A stretch of 49,050 bases of DNA, taken from the NCBI GenBank assembly GCA_009843785.1, contig VYCT01000027.1, positions 1-49,050 of the forward strand, read 5' to 3'. The translations under genes and the position numbers were made by a program. The first letter of the stretch is position 1. Each line of letters begins with the position of its first letter. The notes beneath the pieces were generated by a model. That model saw only the letters and a list, made by a program, of their open reading frames with translations, was not told where the DNA came from and did not search any database. This DNA is from Candidatus Poribacteria bacterium (lineage in GTDB: Bacteria > Poribacteria > WGA-4E > WGA-3G). Shown here piece by piece: positions 1 through 49,050 of this stretch.

Positions 1-18
1 GAATTAACACAATTGTTC

Positions 19-46
19 TTGCGTTATTTTTTTCAAGTGTTATACT
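19..46 (+). promoter_or_regulatory. Candidate sigma-70 promoter for the glycosidase gene
   Basis: A TTGCGT box (19-24) and a TATACT box (41-46) are separated by 16 bases, about 40 bases before the glycosidase start. A second TATACT lies at 52-57 without a good -35. Prediction from box matches only. Confidence 0.4.
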
Positions 47-85
47 GAAGCTATACTTTGAAACCCAACGAAATTGAGACTTTAC

Positions 86-2137
86 ATGCAGTACACATCA
101 CAGCAAAATGATTGGTTGGTTCATCCCTTTTGCCAACCTGCTTCAGTAGAAGAAAGGGACAATCAACTGATTCTCGATAATGGCCTCATCCAGCGGATAT
201 TCGTCACTTCACCTAATTTCGCAACGGTTGATTATACGAATCAAATTACCGGTAGCAGTCTTCTTCGAGGTATCAAACCAGAGGTGGTGCTCACGATTGA
301 CGGACACCCATTTGAGGTGGGCGGCTTGAAAGGGCAACCCGACTACGCTTATCTTGATTCGGATTGGATTTCGGACTTGACGCGTGACGAGAACGCATTT
401 CAATTTCGCGAATACCGAGTCGGTGAACCTGAAACCCGGTATCCGTGGGTAAAAAGGCGGACTACGACACCATCAGTCTATCCGCCAGAGGGTGTAACAC
501 TGACGGTTGCGTTCTCACCGCCGCCATCTATTGACTCCCTTCAAGTTTGTGTGCATTATGAACTATACCGAGGCATTCCAGTCTTATCCAAGTGGATTAC
601 AGTTCACAATGAGGGTCAAAAACCGATTCAATTAGATGCCTTAAACTGTGAAATCCTTGCTGTCAACGAGCAGGAGAAACATCGGCTACATATTGAGAGT
701 GATTATGCCTTTAGTCGGATGGAAACGACACAGTGGGGACCTGATGCGGATTACATGACACAAGTCGATTATCACTATCAGATGCCATTGCTGATGACAA
801 GCCACTATCCGCTCGGTCCGGGGGGACTGCTTCAACCGAGAGAGACCTTCAAGAGTTTTCGCACCTTCGAGATTCTGCATGATAGTGATGACCGTGAGCG
901 AAAGGGACTCGCACGCCGCAAGATGTATCGCACGGTCGCGCCACAGGTTACAGAGAATCCAATGCTAATGCACGTTCGGAGTGCTGAGCCAGAGGCAGTT
1001 CGGTTAGCGATCGATCAGTGTGCCGAAGTTGGATTTGAGATGGTGATCATGACCTTTGGGAGTGGATTCAATGTTGAGAGCGAAGACCCGGAATACATTT
1101 CCACAATGAAAGGGTTAGCAGACTATGCACATAGTAAAAGTATTCAACTCGGTGGTTATACGCTGATGTGTGCTTCGCGAGGTGTGGGTGAAGAGTTTAA
1201 CTGTATTGACCCAGACACTGGAGAACCCGGGAGTAGGTTTGGGCAAAGTGCGTGTCTTGCGAGCGCATGGGGAGATGGCTATGTCAAGCGTGTGCTGAAT
1301 TTCATGGATGCTACCGGAATGGATATCATAGAGACAGATGGTCCTTATCACGGTGATGTCTGTGCCTCAAGGACGCACGCACACCATAACGGGTTGGCGG
1401 ATTCGCAGTTGCGTCAGTGGGAAGCGTGCGTTAATTTTTACCACGAATGCCGATCACGCGGCATCTATATCAATTCGCCAGATCAGTATTATCTCAACGG
1501 TTCAAACAAATGCGGTATGGGCTATCGCGAAACGAATTTTAGCTTGCCACGCGAGCGGCAAATTCTAATTGCCCGGCAGAATATCTACGATGCCACTTTT
1601 GAAAAAACACCGAGTATGGGCTGGATGTTCGTCCCGTTGGTAGAATATCACGGGGGTGGGCAAGCCGCGACATTTGAGCCATTGTGCGAACATCTTGATG
1701 ACTACGAAGCACACTTATCACAGAACTTCGGCAGCGGTGTGATTGCGTGCTATCGCGGTCCTAGGTTATATGATACAGAACAGACGAAAACAGTTGTTAA
1801 GAAATGGGTTGACTTCTTCAAAAAGTATCGTCCAATATTGGAATCTGACCTGATTCACGTACGTCGTCCAGATGGACGCTCCATTGATTGTATGCTCCAC
1901 GCGAACGCACAACTCAATCCGTGTGGACTCGCGATGCTCTATAATCCTACGCGGACGGTGCAACAGACGACTTTGAAGTTACCGCTCTATTATACGGGAT
2001 TGTCTGAAATTGCCAAGATTCGCAAAGAAGAAGGAAAACCCAAACGGTACAAAATTGACCGAGATTACAATGTTGAGATTCCAATTAAGATGGAAGCAAA
2101 AAGCGTTAGTTATCTCGTTATTGAACCTGAAATTTGA
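86..2137 (+). CDS. Alpha-galactosidase-like TIM-barrel glycoside hydrolase (clan GH-D-like)
   Basis: Predicted cytoplasmic glycosidase of 683 residues. An N-terminal beta-sandwich (about 1-285) resembles the domain before the barrel in GH36-type enzymes. The barrel (about 290-580) contains MVIMTFGSGF, MDIIETDGPYHGD and YLNGSNKCGMGY. The Asp of IETDGP (about residue 418) is the best candidate nucleophile by analogy with GH27/GH36. A short beta-rich C-terminal domain follows. No signal peptide is visible. The frame opens at a TTG at 74, but the ATG at 86 is preferred; no strong Shine-Dalgarno sequence is present, only GAG about 8 bases upstream. Family assignment is by motif resemblance; substrate unknown. 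It stands alone, with the next gene 160 bases downstream. Confidence 0.6.
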   Translation: MQYTSQQNDWLVHPFCQPASVEERDNQLILDNGLIQRIFVTSPNFATVDYTNQITGSSLLRGIKPEVVLTIDGHPFEVGGLKGQPDYAYLDSDWISDLTRDENAFQFREYRVGEPETRYPWVKRRTTTPSVYPPEGVTLTVAFSPPPSIDSLQVCVHYELYRGIPVLSKWITVHNEGQKPIQLDALNCEILAVNEQEKHRLHIESDYAFSRMETTQWGPDADYMTQVDYHYQMPLLMTSHYPLGPGGLLQPRETFKSFRTFEILHDSDDRERKGLARRKMYRTVAPQVTENPMLMHVRSAEPEAVRLAIDQCAEVGFEMVIMTFGSGFNVESEDPEYISTMKGLADYAHSKSIQLGGYTLMCASRGVGEEFNCIDPDTGEPGSRFGQSACLASAWGDGYVKRVLNFMDATGMDIIETDGPYHGDVCASRTHAHHNGLADSQLRQWEACVNFYHECRSRGIYINSPDQYYLNGSNKCGMGYRETNFSLPRERQILIARQNIYDATFEKTPSMGWMFVPLVEYHGGGQAATFEPLCEHLDDYEAHLSQNFGSGVIACYRGPRLYDTEQTKTVVKKWVDFFKKYRPILESDLIHVRRPDGRSIDCMLHANAQLNPCGLAMLYNPTRTVQQTTLKLPLYYTGLSEIAKIRKEEGKPKRYKIDRDYNVEIPIKMEAKSVSYLVIEPEI

Positions 2138-2152
2138 GTCCTGCGTGAAAGA

Positions 2153-2185
2153 AACCCGTAAATCCCTTTATCAGGACTTTGAGAA
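2153..2185 (+). repeat. Dispersed intergenic repeat, short copy 1
   Basis: The core AAATCCCTTTATCAGGACTT matches the core of two longer copies at 11921-11978 and 46965-47024. Each has an A/T-flanked CC...GG inverted repeat around TTATCA. This copy sits just after the glycosidase stop codon and is shorter and more diverged than the others. Probably a REP- or MITE-like element; no function is shown. Confidence 0.55.
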
Positions 2186-2298
2186 ACGTCCTTAAGCACG
2201 ATTTTTCTACCTTGAACGCAATAACCTGTGACGAAAAACAACATAATCGACGACAGCATTAGTGTAATTAAAGCGTGCATGCACAAATGGAGGTCAAA

Positions 2299-3069
2299 AT
2301 GCGAGTCATCCAAGTAAAAACAGCAATTTGGGTATACGGAACGTTGATCTGCATCATGAGTTTGATGAGTCCAGATATAGGTTCTGCCAAACTCGATCCG
2401 GAAGCGGTTTTGGGAATATGGTTCTTTGACGAAGGTAAAGGTGGTACGGCAAAAGATTCTTCCAAAAATGGCAATGATGGCGAGATTGTTGATGCCCAAT
2501 GGGTCGATGGTGAGTTCGGCAATGCCTTAAAGTTTGAGGGTGGCGGTCATGTTGCTGTCGGCGATTTTTCTGATTATGAGGATAAAGTATCGATCGTTGC
2601 TTTGATTAAAACGCCTGCAGCCCCTGCATGGTCTGATATTATCGTGGGGCCCTGCGGCGACGTTATCTTGACATTAAGGGACCATAAGTTAAATTTCGCT
2701 GGCCAGTGTGCACAACCGATTCCGCATAATACGTGGTCTAAAACCTTGTTGAACGATGATAAGTGGCATTACATTGCAGGGACTTATGATGGTAAAGAAG
2801 TACATGTCTATGTTGATGGTGAGTTAGAAGCATCTAACGCTGCCGCAGGTCCATTTAAAACGGGACCTAAGTACATCGGCTCAAGGGACGACAAGCAGGA
2901 GGCTTACACGGGACTTATCGATGAGATCGCATTTTTCAATGTCGCGCTCTCAGAAAATGATGTGAAAGCGATTGCGGAGAGTGGCTTATCTATCGCCCTC
3001 GGTTTTGCAGCGGTTTCTCCTCAAGCAAAACTCGCTACGGCTTGGGCGCGATTGAAAACAGAACGCTAA
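2299..3069 (+). CDS. Exported LamG-domain protein with conserved C-terminal tail
   Basis: The protein has 256 residues. A signal peptide spans about 1-28 and ends near DIGSA. One concanavalin-like LamG domain follows (about 32-230), with the typical FDEGKGGTAKDSSKNGNDG start, a WHYIAGTYDGKEVHVYVDG strand pair and a GLIDEIAFFNVALS end. LamG domains usually bind glycans or proteins outside the cell. The last 19 residues, AVSPQAKLATAWARLKTER, match the tails of three other exported proteins here (5611-6360, 6649-7677, 25493-26320). The ATG at 2299 is chosen because GGAGG (2289-2293) lies 5 bases upstream and the signal peptide begins there; the frame is open back to a GTG at 2275. Confidence 0.75.
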   Translation: MRVIQVKTAIWVYGTLICIMSLMSPDIGSAKLDPEAVLGIWFFDEGKGGTAKDSSKNGNDGEIVDAQWVDGEFGNALKFEGGGHVAVGDFSDYEDKVSIVALIKTPAAPAWSDIIVGPCGDVILTLRDHKLNFAGQCAQPIPHNTWSKTLLNDDKWHYIAGTYDGKEVHVYVDGELEASNAAAGPFKTGPKYIGSRDDKQEAYTGLIDEIAFFNVALSENDVKAIAESGLSIALGFAAVSPQAKLATAWARLKTER

Positions 3070-3382
3070 TTCGCTAAAGGTATCAACTGCGCTATTACAT
3101 CAGAGTTCGACTTTGCTGTGTAGTGGATCAACGCCGAATTATCCGAGTGAAACCCAACGTTTCATCGCCCCTTTGCTGGTGAAAGTGTTGGGTTTTATTT
3201 TATTTGTCTCATACGACAGTCTACTGAAAACAGCCCCTTAGATTGGTGAATAAATTATGAAATTTCATGAGATCCGCCTCTGTCGCGAACCACACGTTTT
3301 TTCTGAACAAATTCAACCGTTATCTGCCTAATCTAATAGAGGAAGGTATATCAAAAACTTCTAACAATTAGTGAGGAAATCC
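3070..3382. other. Non-coding spacer of about 0.3 kb
   Basis: Apart from the hairpin at 3151-3199, I see no ORF, RNA gene or clear promoter in this stretch between the LamG gene and the dikinase-like gene. Confidence 0.6.
3151..3199 (+). terminator. Rho-independent-type terminator after the LamG gene
   Basis: AACCCAAC at 3151-3158 pairs with GTTGGGTT near 3187-3194. An inner TTTC/GAAA extension and a loop of about 17 bases follow, and then a T-rich tail (TTTTATTTTATTTG). It lies about 80 bases after the LamG stop. Confidence 0.65.
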
Positions 3383-5533
3383 ATGAAACGGAAAAACTGT
3401 ATCGTAGCACTTTTTGCTTGCATGCTAATGTTTTCAACGATAGGCATTCTAAATACTTGGACACAGGGTAAACTGTCCGTAGACGAAAAACGATTCGATC
3501 TTGATGGGAATAGCGAACTTAGCGACACTGAAAAGCAACTCATGTTTAGAGTGATGCGACTTGAAGCCACCAGAGGAAATAAATTCAGTGAGAGCGAGAT
3601 CCGTCAGATGCAAAGTGGAGAACGAGATAGATCTCGTAGAAGAGGTGGGGGCGGCAGGGGCCGTGGTTCCAGGGAGCCTTCAGGACCACGCTTGGATCCT
3701 GAGCAGGTTAAATTTAAGGATGGTGCCGCCACAGTTCCCGACCGAGAGACCTTTGAAAAACTATCATATCAAGGCACCGATGTGCGCATTGACACACAAC
3801 TTACTGGCATTGAGTTTGTAAAATTTCAGATTGAAAATACACATACGCAAAACCCACAACTCTATTTTATGAATACGGAGACCCATCGTTCCCATGGCAG
3901 TTTCATGAGTGCTGCGGGTTTGGGACGCGGGCAAGGGCAGATGCGCGGTGTGCTGAGTTATCGTCCGCTCTTCATGGCACCGAATGGTGAACCGGGGGTC
4001 TATACTTTCGAGTTTAACCCGAACGATGCCTTTCCATTTGAGGCAATTAAACTCGCACATGACTTGCTTGTGGCAAAGATGCCGATACTGAAAAACAGAC
4101 TCGGCTATTGTCCGTTGTGGGGAGCTATCGGTATTTACAACCGCGAAAAGGCATTCTATGACGCGGCAGAATTTCCTGTCTATTTTGAGGACGATCTTTA
4201 CGCGAATGTTGGTTACCTTCCGTTGAATCAGGCGGCATCGTTTGGTCGGTTACGCGTGTTGGCGCTCGATGAGCGACCCATACCTCGGGATATCGTCATC
4301 TGCAAAACTTTGCCTAACGAGATGCCGAGAGTTGCCGGGGTTATCACCGGTGTTCGGCAAACACCGCTTTCACACGTTAACCTGCGGGCTATTCAGGATA
4401 AAGTTCCGAATGCTTTCATTGCTGAGGCGTGGGAAAACAAAGAAATCGCACCGCTCATCGGCAAGTACGTCTATTACAAGGTAGACGCAGACGGTTTTGA
4501 GATTCGGGAAGCAACCCTCAAAGAAGTGGAGCGTCATTTCTCCGATTTGCGTCCGTCGAAAGCACAGAACCCTGAACGCGATCTCTCTGTCACGAAGATT
4601 TTACCACTTGACGACATTAAGTTTACGGACTCGGCACGTTTCGGTGTGAAAACAGTAAATGTGGCGACCCTCCGGACCTTTGAGTTTCCTGAAGAGACAG
4701 TGCCAAACGGTTTTGGTATACCCTTTTATTTTTACGACGAATTTATGAAACACAACGGTTTCTATGCAAAAATTGAAGCGTTGCTCAAAGATTCAGCATT
4801 TCAGAATAATTACGATGCGAGAGAGATTGGACTGAAAAAACTTAGCGATGCAATCCGGAAAGGTGAGATGCCGGTGTGGATGATGGACGCGCTTTCGGAA
4901 TTGCAAGACACATTCCCAGAAGGCACATCGCTCCGATGTCGTTCCAGTACGAACAACGAAGACCTACCCGGTTTTAGCGGTGCAGGTTTATACGATTCTT
5001 TCACACATCATCCAGACGAGGGACACCTCTCTAAATCGGTTAAGCAGGTATTTGCAAGTCTCTGGAATTTTCGAGCGTTTGAGGCGCGGGACTTCTATCG
5101 CATTGACCACCTTGCTACAGCCATGGGGGTGCTTGTCCATCCCAATTTTGCAGACGAATTGGCGAATGGCGTTGCTGTAACCGATGATGTCGTCTATCAG
5201 ACGATAGGCAATTATTATCTCAACACGCAAGTCGGTGAGGATCTCGTAACAAATCCTGAAGAGCACTCTATTCCAGAAGAGATTTTATTGGATTGGTGGG
5301 ATAGCAATAACTATCGGGTGGTGACAAATTCCAATCGGACGACAGATGGCAAAAGGATCCTGACGGACACCTACTTGCGTGAACTGAATGGTTACCTTGG
5401 CATGATACACAATAAGTTCAGTCAACTCTACGGTCCCGTTGGTCGGACGAAGGATTTCGCTATGGAAATTGAATTCAAGATTACAAACGAAGGTAAACTC
5501 TCAATCAAGCAAGCGAGACCCTGGGGACAGTGA
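3383..5533 (+). CDS. Exported PEP synthase/glucan water dikinase-like protein (His swivel + ATP-grasp)
   Basis: The protein has 716 residues. It has a signal peptide (about 1-30), then an EF-hand-like FDLDGNSELSD segment (about 39-49) and an Arg/Gly-rich linker (about 82-98). A central region carries a phosphohistidine-type motif, TPLSHVNLRA, with His near 331. A C-terminal PPDK_N-type ATP-grasp domain (about 440-716) includes LRCRSSTNNEDLPGFSGAGL and ends KQARPW. The order His domain then ATP-binding domain is that of plant glucan water dikinases, the reverse of PEP synthase. Export of an ATP-dependent dikinase is odd, because the periplasm lacks ATP. ATG 3383 is preferred over GTG 3371: GAGGA lies upstream and the signal peptide starts there. 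The family is clear; the reaction is not. Confidence 0.6.
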   Translation: MKRKNCIVALFACMLMFSTIGILNTWTQGKLSVDEKRFDLDGNSELSDTEKQLMFRVMRLEATRGNKFSESEIRQMQSGERDRSRRRGGGGRGRGSREPSGPRLDPEQVKFKDGAATVPDRETFEKLSYQGTDVRIDTQLTGIEFVKFQIENTHTQNPQLYFMNTETHRSHGSFMSAAGLGRGQGQMRGVLSYRPLFMAPNGEPGVYTFEFNPNDAFPFEAIKLAHDLLVAKMPILKNRLGYCPLWGAIGIYNREKAFYDAAEFPVYFEDDLYANVGYLPLNQAASFGRLRVLALDERPIPRDIVICKTLPNEMPRVAGVITGVRQTPLSHVNLRAIQDKVPNAFIAEAWENKEIAPLIGKYVYYKVDADGFEIREATLKEVERHFSDLRPSKAQNPERDLSVTKILPLDDIKFTDSARFGVKTVNVATLRTFEFPEETVPNGFGIPFYFYDEFMKHNGFYAKIEALLKDSAFQNNYDAREIGLKKLSDAIRKGEMPVWMMDALSELQDTFPEGTSLRCRSSTNNEDLPGFSGAGLYDSFTHHPDEGHLSKSVKQVFASLWNFRAFEARDFYRIDHLATAMGVLVHPNFADELANGVAVTDDVVYQTIGNYYLNTQVGEDLVTNPEEHSIPEEILLDWWDSNNYRVVTNSNRTTDGKRILTDTYLRELNGYLGMIHNKFSQLYGPVGRTKDFAMEIEFKITNEGKLSIKQARPWGQ

Positions 5534-5551
5534 ACCGCTTAATTCAATATT

Positions 5552-5579
5552 GGCATGCGCGCTTTACATCGCGCATGCC
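5552..5579 (+). terminator. Strong hairpin between convergent genes
   Basis: A perfect 10-bp stem, GGCATGCGCG (5552-5561) with CGCGCATGCC (5570-5579), has an 8-base loop and is followed by CGGTTTTAG. It lies 18 bases after the dikinase-like stop and before the end of the opposing LamG gene, so it may terminate transcription in both directions. The T-tract is short. Confidence 0.6.
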
Positions 5580-5610
5580 TCGGTTTTAGAAATTAGTTAG
5601 GTGACATGCC

Positions 5611-6360
5611 TCAATTGACTTTGAGCTTGCCCCATGTCACCGCGAGTTTATCTACCGGGTCAACAGCGAGAATTGTGTTAAAGCCGGAATCCATAAACTC
5701 CTGAATTTCCTTTTGAGACTTGACTTCGTTGGAAATCCAGAGTTCATCCATACCGCCAACGAAGTGAGATGAGCCAGAAGTCCGTCGATATCCGATATCA
5801 AGACTGGGTTCGCCTGACACGTCAATAACACCGCCGCCTGCAATCGGACCAGCGTCGTCCTCCTCGCCATTGACATAGATTATCGCTTCTTTACCGTTCC
5901 ATGTTGCTGCGACATGCGTCCATTCTCCTTCAGCAATCACGGTCTGGCCAAGAAAATCTTTCACATGATATGTTGTCCAGACTAGCACTTTTGAACCATG
6001 GAACCCGAATTTCCATCCAGCTCCGCCGTCCATCTCAACAATATTCTGCCAACCGGTAATGCCATCAGGATTTACCCATGCACCTACACTCATCGGATCA
6101 GTGAGTTCCTTCAAAGGTCCAGCGTTTTCGATTGTGATAAATGTGCCGCCATCAAATTCAAAGGCTTTCTCAAATGGACCATCAATCCAAGTTTGCTTAC
6201 CATCAGCAGTACCATCATTTCCATTACCGGATAGGTCTCCAACGGTATCACCCTTTCCTTCGTCAAATGTTGCTAAGAACACGATGTCCTTAGGCAATTC
6301 TGCGTATGTGTTAGCGATAAGAATCGCTAACACCGCAAGTACATAAATCAAAGTACGCAT
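5611..6360 (-). CDS. Exported LamG-domain protein with conserved C-terminal tail
   Basis: The protein has 249 residues. The N-terminal MRTLIYVLAVLAILIANTYA is a signal peptide. The LamG domain (about 25-220) contains FDEGKGDTVGDLSGNGNDG, WTHVAATWNGKEAIIYVNG and FVGGMDELWISNEVKS. The tail AVDPVDKLAVTWGKLKVN aligns without gaps to the tails of the genes at 2299, 6649 and 25493. The start is at 6360 because AGGAG lies 8 bases upstream there and the signal peptide begins there; the frame is open further upstream to 6432. It lies downstream of the Kelch gene on the same strand with a 288-base gap, so co-transcription is uncertain. Confidence 0.75.
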   Translation of the reverse strand: MRTLIYVLAVLAILIANTYAELPKDIVFLATFDEGKGDTVGDLSGNGNDGTADGKQTWIDGPFEKAFEFDGGTFITIENAGPLKELTDPMSVGAWVNPDGITGWQNIVEMDGGAGWKFGFHGSKVLVWTTYHVKDFLGQTVIAEGEWTHVAATWNGKEAIIYVNGEEDDAGPIAGGGVIDVSGEPSLDIGYRRTSGSSHFVGGMDELWISNEVKSQKEIQEFMDSGFNTILAVDPVDKLAVTWGKLKVN

Positions 6361-6492
6361 TTTTAGGCTCCTAATTTTATCAATTTTGAAAATCTGACTC
6401 CACCTTGTGTCCGGCTGCAGGTATAGCATCAACCGAGAAATCTGCTTAGGGACACCAAGCTTCTAAGAGTCTTAGCCTTAAACCGATATTTT

Positions 6493-6532
6493 ATCACCTA
6501 TTCACGCAATTCACAACCTAAACATAGGTGAT
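6493..6532. repeat. 9-bp inverted repeat in the Kelch-LamG spacer
   Basis: ATCACCTAT (6493-6501) and ATAGGTGAT (6524-6532) are perfect inverted copies 22 bases apart. No T-tract follows on either strand, so it is not a typical terminator. It could be an operator or an RNA hairpin; a chance match is possible. Confidence 0.35.
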
Positions 6533-6648
6533 TAACCTGCCACCTCCGCCATAGCAAATATCTGGGAACTACGCTTTTCAATTTCATCCCAATCCTTTAG
6601 ATTTAGGAGTATATCAATCTAAACCGAGCGTTGTGGCTACATAAATCT

Positions 6649-7677
6649 CTAATTCCCAGTTTTTATTTTTCCCCAGGCGGTAAAGAATTTACGCAATGCG
6701 GTTACGCTCAAACCACTTGGCGCGAATTCTTCAACGGTTGGAAGGATCGCGGGTCCCAACCCTTCCGCCACACCTCCAACAGCATAGATTTTATTTTCAA
6801 CAATGCCGACACCCAAGAAAACTCTCGCCGTTGGTATCTCCGGCCCTGCCGTCCATGTGTCGCTATTGGGGTCGTATATCTCAAGGGTTGTTAGTCCGGG
6901 ACCTTGCACAACAGATGTTCCACCGACGGCGTAAATTTTTCTATCCACAACGCCTAATGCCAAAGCCGTTCGCGGTGTCGGCATATCTGCTTTTTCTATC
7001 CATGCATCTGAACTTGGGTCATATTCTTGAACCGTTTCGAGCACCGGTCCTTGCACCGCAGGTGTTCCACCAATGAGATATATTTTCTCATCAATACTCG
7101 CGGCGGCCATTCCTGAAACGGGTGTCGGCATATCAGTCTTTTGTGTCCAGGTATCCGTTGCTGGATCATATTCTTCAACGGTCGGTAACACCGGTCCAAC
7201 ATTTTGTGCGACACCGCCAATGGCATAAATTTTACCGTCTACAGCAGTCGCCGTAAAAAAAGAACGGGGTGTCGGCATATCAGCCTTCTGTATCCATGTA
7301 TCTGTCCCAGGATCATATTCTTCAACTGTTCCGAGTGCCGGGGCTTGTCCATTCCAGCCGCCGATAGCATAAATTTTCCCATTGACCACGCAGCATACAA
7401 CCCCTGCGCGTGCAGATGGCAGTGCCGCTTTCTGAGTCCATTCATCCTTACCTGGGTCGTAAGCATCAACAAAGTCAAGCGGTTCGGCAAGCATACCACC
7501 AATAGTATAGACCTCGCCATCAACGGTGGCTACCGAAAAGAAGAGTCTCGGAATCGGCATATCCGCTTTTTGGGTCCAGTCTTCCGCGCTGGCACCGGAG
7601 ATTAAGATGAAGGTGAATAGCCAACCGGCATAAAAAAATACAGGTTTGTTTGATTTGGTTGTAAATTCTTTTGTCAT
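6649..7677 (-). CDS. Exported six-bladed Kelch-repeat protein with conserved C-terminal tail
   Basis: The protein has 342 residues. The signal peptide ends near ILISGASA. Six Kelch repeats follow, each of the form W-x-x-K-x-x-(M/L)-P-x-x-R ... V-D-x-K-I-Y-A-(I/V)-G-G ... (V/L)-E-x-Y-D-P-x-x-D, enough for one complete six-bladed propeller. Such propellers bind proteins or glycans, or act as carbohydrate oxidases; no copper-ligand signature was recognised, so a binding role is more likely. The tail SVTALRKFFTAWGKIKTGN belongs to the family shared with the LamG proteins. ATG 7677 is preferred over TTG 7689 because GAGGA lies just upstream. Confidence 0.75.
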   Translation of the reverse strand: MTKEFTTKSNKPVFFYAGWLFTFILISGASAEDWTQKADMPIPRLFFSVATVDGEVYTIGGMLAEPLDFVDAYDPGKDEWTQKAALPSARAGVVCCVVNGKIYAIGGWNGQAPALGTVEEYDPGTDTWIQKADMPTPRSFFTATAVDGKIYAIGGVAQNVGPVLPTVEEYDPATDTWTQKTDMPTPVSGMAAASIDEKIYLIGGTPAVQGPVLETVQEYDPSSDAWIEKADMPTPRTALALGVVDRKIYAVGGTSVVQGPGLTTLEIYDPNSDTWTAGPEIPTARVFLGVGIVENKIYAVGGVAEGLGPAILPTVEEFAPSGLSVTALRKFFTAWGKIKTGN

Positions 7678-7789
7678 TAAAATCCTCAAAAGTTACGAAT
7701 TCCTGAATGGAATCCCGTTAGTATAGTTCATTAGGTAGGATGCCCACTAAGGGCACCATAGTATAGATGTGAAATCCCAAGGATAGCCT

Positions 7790-10042
7790 TTACGGATTCC
7801 ACCAATATGTCATTTTCCCGACAACCGTCCAACCGAGAAGTTTAACACCGCCATCTCGGGTGTCGTAATTTTGGTCAAAGACGAGGTAGAAATCGCTGCC
7901 CGGACGATAGATGTAGTTTACCAAAAAATTGGCGGAAAGTACATCTCTATCGGTGCTCCACTGCGTGAACAGTTTTGTGAATAGCGTTGTTGAGAAGGAA
8001 TAGCCGATACGTCCACCGACGACGTTGGCATCGAATTCTGTCTCAGGGAACGTGATGCGATTAAATTCGATGAACGGTTCTATGCTGAATTTCGCGCTCG
8101 GTCTGAAGGTCGCGTCTAACAGCAACCCGCTTCTATTACCATGATAAAATTGTCCGAGTTCCAAGCGTACCTCCCCGAAAATCATCCGACTGCTGCTGCT
8201 CCGAATGGATGTTTGAAACGAAGTAAAGTTATACTCATCGCTCGGAATTTTCTCACCTTCAAGTATGAATTCGGTTCGGAGGTTTTCCGTTGTATTCTTG
8301 AGTTGGAACCCGATACTGTCCCCTGTTTCAAATGAGAATTCGGTGTCAAAGGTTATATCTCGGGTTTCCAATTCGTTTTCTCGTGTCAGAACGAGATCTA
8401 TCTCTGGTCCGATTTGAATCTCGCGAATACCAAATTCTCGTGGCCAGGGTGTGTATTGTGCGAAACCTTGGATTCGTCGAATCCCTTCCCGTAGAACGAA
8501 CCCGACTTCTGGATTGAAATTTTCACCGATATCTGTGTATGAACCATCAAGTTGGAAGAGATTTGTTCGCCAATTTCCGCCGAAGTAGAAAGCGTTGCTG
8601 TTTCCTGAGACATCCGCTTCAAAGGTACGCGACCAGAGTCCTTTGACATCAATTTCTCGCGTCGGACGATATGAAAAGTCGAGTCCTGCTGTTCGATTGT
8701 AGGCATCGGCATCTTGTTTGTTGATAAAAATTCCACCGGCGGTGGATCCTGCTAAAATATCTCGGTTCACCCGTACCACAGAATAATTCGTGAGCGGTTC
8801 ACTAAACATATCTGCTTCGGGTATGCCGGTCTCGTCCTCTTCAAATCTGTTTGTCAGGACGTTGAGGATGCCTATCCCGTAGGGCCCGATTTTCCCGGTC
8901 ATTTTACCGCCACTGAGAATTGGGATGGCGCGTCCTTCTGCCAATCCGATCCGACGGCTATAAAAGAGTAGTAAAGGCGGGGGTCTGTTGAAACTCGGTC
9001 GTGGGATCCCGACATCAAAGATACTGGCACCTTCTAAAAAGAAGGGGCGCTGCTCTGGGAAAAAGAGACTGAAACGGGTAAGGTTTACCTGTTCTTGGTC
9101 TGCCTCAACTTGTGCGAAGTCGGTGTTAAAGGTTAGATCAGCAGTTAGGTTCGGTGTTACGCCATATTTCAGGTCTAATCCGGCATCAAATACGCCTTCG
9201 GTGCCGTTCTCGGTTTCAGAGTCGTAGCTTGCCCCCGGCAACAGGTATGGTAGTAATTCAAGATTTCTTGAGGGTGATATTCCCTCTAACCCCTCAAGCG
9301 TTCCGAAGTATTCCGTGCGGTATTTTCCGAGCGGTCCGTAAGTCTTTGGTGCAGCGTGCCATGCCCCGATCTCATTTTTCCGTGCGATTTCGCGCCCGAA
9401 ATTTATGCCCCAGTCCATAGTATCGCTGCGTTCAAAACGGAGTTGGCTGAACGGAATAGCGATCTCTACTGTCCAGTTGTCTGCGTTAATCTGACAACGA
9501 CACTCCCAGACGATATCCCAACTTCCGTTTCGGGTGCTTCCGCTGTCTGAGACGGCTGAGTCTTCGATTCCGCTCATCGGTGTAAATCGGAAGAAAACGG
9601 CGTTTCGTCTGTCGTTATAGGTATCAAGGAGGAGGAATCCGTAGTCGTTGGAGCGTAAACCTGGCGAGTCTCGACGCATATCGTTCGCGACAATCTTATC
9701 CATTTCTGAATCGTAGAAGATAAATCCGAAGTACAGTTTCTGATCATCATACATAATTCGGATTTCAGAGGGTTCAGTTACCGGTTCGCCTTCGTCGGGT
9801 TGGATTTGGTATAACTCCCGAATCGGTTCAACATTTTGCCAGACAGGTTCGTCAAGCACGCCATCAATCTTAATTTCGTCAGAAATACGCTGTGCTGACA
9901 TACGTGGCAACTCTCGTTCTGTCTGTGTCTGTGCGTCAACCCTGATAGGAATGGACAGCATGCCCACCCACAGTAGCGTTAAAATTCCCACCTTTCGCCA
10001 ACATTGTTGAAACTCAAAATCAATGGTAAAGTGTGACATCAT
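7790..10042 (-). CDS. Exported CBM9-like + DUF5916 outer-membrane protein
   Basis: The protein has 750 residues. A signal peptide ends near RVDAQ. An N-terminal carbohydrate-binding-9-like domain (about 48-235) contains ISDEIKIDGVLDEPVW, MYDDQKLYFGFIFYDSE and WTVEIAIPFSQLRF. The C-terminal DUF5916 region (about 255-750) contains FFPEQRPFFLEGASIF and many alternating strands ending YWWNP, consistent with an outer-membrane beta-barrel. The family is common in Bacteroidetes and related phyla; its substrate is unknown. A GGAGG-like site lies about 10 bases before the ATG. It follows the O-methyltransferase gene on the same strand after 74 bases. Confidence 0.75.
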   Translation of the reverse strand: MMSHFTIDFEFQQCWRKVGILTLLWVGMLSIPIRVDAQTQTERELPRMSAQRISDEIKIDGVLDEPVWQNVEPIRELYQIQPDEGEPVTEPSEIRIMYDDQKLYFGFIFYDSEMDKIVANDMRRDSPGLRSNDYGFLLLDTYNDRRNAVFFRFTPMSGIEDSAVSDSGSTRNGSWDIVWECRCQINADNWTVEIAIPFSQLRFERSDTMDWGINFGREIARKNEIGAWHAAPKTYGPLGKYRTEYFGTLEGLEGISPSRNLELLPYLLPGASYDSETENGTEGVFDAGLDLKYGVTPNLTADLTFNTDFAQVEADQEQVNLTRFSLFFPEQRPFFLEGASIFDVGIPRPSFNRPPPLLLFYSRRIGLAEGRAIPILSGGKMTGKIGPYGIGILNVLTNRFEEDETGIPEADMFSEPLTNYSVVRVNRDILAGSTAGGIFINKQDADAYNRTAGLDFSYRPTREIDVKGLWSRTFEADVSGNSNAFYFGGNWRTNLFQLDGSYTDIGENFNPEVGFVLREGIRRIQGFAQYTPWPREFGIREIQIGPEIDLVLTRENELETRDITFDTEFSFETGDSIGFQLKNTTENLRTEFILEGEKIPSDEYNFTSFQTSIRSSSSRMIFGEVRLELGQFYHGNRSGLLLDATFRPSAKFSIEPFIEFNRITFPETEFDANVVGGRIGYSFSTTLFTKLFTQWSTDRDVLSANFLVNYIYRPGSDFYLVFDQNYDTRDGGVKLLGWTVVGKMTYWWNP

Positions 10043-10116
10043 AGATAAGTGCCTCCTTTTTTCTCAGCTTCTGTGAGACGGGGCTAAGACGCCGCCATCA
10101 ATTCCGTTCTTGGACA

Positions 10117-10683
10117 TCAGCGACGATAGATGCTGACTTCCATCCCGTCCCGTCTTCCGGGTCGCCGCCGACTCTCAAACCAGTGTGTCTCAGATTCAAA
10201 GTTTGAACGAACATGCTCCAAGTAATCAGCCATTCTGTCCGGTCTGCCGACGTTATCAGCGACAATCGTTGCTGGATTAGTTAAACGCGATTCAATCGCT
10301 TGGAAACAAGGGAAATAGCCATCTTTGTTGTTGTCAAGAAACAGAAAATCCACTGGTTCTTGGATGGTTTTGAGTACTTCTGCCGCGTCCCCGATCCGCG
10401 AATCCACAAGGTCGGACACACCTGCCTCTTCAAAATGTGTGCGTGCGCGCTGTGCGTTTGAAGACTCAATTTCGACTGTTATCAAACGTCCGGCATCTAA
10501 ATTTTTCAGCACGCGTAATATCCATAACCCGGAATAGCCGATAGCAGTCCCACATTCTACAATGAGTGAGGGTTTCGCTTTTTCAACGCAGCTGGCGAGC
10601 AATTTCGCTTTGTTAGGTCCGAGCATCGGAACTCTTTCTTCCCGACACTGCTCCTCTACTTTTTCTAAAACCTTGTCAAACAT
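10117..10683 (-). CDS. O-methyltransferase (class I SAM-dependent, family 3-like)
   Basis: The protein has 188 residues. It has the SAM-binding motif I (LIVECGTAIGYSGLW), an acidic residue closing the next strand (LITVEIE), and DFLFLDNNKDGYFPCF, where catechol-type methyltransferases carry metal ligands. VADNVGRPDRMADYL resembles the second metal-binding loop. The size suits a soluble bacterial O-methyltransferase; the acceptor is unknown. Its ATG shares one base with the TAA of the upstream DUF3500 gene, and AAGGAG lies inside that gene's end, so the two are probably translationally coupled. Confidence 0.7.
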   Translation of the reverse strand: MFDKVLEKVEEQCREERVPMLGPNKAKLLASCVEKAKPSLIVECGTAIGYSGLWILRVLKNLDAGRLITVEIESSNAQRARTHFEEAGVSDLVDSRIGDAAEVLKTIQEPVDFLFLDNNKDGYFPCFQAIESRLTNPATIVADNVGRPDRMADYLEHVRSNFESETHWFESRRRPGRRDGMEVSIYRR

Positions 10684-11861
10684 TATGGTGTCTCCTTATT
10701 ACGCCTGTCTTGTGGGCCCTGAATACGATCATCAAACAATCCATGAATCACTTTATGATGATCGGCGGAAGCATAGTGTTCAAATAACGTTTTGGGACCG
10801 TGGTTCAGGGCAAAAATGCCGTAGTCGTTCCCATTAGGTGCGCGGGTAATCGTATGGATATGGTCTAAACCGCCCTCATGGTTAAATTCAATCCAGACGG
10901 CGGGATTGAAAACCCGGTAGTAGATTGGATCATTGATGGCGGTGCCGCCGATCCAGACGAAATAAGTGTTGTCGATGCCAACATCAATGTCAGCCATCCA
11001 TACATCGGCGAACTCAGTCTCAAGGTTATAGACGTACGTCTTAATCAGATTCCGTAGGTGCTCTTTTTGCGTATCGTTCATCTCTGATGCCTTCAAGCCA
11101 ATGCCTACAAATTCGGAATAGTCGTGATTCAAGAACGGATCGGTTGATCTGCCAGGACCGACTTTGAGTCCTCGACGACCGGTTTGAATTGCTTTCGTTC
11201 TCTGGTGCTCATCAAGACTGTTGAGTAAAGTGAAGGCGTTTCCTCTTTCATTTCCGAGTACCTCGGTACCCTTGACAGTTGCTGGTCGAGTGCCGATGAA
11301 GGCAGGGACAATAAAGACGGCATCACCATGTACCAAGAAATTGAGTGCCAAATGATGACCGTCCAACTGGAATCCCCACGATCCGTCGGTCTCTGGATTT
11401 CCAAATAGAGCGATATAATAACGGTTTGATGCCCAGAAACTGCGGCTGATATTGCTAATATGCGCTTCGGTCTCTTTTGTAATGAGAGAAACTTTGGTAT
11501 AGCCATCTTCACTCAAAAATACGTTCAAAACTTCATAGAAGTGCGTCAACTGATCTATAGATAAGGCATCGAAGCCAATACCACCGCGATCATCGTTTCT
11601 CCCTGCCGGTGTATTCGTCCATGAATAAGATTCTTTATGCCCGAGTGGGAAAGAAGCGTCGGCAATAAGTTCGTTGCTCAGCGATGCTCGGAAGTTTTTC
11701 ATAGCTGTCGCCAGAGCAACAATTGAAGGCTTTGTAGAGATCTCAGCGACACCTTCTGTTTTTTGTCTTTCAACGGTCTGAGCATCAAGAATATCGATTG
11801 TAAGTGCTACGATACACGCCGCTGACATCACAATCAAAGCGATTAAAATTTTACGGAACAT
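10683..11861 (-). CDS. DUF3500-family exported protein
   Basis: The protein has 392 residues. A hydrophobic N-terminal segment (KILIALIVMSAACIVALTI) is a signal peptide or anchor. The body matches DUF3500 by recall of recurring stretches: SWTNTPAGRNDDRGGIGFDAL, WGFQLDGHHLALNFLVHGD, PAFIGTRPATVKGTEVLGNE and WIEFNHEGGLDHIHTITRAPNG-type His/Asp-rich segments near the C-terminus. No reaction is established for the family; the conserved His residues hint at metal binding. ATG 11861 is preferred over an upstream ATG at 11891 because GGAAGGA lies 6 bases before it. It overlaps the methyltransferase gene by one base. Confidence 0.7.
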   Translation of the reverse strand: MFRKILIALIVMSAACIVALTIDILDAQTVERQKTEGVAEISTKPSIVALATAMKNFRASLSNELIADASFPLGHKESYSWTNTPAGRNDDRGGIGFDALSIDQLTHFYEVLNVFLSEDGYTKVSLITKETEAHISNISRSFWASNRYYIALFGNPETDGSWGFQLDGHHLALNFLVHGDAVFIVPAFIGTRPATVKGTEVLGNERGNAFTLLNSLDEHQRTKAIQTGRRGLKVGPGRSTDPFLNHDYSEFVGIGLKASEMNDTQKEHLRNLIKTYVYNLETEFADVWMADIDVGIDNTYFVWIGGTAINDPIYYRVFNPAVWIEFNHEGGLDHIHTITRAPNGNDYGIFALNHGPKTLFEHYASADHHKVIHGLFDDRIQGPQDRRNKETP

Positions 11862-11920
11862 GGGATCCTTCCAAGTTTTTGTTATACTCAAGGCTTACGC
11901 AAATTGAGCAGCAGTTGTAT

Positions 11921-11978
11921 TTAACCCGCTAAATCCCTCTTATCAGGAGACTTTAAGATGGAATGTGTAAGTCCTACC
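11921..11978 (-). repeat. Dispersed intergenic repeat, copy 2
   Basis: About 58 bases match copy 3 at 46965-47024 along most of their length. Shared blocks include TTTAAC, CTAAATCCC, TTATCAGG, GACTTTAAGA, TGTGTAA and TCCTA. It lies between the DUF3500 and chorismate-lyase-like genes. The strand is arbitrary. Confidence 0.6.
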
Positions 11979-12014
11979 GAATTTACTTTTTTAACTAATG
12001 GCTGCCACCTATAA

Positions 12015-12620
12015 CTATTCAAATGGGAATTTCTCATTAATCAATATGAGGGGTTCTTGATTCGCGAACACCAAGTAGGCACGACTGATAAAGGATTCAC
12101 CTTCGAGGCGTGCGATAGCAGGTGGTAAATCGGTTAAAGTCTCAATACCACACCAGAGCAGCTCACGCCGAGTTTCTAAACCGCTGTGTTGCAAAAGCCG
12201 CCCTAACCCCTGTGTATCGGATCCTAAACCATCCAAAATGGATTTTGGCAGACGTTTCGGTACAATTAGCGAGTCTGCGTAGGTATAAATTATCGGCGAT
12301 GCTGTTTTCTCGTGGGGCGATTGGAGTGTTATCTGTCGTGAGATCACTTCTTCCCCCGCAGGCAATTGCAGCCAGTCATGATCACTGGATAAGGTCTGTT
12401 TTTTTTGCTGGAGCAGTACGACCTCTACCGGCGCGAATGTATAGGCTTCAATGAATCGCGTGACGGTTCCATCCGTAACGATCAACCCGCGTTGAAAGGG
12501 TGTAAGACGTGAGAGACTGATTTCTCTGAGTGTAGCGGGTTTCTTATCTTGCGCGATGAAGAGCGATTTCATGCGTGTGTTAACGAAGGTTCCTGATTGT
12601 TTAGTTGTGTCTGTTTTCAT
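12015..12620 (-). CDS. Chorismate lyase-like (DUF98/UTRA-fold) protein
   Basis: The protein has 201 residues. Motifs of the DUF98 chorismate-lyase-like family are seen: LTPFQRGLIVTDGTVTRFIE, KSILDGLGSDTQGLGRLLQ, GLETRRELLWCG and the C-terminal LILINEKFP. Members release pyruvate from chorismate to give 4-hydroxybenzoate, or act as related ligand-binding proteins. The Arg of ETRREL and the Glu of INEKFP are plausible catalytic residues. No quinone-synthesis genes lie nearby, so the role is inferred from the fold. The frame opens at GTG 12659; ATG 12620 is chosen, though neither has a strong ribosome site. Confidence 0.6.
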   Translation of the reverse strand: MKTDTTKQSGTFVNTRMKSLFIAQDKKPATLREISLSRLTPFQRGLIVTDGTVTRFIEAYTFAPVEVVLLQQKKQTLSSDHDWLQLPAGEEVISRQITLQSPHEKTASPIIYTYADSLIVPKRLPKSILDGLGSDTQGLGRLLQHSGLETRRELLWCGIETLTDLPPAIARLEGESFISRAYLVFANQEPLILINEKFPFE

Positions 12621-12743
12621 GGTCGAAGTTCTCTTTCTTTGTGGACGCAGCACATTCACCCAAAAGCGATATATGCTATTTAGGGTTGTTATACAATTTA
12701 GACATGTGAATCGTAAAAAGGTTCATAGTTCGTGAATAGGCAT

Positions 12744-12772
12744 TTGACAAATCAATCGCGAGCGTATATACT
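12744..12772 (+). promoter_or_regulatory. Near-consensus sigma-70 promoter for the TPR gene
   Basis: TTGACA (12744-12749) and TATACT (12767-12772) are exactly 17 bases apart. Transcription would begin near 12779, leaving an 80-base leader before the TPR gene. Confidence 0.7.
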
Positions 12773-12806
12773 ATCAACAACATTACATCTCAACAAGGTA
12801 AACGTT

Positions 12807-12878
12807 ATGATTCCTAATGATGTTTACCTCCGAAAAGCAGCAGGAGATAGCGAAGTAAGTGTCCAAGGTTTTAAATGA
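12807..12878 (+). CDS. Possible 23-residue leader ORF overlapping the TPR gene start
   Basis: ATG at 12807, preceded by AAGG about 10 bases upstream, opens a 23-codon frame ending in TGA at 12876-12878. It overlaps the GTG start of the TPR gene in a different frame and has the layout of a translational leader. It may be chance; I recognise no homology in the peptide. Confidence 0.25.
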   Translation: MIPNDVYLRKAAGDSEVSVQGFK

Positions 12879-13716
12879 CTCTCTACCTCTTTTCTTGGTC
12901 AGCACCTTTTTATTCTTCTGCAGTTTCGCTGCAGTCGGAGAAGAGCTCCCCTTATCGCTTGGCAGCCATCTCGCCAAGCAGGGCAACTACGATGCTGCCA
13001 TCACCGAATACAAACGCTTCCTCTTTTTTCATCCAGACGATCCGCGTATCGGTGAGGTATATTATAACATCGGGCTTGCCTATAAAGCACAAGGTTTATG
13101 GACAGAAGCAGTTACTGCGCTACGGACTGCAACGTATCTCGCCATAAATAGCGAGACGAAGTCGGCGTACCAATTAGCACTCGCTGTGACGCTAATTGCC
13201 ACTCAGAATTACGATCTCGCTCAGTTGGAATTGATTAAAGTGGTGCTGCGAAAACCTTCCGTTCCACTCTTCCGACGCGCACTTTTCTTGCAAGGGGTTG
13301 CCTATATTTATCAATTTCGATGGGAAGAGGCGCGTAGCGTTCTACAGGACTATACCCCTGATGAAAGCCTTGATACACTCTTTGAAGCTGCTCTTAATAT
13401 ACCTCAGAAATCTATCAAAGTCGCGAAAGTATTGTCAACTATCTTCCCCGGTGCAGGACACATCTACGCAGGCGATTGGCGGGACGGTTTAAATGCATTC
13501 CTCCTGAACGGTGCTCTCGGTTTCCTTACCATTGATGCGGTATTAGCTGAACACTATACGGACGCTGTATTGTGGGGTGGTACTATTTTCTTGCGTTACT
13601 ACCGCGGCAACACCTTCCGCGCCAAAGAGGCGGTGAGTCAATTTAATCTACGAGAATCTCGTCGAGCCGCTGAGGCACTCCTCCAACGCCTCCAAGAGAT
13701 TGTCAATCCCGAGTGA
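12859..13716 (+). CDS. Exported TPR protein with C-terminal membrane-associated domain
   Basis: The protein has 285 residues. A signal peptide ends near FAAVGEE. Four TPR-like helix pairs follow (about 35-175), for example QGNYDAAITEYKRFLFFHPD and YYNIGLAYKAQGLWTEAVTA, similar to BamD/YbgF-type scaffolds. A C-terminal segment (about 190-250) with STIFPGAGHIYAGDWRDGLN and two hydrophobic stretches resembles small membrane domains found next to TPRs in cell-envelope proteins. A stop codon immediately precedes the GTG at 12859, so GTG is the earliest possible start. It is convergent with the TRAP gene, whose end is 11 bases away. Confidence 0.6.
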   Translation: MSKVLNDSLPLFLVSTFLFFCSFAAVGEELPLSLGSHLAKQGNYDAAITEYKRFLFFHPDDPRIGEVYYNIGLAYKAQGLWTEAVTALRTATYLAINSETKSAYQLALAVTLIATQNYDLAQLELIKVVLRKPSVPLFRRALFLQGVAYIYQFRWEEARSVLQDYTPDESLDTLFEAALNIPQKSIKVAKVLSTIFPGAGHIYAGDWRDGLNAFLLNGALGFLTIDAVLAEHYTDAVLWGGTIFLRYYRGNTFRAKEAVSQFNLRESRRAAEALLQRLQEIVNPE

Positions 13717-13727
13717 AAGATACCTCG

Positions 13728-15626
13728 CTACGCTTCTGAGCGTTTCTGGATGATGTAGACGATGATGACCAAAACTATCGCAACGATGAAGGTCCAGATA
13801 TTGTAGATGTAAGCAAGGAACGCAGCAAGCGCGAGCAGTATCCACTCGGGCCAGTGTGTCTTTCGGACAAAATAGCCCATCGTCACAATCGAGAAAATGA
13901 TGGTACCGACAACAGCCGATACCACAGAGAGTACGTATTGCTCCGGTGTGCCTTCTGTAAATAGGATGTGCGTGTAAGCAAACAACAACGGCATAATATA
14001 GAGGAGTTTCGCGAACTTGAAACATGCCCAGCCCGTCTTCCAGGGATCGGCACGTGCGATTGCAGCCCCTGCATAAGCCCCTAATGCCACTGGCGGTGTG
14101 ATATTGGAGTCTTGGCTGAGCCAGAAGATAATCAGATGTGCAGCGATGATCGGGATCCCCATTTCGGGAGTTGTCAGAATGGGCACAGCGAGTTCAGAAG
14201 TAATCAGGTAGGCGGCGGTGACAGGAATCCCCATTCCGAGTATTAAAGAAGCAGCGGCGAGAAGTAGTATCGCGATCGCTCGATTACTCCCCGCGACCGT
14301 CAGCACTAATTCTGGGAAGATCCGCCCTAAACCTGTTAGGTCTATAACTGCAACGATGATACCAATAGTGCCGACAGCCCCACCGATAGCAAGCGAATTC
14401 TTAGCACCACTTACCATCGCTTCCCAAATACGCTTCGGCGTTAGCCGTGTCTCTCGCCGGAAATAACTCACTCCGATTGTGACAAGAATTGAGAAAAACG
14501 CTGCTTTATAGGCGGTGTAGCCAGCGATCAAGATGCCAACGAGGGTCAACAACGGTAGTAGGTAGTACCAACCGCTTTTGAGAAGCGGTAGAAATTTTGG
14601 GATTTCTGCCGCTGGTATCCGTTCAAGCCCCTGTTTTTTTGCCTCAAAATGCACCATCACCCAAACAGATAAGAAATAGAGCATCGCTGGAACAATGGAT
14701 AAAAGAGCGATTTGGCTGTACGGCAAGCCCGTCCGTTCTGCCATTAGGAACGCCCCGGCACCCATCACAGGTGGCAAGAACTGCCCACCTACGGAGGCAG
14801 AAGCCTCAACTGCTCCGGCGACGTGTGGACGGAAACCGGTGCGTTTCATCAAGGGTATGGTGAATGTTCCAGTGGCGACAGTGTTCGCGATTGCACTGCC
14901 TGCAACAGAACCGAAAAAGCCGGATGTCATCACCGAAACTTTCGCTGCACCGCCTATGGAACGTCCTGCCATAGCCATCGGTAGATTGATAAAGAATTGT
15001 CCAACGCCGGATTTCTCCAGAAACGCCCCGAAGAAAATAAACAGAATCACGTAGGTCGCCATCACGTTTGCCATGATACCGAACACACCCGCCTGACTGA
15101 AAAAGCAGTATTCGATAATCCGACGGAGCGGAAAACCTTTGTGGGCGATAGCATCCGGCATAGCTCTGCCAAAGAGTGCGTATAAGATACCGACGATAGC
15201 GATAATAGGGAGTGCCCACCCGACTGTCCGACGACTCACCTCGAAACTGATGAGAATCGCAACCGCCCCGACAAAAATATCGAGTGGGTTATAATTACCG
15301 GCACGGTTGGCGAGGTTCGGATACTCTACAATCCAGTAGCCGATTGTAAAAATGCTGCCTGCAATGAGTAGAAAATCGAGCAGTGATGGTCGGGATGTTA
15401 TGGAACTTTTCCGAAATCGGTAAAGGGTCCCGATCAGTGCGAAAGTTAGAAGGAGGTAAAGACCGAGGTGGTACTGCTCGCTGGCACTGCCGAAGCCTGC
15501 ACTATAGATATAATAAAGGACGAGAGCGACTGCGCCGAGTTCAAAAATCCATTTGTATATTTTTTTTAATTCAGGTCGCTGCAGCGTTTCAAAACTTGCG
15601 ACATCTTCTGTTTCAGTTTGTGTCAT
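13728..15626 (-). CDS. TRAP transporter permease, fused 4TM/12TM (DctQ-DctM type)
   Basis: Integral membrane protein of 632 residues with about 16-18 hydrophobic segments. The N-terminal part (about 25-165) corresponds to the small DctQ-like subunit and the rest to the large DctM subunit. Recognisable signatures are SVMTSGFFGSVAGSAIANTV, VGGQFLPPVMGAGAFLMAER and LGMGIPVTAAYLITS. TRAP systems import organic acids and similar solutes using an ion gradient and a periplasmic binding protein; no TAXI- or DctP-type binding protein is in the window, so the partner is elsewhere. GGGAG lies 7 bases before the ATG. Confidence 0.85.
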   Translation of the reverse strand: MTQTETEDVASFETLQRPELKKIYKWIFELGAVALVLYYIYSAGFGSASEQYHLGLYLLLTFALIGTLYRFRKSSITSRPSLLDFLLIAGSIFTIGYWIVEYPNLANRAGNYNPLDIFVGAVAILISFEVSRRTVGWALPIIAIVGILYALFGRAMPDAIAHKGFPLRRIIEYCFFSQAGVFGIMANVMATYVILFIFFGAFLEKSGVGQFFINLPMAMAGRSIGGAAKVSVMTSGFFGSVAGSAIANTVATGTFTIPLMKRTGFRPHVAGAVEASASVGGQFLPPVMGAGAFLMAERTGLPYSQIALLSIVPAMLYFLSVWVMVHFEAKKQGLERIPAAEIPKFLPLLKSGWYYLLPLLTLVGILIAGYTAYKAAFFSILVTIGVSYFRRETRLTPKRIWEAMVSGAKNSLAIGGAVGTIGIIVAVIDLTGLGRIFPELVLTVAGSNRAIAILLLAAASLILGMGIPVTAAYLITSELAVPILTTPEMGIPIIAAHLIIFWLSQDSNITPPVALGAYAGAAIARADPWKTGWACFKFAKLLYIMPLLFAYTHILFTEGTPEQYVLSVVSAVVGTIIFSIVTMGYFVRKTHWPEWILLALAAFLAYIYNIWTFIVAIVLVIIVYIIQKRSEA

Positions 15627-15715
15627 TGTTCTCCCACCATAGGTATTTCTATTAACAATGTTACATCAAATTGGCACAGAAAGCAAGTGGTTTTCAAAGA
15701 AAATAAATCGCCTGC

Positions 15716-15744
15716 TTGCCAAGAAAAAGTGGTTGTGGTAGAAT
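15716..15744 (+). promoter_or_regulatory. Sigma-70 promoter for the Gfo/Idh/MocA gene
   Basis: TTGCCA (15716-15721) and TAGAAT (15739-15744) are spaced by 17 bases, 36 bases before the ATG. The gene also has a strong GAGGAG ribosome site. Confidence 0.55.
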
Positions 15745-15780
15745 AACAGCACGTCAACTAATTCAGAGAGGAGACACGAA

Positions 15781-16833
15781 ATGGCAATAGGATTGGGCGT
15801 TATTGGGATGAATCCCACGAATATGGGTTCAACTGCGACCCTGTTAAAAGATGTACCAGACTTGAAATATGAACTCCGCGGTATCTGTGCGAAGCGGGCA
15901 GATGTGCTTGAGAACTACGCTAACCAAATTGGCGTGGATTTCTGGACAACGGATTACCGAGAATTGGTGGAGCGTGACGATATTTCTGTCGTCGCGATCT
16001 ATTCCCCGGACCACTTGCATGCCGAACATTGCGTCGCTGCGATCAAAGCGGGGAAACATGTCATCTGCACGAAACCGATGGTGACGAAGTTAACCGATGC
16101 CCAGCAACTGGTGGATCTGGTGCGCGAACACAAGGTCAAATTCCTTGTGGGGCAATCGATGCGGTTTGACCTCCAGTTTTTGACAATGAAACAGTTCCTT
16201 GACGATGGCGATTTAGGCGAGATTATGTTAGCAGATGCCTATTATGTCCACGACATGCGCGAGGTCTACGATTTCACACCGTGGCGACTCCATGAACCGC
16301 AAGATTTGATGTTCGGCGGTATTGTGCATCCTGTTGACCTATTGCGCTGTCTCCTCGGTGATGTAGATGAGGTGCACGCCTATGGGACGAAAGGCTTACT
16401 CACACCAGAATACCCTATAAAGAATAATTTCTTTCTCAACCTGAAGTTTAAGAGCGGGCAGATTGCGAGAGCGATGGGGCTTTACGATATCGTCCATCCG
16501 CCGATGCCGATGCAGCAGATCTCCGTTTTCGGAAGTAAAGGGACAGTAATTGGGGACTTTACGGATAACAAAGAGGGACACGTCAAATTAATGCTCGATA
16601 AAATGGCTACCAGAGAACCCTTTGAAGTGACCTGTCCTCCAGAAATAGATACAAGCGTTTACGGACATGGACAAACCGTTATCCGGTATATGCGGCATTT
16701 TCAGCAGTGTCTTGAGGAAGATTTAGAACCGTCTCCGAACGTAGTTGATGGTGCGAAGTCTATCGCTGTGGGTGTGGCGGCGTGGGAATCTATTGAATCA
16801 GGTCAACCTGTAAAAGTATTCAACGAGTTTTAA
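15781..16833 (+). CDS. Gfo/Idh/MocA-family oxidoreductase
   Basis: The protein has 350 residues. An N-terminal Rossmann fold is present, although the usual GxGxxG loop reads GVIGMNPTNMG. Family landmarks are VAIYSPDHLHAEHCVAAIKAGKH, the CTKPMV motif (family E-K-P, here T-K-P) and GGIVHPVDLLRCLLGDV, which carries the catalytic-type His/Asp pair. These enzymes oxidise or reduce sugars and cyclitols with NAD(P); the substrate here is not known. It is a single gene with its own promoter. Confidence 0.8.
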   Translation: MAIGLGVIGMNPTNMGSTATLLKDVPDLKYELRGICAKRADVLENYANQIGVDFWTTDYRELVERDDISVVAIYSPDHLHAEHCVAAIKAGKHVICTKPMVTKLTDAQQLVDLVREHKVKFLVGQSMRFDLQFLTMKQFLDDGDLGEIMLADAYYVHDMREVYDFTPWRLHEPQDLMFGGIVHPVDLLRCLLGDVDEVHAYGTKGLLTPEYPIKNNFFLNLKFKSGQIARAMGLYDIVHPPMPMQQISVFGSKGTVIGDFTDNKEGHVKLMLDKMATREPFEVTCPPEIDTSVYGHGQTVIRYMRHFQQCLEEDLEPSPNVVDGAKSIAVGVAAWESIESGQPVKVFNEF

Positions 16834-16925
16834 TAGTTGTCAGTTATCATGCTTCGCAGTGAGAACAGTTAAAGAGGTTCCTGTGGCGGTTGCTGTTCTT
16901 GTTATAGTTAAATCGTAGGTTGGGT

Positions 16926-16950
16926 TGAACGGATTCCATAATCCCGTTCA
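16926..16950 (+). terminator. Hairpin after the oxidoreductase gene
   Basis: TGAACGG (16926-16932) pairs with CCGTTCA (16944-16950), with an inner ATT/AAT extension and one bulged C. No T-tract follows, so it could be a rho-dependent end or a structured repeat. The rest of 16834-17005 shows nothing clear. Confidence 0.35.
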
Positions 16951-17005
16951 GCATCTCTACATTGATACTTACCAGACTGGGGATCATGAGTAAAAATAAT
17001 TTTTA

Positions 17006-17034
17006 TTGACAATTTTCTTTGCATAATCTATAAT
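17006..17034 (+). promoter_or_regulatory. Perfect consensus sigma-70 promoter of the tro locus
   Basis: TTGACA (17006-17011) and TATAAT (17029-17034) are separated by exactly 17 bases, a full consensus match. The -10 box overlaps the palindrome at 17031-17052, so a bound repressor would block RNA polymerase. Such a strong promoter needs tight repression. Confidence 0.8.
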
Positions 17035-17052
17035 TTAGGCATGCCTAAATTA
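17031..17052. promoter_or_regulatory. Perfect 22-bp palindromic operator, DtxR/MntR-type
   Basis: A perfect 22-bp palindrome has the core TTTAGGCATGCCTAAA and A/T-rich arms. The TTTAGG-n-CCTAAA form is typical of Mn/Fe-responsive DtxR-family operators. It overlaps the -10 box and lies 126 bases before the regulator's start, which suggests autoregulation. Confidence 0.75.
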
Positions 17053-17073
17053 GTTTCTTGGCATTTCTAATAA

Positions 17074-17094
17074 TTTTGGCACATAGTGCCTAAA
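17074..17094. promoter_or_regulatory. Second, imperfect operator-like palindrome
   Basis: GGCAC-ATA-GTGCC with TTT/AAA arms forms a 21-bp palindrome with one mismatched pair. It shares the GGC...GCC and CCTAAA elements with the upstream operator but has a different centre. It may be a weaker or cooperative site. Confidence 0.45.
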
Positions 17095-17177
17095 ACTAAG
17101 TAGGTGTGACACCTACATATAACCGCATCGTGATGAGCATACACTTTGCGTATTTCACATGCGGATTGGAAAGATCA

Positions 17178-17849
17178 ATGCTTACACATGCAGCAGAGGA
17201 TTATCTCAAGTCGATTTACAAGTTACAAGAGAAAGGCGGTAAGGTTTCGACCGGTATTTTGGCTGAATATCTTGACGTGAAACCCGCTTCCGCCACTGGG
17301 ATGATCAAAAAATTGAAGACGATGAAACTGGTGCGTTACGAACGCTATCGCGGTGTGACGTTGACAGCTACCGGAAGGGCGATCGCACTCGAAATTATCC
17401 GGCACCATCGCTTATTGGAGCTTTACCTATTCAAAGCACTCGGTGTTCCGTGGGATGGTGTTCACGAAGAAGCTGAGAAATTGGAACATGTCATTTCGGA
17501 AGATGTAGAGGCACGGATGGATGAGTTTCTTGGCTATCCAACTGCCGATCCGCATGGCGCGCCGATACCGGATAAAAACGGCGTTGTGACGGAAATAGCG
17601 TCCGTTCCGATGACAGATTTGCAGGACGGACAATCCTGTGTCGTTGCTGAAGTGAGTGACAACGACTCAGCTTTGCTTCGACATCTCGGCAGTTTTAACC
17701 TGTACCCCGGCACGGCGTTCCGGGTGATTGAGGTTGCGCCGTTTGAAGGTCCTTTTACTATTGACATAGCCGGACAACAGGTAGTGATTGGACGTGAAGT
17801 TGCGAAACATGTTTTCGTTGATCAGGTGCAAGATCCAGATAATGTGTAA
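17178..17849 (+). CDS. troR: DtxR/MntR-family metal-dependent repressor
   Basis: The protein has 223 residues. It has an N-terminal winged helix (about 1-62: MLTHAAEDYLKSIYKL, KPASATGMIKKL, VTLTATGRAIA), a metal-binding and dimerisation domain (about 63-140), and a C-terminal FeoA/SH3-like domain (about 145-220). Residues matching metal ligands are D8, E100, E103 and H104. Glu at the position of DtxR Cys102, together with Asp8, is the pattern of Mn-type regulators such as MntR and TroR. It probably represses its own operon through the palindrome at 17031-17052. ATG 17178 is chosen because family members begin MLTxAxEDYL; the frame is open upstream to GTG 17106. The symbol is inferred from context. 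Confidence 0.8.
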   Translation: MLTHAAEDYLKSIYKLQEKGGKVSTGILAEYLDVKPASATGMIKKLKTMKLVRYERYRGVTLTATGRAIALEIIRHHRLLELYLFKALGVPWDGVHEEAEKLEHVISEDVEARMDEFLGYPTADPHGAPIPDKNGVVTEIASVPMTDLQDGQSCVVAEVSDNDSALLRHLGSFNLYPGTAFRVIEVAPFEGPFTIDIAGQQVVIGREVAKHVFVDQVQDPDNV

Positions 17850-17870
17850 GCGCGCTTTGAAGGCGCGCTT
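17848..17870 (+). terminator. GC-rich hairpin between regulator and exporter genes
   Basis: AAGCGCGC (17848-17855) pairs perfectly with GCGCGCTT (17863-17870) around a 7-base loop. It starts inside the stop codon of the regulator and is followed by ATTACC, not a T-run. It may attenuate or stabilise the transcript rather than end it, since the next gene starts 24 bases later. Confidence 0.5.
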
Positions 17871-17893
17871 ATTACCACTGAAAGGAATCACAA

Positions 17894-19033
17894 ATGGAAC
17901 AACAGGAACAGGCTCGACCAGACGCTAAAACGATTAAAGTGTGGAAGCACCATTTGCAAGATGAAATTGATGCGAGTTTTCTTTATGATGTTTTCGCGAG
18001 TCTTGAATCAGATGATAGGCGAAAAGAGATATTAAGCAATCTTGCCGAGGTAGAAAATCAGCACGTAGTCCGTTGGCAGGAGATGCTCACGGCATACGAC
18101 ATAAAGTTCAAAAGCCAGAAACCGACTTTCAAAGCACGGTTGATGGCATGGTATGCTCGCCAATTTGGGAGTACGTTCCCACTCTCGCAGATGTTGGGGG
18201 AGGAGGCAAGTGAAGTCAAAGACTATCTAACACTTCATAGAAACAGTACACTTGAAGATGCGAAGGAGACTGCGCTCGTTTTAGCCAAGGAATCCGCGCA
18301 GCATACAGAAAGTTTGCAGGAACTGACTGGAACAATAGGCGAACCGTGGCACAAAACTGAATCCGGGGGTATGGTAGGCAACATTGTTTATGGGTTTAAC
18401 GACGGTTTAACGGCGAACTTTGGATTAGTCGCGGGGGTTATCGCTGCGACATCGGATATCTCCACGATCCTTGTAACAGGCATCGTTGGAACGGTCGCGG
18501 ACTCGCTCTCTATGGGTGCTTCGGGGTACCTTGCAGCGAAGAGTGAACAAGAAGTGTATGAACACGAGATTGAGGTTGAAAGAGAGGAAATTCGCCTCAT
18601 GCCCGACATTGAGGAAGATGAACTTGCTCTGATCTATGAGGCGCGCGGTGTACCCAAGGAACAGGCCCGGGCACTTGCACAAGAGGTAATGGAGGATCCG
18701 GAGAGAGCATTGGCGGAGAAAATCCAAACTGAACTTAAAATCGGGGAAGTCTATGCAACACCGATGAAAGAGGGATGGATTACAGGATTCGCGACGGCTA
18801 TCGGTGCTTTCATTCCTGTGGCACCATTCCTCTTTACTCAGGGTATGCGCGCAATTTGGATTTCGTTCACACTTGCCATGATGTCTCACTTTGCTGTCGG
18901 TGCTGCACGGAGTTTTTTCACGGGGCGGGGCCTGTTTCGGAGTGGTATTGATATGTTTGTTGTAGGGCTCGGTGTTGCCGGCGTTGGCTACCTTGTCGGT
19001 GAATTATTAGAACACTTTTTCTTTGGGAATTAA
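17894..19033 (+). CDS. mbfA: MbfA-type membrane-bound ferritin/VIT1 family Fe/Mn exporter
   Basis: The protein has 379 residues. The N-terminal half (about 15-145) is a rubrerythrin/ferritin-like four-helix domain with di-iron-type acidic and His residues (DEIDASFLYDVF, AEVENQHVVRW, EEASEV, ESAQH). The C-terminal half (about 155-379) is a VIT1/CCC1 transporter with GGMVGNIVYGFNDGLTANFG, the DSLSMGASGYLAAKSE motif, an acidic cytoplasmic stretch and three more membrane helices. MbfA proteins export iron (some CCC1 relatives also Mn) from the cytoplasm. A GAAAGGA site precedes the ATG. It lies between the metal repressor and a metal importer; the 3' end is 4 bases from troA. Confidence 0.8.
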   Translation: MEQQEQARPDAKTIKVWKHHLQDEIDASFLYDVFASLESDDRRKEILSNLAEVENQHVVRWQEMLTAYDIKFKSQKPTFKARLMAWYARQFGSTFPLSQMLGEEASEVKDYLTLHRNSTLEDAKETALVLAKESAQHTESLQELTGTIGEPWHKTESGGMVGNIVYGFNDGLTANFGLVAGVIAATSDISTILVTGIVGTVADSLSMGASGYLAAKSEQEVYEHEIEVEREEIRLMPDIEEDELALIYEARGVPKEQARALAQEVMEDPERALAEKIQTELKIGEVYATPMKEGWITGFATAIGAFIPVAPFLFTQGMRAIWISFTLAMMSHFAVGAARSFFTGRGLFRSGIDMFVVGLGVAGVGYLVGELLEHFFFGN

Positions 19034-19037
19034 AATT

Positions 19038-20006
19038 ATGTACAGAATATATATAGCATTATGTTTAATAGTTATACTCACCACGAGTACTGGATGTGAT
19101 CCAAAAGCACCGCCTGATGCTTCTATAGGCGCGAAGTTTCGCGTCGTCACGACGATAGGGATGATTACCGATATCGTCAAGAATGTTGGTGGAAATCGCG
19201 TTGAAGTTATCGGATTGATGGGACCTGGTGTAGATCCGCATCTTTATAAGCCGAGTGCCGGTGATGTTCAGAAACTCAATTCAGCAAGCCTCATTTTCTA
19301 TAACGGGCTGCACCTTGAATCGAAAATGGGTGATGTCCTTGCTAAAATGTCAGGGGATATCAAGACTGTCGCCGTGACAGATGCTGTTGACCGAAGTCTA
19401 CTCTTAACACCGCCAGAATATGAGGGACAATATGACCCACATTTGTGGTTTAACGTAACACTTTGGATGAAAGCGGTGGTAAAAGTTCGCGATGCGCTGA
19501 GTGAATTTGATCCAGATAGTACAGTAAAGTATTGGAGCAATGCCGAACGCTATCTTGCGAAACTCACCGAACTGCATCAATACGTAAAATCGCAAGTGAA
19601 ACGTGTTCCGCCTCAGCAGCGGGTGCTTGTGACAGCACACGATGCTTTTAACTACTTTGGAAAGGGTTATGGATTTGAGGTTCACGGGTTACAAGGAATC
19701 AGTACCGCGACGGAGGCGGGCATCGCCGATGTGCAAAAACTGGCTACCTTTATCGCGGAACGACGTATTCCCGCAATTTTTGTGGAATCGTCTGTCTCTT
19801 CAAAGAGCCTTGAAGCGGTGAAAGCCGCTGTAAAATCAAAAGGGTTTGATGTGGAAATTGGCGGGGAACTTTTCTCTGACGCAATGGGAAACGCGGGAAC
19901 ACCGGAAGGCACTTATATCGGGATGGTGCGCCATAATATTGATACGATTGTGAAGGCATTAGTAAAAGAATCGGGGTTACAAACCCCATCTACGGGAGAG
20001 AATTAG
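19038..20006 (+). CDS. troA: TroA-like metal ABC transporter substrate-binding lipoprotein
   Basis: The protein has 322 residues. It is a lipoprotein with lipobox-like TSTGC (Cys20). The cluster A-I fold is indicated by [44 protein letters not shown] and GELFSDAMG. The four predicted ligands are H68, H135, H201 and D281. Three His plus Asp is the TroA/ZnuA pattern, whereas strict MntC/PsaA proteins have Glu at the third position. The substrate is Zn, Mn or Fe. The C-terminus is extended by about a dozen residues beginning ESGLQTP, encoded by a palindromic repeat also found at 23747-23767. ATG 19038 gives an intact signal; an earlier TTG at 19023 is unlikely. Confidence 0.88.
19967..19987 (+). 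repeat. Intragenic palindromic element, copy 1 (in troA)
   Basis: A 21-bp block identical to 23747-23767 contains the palindrome GGGGTT-ACA-AACCCC (19973-19987). It is read in the same frame in both genes, giving E-S-G-L-Q-T-P. Here it starts the extra C-terminal tail of TroA beyond the usual family end. Confidence 0.65.
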
Positions 20007-20008
20007 GC

Positions 20009-20746
20009 ATGCAACCGTCTGAACCGAAAGCCATCGAGGTGACCGATCTAACGGTTGCCTATCAGGATAAACCTGTCTTGTGGGATATCGATCTTGATGT
20101 TCCGCCCGGTGTGCTCTTATCAATTGTCGGTCCGAACGGTGCTGGTAAAACGACGCTGATCAAGGCGATTTTAGGATTAGTACGTCCTGCAGCAGGCAAT
20201 GTCTTGATTTACGACAAACCCTATGATGCGCAACGACGGATTGTTGGTTATGTTCCACAACGGGGCAGCGTGGATTGGGATTTTCCGACAAACGTCTTGG
20301 ATGTGGTCATGATGGGACGTTATGGTGCACTCGGATGGGTCCGGCGACCGGGAAAGAAAGAACACGAACTGGCGATGCAGGCACTGGAGAAGGTCGGTAT
20401 GGAAGCGTATACTACTCGCCAAATCAGTCAACTCTCTGGTGGACAACAACAACGCGTTTTTCTTGCCCGCGCACTCGTTCAAGATGCTACCGTCTATTTG
20501 ATGGATGAACCCTTCCAAGGCGTAGATGCGACTACGGAACGCGCAATCGTCACATTACTTCAAGAATTTCGAGCGAATGGGAAAACAGTTGTTGTGGTGC
20601 ATCACGACCTACAGACTGTAACTGATTATTTCGACTGGGTGATGCTATTGAACATTCGGCGTATTGCCAGTGGTCCCGTTGACGAAACGTTCACACCTGA
20701 TAATTTACGAGAGACTTACGGCGGACGCATCGCTTTCATGAAATAG
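20009..20746 (+). CDS. troB: TroB-like metal ABC transporter ATP-binding protein
   Basis: The protein has 245 residues and is a complete ABC ATPase. It has Walker [15 protein letters not shown], a Q-loop in [14 protein letters not shown] (typical of ZnuC/MntB-type ATPases), signature [15 protein letters not shown], Walker [13 protein letters not shown] and an H-loop VVHHDL. It would power import with TroC and TroD. The ATG lies 2 bases after the troA stop and GGAG is inside the end of troA, so coupling is likely. Confidence 0.9.
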
Positions 20747-20863
20747 CTATCCGTTTTCAGCCACCTTGTTGTGAGTTGATAGTTTCTTGTAGTATCCACA
20801 GAAAGCCATAATGCCACAGCCCCTTAACTGATAGCCGAGATCTCTCACTGCAAGGCGACTGAT

Positions 20864-21781
20864 ATGGAAAATTTAAGCGTTCTAACGCATCTTGATTATA
20901 CACTCATGATTGTTGCTATCGGCGCGGCGTTACTGGGTACTGTGAGTGGTGCACTCGGCACTTATGCTGTCTTGCGCAGACAGAGCCTCCTTGGCGATGC
21001 TATTTCGCACGCGGCACTGCCCGGCATTGCAATCGCCTTTCTGCTGACGGGTAGCAAGACACCGCTAATTCTGGTACTCGGCGCAGCGATTGCAGGGTGG
21101 TTAGGGACACTCCTCATTTTGAGTATTGTCCGGCTCACGCGTATTAAATACGATAGCGCGCTCGCTATTGTGCTATCCACCTTTTTTGGTTTCGGGTTGG
21201 TTCTGCACACGCTTATTCAGCGCACCGGCAATGCGAATCAGGCGGGGTTAGATACGTTCCTTTTTGGACAAGCCGCGACAATTCTGGAGCGCGATGTCCT
21301 AACAATTGGTCTACTCGGTGGTGTCGCTCTCATCATTATGTTAGTATTTTGGAAAGAGTTGAAGCTGCTTGTCTTCGATGAAGGTTTCGCTGCATCCATC
21401 GGATTTCCGACGCGTGCGCTTGATATTTTGCTGACGAGTCTCCTCGTTATAGCGATCGTCCTCGGCTTACAAGCGGTGGGTGCTGTGTTGATGAGTGCGA
21501 TGCTCGTGGCACCGGCAGTTGCCGCGCGACAGTGGACAAACCGACTCCGTCTGATGGTGTTCCTCGCTGCATGCTTTGGTGCTTTCGCAGGTGTAATCGG
21601 GACTATTATTAGTAGCACCGCCTCTCGTATCCCAACGGGTCCGACGATTGTGCTATGTGCGACGGTTGTAGTAGGTATTTCAATTGCTTTTGCTCCAAAT
21701 CGTGGGCTTGTTTGGGAGCGGATCCGACACCAACGCAACAGGCGCAGTCTGAAAACGGCAACGGATAGGTTATTGAAATAA
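20864..21781 (+). CDS. troC: TroC-like metal ABC transporter permease
   Basis: ABC-3 family permease of 305 residues with about eight membrane helices. Motifs include RRQSLLGDAISHAALPGIA near the start and GAVLMSAMLVAPAVAARQW in the coupling region, followed by IISSTASRIPTGPTIVL and a basic C-terminus. AAGG lies about 10 bases before the ATG. A 117-base gap separates it from troB, with no clear terminator or promoter seen in it. Confidence 0.87.
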   Translation: MENLSVLTHLDYTLMIVAIGAALLGTVSGALGTYAVLRRQSLLGDAISHAALPGIAIAFLLTGSKTPLILVLGAAIAGWLGTLLILSIVRLTRIKYDSALAIVLSTFFGFGLVLHTLIQRTGNANQAGLDTFLFGQAATILERDVLTIGLLGGVALIIMLVFWKELKLLVFDEGFAASIGFPTRALDILLTSLLVIAIVLGLQAVGAVLMSAMLVAPAVAARQWTNRLRLMVFLAACFGAFAGVIGTIISSTASRIPTGPTIVLCATVVVGISIAFAPNRGLVWERIRHQRNRRSLKTATDRLLK

Positions 21782-21807
21782 CAGCGGTAAGGGAGCGTAT
21801 ACAACGC

Positions 21808-22917
21808 ATGTTACAAGGTCATTTTGATATCCAACTCATTGCGATTGTCACAGCGGTCGCGTGTGCTTTACCCGGCGTGTTCTTAGTACTGCGGCGGATG
21901 ACCTTAATGAGCGACGCGATTAGCCACGCCATTCTTCCCGGTATTGTGCTCGCCTTTTTTCTCACAGAAAGTCTATCGTCGCCGCTCCTGATTCTTGCTG
22001 CGGCAGGGACGGGTGTGCTCACTGTGCTTTTCGTTGAATTGCTACAGCGGACTAAACTGGTGAAAGAGGACGCCGCGATCGGATTGACATTCCCGGCACT
22101 TTTCAGTATCGGTGTGATCTTAATTTCTCGGTTCGCAGGGAATGTCCATTTGGATATGGATGCCGTGCTCCTCGGAGAACTCGCCTACGCACCGCTGAAC
22201 CGACTGAAGGCATTCGGCTATGATCTGGGGCCTGTCTCGCTGTATGTAATGGGTACGATTCTTGTAATTAACGTCGTCTTTATTCTCCTATTTTACAAAG
22301 AATTGAAGCTGGCGACGTTTGACGCGAGTTTAGCTGCCGCGCTTGGGTTTGCCCCAACGCTCATTCACTATGGATTGATGGCATTGGTATCTGTGACAAC
22401 TGTGGGCGCATTTGACGCTGTCGGATCGATCTTAGTCGTTGCGCTCATCGCCGGGCCGCCTGCGACTGCTTATCTGATGACAGACAAACTCTCGCGTATG
22501 CTTATCCTAAGCGCGATCATCGGGAGTGTAAACGCTGTCAGTGGTTATTGGCTCGCGTCCATCTTTGATGTCTCTATTGCAGGCGCGATTGCAACGACGA
22601 TGCTCCTCATTTTTGGATTGGTCTTTCTGACAGTTCCGAACCGGGGCCTCATCGCTATTGCGCGTCGGCGCACACGCCAAAAATGGGAGTTTGCGCAGAC
22701 GATGCTGGTTATCCACCTCTTTAATCACGAAGGACTTCCTGAAGCAGAAGCGGAGTCCGCGGTCGCACACCTTCATGAACACCTGAGTTGGAACCCCGAT
22801 TTTACAACCCAAGTCGTGAAATACGCACTGAATAACCGATATGTTTCGCGGAAAGAGACGCAATTGACCTTAACGGAACACGGACGTGCTATTGCCCAGC
22901 AGGCACTCGTCCAATAG
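21808..22917 (+). CDS. troD: TroD-like metal ABC permease with C-terminal winged-helix-like extension
   Basis: The protein has 369 residues. Residues about 1-285 are a second ABC-3 permease (RRMTLMSDAISHAILPGIV, GSILVVALIAGPPATAYLM, VPNRGLIA). The remaining 85 residues are soluble: helices (KWEFAQTMLVIHLFNHEG, EAESAVAHLHEHLSW, TTQVVKYALNNRYVS) then QLTLTEHGRAIAQQAL, which looks like a winged helix in the style of DtxR/MarR proteins. Similar extensions occur on some metal ABC permeases. It may sense cytoplasmic metal or gate the channel; this is inference. Confidence 0.82.
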   Translation: MLQGHFDIQLIAIVTAVACALPGVFLVLRRMTLMSDAISHAILPGIVLAFFLTESLSSPLLILAAAGTGVLTVLFVELLQRTKLVKEDAAIGLTFPALFSIGVILISRFAGNVHLDMDAVLLGELAYAPLNRLKAFGYDLGPVSLYVMGTILVINVVFILLFYKELKLATFDASLAAALGFAPTLIHYGLMALVSVTTVGAFDAVGSILVVALIAGPPATAYLMTDKLSRMLILSAIIGSVNAVSGYWLASIFDVSIAGAIATTMLLIFGLVFLTVPNRGLIAIARRRTRQKWEFAQTMLVIHLFNHEGLPEAEAESAVAHLHEHLSWNPDFTTQVVKYALNNRYVSRKETQLTLTEHGRAIAQQALVQ

Positions 22918-22926
22918 CTATGCTGA

Positions 22927-22942
22927 GTGCGAGTTTTCGCAC
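22927..22942 (+). terminator. Short hairpin after troD
   Basis: GTGCGA (22927-22932) and TCGCAC (22937-22942) form a 6-bp stem with a 4-base loop 9 bases after the troD stop. No T-tract follows; weak candidate for the end of the metal operon. Confidence 0.3.
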
Positions 22943-22970
22943 CTTACACTGAAAAACAAAAGGTTTCAGT

Positions 22971-25286
22971 ATGAAAAACACAATACAGAAATTTCTCGCT
23001 TGTCTGCTGTTTCTCAATATAGCGTGGGCAGTAAGTGCCGATGAAGCTGCACTCAAAAATCCAGACGGTTCATGGAAGTGGACGAATCGGCTTGTCCATG
23101 AAACGAGTCCGTATCTGCTTCTGCATGCACATAATCCGGTAGATTGGTACCCGTGGAATGATGAAGCATTAGCACTCGCGAAGAAGGAGCACAAACTCAT
23201 CTTTCTCTCGGTTGGTTATTCCACGTGCTATTGGTGCCACGTGATGGAGCGGGAGGTATTCTCTAATCCTGAAATCGCTGAAATGATGAATGAGAACTTT
23301 ATTAATATCAAGATTGATAGAGAAGAACGTCCAGACCTTGACGAAATCTATATGACAGCGACGCAGCTGCTGGTTCAACGCGGTGGCTGGCCTAACTCCG
23401 TCTTCCTTACTCCGGATTTAAAGCCGTTTTACGCTGGCACTTATTTCCCACCTGCAGATACGCCGGGCAGACCGGGGTTCCCAACGATTCTTGATGCAGT
23501 ACATGAAGCGTGGGTAACGCGGGAGGCAGAGGTCATTGAATCCGCAAACCAAATCTCAAATACCATTGAGATGGCAACGAGCCGAGGGTTCACTGCGCTC
23601 AACGCAAGAGCAGTGGATAGATCCCTTACGACTTCAGCGTTAGATTACCTCCGAACTGCCTATAGCCACGCCTATGGTGGCTTTGGTACTGCTCCGAAAT
23701 TCCCAAGTCCTGCGAATCTCGAATTCCTATTGAGTGAATATCAGAGAGAATCGGGGTTACAAACCCCTCGCGCAAAAGATGAATCGTTATTGAAGATGAT
23801 AACGCACACATTGGATATGATGGCTTATGGTGGCATGTATGACCAGATTGGCGGCGGATTCCATCGATATTCTGTTGACGCAAAATGGCTCATTCCACAC
23901 TTTGAGAAGATGCTTTACGACAACGCGCAACTTGCGAAAGTATATCTTCGTGCCTATCAATTGACGCAAGAGCCGCGTTACCGACGCGTTGCTGAAGAGG
24001 TCTTCAGTTACATTTTCCGAGAAATGACTGCCCCGGAAGGAGGCTTCTATTCGGCGTTGGATGCTGAAACGGATGCCGAAGAAGGGAAATATTACGTCTG
24101 GACTGCCGATGAGATCCAGAAGATTCTCGGAAACCCAAAAGACACTTCACGCTTCAACGAAATTTATGGCGTGGATAAGGGACCCAATTTTGAAGGTAAG
24201 AGCGTTCTTTATGTGCCCGATGGATCAGAAGTAGAGGGCTCTGTGAAAGGTTTGTCGACAGCACGCGAAAAACTTTTAACAGCACGTTTTGAACGCGAAT
24301 ATCCGTTATTAGACACAAAAATTATTGTGAACTGGAACGGTTTGATGATAGATGCACTCGCCTACGGTTACCAAGTGCTTGGTGAGGAACGTTATCTTAC
24401 CGCAGCATCGAAAGCTGCTCGGTTTATCCTTGAGACCTTGAGAAAACCAGGCGGTGAATTGTGGCATACGTATACGGCTGGTGTTGTCAAACAAGATGCG
24501 TATCTTGATGACTATGCCTTTTTTGTCCGTGGTCTGCTCGGATTGCATGCGGCTACGGGCGAAAATCAGTGGTTGGATTCAGCACGAACACTTACCGATA
24601 AGATGATTCAATTTTTCTGGGACGATAAAAGCGGCGGATTTTATTATACGAAAGCGGATGCGAAACATCTCATTGTGCGTACCAAGAAACCTTATGACTC
24701 CGCGATTCCGTCTGGTAACGCTGTCGCTGTTAGAAACCTATTGGCATTTGGGACAGATTATCGGCACTATGCTGAGAAGACGTTGCGCATCTTTGCTGAA
24801 TCCATGGCACAAAGCCCATCATCCTTCATGTATATGCACTTTGCCCTTAACGACTACCTAACCTCGGAAGAGGATGAAGATTCCTCTGAATCATCAATAG
24901 TAACCGCAACGGCTAAAGTTAAAGAGAAAGCCGATGCAGTTTTTAACGTGGAGCTTCAGCTTAAAATCGCTGCAGGTTGGCACATTAACGCCAATCCTGC
25001 AGGACAAGATAACCTGATCCCGACGACTGTTTCTGTGGATGCAAATGCGCCGGTAGAGATTGTTGATATCACGTATCCGAAAGGCAGAACCACGCGTTTT
25101 GAGTTTAGCGACCAACCTTTGAACATCTATGAAGAAAGCCTTATGATCTCGCTGCGTTTAAAACAGAAACCGAATGTGACAGAAAAGAAAAACGTCCCAA
25201 TCACACTCAAACTCACCTATCAACCGTGTAATGACACCGAGTGTTTGTTACCGCAGACATTGGATGTTCTCTTAGAATTGCCATAG
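22971..25286 (+). CDS. Exported YyaL/DUF255 thioredoxin-like protein fused to a DsbD-N-like domain
   Basis: The protein has 771 residues. The signal peptide ends near AVSADE. A DUF255 thioredoxin-like domain (about 35-200) has STCYWCHVM with the CxxC at 86-89, followed by an (alpha/alpha)6-barrel region typical of YyaL/SPATA20 ([42 protein letters not shown]). The final 130 residues resemble the N-terminal domain of Dsb[14 protein letters not shown], and Cys753/Cys758 in [12 protein letters not shown]. The two domains suggest periplasmic thiol-disulfide chemistry. The stretch from about residue 260 (ESGLQTP and following residues) looks like extra sequence against family memory and contains the palindromic element shared with troA. 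Confidence 0.75.
23747..23767 (+). repeat. Intragenic palindromic element, copy 2 (in the YyaL-like gene)
   Basis: Identical over 21 bp to 19967-19987 and read in the same frame as E-S-G-L-Q-T-P. The palindrome is at 23753-23767. It lies in a loop where YyaL proteins usually run straight into the following helix. Confidence 0.65.
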
Positions 25287-25393
25287 TTTCTACACAGATG
25301 TCGTCCCGCTGGGACTAAATGCCATACCGCTTGTAGGTAGCAATTTGAGTCGATTAACGCCAAAAATTTCACACACGGACCGTTCAAATTAAT

Positions 25394-25422
25394 TTGACAA
25401 ACAGGTTCTTCCTTGCTATACT
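25394..25422 (+). promoter_or_regulatory. Near-consensus sigma-70 promoter for the LamG-glycosidase pair
   Basis: TTGACA (25394-25399) and TATACT (25417-25422) are 17 bases apart, 70 bases before the LamG ATG, with no intervening gene. Confidence 0.68.
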
Positions 25423-25492
25423 GATATTTGACCGTTTGTTCTACAACGCTTATTGCACCTTAGTCCACCCGTATTCATAGGAGGCACCTAAA

Positions 25493-26320
25493 ATGAGACA
25501 TATTGTTTCAATTTGCACTACATTGTTTTTCGTATCAATAGCGTGCGCCGTCGTATTTGCGAATGTTGTTGCTGATCCCGTCCTCTATCTTAATGCCGCT
25601 GACAACCCTGCACATCCAGGAGCTTGGAAAAATCTGGGCACTGAGGGTGGTGAATTGCTTGAGGCGGACAAAGCACCGGAACTCGAAGAAGGGGCAATTA
25701 AAATTCCGGCACTCGGTATCAACGAACAGAATGTAAAGTATTACACAACCAAGGAATCCCTTCAAACTTTTGGCGGTCCGCCAGCGAAAAATACACCGCT
25801 GTTTTTTGAGGACTGGACGTTGGAGTTCCTTTGTAGACGCAACGGTGACTTCTTTGTTGAGGAGCATCATTTCGCCGGTTTCCAGAACAGTCCGAGAGAA
25901 GGTAAGCAGGGAATACGGCTTTGGATCGTTGGTGGTCAAAATCTCGACACCTCTATCCATGCCAAGGGCGGGAAGCAAGGTGTTCAACCCCTTAACCTCA
26001 AACTTGAAGAAGGTGTGTGGACCTGGATAGCGGTTGTCGGCACGAGCGGCAAGTCGATTGTCGCGTATCAAGACGGTAAAAAGGTTAGCGAACAAGCCGG
26101 TTTTGAATTCGACAAGAAGTTACCGATAAACGATATTTCAATCGGTGCGAATTCTTACGATGAACGCCGTCGAACTTTTAACGGATCATTTGCAATCGTC
26201 CGAGCGTATGACAAAGCACTCAGCGAAGCAGAAATCAACCAAAACATTGGCGGTACATTTGCTGTTGATCCAGCAGACAAGCTTTCAACGACCTGGGCAA
26301 AAGTAAAACGCGGCTATTGA
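25493..26320 (+). CDS. Exported LamG-like protein with conserved C-terminal tail
   Basis: The protein has 275 residues. The signal peptide ends near AVVFANVVA. The LamG/concanavalin-like domain (about 25-255) contains WTLEFLCRRNGDFFVEEHHF, GVWTWIAVVGTSGKSIVAYQDG and FNGSFAIVRAYDKALSEAE. It is more diverged than the other two LamG proteins but ends in the same tail, AVDPADKLSTTWAKVKRGY. An AGGAGG site lies 7-8 bases before the ATG. The glycosidase-like gene starts 11 bases after its stop, so the two probably share one transcript. Confidence 0.7.
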   Translation: MRHIVSICTTLFFVSIACAVVFANVVADPVLYLNAADNPAHPGAWKNLGTEGGELLEADKAPELEEGAIKIPALGINEQNVKYYTTKESLQTFGGPPAKNTPLFFEDWTLEFLCRRNGDFFVEEHHFAGFQNSPREGKQGIRLWIVGGQNLDTSIHAKGGKQGVQPLNLKLEEGVWTWIAVVGTSGKSIVAYQDGKKVSEQAGFEFDKKLPINDISIGANSYDERRRTFNGSFAIVRAYDKALSEAEINQNIGGTFAVDPADKLSTTWAKVKRGY

Positions 26321-26331
26321 TAAAGGGATCT

Positions 26332-27744
26332 ATGCATCACACTGTTCCCACCCGACTTCAAGAAACCCGCTATCTTGTTCTGGACGATCGCATCATTGAT
26401 GAGGTGGTCGCGGCGAAACTGACGCTTGGCGAGGTTACCAAACATCCGCGGAATCCCCTTTTTGGTGAAGATAAACCGTGGGAGCCGCGTTTCGACAATG
26501 TTTATGCTAACGTCATCTATGATCCGGGCGATAGGCTTTACAAATGTTGGTATAACCCATTTATTGTAGACGAACGGGTAACGCATACACCACCAGAAAA
26601 ACGGCATCCCGATTGGGGCAATTACATGGACGTGAAGCCGAATCGCCGAGAGATGGGACTCTGCTACGCTCTCTCGACAGACGGTATCCATTGGGAAAAG
26701 CCGGAACTTGGACTTGTTGAATTCAATGGCAGCAAACAGAACAACATTGTTATGCGCGGTGTAAACGGTGCTGGCGTTTTCAAGGATGAACATGACACCG
26801 ATCCAACAAAACGCTATAAGATGTTTTTCTGTGGAGAGCCGAAAATGACAGTGGCGTTTTCTTCAGACGGACTGCACTGGAATCAACCGGTTCCTATCCG
26901 GCAGATTGATGCGCACGGCACACACCCCAACGCCTTTTGGGCGGAATCGTTAGATAAATACGTCGGTTTTACCCGTCAGCATGAGGGTTCTGTTCGTCTC
27001 GTAACAAGGACAGAATCCTCTAACTTTGTGCAGTGGACACCCGATGAAACTATCCTTGTAGGCACAAGTCCACGTCTACAAACACATGATATGATCGTTT
27101 TCCAGACGTGCGGGATCTACATTGGCTTGCTCGGTATAATGGTTTATCCAGCGGACTCTAACATTGATGTTAAGCAGCATGTTGAGTTGGCTTGGAGTGC
27201 TGATACTGTTCATTGGCATCGCATAGCAGAAGGCACGCCATTTATGGGGCATACGCCTGCGGAACCAGAACGTTATGGCGCGTTGCCATACGACTGGGGG
27301 ACGATCTTCGCCGCTGCTCCGATTTTCTTGGACGATGAGATTCGCATCTATTATGGTGCCGGAGACGGTTACTTTTTCAACTGGCGCAACGGTTACCTGG
27401 CACTTGCGACACTTCGACCAGACGGATGGGCAGGTTACGAATCAATCGCCGCGGATACCTCGGCTTTCATAACAACCCAGCCTTTAACCTTTGATGAACC
27501 GTCTGTTGGCATCACCGCGGATGTATGGGATGGTGGTTCGGTACGTGTGGAAATTTTGGATAAAGCGGATAGCCAATATGCTGTTAGCAAACCGATTCAG
27601 ACCAGTGTAACAAATGCACAAGTGGAATGGGACACGAGTCGCAGTTTAGTTAGTTTAAGTGGAAACTCAATTCGGCTTAGATTCCTGTTTCATAATGCAA
27701 AATTGTATGCCTTCCAACTCCGGCAGAGAATGCGTAACACATAG
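26332..27744 (+). CDS. Glycosyl hydrolase-like five-bladed beta-propeller protein (GH32/43-like)
   Basis: The protein has 470 residues with no signal peptide. Repeated strand motifs fit a glycosidase propeller: YANVIYDPGDRLYKCWYNP, ALSTDGIHWEKP, KRYKMFFCGEP, VAFSSDGLHWNQP, LAWSADTVHWHRI and EIRIYYGAGDGYF. SxDGxHW repeats are common in GH43/GH32-type and related planctomycete/poribacterial proteins. A C-terminal beta-sandwich (about 380-465) follows. Catalytic acids were not assigned. AAAGGGA precedes ATG 26332; an upstream TTG at 26317 overlaps the LamG stop and is less likely. The pairing with a LamG protein suggests related glycan use. Confidence 0.6.
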   Translation: MHHTVPTRLQETRYLVLDDRIIDEVVAAKLTLGEVTKHPRNPLFGEDKPWEPRFDNVYANVIYDPGDRLYKCWYNPFIVDERVTHTPPEKRHPDWGNYMDVKPNRREMGLCYALSTDGIHWEKPELGLVEFNGSKQNNIVMRGVNGAGVFKDEHDTDPTKRYKMFFCGEPKMTVAFSSDGLHWNQPVPIRQIDAHGTHPNAFWAESLDKYVGFTRQHEGSVRLVTRTESSNFVQWTPDETILVGTSPRLQTHDMIVFQTCGIYIGLLGIMVYPADSNIDVKQHVELAWSADTVHWHRIAEGTPFMGHTPAEPERYGALPYDWGTIFAAAPIFLDDEIRIYYGAGDGYFFNWRNGYLALATLRPDGWAGYESIAADTSAFITTQPLTFDEPSVGITADVWDGGSVRVEILDKADSQYAVSKPIQTSVTNAQVEWDTSRSLVSLSGNSIRLRFLFHNAKLYAFQLRQRMRNT

Positions 27745-27866
27745 AATAACCTCACAAATAGTAGTCGCTGCCAACCTGAATGCCGGTTAAGAGGTACCCC
27801 CAAATGCTCATCAGATATATTGAGAATCCCCTAATACGGGCGATTTAGAGGGTTTCTTCTGCATTG

Positions 27867-27911
27867 CTAAACACTTGCGAGAAGTGTTATTTTCAATCCT
27901 GATTATTGGGC
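27867..27911. repeat. Diverged dispersed repeat, copy A, with hairpin
   Basis: Starts CTAAACACTTGCGAGAAGT and ends TTGGGC. Copy B at 32886-32927 differs mainly by transitions over the first 20 bases. Here AACACTT (27870-27876) and AAGTGTT (27882-27888) form a 7-bp stem followed by ATTTTC, possibly a terminator for the upstream gene. Confidence 0.45.
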
Positions 27912-27950
27912 TTTTATTGTAAAACCTATAGTTAATTGGGCACTCTCAAA

Positions 27951-27983
27951 CAGTCTGAATACCTATAACAGGCATTCAGACTG
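27951..27983. repeat. Long hairpin in non-coding DNA
   Basis: CAGTCTGAAT (27951-27960) and ATTCAGACTG (27974-27983) are perfect inverted copies. Inside, CCT pairs with AGG after one A-C mismatch, leaving a 5-base loop. No T-tract follows. It could be a structured RNA, a mobile-element remnant or a protein-binding site. Confidence 0.5.
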
Positions 27984-28351
27984 GCACAAACTAACAGTTT
28001 TGCGGCGTACTCGCCCAGATGCGACGTGCATCATGCTACAAAGATGTTCACTTATTTACGGGCTTCACTATAAATTCTGTAAAAATTAAATTTTTTCGTA
28101 TTATGCAAGCATCCGGCTTAAAAACGCGTCTTTAACAAGCATCGGTATTCTTGTTGAATACAGAGCCGTTTAGTTTTCGGTTTCCCGTCTTTTTTGTCGA
28201 AGCAGTCGCGATTCGGAGATCGCTCTCGCTCCTACAGAGAAAAAACTTGCGCGAAAAATCGAAATTATCAAATAGTTGAATGGATCTGTTGTTGAATAGG
28301 GTAGATATTTATTGGATTTTATAATGCGTTTTACAAACTGGAGGTGCTATA

Positions 28352-29782
28352 ATGTTAATTACCCTCATTCGGAAAGAGATGATGCATCATATTCTGAGCG
28401 CTCGGTTTATAGCATTGCTTCTGATGTGCGTCCTGCTCATCCCGCTGAACTTCCATATCAATTACCATCGTTATCTCCAACGCCAAGTTGATTATCAAGA
28501 AACTGTCAAAGATGAAAACAATAAGGACCCGGCGGAGCAACCCTGGTTACAGAAACAGAGGACAGATCCGAATCTTGAAGTTTCCAAATTGATTCTTAAG
28601 CCGACACCTTTAAGCGTGTTTGGAACGGGCTTGGAATCTGCCCTACCGAGTTATCTCGGTATGACGCGTAACGGTATACAGCGCGGGGAAACGGCACTGT
28701 CTACCGCGCCAATTGCCTTTCTTTTCGGGCATCTCGACTTTGTGTTCGTTGTCAGTACTGTCTTTAGCCTACTTTCACTTTTGTTTACCTTTGATGCCGT
28801 TACAGGAGAAAAAGAAGCAGGTACCCTTCGGATAACCCTTGCGAATGCGCTGCCCCGGGATATCCTTTTGTGGAGCAAACTCATTGGCGGATATCTCGTA
28901 TTCATCGTTCCGTTTTTAGTCTCGTTCATCATCGGTTTACTCGTGCTCGTCTTGCAAGGCTTCCCACTATCTGAATCGGATATTTTTCCGCGTGTCCTCT
29001 GTCTCATCGGCATCTCACTGCTCTACATTTCGGTCTTTTTTGCGATGGGGGCGGTGATCTCAATTTATTTCGACAGTTCCAAGACAGCACTCATCGTCGC
29101 CTTCACCTTCTGGGTGTTTGCTGTCCTGATTTTACCCCGGGTTGGGTTTCTCGCGGCGCAAACCGTCGCGCCGACTTCAACAGCGGAAAGCGTCTATAGG
29201 GAAAAGACAGCAAGGCGAGCAGAATTGCGTGCCACTCTCGAAACGGAAAGAAGCAAAATCATGGGTAGAATGATACAGGAATCTAAGCAGGGAGTGGCAA
29301 CGACCGGCATCTTTAGATTAGATGAAGCGTTTGTCGCCAAAATGAATGAGAAGCTGCGCCCTCTTGAGGAGACAGCGCGGTTAAAATACCGGGACCTCGC
29401 AACACAACTCGACAGGCGTTATACACAAGAAAGAAAACGGCAAGATAAAATCGGTATAAACTTTTCCCGGATCACGCCTACGTCCTCCTTCATTTTTCTT
29501 GCAACGGATGCCACACAAACCGGTCAGGTGAAAAGAGATACCTACTTTCAAACAGGCACTCGCTATTATGAGGTGCTGGATGCGGAAATGTTTAGCAAAA
29601 TGTCAGACGCGGCACTCATTGAAACAGCAGAAATCCCGTCCGCGCCGGTTCCGCCGCCGCTGGCGGAGTTGACTTTGGAAGAGACGCTCCAGCACGCTGC
29701 TCTGGATTTGCTGTTGCTCTGTTTCTTCACAGGTGGGTTTACAAGTGTGGCGTTCCTGAAATTCTTCAGATCGGATATTTGA
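28352..29782 (+). CDS. ABC-2 type transporter permease (orphan)
   Basis: Membrane protein of 476 residues. An N-terminal helix (about 17-33) is followed by a soluble region, then about five helices (about 130-275; TFDAVTGEKEAGTLRITLAN is the typical ABC-2 cytoplasmic motif), a long soluble segment rich in charged residues (about 280-440), and a last helix near the C-terminus (HAALDLLLLCFFTGGFTSVAFL). This layout fits ABC-2 permeases of the DUF3526-like group. No ATP-binding partner is next to it. GGAGG lies 8 bases before the ATG. Confidence 0.7.
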   Translation: MLITLIRKEMMHHILSARFIALLLMCVLLIPLNFHINYHRYLQRQVDYQETVKDENNKDPAEQPWLQKQRTDPNLEVSKLILKPTPLSVFGTGLESALPSYLGMTRNGIQRGETALSTAPIAFLFGHLDFVFVVSTVFSLLSLLFTFDAVTGEKEAGTLRITLANALPRDILLWSKLIGGYLVFIVPFLVSFIIGLLVLVLQGFPLSESDIFPRVLCLIGISLLYISVFFAMGAVISIYFDSSKTALIVAFTFWVFAVLILPRVGFLAAQTVAPTSTAESVYREKTARRAELRATLETERSKIMGRMIQESKQGVATTGIFRLDEAFVAKMNEKLRPLEETARLKYRDLATQLDRRYTQERKRQDKIGINFSRITPTSSFIFLATDATQTGQVKRDTYFQTGTRYYEVLDAEMFSKMSDAALIETAEIPSAPVPPPLAELTLEETLQHAALDLLLLCFFTGGFTSVAFLKFFRSDI

Positions 29783-29888
29783 AGGGAGAACGTTCTGGTA
29801 CTGGCGAGGTTACCAATACCGCTTGTTCATTGTGTTTCGATAATTCTAAGATTTATTACAAACCCCTGATTAATCACGGAGTATCCTG

Positions 29889-30662
29889 ATGGAAAAAGAT
29901 GATGTACAACTCATTCGCCGTATTTTATCAGGCGACGATACAGCATTCACCACCTTAGTTGAAAAATACTATAGAAGCGTTCACGCCCTTGCATGGCGGA
30001 AGATCGGCGATTTTCATCACGCGGAAGAGATCACACAAGATACCTTCCTCCAAGTCTACAAAAAACTCTCGACGCTTAGAAATCCGAGTCAGTTTGTCAG
30101 ATGGCTCTATGTCATTGCTGACCGACTTTGCATCGGTTGGCTGCGAAAGCAAAAACCATCCATGTCATCGCTGGAGGATACACAGACGGACATAATGGAG
30201 AGGCTCTCTTATGCCCGTTATATATCAGAACAGCGCGAAACAGAAGCGATGGAGCATGATTCTGAAATGGTCAAAAATTTTTTGGAAAGACTTCCGGAGC
30301 AGGAGCGCACCGTCGTGACGCTCTACTACCTTGATGAAATGACGACCAAAGAGATTGGCAAACTCTTAAATGTGTCCGTGAAGACGGTTCATAGTCGGCT
30401 GCATCGGGCACGAAAACGTTTACAAGGAGAAGCATTTCCCATGACACAAGAAGGTAGACAGGAACTTAAGCAAGCGGCTGAAGAATTAAGCCTCACCATA
30501 GAGAAAAAGGTTCACGCCGAACTTCAGGCACAACTGGGGAAAAGTATTCCCGACACACAAATGAGTGCAGATATACTCGAACAAGCATTAGAAAAGATGA
30601 TGGTTGATATTAAGGAAAAAATACTGGCACAACTTCGAGCACAATTCGGAGAAGGATTCTAA
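29889..30662 (+). CDS. ECF-type RNA polymerase sigma factor with C-terminal helical extension
   Basis: The protein has 257 residues. Region 2 (about 5-75) includes FTTLVEKYYRSVHALAWRKI and AEEITQDTFLQVYKKL. Region 4 (about 130-178) includes LPEQERTVVTLYYLDEMTTK and VSVKTVHSRLHRARKRL. A further 75-residue, charged, helix-forming tail (about 183-257) has heptad-like Leu/Ala spacing. The usual ECF length is near 180 residues, so the tail is an extra domain, perhaps a regulator in place of an anti-sigma factor. No anti-sigma gene is adjacent. A GGAG site precedes the ATG. Confidence 0.82.
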   Translation: MEKDDVQLIRRILSGDDTAFTTLVEKYYRSVHALAWRKIGDFHHAEEITQDTFLQVYKKLSTLRNPSQFVRWLYVIADRLCIGWLRKQKPSMSSLEDTQTDIMERLSYARYISEQRETEAMEHDSEMVKNFLERLPEQERTVVTLYYLDEMTTKEIGKLLNVSVKTVHSRLHRARKRLQGEAFPMTQEGRQELKQAAEELSLTIEKKVHAELQAQLGKSIPDTQMSADILEQALEKMMVDIKEKILAQLRAQFGEGF

Positions 30663-30667
30663 AGATG

Positions 30668-30689
30668 TGAGGGTGACAGGAGACCCTCA
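30668..30689 (+). terminator. Hairpin after the sigma factor gene
   Basis: TGAGGGT (30668-30674) pairs with ACCCTCA (30683-30689) around an 8-base loop, 6 bases after the stop. It is followed by GCCAATTATTATTG, so any terminator activity would be weak. Confidence 0.4.
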
Positions 30690-30700
30690 GCCAATTATTA

Positions 30701-30729
30701 TTGAGAAGGAAAGCTTGCTATGATAGAAT
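30701..30729 (+). promoter_or_regulatory. Candidate promoter for the octaheme cytochrome genes
   Basis: TTGAGA (30701-30706) and TAGAAT (30724-30729) are 17 bases apart, about 50 bases before the cytochrome ATG. Confidence 0.45.
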
Positions 30730-30780
30730 AGTCACAACTTTTTGCAGCTTCATATTTCACAATAGAACTTTGGAATCAAT

Positions 30781-32019
30781 ATGACATCATTTAAATCTGT
30801 TTTCATTTCAGTATTTCTTGGGGCAGCCCTGATTACGGTTGTGCTAATCCTCAATGCGAGACGTCCGGCAATGGAAGTAGATCAGCCGAGTGCTGATTTT
30901 GTGCGGGCGACGGGGAAGTGCGCGGAGTGCCATCGGCGGGAAACGTCTGCGGTTGTCCATCAATATGAACGGAGCGAGCATGCCAAGCACGGCGTGAGTT
31001 GCTTGGATTGCCATAAAGCTGTGGAAAATCAGGAAACACAAGCACACCGGAGTTTTACAATCGCGAAGCATCTCACGGCAAAAAATTGTAGCCAGTGCCA
31101 TACCACCGAGTATACACAGTTTCTCCGAAGCCGACATGCGGCACCGGCTTGGGCAGCGGTATGGGGTGCGAAGGACTTTACAGCGGAACAGATCGCCTTC
31201 GCTGAAAAATATCACAAGGGTGCGGTGGAGCGTCCAGCAAATCCTTTAGCGATGGCAGAGGGTAAAAGTGCTATTAACGTAGGGTGCTTGGGTTGCCACG
31301 ATATAGGTAAGCCGAATTCGGATGGTTCTATCGGGACGTGCACAGCCTGCCATGCGCGGCATTCCAGTTCGGTTGCGCTGGCGCGAGAACCGGAAACTTG
31401 TGGACAGTGCCACATGGGACCCGACCATTCACAGATTGAAATCTACCATGAATCCAAACACGGTGTGCTTTACAATGCACAAAAATCGGAGATGAATCTC
31501 AAAGCACCGCCGAAAACACTCACGACAGCAGATATGACAGTGCCGACCTGTGTGACGTGCCATTTGAGCGGCTTGGATGGCTTGAATGTGACGCACGATA
31601 CGACCGAACGACTCTCGTATTGGCTGTTTGCCGCGGTCTCTGAGAAGCGTCCGACCTATCAACAAGGTCAAGACGCGATGAAAGAGACGTGCTTAAAATG
31701 CCACGCGAGTTCACAAGTAGAAATTTACTATCAGGAGGCTGAAGGTGTTGTCGCGGATACTAACCGTAAAATTTCGGAAGCAGTGGTACTGATGAAGTCG
31801 CTTCGTGAAGACGGTTTGCTGACGGAAACACCTTTTGATGAACCTATCGAATTTCTTTACTTTGATCTGTGGCACTATTACGGTCGGACAGCAAAACATG
31901 GCGCGTTCATGGGCGGTGCGGATTTTGTCCAGTGGCACGGAAATTATGAGCTTTTGTTGAAGATGACGGAGTTGAAAAGAATTGCCGAAGAACTCAGAGA
32001 AAACGCTGCGAAACCGTAA
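30781..32019 (+). CDS. Octaheme c-type cytochrome, hydroxylamine oxidoreductase (HAO) family
   Basis: The protein has 412 residues. An N-terminal membrane anchor (about 5-25) is followed by eight CxxCH haem-binding motifs, with first Cys at residues 47, 74, 103, 169, 187, 207, 257 and 304. The C-terminal segment FDLWHYYGRTAKHGAFMGGA and QWHGNYELL is typical of the HAO family. HAO-type enzymes oxidise hydroxylamine or hydrazine; relatives without the P460 cross-linking Tyr reduce nitrite or hydroxylamine. Whether that Tyr is present needs an alignment: a Phe stands in GADFVQWHG. A membrane anchor suggests electron exchange with a quinone pool. The gene overlaps the next one by 38 bases. Confidence 0.82.
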   Translation: MTSFKSVFISVFLGAALITVVLILNARRPAMEVDQPSADFVRATGKCAECHRRETSAVVHQYERSEHAKHGVSCLDCHKAVENQETQAHRSFTIAKHLTAKNCSQCHTTEYTQFLRSRHAAPAWAAVWGAKDFTAEQIAFAEKYHKGAVERPANPLAMAEGKSAINVGCLGCHDIGKPNSDGSIGTCTACHARHSSSVALAREPETCGQCHMGPDHSQIEIYHESKHGVLYNAQKSEMNLKAPPKTLTTADMTVPTCVTCHLSGLDGLNVTHDTTERLSYWLFAAVSEKRPTYQQGQDAMKETCLKCHASSQVEIYYQEAEGVVADTNRKISEAVVLMKSLREDGLLTETPFDEPIEFLYFDLWHYYGRTAKHGAFMGGADFVQWHGNYELLLKMTELKRIAEELRENAAKP

Positions 32020-32794
32020 CGGATTGGCTGCCAGACTGCTCGACTTTTTTATCATTGCGAACCTTGCGTTTTTGGCACTTGATGTGTTTTTAGCGCACTC
32101 CGTCAACGCGTTTGCACATCCCGCGGAATGGATTCCCTTCTACTTCTCGTTAGGTGCGTCCGTCCTGCTCGCGCTCATACTTTTTGGAAAAAAAAGGCGG
32201 TGGAGAGCGTGGTGTCGGCTTGGTATTGGGTGGGGTGCTATCTGTATCGGCATCTCTGGTATGTTTTTTCACCTCGGTAGCGAATTCTTCTCTGATTTGA
32301 CGCTCAAGAATCTTGTCTACACAGCTCCGTTTGTAGCACCGCTGGCTTTTACAGGCGTAGGGCTGCTTTTAATCATGAACGGTATGATCCACGATACGGA
32401 TTTAGAATGGGCACAATGGGTCGTGTTTATGGCGGGCTTCGGGTGGTGCGGTAATTTTATTCTCTCGGTTTTCGACCACGCGCAAAACGGGTTTTTCAAC
32501 CCATCTGAATGGTTACCAGTGTTTACGAGTGCTATCGCTGTCGGATGTCTGGCAACGCTATTTTTTGTGCCTCACCAACCCACTTTCCTTAGGTTCTGTA
32601 CCGTTGTTTTAGGAATCAACTTCATCGTTGGTATCGCCGGGTTCTTCTTCCATTTGGCGGTAGATCTGCAAGCACCAGGTGTTACGCAGATAGATAAATT
32701 CCTCTATGGCGCGCCTCTGTTCGCGCCGCTTCTCTTTCCAAATCTATCACTTCTCGCGCTCTTAGGTATCTGGAAAATGTCTGTCAGAAACTGA
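31982..32794 (+). CDS. Internally duplicated integral membrane protein with conserved His
   Basis: The protein has 270 residues with about eight hydrophobic segments, and I recognise no named family. The two halves are copies of each other: AFAHPAEWIPFYFSLGAS matches FFNPSEWLPVFTSAIA, and GISGMFFHLGSEF matches GIAGFFFHLAVDL. Both continue into a (Y/L)xxPF/LFAPL stretch before the last helix. His is conserved in FFHL in both halves and in AHPAEW. This suggests a two-fold pseudosymmetric membrane protein that could hold haem b, quinone or a metal. The start is taken as TTG 31982, with GGAG 10 bases upstream, inside the cytochrome gene; a later TTG near 32026 is possible. The overlap points to a partner of the octaheme cytochrome. 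Confidence 0.6.
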   Translation: MPKNSEKTLRNRNGLAARLLDFFIIANLAFLALDVFLAHSVNAFAHPAEWIPFYFSLGASVLLALILFGKKRRWRAWCRLGIGWGAICIGISGMFFHLGSEFFSDLTLKNLVYTAPFVAPLAFTGVGLLLIMNGMIHDTDLEWAQWVVFMAGFGWCGNFILSVFDHAQNGFFNPSEWLPVFTSAIAVGCLATLFFVPHQPTFLRFCTVVLGINFIVGIAGFFFHLAVDLQAPGVTQIDKFLYGAPLFAPLLFPNLSLLALLGIWKMSVRN

Positions 32795-32885
32795 AATAGT
32801 GGTTTAGGGCAATAATGTACAGGTGGGGCATTGAGAGAAGGATAAACGCCCTGAAAAAGGAGTCTTAGGGGATTTACCCTGCTCT

Positions 32886-32927
32886 CTAAGCATTTGTGGG
32901 AAGTATTTCCAACTCCAATTTTTGGGC
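32886..32927. repeat. Diverged dispersed repeat, copy B
   Basis: Related to 27867-27911. It lies between the convergent membrane-protein and DegT genes. The inverted repeat seen in copy A is not kept, so a terminator role is not supported here. Confidence 0.4.
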
Positions 32928-32939
32928 GGCTACCGCAAG

Positions 32940-34130
32940 TTACAGTTCGTCAACATGTGACCGAATTTTCTGAAAAGCATCTAAAATCAGTTGCATATAG
33001 TCTGTATCGCCTAAAAACATAGAGTGTCCGAAACTGCAAACCTCATCGCGATAAACGCGTTCCGCCTCTGGGCAATTAAGCGTGCTGTAGTCAATCGCAT
33101 GGTCTCCGAGGTATTTACGGGGTAACCCCAATTGGTCAAACAATTCTGGGTTACCAAATGGACCTTCGTTATAGATAGGCTCACCGTGTGCGCCGACACC
33201 ACATGAGATTCCCTCCGCGCTGAGTGCTTCCATGAACCGCCCGCGTGAAATACCGCCAAACTCTTCGGAAACGAACCGGAAATCCCAATAGTAGAAACAC
33301 CATCGCGTGACGCGTTCATCGCGCGGAATCGGATGCAGTCCTTCTATGGCTGCCATACCTTTAGAAAGATATGCGATGTTCTGCTCACGCGTCTCTACCT
33401 GTTCCTGAAACCGTTCGAGTTGGCATAACAGCAGCGTCGCTTGGAAGTTTGTCATCCGCATATTCAACTGTGCAAAACTGCCTGCCTTTCCTGCGAGTTC
33501 TTCGTCGTTTGTGATCACCATTCCGCCTTCGCCGCAGGTGAGCGTTTTCCCCATCTGGAAACTGAATGCGCCGAGGTGTCCTATGGAGCCCATCCCTTTT
33601 CCTCGCCATTGTGAACCGTGTGCATGTGCGCAGTCTTCAATTACTTTGAGATTGTGTTTCTCAGCGATCTCCATAATCGCGTCCATATCTGCGGGGTAGC
33701 CGCCGTTGTGTACGGGGATGATCGCCCGCGTTCTTGGTGTAATGGCTTCTTCAATCGCATCGGGCGCGATGTTGTAGGTAAGCGGATCAACGTCAACGAT
33801 TACTGGCACGGCATTGACACAGACAACCGATGTCCCTGTCGCTACAAATGTGAGTGCGGGGACGATAACTTCATCACCCGCGGTGATGCCAGCAGCTTTT
33901 AGAGCGCACTGCAATGCTACGGTGCCGTTTGCGAGCGGAATCCCGTATTTTGCATCTTGAAACGCCGCGAACTTTTCACCGGCTTCATCGACTTTCTCGC
34001 GTCGGTTCCAGGCACCACTTTGTAAGGTTTCTAAAAGCGCGTTCTCTTCAGTTTCATCGAAGATGGGCCAACTTTTTCCTAAACCGCCTTTGACGACAGG
34101 TTCACCACCATTTATTGCTAATTGTGCCAT
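32940..34130 (-). CDS. DegT/DnrJ/EryC1/StrS-family PLP-dependent aminotransferase
   Basis: The protein has 396 residues. It has a fold-type I aminotransferase pattern: ANGTVALQCALKAAG, PALTFVATGTSVV, VIEDCAHAHGS (PLP-ring Asp166) and FSFQMGKTLTCGEGGMV with the Schiff-base Lys near 195. These enzymes act on nucleotide-linked sugars or cyclitol ketones. ATG 34130 is chosen because AAGGAGG lies about 8 bases upstream; the frame is open to 34157. It is the last gene of the LRR run, 32 bases after the LRR pseudogene. A 36-codon fragment of its 5' end recurs at 40546-40653. Confidence 0.85.
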   Translation of the reverse strand: MAQLAINGGEPVVKGGLGKSWPIFDETEENALLETLQSGAWNRREKVDEAGEKFAAFQDAKYGIPLANGTVALQCALKAAGITAGDEVIVPALTFVATGTSVVCVNAVPVIVDVDPLTYNIAPDAIEEAITPRTRAIIPVHNGGYPADMDAIMEIAEKHNLKVIEDCAHAHGSQWRGKGMGSIGHLGAFSFQMGKTLTCGEGGMVITNDEELAGKAGSFAQLNMRMTNFQATLLLCQLERFQEQVETREQNIAYLSKGMAAIEGLHPIPRDERVTRWCFYYWDFRFVSEEFGGISRGRFMEALSAEGISCGVGAHGEPIYNEGPFGNPELFDQLGLPRKYLGDHAIDYSTLNCPEAERVYRDEVCSFGHSMFLGDTDYMQLILDAFQKIRSHVDEL

Positions 34131-34162
34131 GCCTACGTCCTCCTTGTTTTTCAGCATTGGGG

Positions 34163-36460
34163 TTACGGATCAATTTCCGTACCAAGGCGAAAATTCGGAA
34201 CTCGTTTACGATATCTATCAATCGGTGTCATATCCTGGACCGGATTTCCCTTGATACGTAGCAGATGTAGATTCTTAAAGTTTTCAATAACGCTGATGTC
34301 TTGGATTTCATTTTCTTGTAGATGTAAGTATTCCAGTTTTGTCAATGCCTGAAGCGGTGTGATGTCCGTAATTTGATTATTGTTAAGCCTTAAAACCCTA
34401 AGTTGTTCCAATTCCGAAATCGGTGTGATATCTTGAATCCCCATATTAGACAGGGATAGGTCTGTGAGTCGTCTCATTTTCGCGAGTGGTCGCACAAGAG
34501 GGGTAAGGTCGCTGATTTGATTGCCTCCAAGACTTAAGCTTGTCAGTCTATTCAAATTTGTGAGAGGTGTGAAATCACGGATTTGATTCTCGCTAAGCAT
34601 TAGATTTGTCAATTTTGTCAGTTCCGAAATCGGTGTGATGTCCGTGATTTCATTACCATGAAGCCATAAGGAGTCAAGATGCTTTAAGCCGGCGAGTGGC
34701 GTGATGTCTGTAATTTTATTTTGTCGGAGGAGTAAGTGGCTGAGCTGCGTTAACTCGGCAAGGGGTGTAATATCACTAATTTGATTGCGATCAAGTGATA
34801 GCAAGGTTAGTTGTGTTAGTCCAGCGAGTGATGTAATGTCGCTGATTTGAGTATTTTTAATTCTTAATTGCCTAAGCTGTGTCAATCTTGCGAGAGGCTT
34901 GATATCTTGAATTTGGGGCCCTTCAAAGACCAATTCTGTCAGCTGCGTGAGTCCAGCGAGGGGTGTTATATCGTTGATCTGATTATCACTGCTGCCAAAA
35001 CCGTGAAAATCGGTGAGATGTAACGATGTCAGTTGTGTTAACCCAGCAAGAGGTGTTATATCGTTGATCTGATTGCGGTCGATGGATAGACTTCTCAGTT
35101 CTTTAAGTCCAGTGAGGGGAGTAACGTCTCGAATTTGATTTTCTCCAAGGGATACATAACCGAGTTGTGTCAATTTAACAAGGGGAGTAATGTCTGTTAT
35201 GTTGTTCCGGGATAGGCCTAATCCGTTAAGTTCCCTTAACGCAGCAAGAGAGGTAATGTCTGTTATGTCGTTATAGTCTAGGCTTAAGCTGTAAAGTTTC
35301 GTTAACGCAGCAAGGGGCGTGATGTCTGCAATTTGATTATTCCCGAGATTTAACCGCTTGAGTTGTGTTAATTTTGCGAGAGGCGTGATGTCTGCAATTT
35401 GATTATCCCTAAGTTCTAAAGTCGTTAGGTTAGTCATTTTTTCTATACCTTTTAAGTTTTTGATACCTTTACCTATGGCGGACAGAGATTTTAATTATTT
35501 TAAATTTGCTTCAAGGATAAGATCACTTCGAGCCAACCGGAATATCTCTCGAACTGCTGCATCCAAATTCGGATCGGGTATTGTTATATTCAGTGATATG
35601 ATGTCTGTAATTTGATTATTACCAAGTGATATAGTTTTTAGTCTGTCTAGCTTTGATAACGGTGCGATGTAACGAATTTTGTTTCCGTACAGTTTCAGTT
35701 TCACAAGTTGTGTCAATCTGGAAAGTGGCACGATATCGCTAATTTCGTTTCCGCTAAGTTCTAACTCGATAAGTCGTGTCAAGCCTGAGAGGGGCACGAT
35801 ATCGCTAATTTCGTTTCCGCTAAGTTCTAACTCGGTAAGTTGTATCAAACCAGATAAAGGTGTGATGTCAATAATCAGGTTATTGTTAAGCGATAGGATT
35901 TTAAGTTTGTTTAACCTCGCGAGTGGTGTAGTATAACGAATTTCGTTTCCATTAAGCTTTAGTTTTATAAGTTGTGTCAAACTGGAGAGTGGCTCAATAT
36001 CGCTAATTTCGTTTCCGCTAAGTTCTAACTCGGTAAGTTGTATCAAGCCTGAGAGTGGTGTAACGTCGGTAATTTGGTTATAATTGAGGAATAGTCCTCT
36101 TAATTGCTTTAATCCAGAAAGTGGTGTAATATCTCGGACCTGATTACTATTAAGTCGTAGTAAATTGAGCTGCTCTAATTCCATCAGTGGCGTTATGTCT
36201 GCAATTTGATTATACTGAAGGACTAATGTCTTTAGTTTTGTTGCTTTCTCTAAACCCGCTAACTTTTTGATTCCTCTCGATTCAGCAGTTAGGAACTCCA
36301 ATTTTTTCAAATCTCTTTCCATGATAGGCGCGTTTGGGTCTAAACCTAATGCCTCTCGCACGGCTGCGGCTAAGTTCGGATCAGGGACCTCTACTGGTTC
36401 CGGGGGTGAACAACTCAAGAAAACAGTGAAAACCATAAAAAGCAGGCAAATATGTTTCAT
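34163..36460 (-). pseudogene. LRR lipoprotein gene interrupted by an in-frame TAA; two LRR proteins fused
   Basis: The reading frame from ATG 36460 is open for 321 codons, meets TAA at 35495-35497, and continues in the same frame for another 443 codons to 34163. The first part has a lipoprotein-like signal (VFLSC), an N-terminal cap (VPDPNLAAAVREALGLDPN) and 22-residue LRRs. A second cap follows (IPDPNLDAAVREIFRL), then the stop, then more LRRs and the usual C-cap (NLHLLRIKGNPVQDM, PIDRYRKRVPNF). In the paralogue at 40674-42152 the stop position is GAA (Glu), so one base change explains it. Either a pseudogene, or the downstream part is expressed from Met 35437 without a signal. Confidence 0.7.
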
Positions 36461-36487
36461 AACGCTATATCCCTTTTAATGTCCCGT

Positions 36488-39046
36488 TTATGGATCAATT
36501 TGAATATCAACGTGCAAATTCGGAATCTGTTGACGCAACCTCTGTATCGGTGCCATATCCTGAATGGGGTTATCCATGATGCGTAGATAGCTTAGATTCT
36601 TAAAGTTTTCAACAACACTGATGTCTTGGATCTGATTCTGTTCAAGTGCTAAGCTTGCAAGCTGCGTCAATTTAGTGAGAGGTATAATATCATTAATATG
36701 ATTACTTCCGAGTTCCAAATCGGCGAGTCGCTTCAATCCAGTAAGCGGTGTGATGTCCGTAATCTGATTGCCTTCGAGCAATAATAGCCTTATTTGCGTC
36801 AGATTCGCGAGCGGTCTGATGTTTTGAATATTATTATTGTTAAGCCCTAAGGCCGTAAGTTGTATCAAGTTCGCGAGCGGTGTAACATCAAAGATCTCAT
36901 TATTGCCGAGCCATAAGCTTGTCAGTTGTTTAAACTCAGAGAGTGGTGTAATATCTCTAATTTTGTTCCTGCCGCCTTCAAGTGCTAAATGCATAAGGCG
37001 AGGCAATCCACGGAGTAACATAGCGAGAGATGTTAGGTCCTGAATGTGATTGTCTCCAAGCCCTAAATACCAGAGTTTTGTCAGTTCAGTGAGAGGTTTG
37101 AAATTGTTGATTTCGTTATCATCAATCCGCAACCATGTCAGCCTTGTCAGATTTCTAAGTGGCATAATGTCTTCGATCTGATTACTGCTAAGACTCAAAT
37201 CTGTTAGTTTATTCAATTCGGCAATTGGTGCGATATCGCTGACCTTATTATCACCAAGCCATAAGATCTCAAGTTGTTTTAATCCTGCCAGAGGTGTAAC
37301 ATCTGTAATTTTATTTTTACGGAGGTATAAGTGGCTGATATGCGTTAACCCTGCGAGCGGTGTAATGTCCGCGATTTCATTCCGGTCAAGAGCTAGCCAG
37401 GTTAACTGCTTTAATCCAGCGAGAGGTTTTATGTCGTTGATTTGACTATTCACAAGTTTTAATTGCCTAAGCTGTGTAAGTTTAGTGAGAAAAGATAGGT
37501 CGTTGATTTGACTATTCGCGAGGGATAATTCCGTGAGTTGCGTTAATCCAGCAAGGGGTGTAATATCCTTGATTGGGTTATCACTACCGCCAGAATCGTA
37601 AGAACTGAGATGTAACCATGTCAGCTGTGTTAACTCAGCGAGCGGTGTGATGTCTGTAATTTGATTCTGCCCAAGTCGTAGGGTTCTTAATTGTTTTAAT
37701 CCTGTAAAGGGGGTGATGTCGCCGATTTGGTTGTTCTCAAGCGATATGTGTCCTATCTGTGTTAATGTAGCGAGGGGTGCAATGTCCTTTATGTGGTTCC
37801 GTGAAAGGTCTAATATGTTAAGTTCTGTCAACTCAGCGATGGGTGTAATGTCACGGATTTGATTATCCCAGAGCTGTAAAGTTAGCAACTGCTTTAATTT
37901 TCCGAGTGGCGTGATGTCCCTAATTTGATTAGACCGCAGATTTAACTCCTTGAGTTGCATTAATCCTGCAAGTGGTGTAACATCAGTAATTTGATTTCCA
38001 TAAAGTTCTAAGTGCGTAAGTTTAGTCAAACCTGCAAGCAATGAAAGGAGGGGCGGCAGACCTTGTATCTTATTGTTGCCAAGCGATAAATGCGTGAGTT
38101 GTGTTAACCCTTCAAGCGATATAATATCGCTGATTTGATTGTCTCCAACATCTAATTCTGTGAGTTGTGTCAATTCTGCTAAAGGCGTGATGTCGTCGAT
38201 TTGATTTCCATTTAGATTTAATTTCGTCAGGTGTGTCAAATTTGTGAGTGATGTAATATTGTTGATTTGATTTCCTCTTAGATTTAATTCGGTCAGCGGC
38301 ATCAATTCACTGAGCGGTTTAATATTGATGATTTCATTATGAGAGAGCATTAATGTTTCAAGTTGTTTTAATCCAGTCAATGGGGCAATATCGGCAATTT
38401 CATTAATATAGAGATTTAATTTCGTCAGATGTGTCAATCCTGTGAGCGGCGTAATATCACTGATTTCATTACTATGAAGTTCTAATTCTGTGAGTTGTGT
38501 CAATTCCGCGAGCGGCGTAACATCACTGATTTCATTACTATGAAGTTCTAACCTTGTCAGGTGTGTCAAACCTATGAGAGGGGTAAGGTGTTTGATTTGG
38601 TTTTCATTAAGCGTTAGTCCTCTAAGTTCTGACAACCCTGATAGTGAGGAGAGATCACTGATTTTATTACCATTAAGGTCTAAGTATCTGAGTTGTGTTA
38701 ATTCGGAAAGGGGTGTGATATCCTCAATTTGATTATAGCGTAGACTTAAGGACGTAAGATTTGTGAGTCCAGCGAGAGGCGTGACATCTGCAATTTGAGC
38801 GTTACCAAGCGATAAACTTGTTAAACTCGTCATTTTTTCTATACCCGTTAAGTCTGTTATGCCTTTGTCGAATGTTGACAATCTCACTAACTTTTCCAAC
38901 TCCTTTTGAGGAATTGGTGCGTTTGGACCTAAGTGGAGAGCTTCACGAATCGCGTCGGCTAAATACGGATCGGGGATATCTACGGGTTCTGACGCACAAC
39001 TGATGAAAACGGTGAAAAAGGTAAGAAGCACGCAAATATGTTTCAT
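36488..39046 (-). CDS. Leucine-rich-repeat lipoprotein, intact paralogue
   Basis: The protein has 852 residues. Its N-terminus (MKHICVLLTFFTVFISCASE) is a probable lipoprotein signal with Cys17. A cap (IPDPYLADAIREALHLGPN) is followed by about 35 tandem LRRs of about 22 residues, consensus NQIxDITPLAxLTQLxxLxL as in internalin-type and SDS22-like LRRs. The C-cap is NFKNLSYLRIMDNPIQDMAP. The product should be a long curved surface scaffold for binding proteins or glycans. It is the longest and only clearly unbroken large copy of the four. It starts 26 bases after the preceding broken copy. Confidence 0.8.
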   Translation of the reverse strand: MKHICVLLTFFTVFISCASEPVDIPDPYLADAIREALHLGPNAPIPQKELEKLVRLSTFDKGITDLTGIEKMTSLTSLSLGNAQIADVTPLAGLTNLTSLSLRYNQIEDITPLSELTQLRYLDLNGNKISDLSSLSGLSELRGLTLNENQIKHLTPLIGLTHLTRLELHSNEISDVTPLAELTQLTELELHSNEISDITPLTGLTHLTKLNLYINEIADIAPLTGLKQLETLMLSHNEIINIKPLSELMPLTELNLRGNQINNITSLTNLTHLTKLNLNGNQIDDITPLAELTQLTELDVGDNQISDIISLEGLTQLTHLSLGNNKIQGLPPLLSLLAGLTKLTHLELYGNQITDVTPLAGLMQLKELNLRSNQIRDITPLGKLKQLLTLQLWDNQIRDITPIAELTELNILDLSRNHIKDIAPLATLTQIGHISLENNQIGDITPFTGLKQLRTLRLGQNQITDITPLAELTQLTWLHLSSYDSGGSDNPIKDITPLAGLTQLTELSLANSQINDLSFLTKLTQLRQLKLVNSQINDIKPLAGLKQLTWLALDRNEIADITPLAGLTHISHLYLRKNKITDVTPLAGLKQLEILWLGDNKVSDIAPIAELNKLTDLSLSSNQIEDIMPLRNLTRLTWLRIDDNEINNFKPLTELTKLWYLGLGDNHIQDLTSLAMLLRGLPRLMHLALEGGRNKIRDITPLSEFKQLTSLWLGNNEIFDVTPLANLIQLTALGLNNNNIQNIRPLANLTQIRLLLLEGNQITDITPLTGLKRLADLELGSNHINDIIPLTKLTQLASLALEQNQIQDISVVENFKNLSYLRIMDNPIQDMAPIQRLRQQIPNLHVDIQIDP

Positions 39047-39072
39047 AATACTGACCCTTTTTAATCCCTTGA

Positions 39073-40509
39073 TTAGCGATTAGATTCTATAATTTGCAAA
39101 TTTGGCATCTGTTCGCGGAGTTCACGGATTGATTTCATATCTTGAATCGGATTCTTTTGGATATACAAATACGTGAGATTCTTAAGATTTCCAAGGACGC
39201 TGATGTCGCTGATTTGATTATCCTGGAGGAACAACCCCTTAAGTTCTGTCAGTCCAGTAAGTGGTGAAATATCGCTGATTTGATTATGCATAAGTGATAG
39301 GGTTTCAAGTTTTGCCAACCCAGTAAGTGGCGAAATATCACTGATTTCATTAGCATCAAGAATCAAACGACTCAGCTGCTTTAGTCCAGCGAGAGGTTTT
39401 ATGTCGCTGATCTGACCATTCCTGAATCCCAGAGATCTCAATTGCATTAATTGGCTGCAAAATTTTATATCTTTGCTTTGATAATCACCGAAATATTAGA
39501 ATTCCAACCGCGTTAGTCTGGCAATTGGCGTAGCGTCCCGAATATCATTACCGCTTATCCATAAAGTTTTAAGCTGTGTTAATTCAGCGATAGGGGTAAT
39601 GTCGGTAATTTGATTTCGCACGAGTAACAAGGTCTTAAGTTGTGTCATTTCAGCGATCAGCGTGAGGTCTGTAATTTGGCAGTTACGGAGCGACAAGCTC
39701 GCGAGTTGCGCCATTTCAGTGAACAGTGTAATATCCACAATTTGGTTGCTATCAAGTACTAAACTCCTCAGCAGCGTCAATCTCGTGATTGGCGTAATGT
39801 CACCGATTCGGTTGAGTCGAAGCTTTAACTTTGTAAGCTTGGGCAATTCTGCGAGTACGCTAAAGATTTGCGTTGCGTCACTCATCTGATGCCCTTGAAG
39901 TTCTAACTCCGTGAGTTGTTTTAACGCTATGAGCGGTGTAATATCATCTATCTCGTTGTCAAGTTTTAATCTGTTAGGTGAACTCAACGTAGTAACGTCA
40001 GAAAGTTTTAATGTGTTAAGTTTAGTCAACTTCGTAAGGGGTGTGATGTCGCGGATTTCATTACGACTGAGTTGCAAGTGCATGAGTTGTGTTAACCCTG
40101 CAAGAGGTATAATGTTATCTATTCCGGTGTTGGTAAGGTCTAATGTTATAAGTTCAGTCAACTTCGTAAGGGGTGCGATGTCACGGATTCGATTGTGCCG
40201 AAGGTTTAAGCCTTTGAGTTGTGTTAGGCGTGCAAGGGGCGTGATGCTCGTAATTTTGTTACCATCAAGGAATAACACCTGTAAATTTGTTGCTTTTTCC
40301 AAGCCGGTCAGATCTTTTATGCCTCTATGCATGGCCATCAGACGTTTTAACGCTCTCAAATCTTTTTCTAAAATAGGTTCGTTTGGGTCCAAACCGAGTT
40401 CTGCTCGCACGGCAGCGGCTAAGTTCTTATCAGGTATTACTTTCGGTTTTACCAGTGAACAGTTGAGGAAAACGGTAAGAATCAGGAAAAGTAGATAAAA
40501 ACGCTTCAT
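39073..40509 (-). pseudogene. LRR lipoprotein gene interrupted by an in-frame TAA
   Basis: From ATG 40509 the frame runs 337 codons to TAA at 39496-39498. It continues in the same frame through 16 codons of degenerate repeat (FGDYQSKDIKFCSQL) into a 124-codon LRR and C-cap segment ending at 39073. The signal (LTVFLNCSLVKP) and cap (IPDKNLAAAVRAELGLDPNE) match the paralogue at 40674. The repeat around the stop has lost its consensus, which suggests older decay than the copy at 34163-36460. The 3' part could be made separately from Met 39447. Confidence 0.65.
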
Positions 40510-40521
40510 AACATTAGCTGC

Positions 40522-40653
40522 CTATTTGGTTGATGTGAGTTGGATTAAGGTTTCTAAAAGTGCGTTTTCTTCGGTTTTGTCGAAAATGGGCAAGCTTTTC
40601 TCTAAACCCCCTTTGACGATAGGTTCCGCGCCATTAAGTGCTAATTTTGCCAT
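40522..40653 (-). pseudogene. 5' fragment of a DegT aminotransferase gene
   Basis: 36 codons (40546-40653) encode MAKLALNGAEPIVKGGLEKS and continue LPIFDKTEENALLETL, matching the first 36 residues of the aminotransferase at 32940-34130. Homology then stops and a TAG follows at 40522-40524. It lies downstream of an LRR gene exactly as the full gene does, so the LRR-degT junction was duplicated and the copy cut short. Confidence 0.8.
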
Positions 40654-40673
40654 ATTCATACCCGCCGTGTTTC

Positions 40674-42152
40674 TTAATGCTCAGTCAAGTAGATATTTTC
40701 TGTGTTCAGTTCCAAATGCGGAATCTGTTTACGGAGTCTGCGAATCGGTGTCATATCCCGAATAGGGTTCTCCTTGATGTTTAAATGTGTGAGATTCTTA
40801 AAGTTTTCAACAATACTGATATTGCTAATTTGGTTATGTTGAAGCCATAAAGCTTTAAGTTTCGTCATTTTATTAAGTGGCGCGATGTCACTAATTTGAT
40901 TATCAGCGAGTATTAAGTACGTCAGTTGTGTCAAATTTGCGAGAGGTGCTACGTCGCTGATTTGATTCCCCTCAAGTGATACACCCTCAAGCGTTGTCAT
41001 CCCGCTCAGTGGCGAAATATCGCTGATTTGATTCCCCATAAGTAATACACCGCCAAGTGCTGCCATCCCACCCAGTGGCGCAATGTCGCTGATTTGGTTA
41101 TTTTTAAGTAATAGGAACTCGAGCTTTGTCATCCCGCTCAGTGGCGCAATATCGTTGATTTGATTGTTCTCAAGGGATAGGTGTTCCATCTGCTTTAGTT
41201 CGCTAAGGGGTGTGATGTCATGGATATGATTATACCCAAGTGATAAGAAGGTCAACTGCTTTAGTTCACTGAGAGGTGTGATGTCATGGATACGATTATG
41301 TCCAAGTGATAATAAGGTCAAGTGTGTCAATCCTGTGAGCGGCGTAATGTCAATAATTTTATTAGCCGCAAGGCTTAATGTTTTAAGCTGCGTTAATTCG
41401 GCAATAGGGGTAATGGTACTAATTTGATTCCTGTCAAGCAGTAAATCTGTGAGTTGGGGCATTTCAGCAAACAGTGTGGTATCCGTAATTTGACAGTTAT
41501 AGAGTGATAACTGAGTGAGTTGGGGCATTTCAGTGAGGGGCGTGATGTCGGCATTTTGACAGTTGTAGAGCCATAGTGCTGTAAGTTGCGTTAATCTCGT
41601 GAGTGGCGTAACATCCGTGATTTGGTTTAGTTCAAGTTTTAGGTGTGAAAGGGCTGTCAATTTCTTAAGCACTTCAAAAAGCTGCGTCGTATCGCTGATC
41701 TGATTTTGTTGAAGTTCAAGGTGCGCGAGTCGTTTTAAGCCTGTGAGGGGTGTGATGTCCTTGATCTGGTTTTGCTCAAGTTCAAGGTGTGTGAGCTGTT
41801 TTAACCCTGCGAGCGGTGTAATGTCCTCTATTTTGTTGTTGGGAAGGATTAACCTATCAAGTTCAGTCAGCTCAGCGAGGGGCGAGATGTCTCTAATTTC
41901 GTTCTGCTCAAGCCACAAAATCCTTAAATTTGCTGCTTTTTCCAAGCCATCCAGCTTTTTGATGCCTCTACCCATGGCCATCAGAAAGTTTAATTCTCTC
42001 AAATCTTCTTCTAAGATAGGTTCGTTAGGGGCTAAATCAAGCTTTTCCCGCACGGCAGCGGCTAAGTTCTTATCAGGTATTACTTTCGGTTTTACAAGTG
42101 AGCAACTGAGGAGAACGGTAAGAATCAGAAAAAGAGGGTAAAAGTGTTTCAT
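40674..42152 (-). CDS. Leucine-rich-repeat lipoprotein, first gene of the LRR operon
   Basis: The protein has 492 residues. Its signal is lipoprotein-like (LTVLLSC). The cap IPDKNLAAAVREKLDLAPNE is followed by about 18 LRRs of the NQIxDITPLxxLTxL type; one stretch has longer or altered repeats (ISDTTQLFEVLKKLTALSHL). The C-cap is NFKNLTHLNIKENPIRDMTP. ATG 42152 is chosen over ATG 42218 because the signal peptide begins there. A consensus minus-strand promoter lies about 90 bases upstream. It is closest to the broken copy at 39073-40509. Confidence 0.8.
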   Translation of the reverse strand: MKHFYPLFLILTVLLSCSLVKPKVIPDKNLAAAVREKLDLAPNEPILEEDLRELNFLMAMGRGIKKLDGLEKAANLRILWLEQNEIRDISPLAELTELDRLILPNNKIEDITPLAGLKQLTHLELEQNQIKDITPLTGLKRLAHLELQQNQISDTTQLFEVLKKLTALSHLKLELNQITDVTPLTRLTQLTALWLYNCQNADITPLTEMPQLTQLSLYNCQITDTTLFAEMPQLTDLLLDRNQISTITPIAELTQLKTLSLAANKIIDITPLTGLTHLTLLSLGHNRIHDITPLSELKQLTFLSLGYNHIHDITPLSELKQMEHLSLENNQINDIAPLSGMTKLEFLLLKNNQISDIAPLGGMAALGGVLLMGNQISDISPLSGMTTLEGVSLEGNQISDVAPLANLTQLTYLILADNQISDIAPLNKMTKLKALWLQHNQISNISIVENFKNLTHLNIKENPIRDMTPIRRLRKQIPHLELNTENIYLTEH

Positions 42153-42237
42153 AACATTAGGTCCTATTGATTGAAGAACATGGTGTCCACTAAAGCGGAT
42201 TGGAACTTTAAGAGGCAATTTGTTTGACGTTGATTGG

Positions 42238-42267
42238 ATTATAGCATCTTGTGGTAGAAATTGTCAA
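42238..42267 (-). promoter_or_regulatory. Consensus promoter for the LRR-degT gene run
   Basis: On the minus strand TTGACA (42267-42262) and TATAAT (42243-42238) are 18 bases apart. It could drive the whole run down to 32940, since later gaps are 26-32 bases apart from the 164-base gap holding the degT fragment. The rest of 42153-42453 shows nothing clear. Confidence 0.65.
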
Positions 42268-42453
42268 TATTGTCTGAAGTTGGGTTGTGTAACCATTTTG
42301 TCAGTAGTTTTCTGGATCACGAATTTGGCGGATTGGGAAATACGTTGCACAGGCTAACGGTTTCCTATGCTACAGGTGAAGTCGGTTTCTACTTGCAGAT
42401 TATATCAGAATTCGCTATAGTAATCTTCAGAAACCTGAAATACCGTGTAACCT

Positions 42454-43368
42454 ATGGAGTCAATGAACCAAACACTCACTGCGATAGATGGCATTAAGGT
42501 TGGGCATGCTACCGACGCGACTGCTCGGACGGGATGTACTGTTATCCTCTGTCCGGCAGGGGCGACAGCAGGTGTTGATGTGCGGGGTGCTGCGCCGGGG
42601 ACACGTGAGACGGATGCCCTCCGTCCCGGACGTTTGGTTCAAAAGGTACATGCCGTGTTGCTGACAGGCGGGAGTGCGTTCGGTTTGGATGCTGCTGGTG
42701 GGGTTGTCCAGTATCTTGAAGAACAGAACGTCGGTTTTCCTGCGGGTCCCGTTCGTGTGCCGATTGTTCCCGCCGCTGTAATTTTCGATCTGGGGGTTGG
42801 CGATGCAAAGGTGCGTCCTGACCGAGAGATGGGGTATCAGGCTTCTCTGAATGCGACAGATGAGCCGGTGGCGATGGGGACTATCGGTGCAGGCACAGGT
42901 GCTACTGTTGGCAAAGCTCCCGGCGTTACGTCTTCTTCGGGGGGTGTCGGTTCGGCGTGTAAACATCTCGATTCAGGATTGATTGTCGCTGCTATTGTGG
43001 TTGTGAATGCGCTTGGGAACGTTGTGCATCCAGGGACGGGTGAGATTCTCGCGGGTGGAAAAGAAAACGGCGATTTCGTGGACATCACGGAACGGCTTTT
43101 GGATGCGAATTTGGTTCCGGGGACAAACACGACCATCGGTGTTGTCGCTACAAACGCCACACTCTCCGTTACAGAAGTAAATAGAGTTGCAGAGATGGCG
43201 CACGACGGTATGGCGCGTGCGATACGACCGTCACATACGCTGTTTGATGGGGATACGCTTTTTTCCGTCGCTACAGGGGCACACACTAAAGGCAGTGTAA
43301 ATACTGTTGGAATCTTAGCAGCAGAAGTTGTCGCGGCGGCAATTGTTAATGCAGTGAGGACGAGGTAA
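42454..43368 (+). CDS. P1-family (DmpA/NylC-type) self-cleaving hydrolase
   Basis: The protein has 304 residues. P1 peptidase landmarks are IKVGHATDATARTGCTVIL, LTGGSAFGLDAAGGV, VGKAPGVTSSSGG, TTIGVVATNA and MARAIRPSHTLFDGDT. In this N-terminal-nucleophile family a precursor cuts itself to give two chains. The likely cut here is Asn225/Thr226 in PGTNTTIG, the Asn-Thr type known from the nylon-oligomer hydrolase NylC rather than the Gly-Ser of DmpA, giving a 79-residue small chain. It acts as an aminopeptidase or amidase; natural substrate unknown. Start: ATG 42454 or 42463; GGAG sits between them. It converges with the next gene, 8 bases apart. Confidence 0.8.
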   Translation: MESMNQTLTAIDGIKVGHATDATARTGCTVILCPAGATAGVDVRGAAPGTRETDALRPGRLVQKVHAVLLTGGSAFGLDAAGGVVQYLEEQNVGFPAGPVRVPIVPAAVIFDLGVGDAKVRPDREMGYQASLNATDEPVAMGTIGAGTGATVGKAPGVTSSSGGVGSACKHLDSGLIVAAIVVVNALGNVVHPGTGEILAGGKENGDFVDITERLLDANLVPGTNTTIGVVATNATLSVTEVNRVAEMAHDGMARAIRPSHTLFDGDTLFSVATGAHTKGSVNTVGILAAEVVAAAIVNAVRTR

Positions 43369-43376
43369 CCTCGCCC

Positions 43377-44765
43377 CTACATCGGTTTCCCTTGCATTGC
43401 TTCTGGAATATCTATACCGAATTCGTTAAGGACTGTTGGAGCAATGTCGTATATGCTTTTGGCAGGCACGTTTCCTATTTGTCGCTCTATAGAAGAATGG
43501 GACGCAGATTTGAGGATATAAATGCCCATCTCTGCGTGGTTGCAATCGTCGGGTCCGGTGTCGTTTTCATAGGTGTAGATGCTGTTGTATCCAACGCTTC
43601 CTACTGAACGCCAAAAAAGATTACCGAAATAGACAATGAGGTCCGGCGGAATATTGCGGCACTCTCGATAAACCTCTTCGGATTTGAAGACTCGCGTGTT
43701 GATATTATTTCCGTCTTCGTCTACGATCGCTTCGAGTTGTGCTTTCAACTCGTCGCGGAGATTCTCGTAGTCTTCCGCGTTGACAGTTCCGTGAGGCTCT
43801 CTGCCTTCAACGTTTATGAAAATTCGCCCGTAATATCCGCCTTCACCCCACGCCTTTGTTTTTTCCCAATCTACCATCTCTGGTGTCCATCGCGTAATTT
43901 CTTGCGGTTCAGTTTTGAGTGTCAGGTAACCGTGCTTTTGGAGCCATTCGTTGACGCAGATACCGCCGTCCATCCGTTTTGCACCGTGGTCGGAGACGAC
44001 CATGACGGTGGTATTCTCGTCTACACATGCTAATGTCTCTCCGAGTTCTGTGTCGAGAACGCGATAGTAATTCCGCATTGTCTCTGAGAACGGCGAATTT
44101 GGTTCATATTCCCGATGTGTTGTATCCCAAAACCGCCAGAATGCGTGGTGAAGCCGATCGGAGCCCATTTCAACCATCGTGAAGAAATCCCAATCTTTTG
44201 TCTTAATCAGATGGCGTGCGAGTTTGAAGCGTTGGGATGTCATCTTGAGGAGTTGTTGTTCCAGTTCGGCGCGTCGGTCGGTTCGGAAGTTTGGAATATC
44301 TATCATGTAATCGCTTGCGACTTGTGTGATCTCCCGCGACAGTCGTCTTGGGAAAGTCCACTGTGCACTGCGGTCAGGCGTGAGGAAACTGGTGGCCATC
44401 CAACCCGGAAACGGTTTCGCGGGGTAAGTGAGCGGCACTCCCAAAACGACCGATTTCTTCTGTGTCTGTCCCAAGATATCCCAGAGTGTTGGAACTTTCA
44501 CGGCGTGTGCGTTGGCAATCGTCAAGGCATCGTAGGAGTAATCCTTGCGGTTTCGGAAGCCGTAGATGCCGAGTTCGCCCGGATCGCGGCTGGTCATCAT
44601 GCACATCCACGCTGGCACGGTGATAGGTGGGATTGTGCTTTTTAATTCACCGTAGATGCCTGCTTCCATTAAGCGATGTGTATTAGGCATATCGTCTTTG
44701 AATGCGTCAAAGACGAGTTCCGGCGCGGCACAGTCCCAACCGATAATGAGTACTCGTTTTCTCAT
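43377..44765 (-). CDS. Alkaline phosphatase-superfamily phosphodiesterase-like protein
   Basis: The protein has 462 residues. It has the alkaline phosphatase/nucleotide pyrophosphatase fold: LIIGWDCAAPELVFDAF (metal Asp), STIPPITVPAWMCMMTS (candidate Thr nucleophile), MGSDRLHHAFW, VMVVSDHGAKRMDGG and CNHAEMGIYIL, together supplying the usual Asp/His two-metal set. No signal peptide is seen. Members cleave phosphodiesters, phosphonates or sulfate esters; the substrate is not predictable. ATG 44765 is preferred to GTG 44783. It begins 15 bases after the dioxygenase stop, in the same minus-strand group. Confidence 0.75.
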   Translation of the reverse strand: MRKRVLIIGWDCAAPELVFDAFKDDMPNTHRLMEAGIYGELKSTIPPITVPAWMCMMTSRDPGELGIYGFRNRKDYSYDALTIANAHAVKVPTLWDILGQTQKKSVVLGVPLTYPAKPFPGWMATSFLTPDRSAQWTFPRRLSREITQVASDYMIDIPNFRTDRRAELEQQLLKMTSQRFKLARHLIKTKDWDFFTMVEMGSDRLHHAFWRFWDTTHREYEPNSPFSETMRNYYRVLDTELGETLACVDENTTVMVVSDHGAKRMDGGICVNEWLQKHGYLTLKTEPQEITRWTPEMVDWEKTKAWGEGGYYGRIFINVEGREPHGTVNAEDYENLRDELKAQLEAIVDEDGNNINTRVFKSEEVYRECRNIPPDLIVYFGNLFWRSVGSVGYNSIYTYENDTGPDDCNHAEMGIYILKSASHSSIERQIGNVPAKSIYDIAPTVLNEFGIDIPEAMQGKPM

Positions 44766-44779
44766 ATCTTCATTTTTAA

Positions 44780-45580
44780 TCACGGCTTGTGATCGGTATT
44801 CACAGGCGGTTCGTCGTTGTCAAGGAATCGCTCAATTGTGTTTCTCGTTGCCGGTCGCGTACGGAAATCCGCGACCCACGGTTCCCGGAAGTACGCCTGT
44901 TTTTCACGCGGTAAAGCGGACAGGACTGCGGGCGGAATCCGTAGCCGATGCCAATGCGTTGCGAGGTGCGCATAAGCGTTTAGCACTGCCACCCGCGGTG
45001 TTTCCCGTTGCCACACGGGTCCGGCGTGACAGAGGTTTTCCGTGAAAAAGATCGCACTGCCAGCGGGGCATTCGTAGGTCATCAGGAACGGGCTCCGCTT
45101 CCCCTCCTCTAATGACATGTGGTCAGGATGCATCGGGAAGTTGGATTTGTGGCTACCGGCTATAAAGTGGGTCGCACCATCATTTTTGGAAATATCTGTC
45201 AGTTCAAAGACGACGCGCACCATACCAGCGTGGATTTGTCCGTTGTTGACGCGATATCCGAAAATCGGATCTGCCTGTCTCGGTCCGCCGCCGTGGAGTT
45301 CACCGTGCCTCCGCCCTTTTTCGCGCCAGACAGAGAAACAGCTCTCTAACCGGACCTCGGGTCCAATGATTTCATGTAGGACATCAAGGACTTTGGGGTG
45401 ATCAATCAGGACGCTTGCGGGGCCACCCGGTACGGCACGGTGTTCCGGTGGTAAGGATTCTTTGTCGTGATGTATCCGGTCAAGTTGATCAACGATTGCC
45501 TCGACTTCGTCGCGTTCAAGGATCGCGGGACGCACGAGGAATCCACTTAAGTCAAATCGAAATTTTTCTTCATCAGTCAT
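44780..45580 (-). CDS. Phytanoyl-CoA dioxygenase (PhyH)-family Fe/2-oxoglutarate oxygenase
   Basis: The protein has 266 residues. Family landmarks are FDLSGFLVRPAIL at the start, VVFELTDISKNDGATHFIAG then SHKSNF, CPAGSAIFFTENLCHAGPVW (distal His185) and the 2-oxoglutarate Arg in TPRVAVLNAY (Arg196). The first metal motif is uncertain: RHGELHGGG offers either His92-x-Glu94, a normal triad, or His96-x-Gly98, the pattern of Fe halogenases. These enzymes hydroxylate small molecules; many copies per genome are typical of Poribacteria. GGAG lies 11 bases upstream. Confidence 0.75.
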   Translation of the reverse strand: MTDEEKFRFDLSGFLVRPAILERDEVEAIVDQLDRIHHDKESLPPEHRAVPGGPASVLIDHPKVLDVLHEIIGPEVRLESCFSVWREKGRRHGELHGGGPRQADPIFGYRVNNGQIHAGMVRVVFELTDISKNDGATHFIAGSHKSNFPMHPDHMSLEEGKRSPFLMTYECPAGSAIFFTENLCHAGPVWQRETPRVAVLNAYAHLATHWHRLRIPPAVLSALPREKQAYFREPWVADFRTRPATRNTIERFLDNDEPPVNTDHKP

Positions 45581-45606
45581 AGGTTGGTATCTCCTAATAA
45601 TCGAAA

Positions 45607-46959
45607 TTATGCCCAGCGGGGCTTTCCTCCGCCGAATCGCTGCTCGCTGATGTTCCAGAGTTCAGATAGCCCGAGTTGTCGGATGTGTTCAATACCGGGT
45701 AGGAATGGATCGTTTACGCGGGTTAGCCACGCCTGGAGTTCTGTCTCCAATTCTGCCCGAAGTCTTTGTGAATCTGCATCTTCTATGAGATTGTTCAATT
45801 GATATGGATCGTTATCGTTGTCGTATAGGAGCCAACCTGTGCCGTCGTAATGGCGTGCGTAGGTGTGACGATGCGTTCGGACACCGCGCCACTCTCGGAT
45901 ACCGAAGTGGAAGCCTTCACTGCCGTGCAATGGAACTCCAAGGAAGACAGATTGTGGTTCGTCAATTGTCTTGCCGAGCATCGCCTCCGAAAGGTCGATG
46001 CCTTCAACACCATCAGGGCTCGGTAGGTTGCATAAGGATAGCATTGAGGGCATGAAGTCAACGAGACTGAGCAAGGTATGGCGGGTAACGCCAGCGGGTA
46101 TTCCCTGGGGCCAGCGGATCATGAACGGGATACGGCTCGATTCCTCCCATGGTCGTTCTTTTCGGACATGCCCGTGGCTCCCGATCATATCCCCGTGGTC
46201 AGATGTATAGACAAGGATGGTATCGTCAGCGATACCGAGTTCGTCGAGTGCGCTCATCAACCGTCCAAGGTTTTCATCTAAGGCTGTGATATGCGCGTAG
46301 TAGCCGGAGAGGTCTTTCCGTGTTGCGGGTGTGTCTACTGCATTCGGACGTAACTGAATCTCCTCCGGCGGATACATCTCCTTGTAGCGTTCAGGGACAT
46401 GTTCATACGGATTGTGTGGTGGTCCCCAACTCATATAGAGGCAGAAGGGTTCATCAACGTGATCTCGGCAATATTGAATCGCTTGATCGGTTTGAAAGTC
46501 CGGTTCGTAACCTTCAATCTGCATCTGATTCCCATCCGAGTCGTGGTAAGGTGCATTGAAATAGTTATGATGACAATTCCATCCGACCCAATGATCGAAA
46601 CCGAACCGCATTTCAGGTGTAATGAACTTGTCTCTCGGCATACCGCCGAGGTGCCATTTGCCGATGTAACCGGTTGCATATCCAGCATCCTTAAAGACCT
46701 CCGCCACACCTGTTTCAGATAGTGGAAGCGGTAGATCGTTCGAGACGGCTTTATGGTTCAAAGGATATTTGCCTGTCATGAGGCATCCACGCGCAGGCAC
46801 ACATATCGGGACGTTAGTGAAGGTGTTGGGGAAAAACATTCCTTCCCGTGCGAGTTGATCCATAGCAGGCGTTTGTAGTTGTGGGTTGCCTGCACACCCG
46901 ACATCGCATTGACGGTGCTGGTCACCGAAAACAAAAATTAGGTTGGGTTTACGTTCCAT
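45607..46959 (-). CDS. Sulfatase (arylsulfatase family, Cys-type)
   Basis: The protein has 450 residues. It has the type I sulfatase layout: NLIFVFGDQHR (metal Asp), the formylglycine signature CVPARGCLMTGKYP with Cys53-x-Pro-x-Arg57, GYIGKWHLGG, WGPPHNPYEH, TSDHGDMIGSHGH and RKERPWEESSRIPFMIRWP. The lack of a signal peptide suggests cytoplasmic action on imported sulfated sugars. No formylglycine-generating or anaerobic maturase gene is in the window. No ribosome site is visible; copy 3 of the dispersed repeat ends 6 bases upstream of the ATG. Confidence 0.85.
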   Translation of the reverse strand: MERKPNLIFVFGDQHRQCDVGCAGNPQLQTPAMDQLAREGMFFPNTFTNVPICVPARGCLMTGKYPLNHKAVSNDLPLPLSETGVAEVFKDAGYATGYIGKWHLGGMPRDKFITPEMRFGFDHWVGWNCHHNYFNAPYHDSDGNQMQIEGYEPDFQTDQAIQYCRDHVDEPFCLYMSWGPPHNPYEHVPERYKEMYPPEEIQLRPNAVDTPATRKDLSGYYAHITALDENLGRLMSALDELGIADDTILVYTSDHGDMIGSHGHVRKERPWEESSRIPFMIRWPQGIPAGVTRHTLLSLVDFMPSMLSLCNLPSPDGVEGIDLSEAMLGKTIDEPQSVFLGVPLHGSEGFHFGIREWRGVRTHRHTYARHYDGTGWLLYDNDNDPYQLNNLIEDADSQRLRAELETELQAWLTRVNDPFLPGIEHIRQLGLSELWNISEQRFGGGKPRWA

Positions 46960-46964
46960 ATTTT

Positions 46965-47024
46965 TAACGCCCTAAATCCCCTTTATCAGGGGACTTTAAG
47001 AAGCCGTGTGTAACTCCTAACGTT
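46965..47024 (-). repeat. Dispersed intergenic repeat, copy 3
   Basis: About 60 bases match copy 2 (11921-11978). CCCC-TTTATCA-GGGG forms a hairpin with flanking AAAT/ACTTT. It fills most of the gap between the FemAB-like gene and the sulfatase, so it forms the sulfatase 5' untranslated region. Confidence 0.6.
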
Positions 47025-47041
47025 ATTGGGTGCAATTTTCG

Positions 47042-48049
47042 CTACTGCATCCATGTATAGATTTGGCGGAGTGCTCCCTCGCTTTGGGTCCACAACGCTC
47101 TTTTCAGGGGTGAAATGACCTTTGTGTAACTGGCGAAATCTGTTTGGGTTGCTCGGTACTGCTCTTTGTGTGCGATTAACCCTGCGTTTTCCGGCGGTGA
47201 CGCGCCAAAATCGACCCATTCGTATCCTTCACGACACGCTTGTGTAATGATATAATGAAAAATAGCGTTATTGGGACGGTATTTCAAGAATGCTGGTATA
47301 GATGCCTCACACCATAACGTGACGGTCCGATTGAAATGCAGATAGAGCAGTCCTGCGATGATTGTATCACAATAGGTTGCGATGGCAAGTTTGGCTATTT
47401 TTCGCTGGAGGAGCGTCTGCATGAAGGCACGCGGTTTCGGTGTGCCACCTAATCGTTTGACAGTCATGAGATACATGTCGTAGAATGTAGATAACGCCGC
47501 TTCACTGTCTGTGTCTGTGACTTCCACGCCCGATTTTTCTGCTTTCCGAACTGCCCCTCGTACGCGTTTGTTATAGGCATGCCAGAGCGTATCAACATCT
47601 CCATCCGTTTTCAAAAGATGTGTGAAATGGTTTGTCCTTTCATAGCCCGATTTGGTGAAAGCATTACCGTAGGTTGCGGTATGCTCTGGTGGCAAGGTCC
47701 AACAGATTTCACACCATCCTTTCTCTGCTGCCTCGGTTTCGATGGATGTTATCAGTACTTCCGGATTGACATGTGAAGTATCCATAAGATAGACACCACC
47801 GAATAGGTTCCACGGCATTGAGTGCCATAAACGGATGCCCGGTATTGGTTGGAAGACGAAGGCGGGCAGTCCACCTACTATTGCGTCTTCTTGCTTAATG
47901 AGCGAATAGACCGGGGTAAGTTGTTTGAACGCACTCGCTAATGCATCTCGCCACGCGAGGCTTTGGAAGGCAGTCGCGTTTGGGCATTGCTGAATGACAA
48001 CATCCCACTTGTCTTGATTTTGAGGGGTAAGAAGCTCTGCCGTGTACAC
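47042..48049 (-). CDS. GNAT/FemAB-like acyltransferase
   Basis: The protein has 335 residues. It resembles the FemAB/GNAT acyltransferase family (Acetyltransf_6-like): an N-terminal half with FQSLAWRDALASAFKQLTPV, a central basic segment YNKRVRGAVRKAEKSGVEV typical of FemAB-like proteins, and a C-terminal half with IIAGLLYLHFNRTVTLWCEA and GYEWVDFGASPPENAGL. Such enzymes add amino acids or acyl groups to peptidoglycan or exopolysaccharide. The start is GTG 48049 without a strong ribosome site, 14 bases after the upstream gene, so coupling is likely. Confidence 0.68.
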   Translation of the reverse strand: MYTAELLTPQNQDKWDVVIQQCPNATAFQSLAWRDALASAFKQLTPVYSLIKQEDAIVGGLPAFVFQPIPGIRLWHSMPWNLFGGVYLMDTSHVNPEVLITSIETEAAEKGWCEICWTLPPEHTATYGNAFTKSGYERTNHFTHLLKTDGDVDTLWHAYNKRVRGAVRKAEKSGVEVTDTDSEAALSTFYDMYLMTVKRLGGTPKPRAFMQTLLQRKIAKLAIATYCDTIIAGLLYLHFNRTVTLWCEASIPAFLKYRPNNAIFHYIITQACREGYEWVDFGASPPENAGLIAHKEQYRATQTDFASYTKVISPLKRALWTQSEGALRQIYTWMQ

Positions 48050-48063
48050 GTGTAGATTACAGC

Positions 48064-49002
48064 TTATCCGACCAACGCCGCAAACAGTGCCTTGATGTAA
48101 CCGACGGAATAGGCTAACCCGACATTACCTTCTAACCTTGGAATGTGATCAGCGTTGATGCATCCATTAAATCCGACCTTTTGTAATTCTCGGACGATTT
48201 TGAAGACGTTCATATCACCGTCGTCGAGAAGGACCTCTTCAAATGCACCTGCTGTCGCGAGACTGCCTCGTACGTTCCGCAGGTGAACCATGAAGATACG
48301 TCCTTTGCGTCCGTAGTTATTGATTTCGTCAAGGACGATGGTGCTGCCTCCCGCTTCAGCACGGGTGCCGCAGCAGTAAAGGTAGCCGACGTTCTTGCTC
48401 GGAAAAGCATCAATGACGCGGTGGAAACCGAGGCTACCGAGCGGTGTGTCTGGGTTCGGGACATCTGACGGATGGATAGCGAGTTTAATGTCGTGTTCAT
48501 CGGCGATAGGCACAAGCGCGCCGTAGACTTCGGTAAAACGTTTCCACCATTCGTTGAGTGTCTCCATAGTGGGCGTGTCTGGTGGGTTTTTGGTTGCGGC
48601 ACGGCTTTCGCCGCGTGAGATATATCCACCTCTGTGAACGGCGGAATAGCGGGTCATGAGATAGTCAAACGTATCTCCCCAGAACCGTTGGCGTGCGATA
48701 GGCACACCGGCTTCAGCGAAGACGCGCAATGCGTTGCACGTGTTCTCCAGCTCCTTTTCACCGTCGGATTGCCCTGTCATAAACTTCTCTGTGATATTCG
48801 GAAGCGTTACGCGGTTGATGTCGAGTCCCCAAGAACGGATGCGTTTTTTGATTTTCAGCAACTCGTCTAAGTCGGGATACCCCTGTTCATTGACACCGGG
48901 AAAAGCGCCACCGTTTCCGAAGTCGATGCAGTCTGCACCGAGTTGTGTAACTTGTTTAAGATAGCTATCTGAAAGTCCGCCATCCCAGACTGAAATCTTC
49001 AT
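48064..49002 (-). CDS. Mannonate dehydratase (UxuA)-like TIM-barrel protein
   Basis: The protein has 312 residues. Stretches like UxuA are IKLAIHPSDVPNP, FMVHLRNVRGS, LLDDGDMNVFKIVRELQKVG and INADHIPRLEGN. Mannonate dehydratase removes water from D-mannonate to give 2-keto-3-deoxygluconate in hexuronate breakdown. It is shorter than E. coli UxuA and some active-site segments differ (YCCGTR), so another acid-sugar dehydratase or a xylose-isomerase-like enzyme is possible. AAGGAAAG precedes the ATG. It is the first gene of the minus-strand group; its promoter would lie at or beyond the window edge. Confidence 0.72.
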   Translation of the reverse strand: MKISVWDGGLSDSYLKQVTQLGADCIDFGNGGAFPGVNEQGYPDLDELLKIKKRIRSWGLDINRVTLPNITEKFMTGQSDGEKELENTCNALRVFAEAGVPIARQRFWGDTFDYLMTRYSAVHRGGYISRGESRAATKNPPDTPTMETLNEWWKRFTEVYGALVPIADEHDIKLAIHPSDVPNPDTPLGSLGFHRVIDAFPSKNVGYLYCCGTRAEAGGSTIVLDEINNYGRKGRIFMVHLRNVRGSLATAGAFEEVLLDDGDMNVFKIVRELQKVGFNGCINADHIPRLEGNVGLAYSVGYIKALFAALVG

Positions 49003-49050
49003 AATTTTAACTTTCCTTGCGGTTCAATGGGCGTAATTAGAAAATTGACA

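Follow-up and report, generated by a model that had tools for sequence, protein, structure and literature searches.

The window analysed here, a stretch of 49,050 nucleotides from a Candidatus Poribacteria bacterium (assembly GCA_009843785.1, contig VYCT01000027.1), carries a gene for an octaheme c-type cytochrome of the HAO family that overlaps by 38 bases the gene of an eight-helix membrane protein, and the two proteins probably form a respiratory complex in which electrons pass from the membrane quinones to a nitrogen-oxide-reducing enzyme. The eight-helix protein belongs to an unnamed family, for which no description was found in the literature, and the evidence that it is a dedicated partner of the octaheme is strong. 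Such a membrane partner had been proposed in a preliminary description of the region, and the proposal is borne out by the strict pairing of the genes, by invariant histidines and by the quinol-oxidising partners of other octahemes. Hao-like octahemes recur in genomes without any known nitrite reductase, usually with no known source of electrons; here, one defined octaheme clade, spread over about ten phyla from sponge symbionts, marine sediments and soils, is tied to one specific membrane protein without a database name. This protein can serve as a marker separating the clade from other 'hao' matches, and the pair offers a testable route from quinol to nitrogen oxides and possibly a new family of quinol-oxidising proteins.

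Table 1. Features of the two-gene unit, with positions in the window and, where indicated, residues of the encoded proteins.
Feature	Position	Strand	Basis or remark
Octaheme c-type cytochrome, HAO family	30781..32019	+	412 aa; eight CxxCH, PF13447, PDB relatives IhOCC/HAO/HDH
Membrane protein of unnamed family	31982..32794	+	270 aa from a TTG start; eight helices forming two homologous halves
GGAG, possible ribosome-binding site of the membrane gene	31968..31971	+	sequence
N-terminal membrane anchor of the octaheme	residues ~7-25		one hydrophobic helix
Haem motif 1, C47-H51	30919..30933	+	sequence; invariant in octaheme alignment A2
Haem motif 2, C74-H78	31000..31014	+	sequence, homologue alignment
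Haem motif 3, C103-H107	31087..31101	+	sequence, homologue alignment
Haem motif 4, C169-H173	31285..31299	+	aligned with catalytic haem 4 (P460) C229-H233 of Nitrosomonas HAO
Haem motif 5, C187-H191	31339..31353	+	sequence, homologue alignment
Haem motif 6, C207-H211	31399..31413	+	sequence, homologue alignment
Asp215-His216	31423..31428	+	aligned with NeHAO active-site D267-H268; invariant
Haem motif 7, C257-H261	31549..31563	+	sequence, homologue alignment
Haem motif 8, C304-H308	31690..31704	+	sequence, homologue alignment
Gln384	31930..31932	+	at the position of NeHAO cross-link Tyr467; Gln in 92/92 homologues
First four-helix half	32024..32386	+	residues 15-135; predicted model, hhalign
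Invariant His39, end of helix 1	32096..32098	+	92/92
Invariant His97, end of helix 3, GxxGxxxH	32270..32272	+	92/92
Second four-helix half	32402..32788	+	residues 141-269; predicted model, hhalign
Invariant His166, end of helix 5	32477..32479	+	91/91 complete
Invariant His224, end of helix 7, GxxGxxxH	32651..32653	+	91/91 complete

A gene pair conserved across phyla

As the preliminary description had stated, the membrane gene begins within the octaheme gene (Table 1), and most Poribacteria repeat the same TTG start and Shine-Dalgarno-like sequence at this gene. A scan of 84,980 species genomes with the membrane protein led to 80 kept loci (101 in all), whose hosts belong to about ten phyla (Poribacteria, Planctomycetota, Acidobacteriota, Gemmatimonadota, Zixibacteria, Neomarinimicrobiota, KSB1, Bacteroidota, Oligoflexales and others). 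In all 80 of these loci, an octaheme gene on the same strand immediately precedes the membrane gene, whose start falls between 56 bases before and 63 bases after the octaheme stop; the start codon falls within the cytochrome gene in 49 loci and within the 60 bases after it in 30. The neighbours that the preliminary description had suggested looking for were therefore present throughout, and the finding that it had named as contrary to a partnership, a membrane protein mostly without multihaem neighbours, was not obtained.

These loci were gathered through the membrane protein, and the reverse direction was checked on whole genomes of Poribacteria and Planctomycetota. Of 85 Poribacteria genomes, 34 contain a close octaheme, and exactly these 34 also contain the membrane protein, of which two fragments occur elsewhere. 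In the Planctomycetota (343 genomes), 11 genomes encode the membrane protein (E < 1e-50), and these are also the genomes with octahemes of at least 530 bits, all pairs being adjacent; the next octahemes reach at most 330 bits, and the Planctomycetota genomes containing these have no full-length membrane protein, except those of the 11 that carry a second octaheme. One Planctomycetota genome (G289) has just a 28-residue match to the membrane protein, at a contig edge. The pairwise distances of the two proteins correlate with r = 0.71 when one divergent pair is omitted (r = 0.91 with that pair, which dominates the value), the maximum of 5000 permutations being 0.26. The octaheme tree departs from a strict grouping by phylum, and the pair has probably moved between phyla by transfer. 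Comparison of the Poribacterium G069 with G054 indicates that the octaheme gene and most of the membrane gene were lost together: a deletion scar in G069 (contig C4, L060:7565-8736) has flanks in common with G054, and the membrane gene is reduced there to about 106 C-terminal codons. Another genome, G048, carries two copies of the module (C72 and C29; L055 and L050), the second membrane protein being approximately 64% identical to that of the window.

No third gene conserved around the pair was found when the neighbourhoods of homologous loci were compared, which suggests that the two genes suffice. An upstream ECF sigma gene and an ABC-2 transporter were considered as parts of the module and rejected, as the neighbours vary between genomes. 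Elsewhere in the window, three tandem leucine-rich-repeat proteins, apparently recent paralogues and two of them with lipoprotein-like signal sequences, are encoded at 34163-39046, and a DUF255/thioredoxin-fold protein with a C-terminal DsbD_N domain at 22971-25286. In G082 and G048, leucine-rich-repeat genes of this kind adjoin the module and genes similar to that of the DUF255/DsbD_N protein lie near it.

Haem sites and active site of the octaheme

The cytochrome matches Pfam PF13447 at 2e-32, and its best relatives in the PDB are IhOCC (4qo5), NeHAO (4fas/1fgj) and HDH (6hif), together with Kuenenia HAO-like proteins; in profile searches IhOCC is the top-scoring solved relative (E 5e-48). 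Exactly eight CxxCH motifs are present in the window protein and in every complete homologue fetched, and HMMER alignments to HAO and IhOCC place them in register with HAO. The architecture first read from the gene was confirmed: eight haem motifs, a membrane anchor at the N-terminus and a C-terminus of HAO type.

In hydroxylamine-oxidising enzymes, Tyr467 (NeHAO numbering) forms the cross-link to haem 4, and HAOs devoid of this residue are reductive (PMC12758564); Nautilia HaoA, which has no cross-link Tyr, has likewise been argued to be reductive (PMC3701875). In the octaheme studied here, the corresponding position, drawn via 6h5l and one local HAO relative, is occupied by Gln384, and no Tyr appears there even with the alignment shifted by up to two positions. 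In this respect the protein departs from the oxidative HAOs (P460 enzymes). The Gln at the Tyr467 position predicts a reductive enzyme, and the missing cross-link Tyr favours quinol oxidation coupled to nitrogen-oxide reduction over the opposite direction.

The same position is also without Tyr in IhOCC of Ignicoccus hospitalis, a protein of 521 residues, whereas the window protein has 412, is anchored in the membrane and has a defined gene partner. According to PMC12758564, the anammox HAOr (Ferousi 2021) is similar in having the HAO fold, no Tyr cross-link and a predicted nitrite reduction; the octaheme studied here differs from it by belonging to another clade and having a partner of its own, and the solved Kuenenia HAO-like proteins are distantly similar to it in sequence.

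Architecture and family of the membrane protein

Eight membrane helices, together with short ones, were predicted by AlphaFold2 for the membrane protein (44 homologues; mean pLDDT 89.6, pTM 0.88). Profile-profile comparison shows its halves to be homologous (hhalign probability 98.7%, E = 2e-16), in agreement with the duplication of four helices previously described, and the motifs FFHL and P-(A/S)-E-W-(I/L)-P are indeed present in each half. The paired histidines noted at the same time can be specified as four residues, His39, His97, His166 and His224, the first two at places equivalent to those of the last two; a lack of conservation would have spoken against their role, and all four are invariant in the 91 complete homologues. 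They are retained even in the most divergent pair (G119), where identity is 33% for the membrane protein and 45% for the octaheme. Asp34, Asp165, Tyr113, Gly90, Gly93 and Pro52 are as invariant as the four His. One nearly invariant Glu is found per half (E49 and E176); Glu49 is replaced once by Gln and once by Thr, the variants of the E49-W50 motif being Q, T and Y. Glycines precede the second His of each half at positions -7 and -4: Gly90 and Gly93 before His97, both invariant, and Gly217 and Gly220 before His224, the latter invariant and the former conserved in 88 of 91 sequences (Ala in 3). This spacing would fit a flat cofactor (macrocycle) packed beside each His.

The mean Lys/Arg sum over 44 sequences is approximately 8.5 for the N-terminus, loops 2-3, 4-5 and 6-7 and the C-terminus, loop 4-5 being weak as topology evidence as it is also acidic, and approximately 2.5 for loops 1-2, 3-4, 5-6 and 7-8. 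This positive-inside bias makes the two termini cytoplasmic and orients helices 1, 3, 5 and 7 with their outer ends, where the His are located, towards the periplasm.

The preliminary description had not recognised the family of this protein, and the searches led to the same outcome. Neither the protein itself nor any of 43 scanned relatives could be credibly assigned to a Pfam or NCBIfam family, PDB sequence and profile searches returned nothing significant, and Foldseek with two models gave no match below E = 0.001 and no resemblance to a known b-type cytochrome. The only recurring fold matches were 3d19 and 3dby, soluble, duplicated four-helix metalloproteins (E of at least 0.2, TM approximately 0.5). 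Matches of one or two of 44 members to Zip, DUF4181, rhomboid, ComEC or CrcB (E of at least 2e-4, unshared) were discarded, and ABC transporter and GPCR matches in Foldseek were set aside for their low TM-scores. Known membrane families were rejected in turn: cytochrome b of bc1/b6f (no PF00033/PF13631 match; hhalign 0.15% against a local cytochrome b set), NrfD/PsrC (PF03916, about nine or ten helices; no Pfam match, hhalign 0.3%), NapC/NrfH/cM552 (PF03264, four or five CxxCH and a single anchor, as against eight helices, no CxxCH and no PF03264 match) and CcmC/CcmF/CcsA (no Pfam match; the tryptophan-rich WWD motif was absent from the alignment by inspection). A tblastn search of the plasmid collection gave no match.

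Proposed electron route, other readings and host respiration

Taken together, these data led us to propose a two-subunit, membrane-bound quinol:nitrogen-oxide reductase, similar to a reverse HURM, with a quinol-facing subunit that represents a new membrane family and probably contains haem b; we consider the balance for and against this proposal to be even. The eight-helix protein would lie in the cytoplasmic membrane with both termini inside and its four His near the periplasmic face, where they would most likely bind one or two haems b, the four His being symmetric and invariant at this outer face. Genomic context and sequence suggest an exchange of electrons with the quinone pool: quinol would be oxidised on the periplasmic side by the membrane protein, the electrons would pass directly to the anchored octaheme docked above it, and at haem 4 a nitrogen oxide (nitrite, NO or hydroxylamine) would be reduced to hydroxylamine, NO or ammonium. 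As all four His lie on the same face, the module itself would move no charge across the membrane, like the quinol dehydrogenases of the NrfH/NapC type. In this scheme the pairing of the genes, the duplication, the conserved residues and the missing cross-link Tyr are observed, and haem b, quinol, direction and substrate are inferred. Several observations count against a quinol reductase, namely that no known b-type cytochrome fold and no cytochrome b or NrfD profile was matched, that the weak 3d19/3dby matches leave room for a non-haem metal, that the host has a canonical aerobic chain and that the E49-W50 motif is not fully invariant. Tentatively, and leaning slightly against it ourselves, we also put forward a broader claim, in which the membrane protein, with two adjacent haems b at its periplasmic face, would be the first of a new quinol dehydrogenase class that has no relationship to cytochrome b, NrfD, NapC, NrfH or the haem handlers, and would form with the octaheme a widespread, overlooked two-gene complex for nitrogen-oxide respiration in about ten phyla.

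Electrons could also flow the other way, the octaheme oxidising hydroxylamine or another reduced nitrogen species and the membrane protein reducing quinone as in a forward HURM. The Asp-His pair of the HAO active site is kept, and many hosts, that of the window included, are aerobic or microaerobic, but the replacement of the cross-link Tyr by Gln in 92/92 homologues makes this direction unlikely, and no ammonia monooxygenase or other source of hydroxylamine recurs in the neighbourhoods of the loci. The main structural rival bears on the cofactor: in each four-helix half, H/H with E or D could bind non-haem Fe or Cu, and the membrane protein would then be a redox enzyme or the point of electron entry. 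Such a site would agree with the presence in each half of a pair of invariant His and one nearly invariant Glu, with the invariant D34 and D165 and with the 3d19/3dby fold matches; the weakness of these matches, which are to soluble proteins, and the glycines at -4 and -7, better suited to a planar macrocycle, render it rather improbable.

Haem-handling proteins also hold haem by His at the periplasmic ends of helices, and the membrane protein could be a dedicated assembly factor of the octaheme, as CcsA1 is for MccA, instead of an electron-transfer subunit. The strict one-to-one pairing would fit this role as well, but the octaheme has canonical CxxCH at each of its eight haem sites, for which no special lyase is required, and neither a WWD motif nor a family match was found, so that a haem-handling role is less likely and in our view quite improbable. 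An eight-helix, internally duplicated architecture is common among transporters, and a protein without redox role that conducts or anchors the substrate or product (nitrite, NO or hydroxylamine) was therefore considered; this is very improbable, the strongest conservation residing in potential ligand residues clustered at one face and no transporter family being matched.

The proposed quinol:nitrogen-oxide reductase has precedents. In HURM and reverse HURM, the octaheme is partnered by cytochrome cM552/CycB, a member of the NapC/NrfH family, and HaoA with cM552 has been proposed as a quinol-oxidising nitrite reductase in Nautilia profundicola (PMC3701875). The present module resembles these systems by an HAO-family octaheme without cross-link Tyr and by a dedicated, putatively quinone-facing membrane partner, but this partner has eight helices and no CxxCH and the genes are neighbouring and often overlapping. 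The suggestion of an undescribed module stands for the membrane protein, whereas the coupling of an HAO-type enzyme to the quinone pool was already known as a concept. A search of the freely accessible literature gave no description of the membrane partner, and an earlier one is possible. Octahemes of Phycisphaerae, Poriferisphaera included, have been reported as Hao-like or putative Onr, and the partner is not mentioned in the passages of these reports retrieved by keyword (PMC11266412, PMC10732223); these octahemes probably belong to the present clade in part, the loci L098 (ZRK32), L103 (OFTM112) and L110 (UBA1845) being from the groups concerned. The genome of Poriferisphaera ZRK32, a strain in culture that responds to nitrate (PMC10945688), carries the pair (L098, L150). 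Since at least two hosts, ZRK32 and Aquisphaera insulae JC669, are named strains and not MAGs, the proposal is directly testable.

In the wider family, octahemes adjoin other quinol-oxidising proteins, either Rieske/cytochrome b or NrfD. The octaheme gene lies beside cytochrome b in three Poribacteria genomes (G007, G008 and G011, with Rieske confirmed by Pfam in G008), and several octahemes of Planctomycetota adjoin cytochrome b or NrfD. As the neighbours of octahemes are habitually quinol-oxidising, the eight-helix protein would fill the same slot in the present clade. In Kuenenia, Kuste4569-4574 combine an octaheme with a Rieske/cytochrome b complex (PMC12954380). The module shares with this complex and with the three Poribacteria genomes the genetic coupling of an octaheme to a membrane protein, and by analogy may also oxidise quinol, but a single unrelated eight-helix protein replaces cytochrome b and Rieske.

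The octaheme of the deep-branching Poribacteria is longer (approximately 500 aa) and forms one operon with cytochrome b (L042:6341-9397, L043:4762-7361 and L041:1251-3867; Rieske confirmed in the L042 operon), so that the octaheme seems to substitute for cytochrome c1 or f. In six Planctomycetota loci (L178, L179, L180, L186, L188 and L189), the octaheme directly follows an NrfD-type gene; a Pfam-confirmed molybdopterin oxidoreductase comes next in L178, and L179, L180 and L188 have similar genes as neighbours, an arrangement in which these octahemes might pass electrons from quinol on to a nitrate reductase. A fusion protein of 853 aa with nine CxxCH, in which an HAO-like octaheme is followed by a C-terminal region of thioredoxin-like appearance (G002, L044:3940-6501), adjoins a ferric-reductase-like membrane protein and other cytochromes.

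A search of the window genome gave no NapC/NrfH, and no Poribacteria genome reaches the curated cut-off for NirK, so that the module could handle nitrite or NO in these symbionts. The host genome has a canonical aerobic chain, with Rieske/cytochrome b sets and a haem-copper oxidase; the module would then act as an accessory branch, in keeping with its patchy distribution. Its co-occurrence with NirK or with terminal oxidases in Poribacteria is uninformative, the former being absent and the latter nearly universal. Nearly every Poribacteria genome also encodes a molybdopterin oxidoreductase (PF00384) of approximately 900 aa with one in-frame TGA (for example G000:C132:5848-7116, in the window genome), which is probably a selenocysteine formate dehydrogenase.
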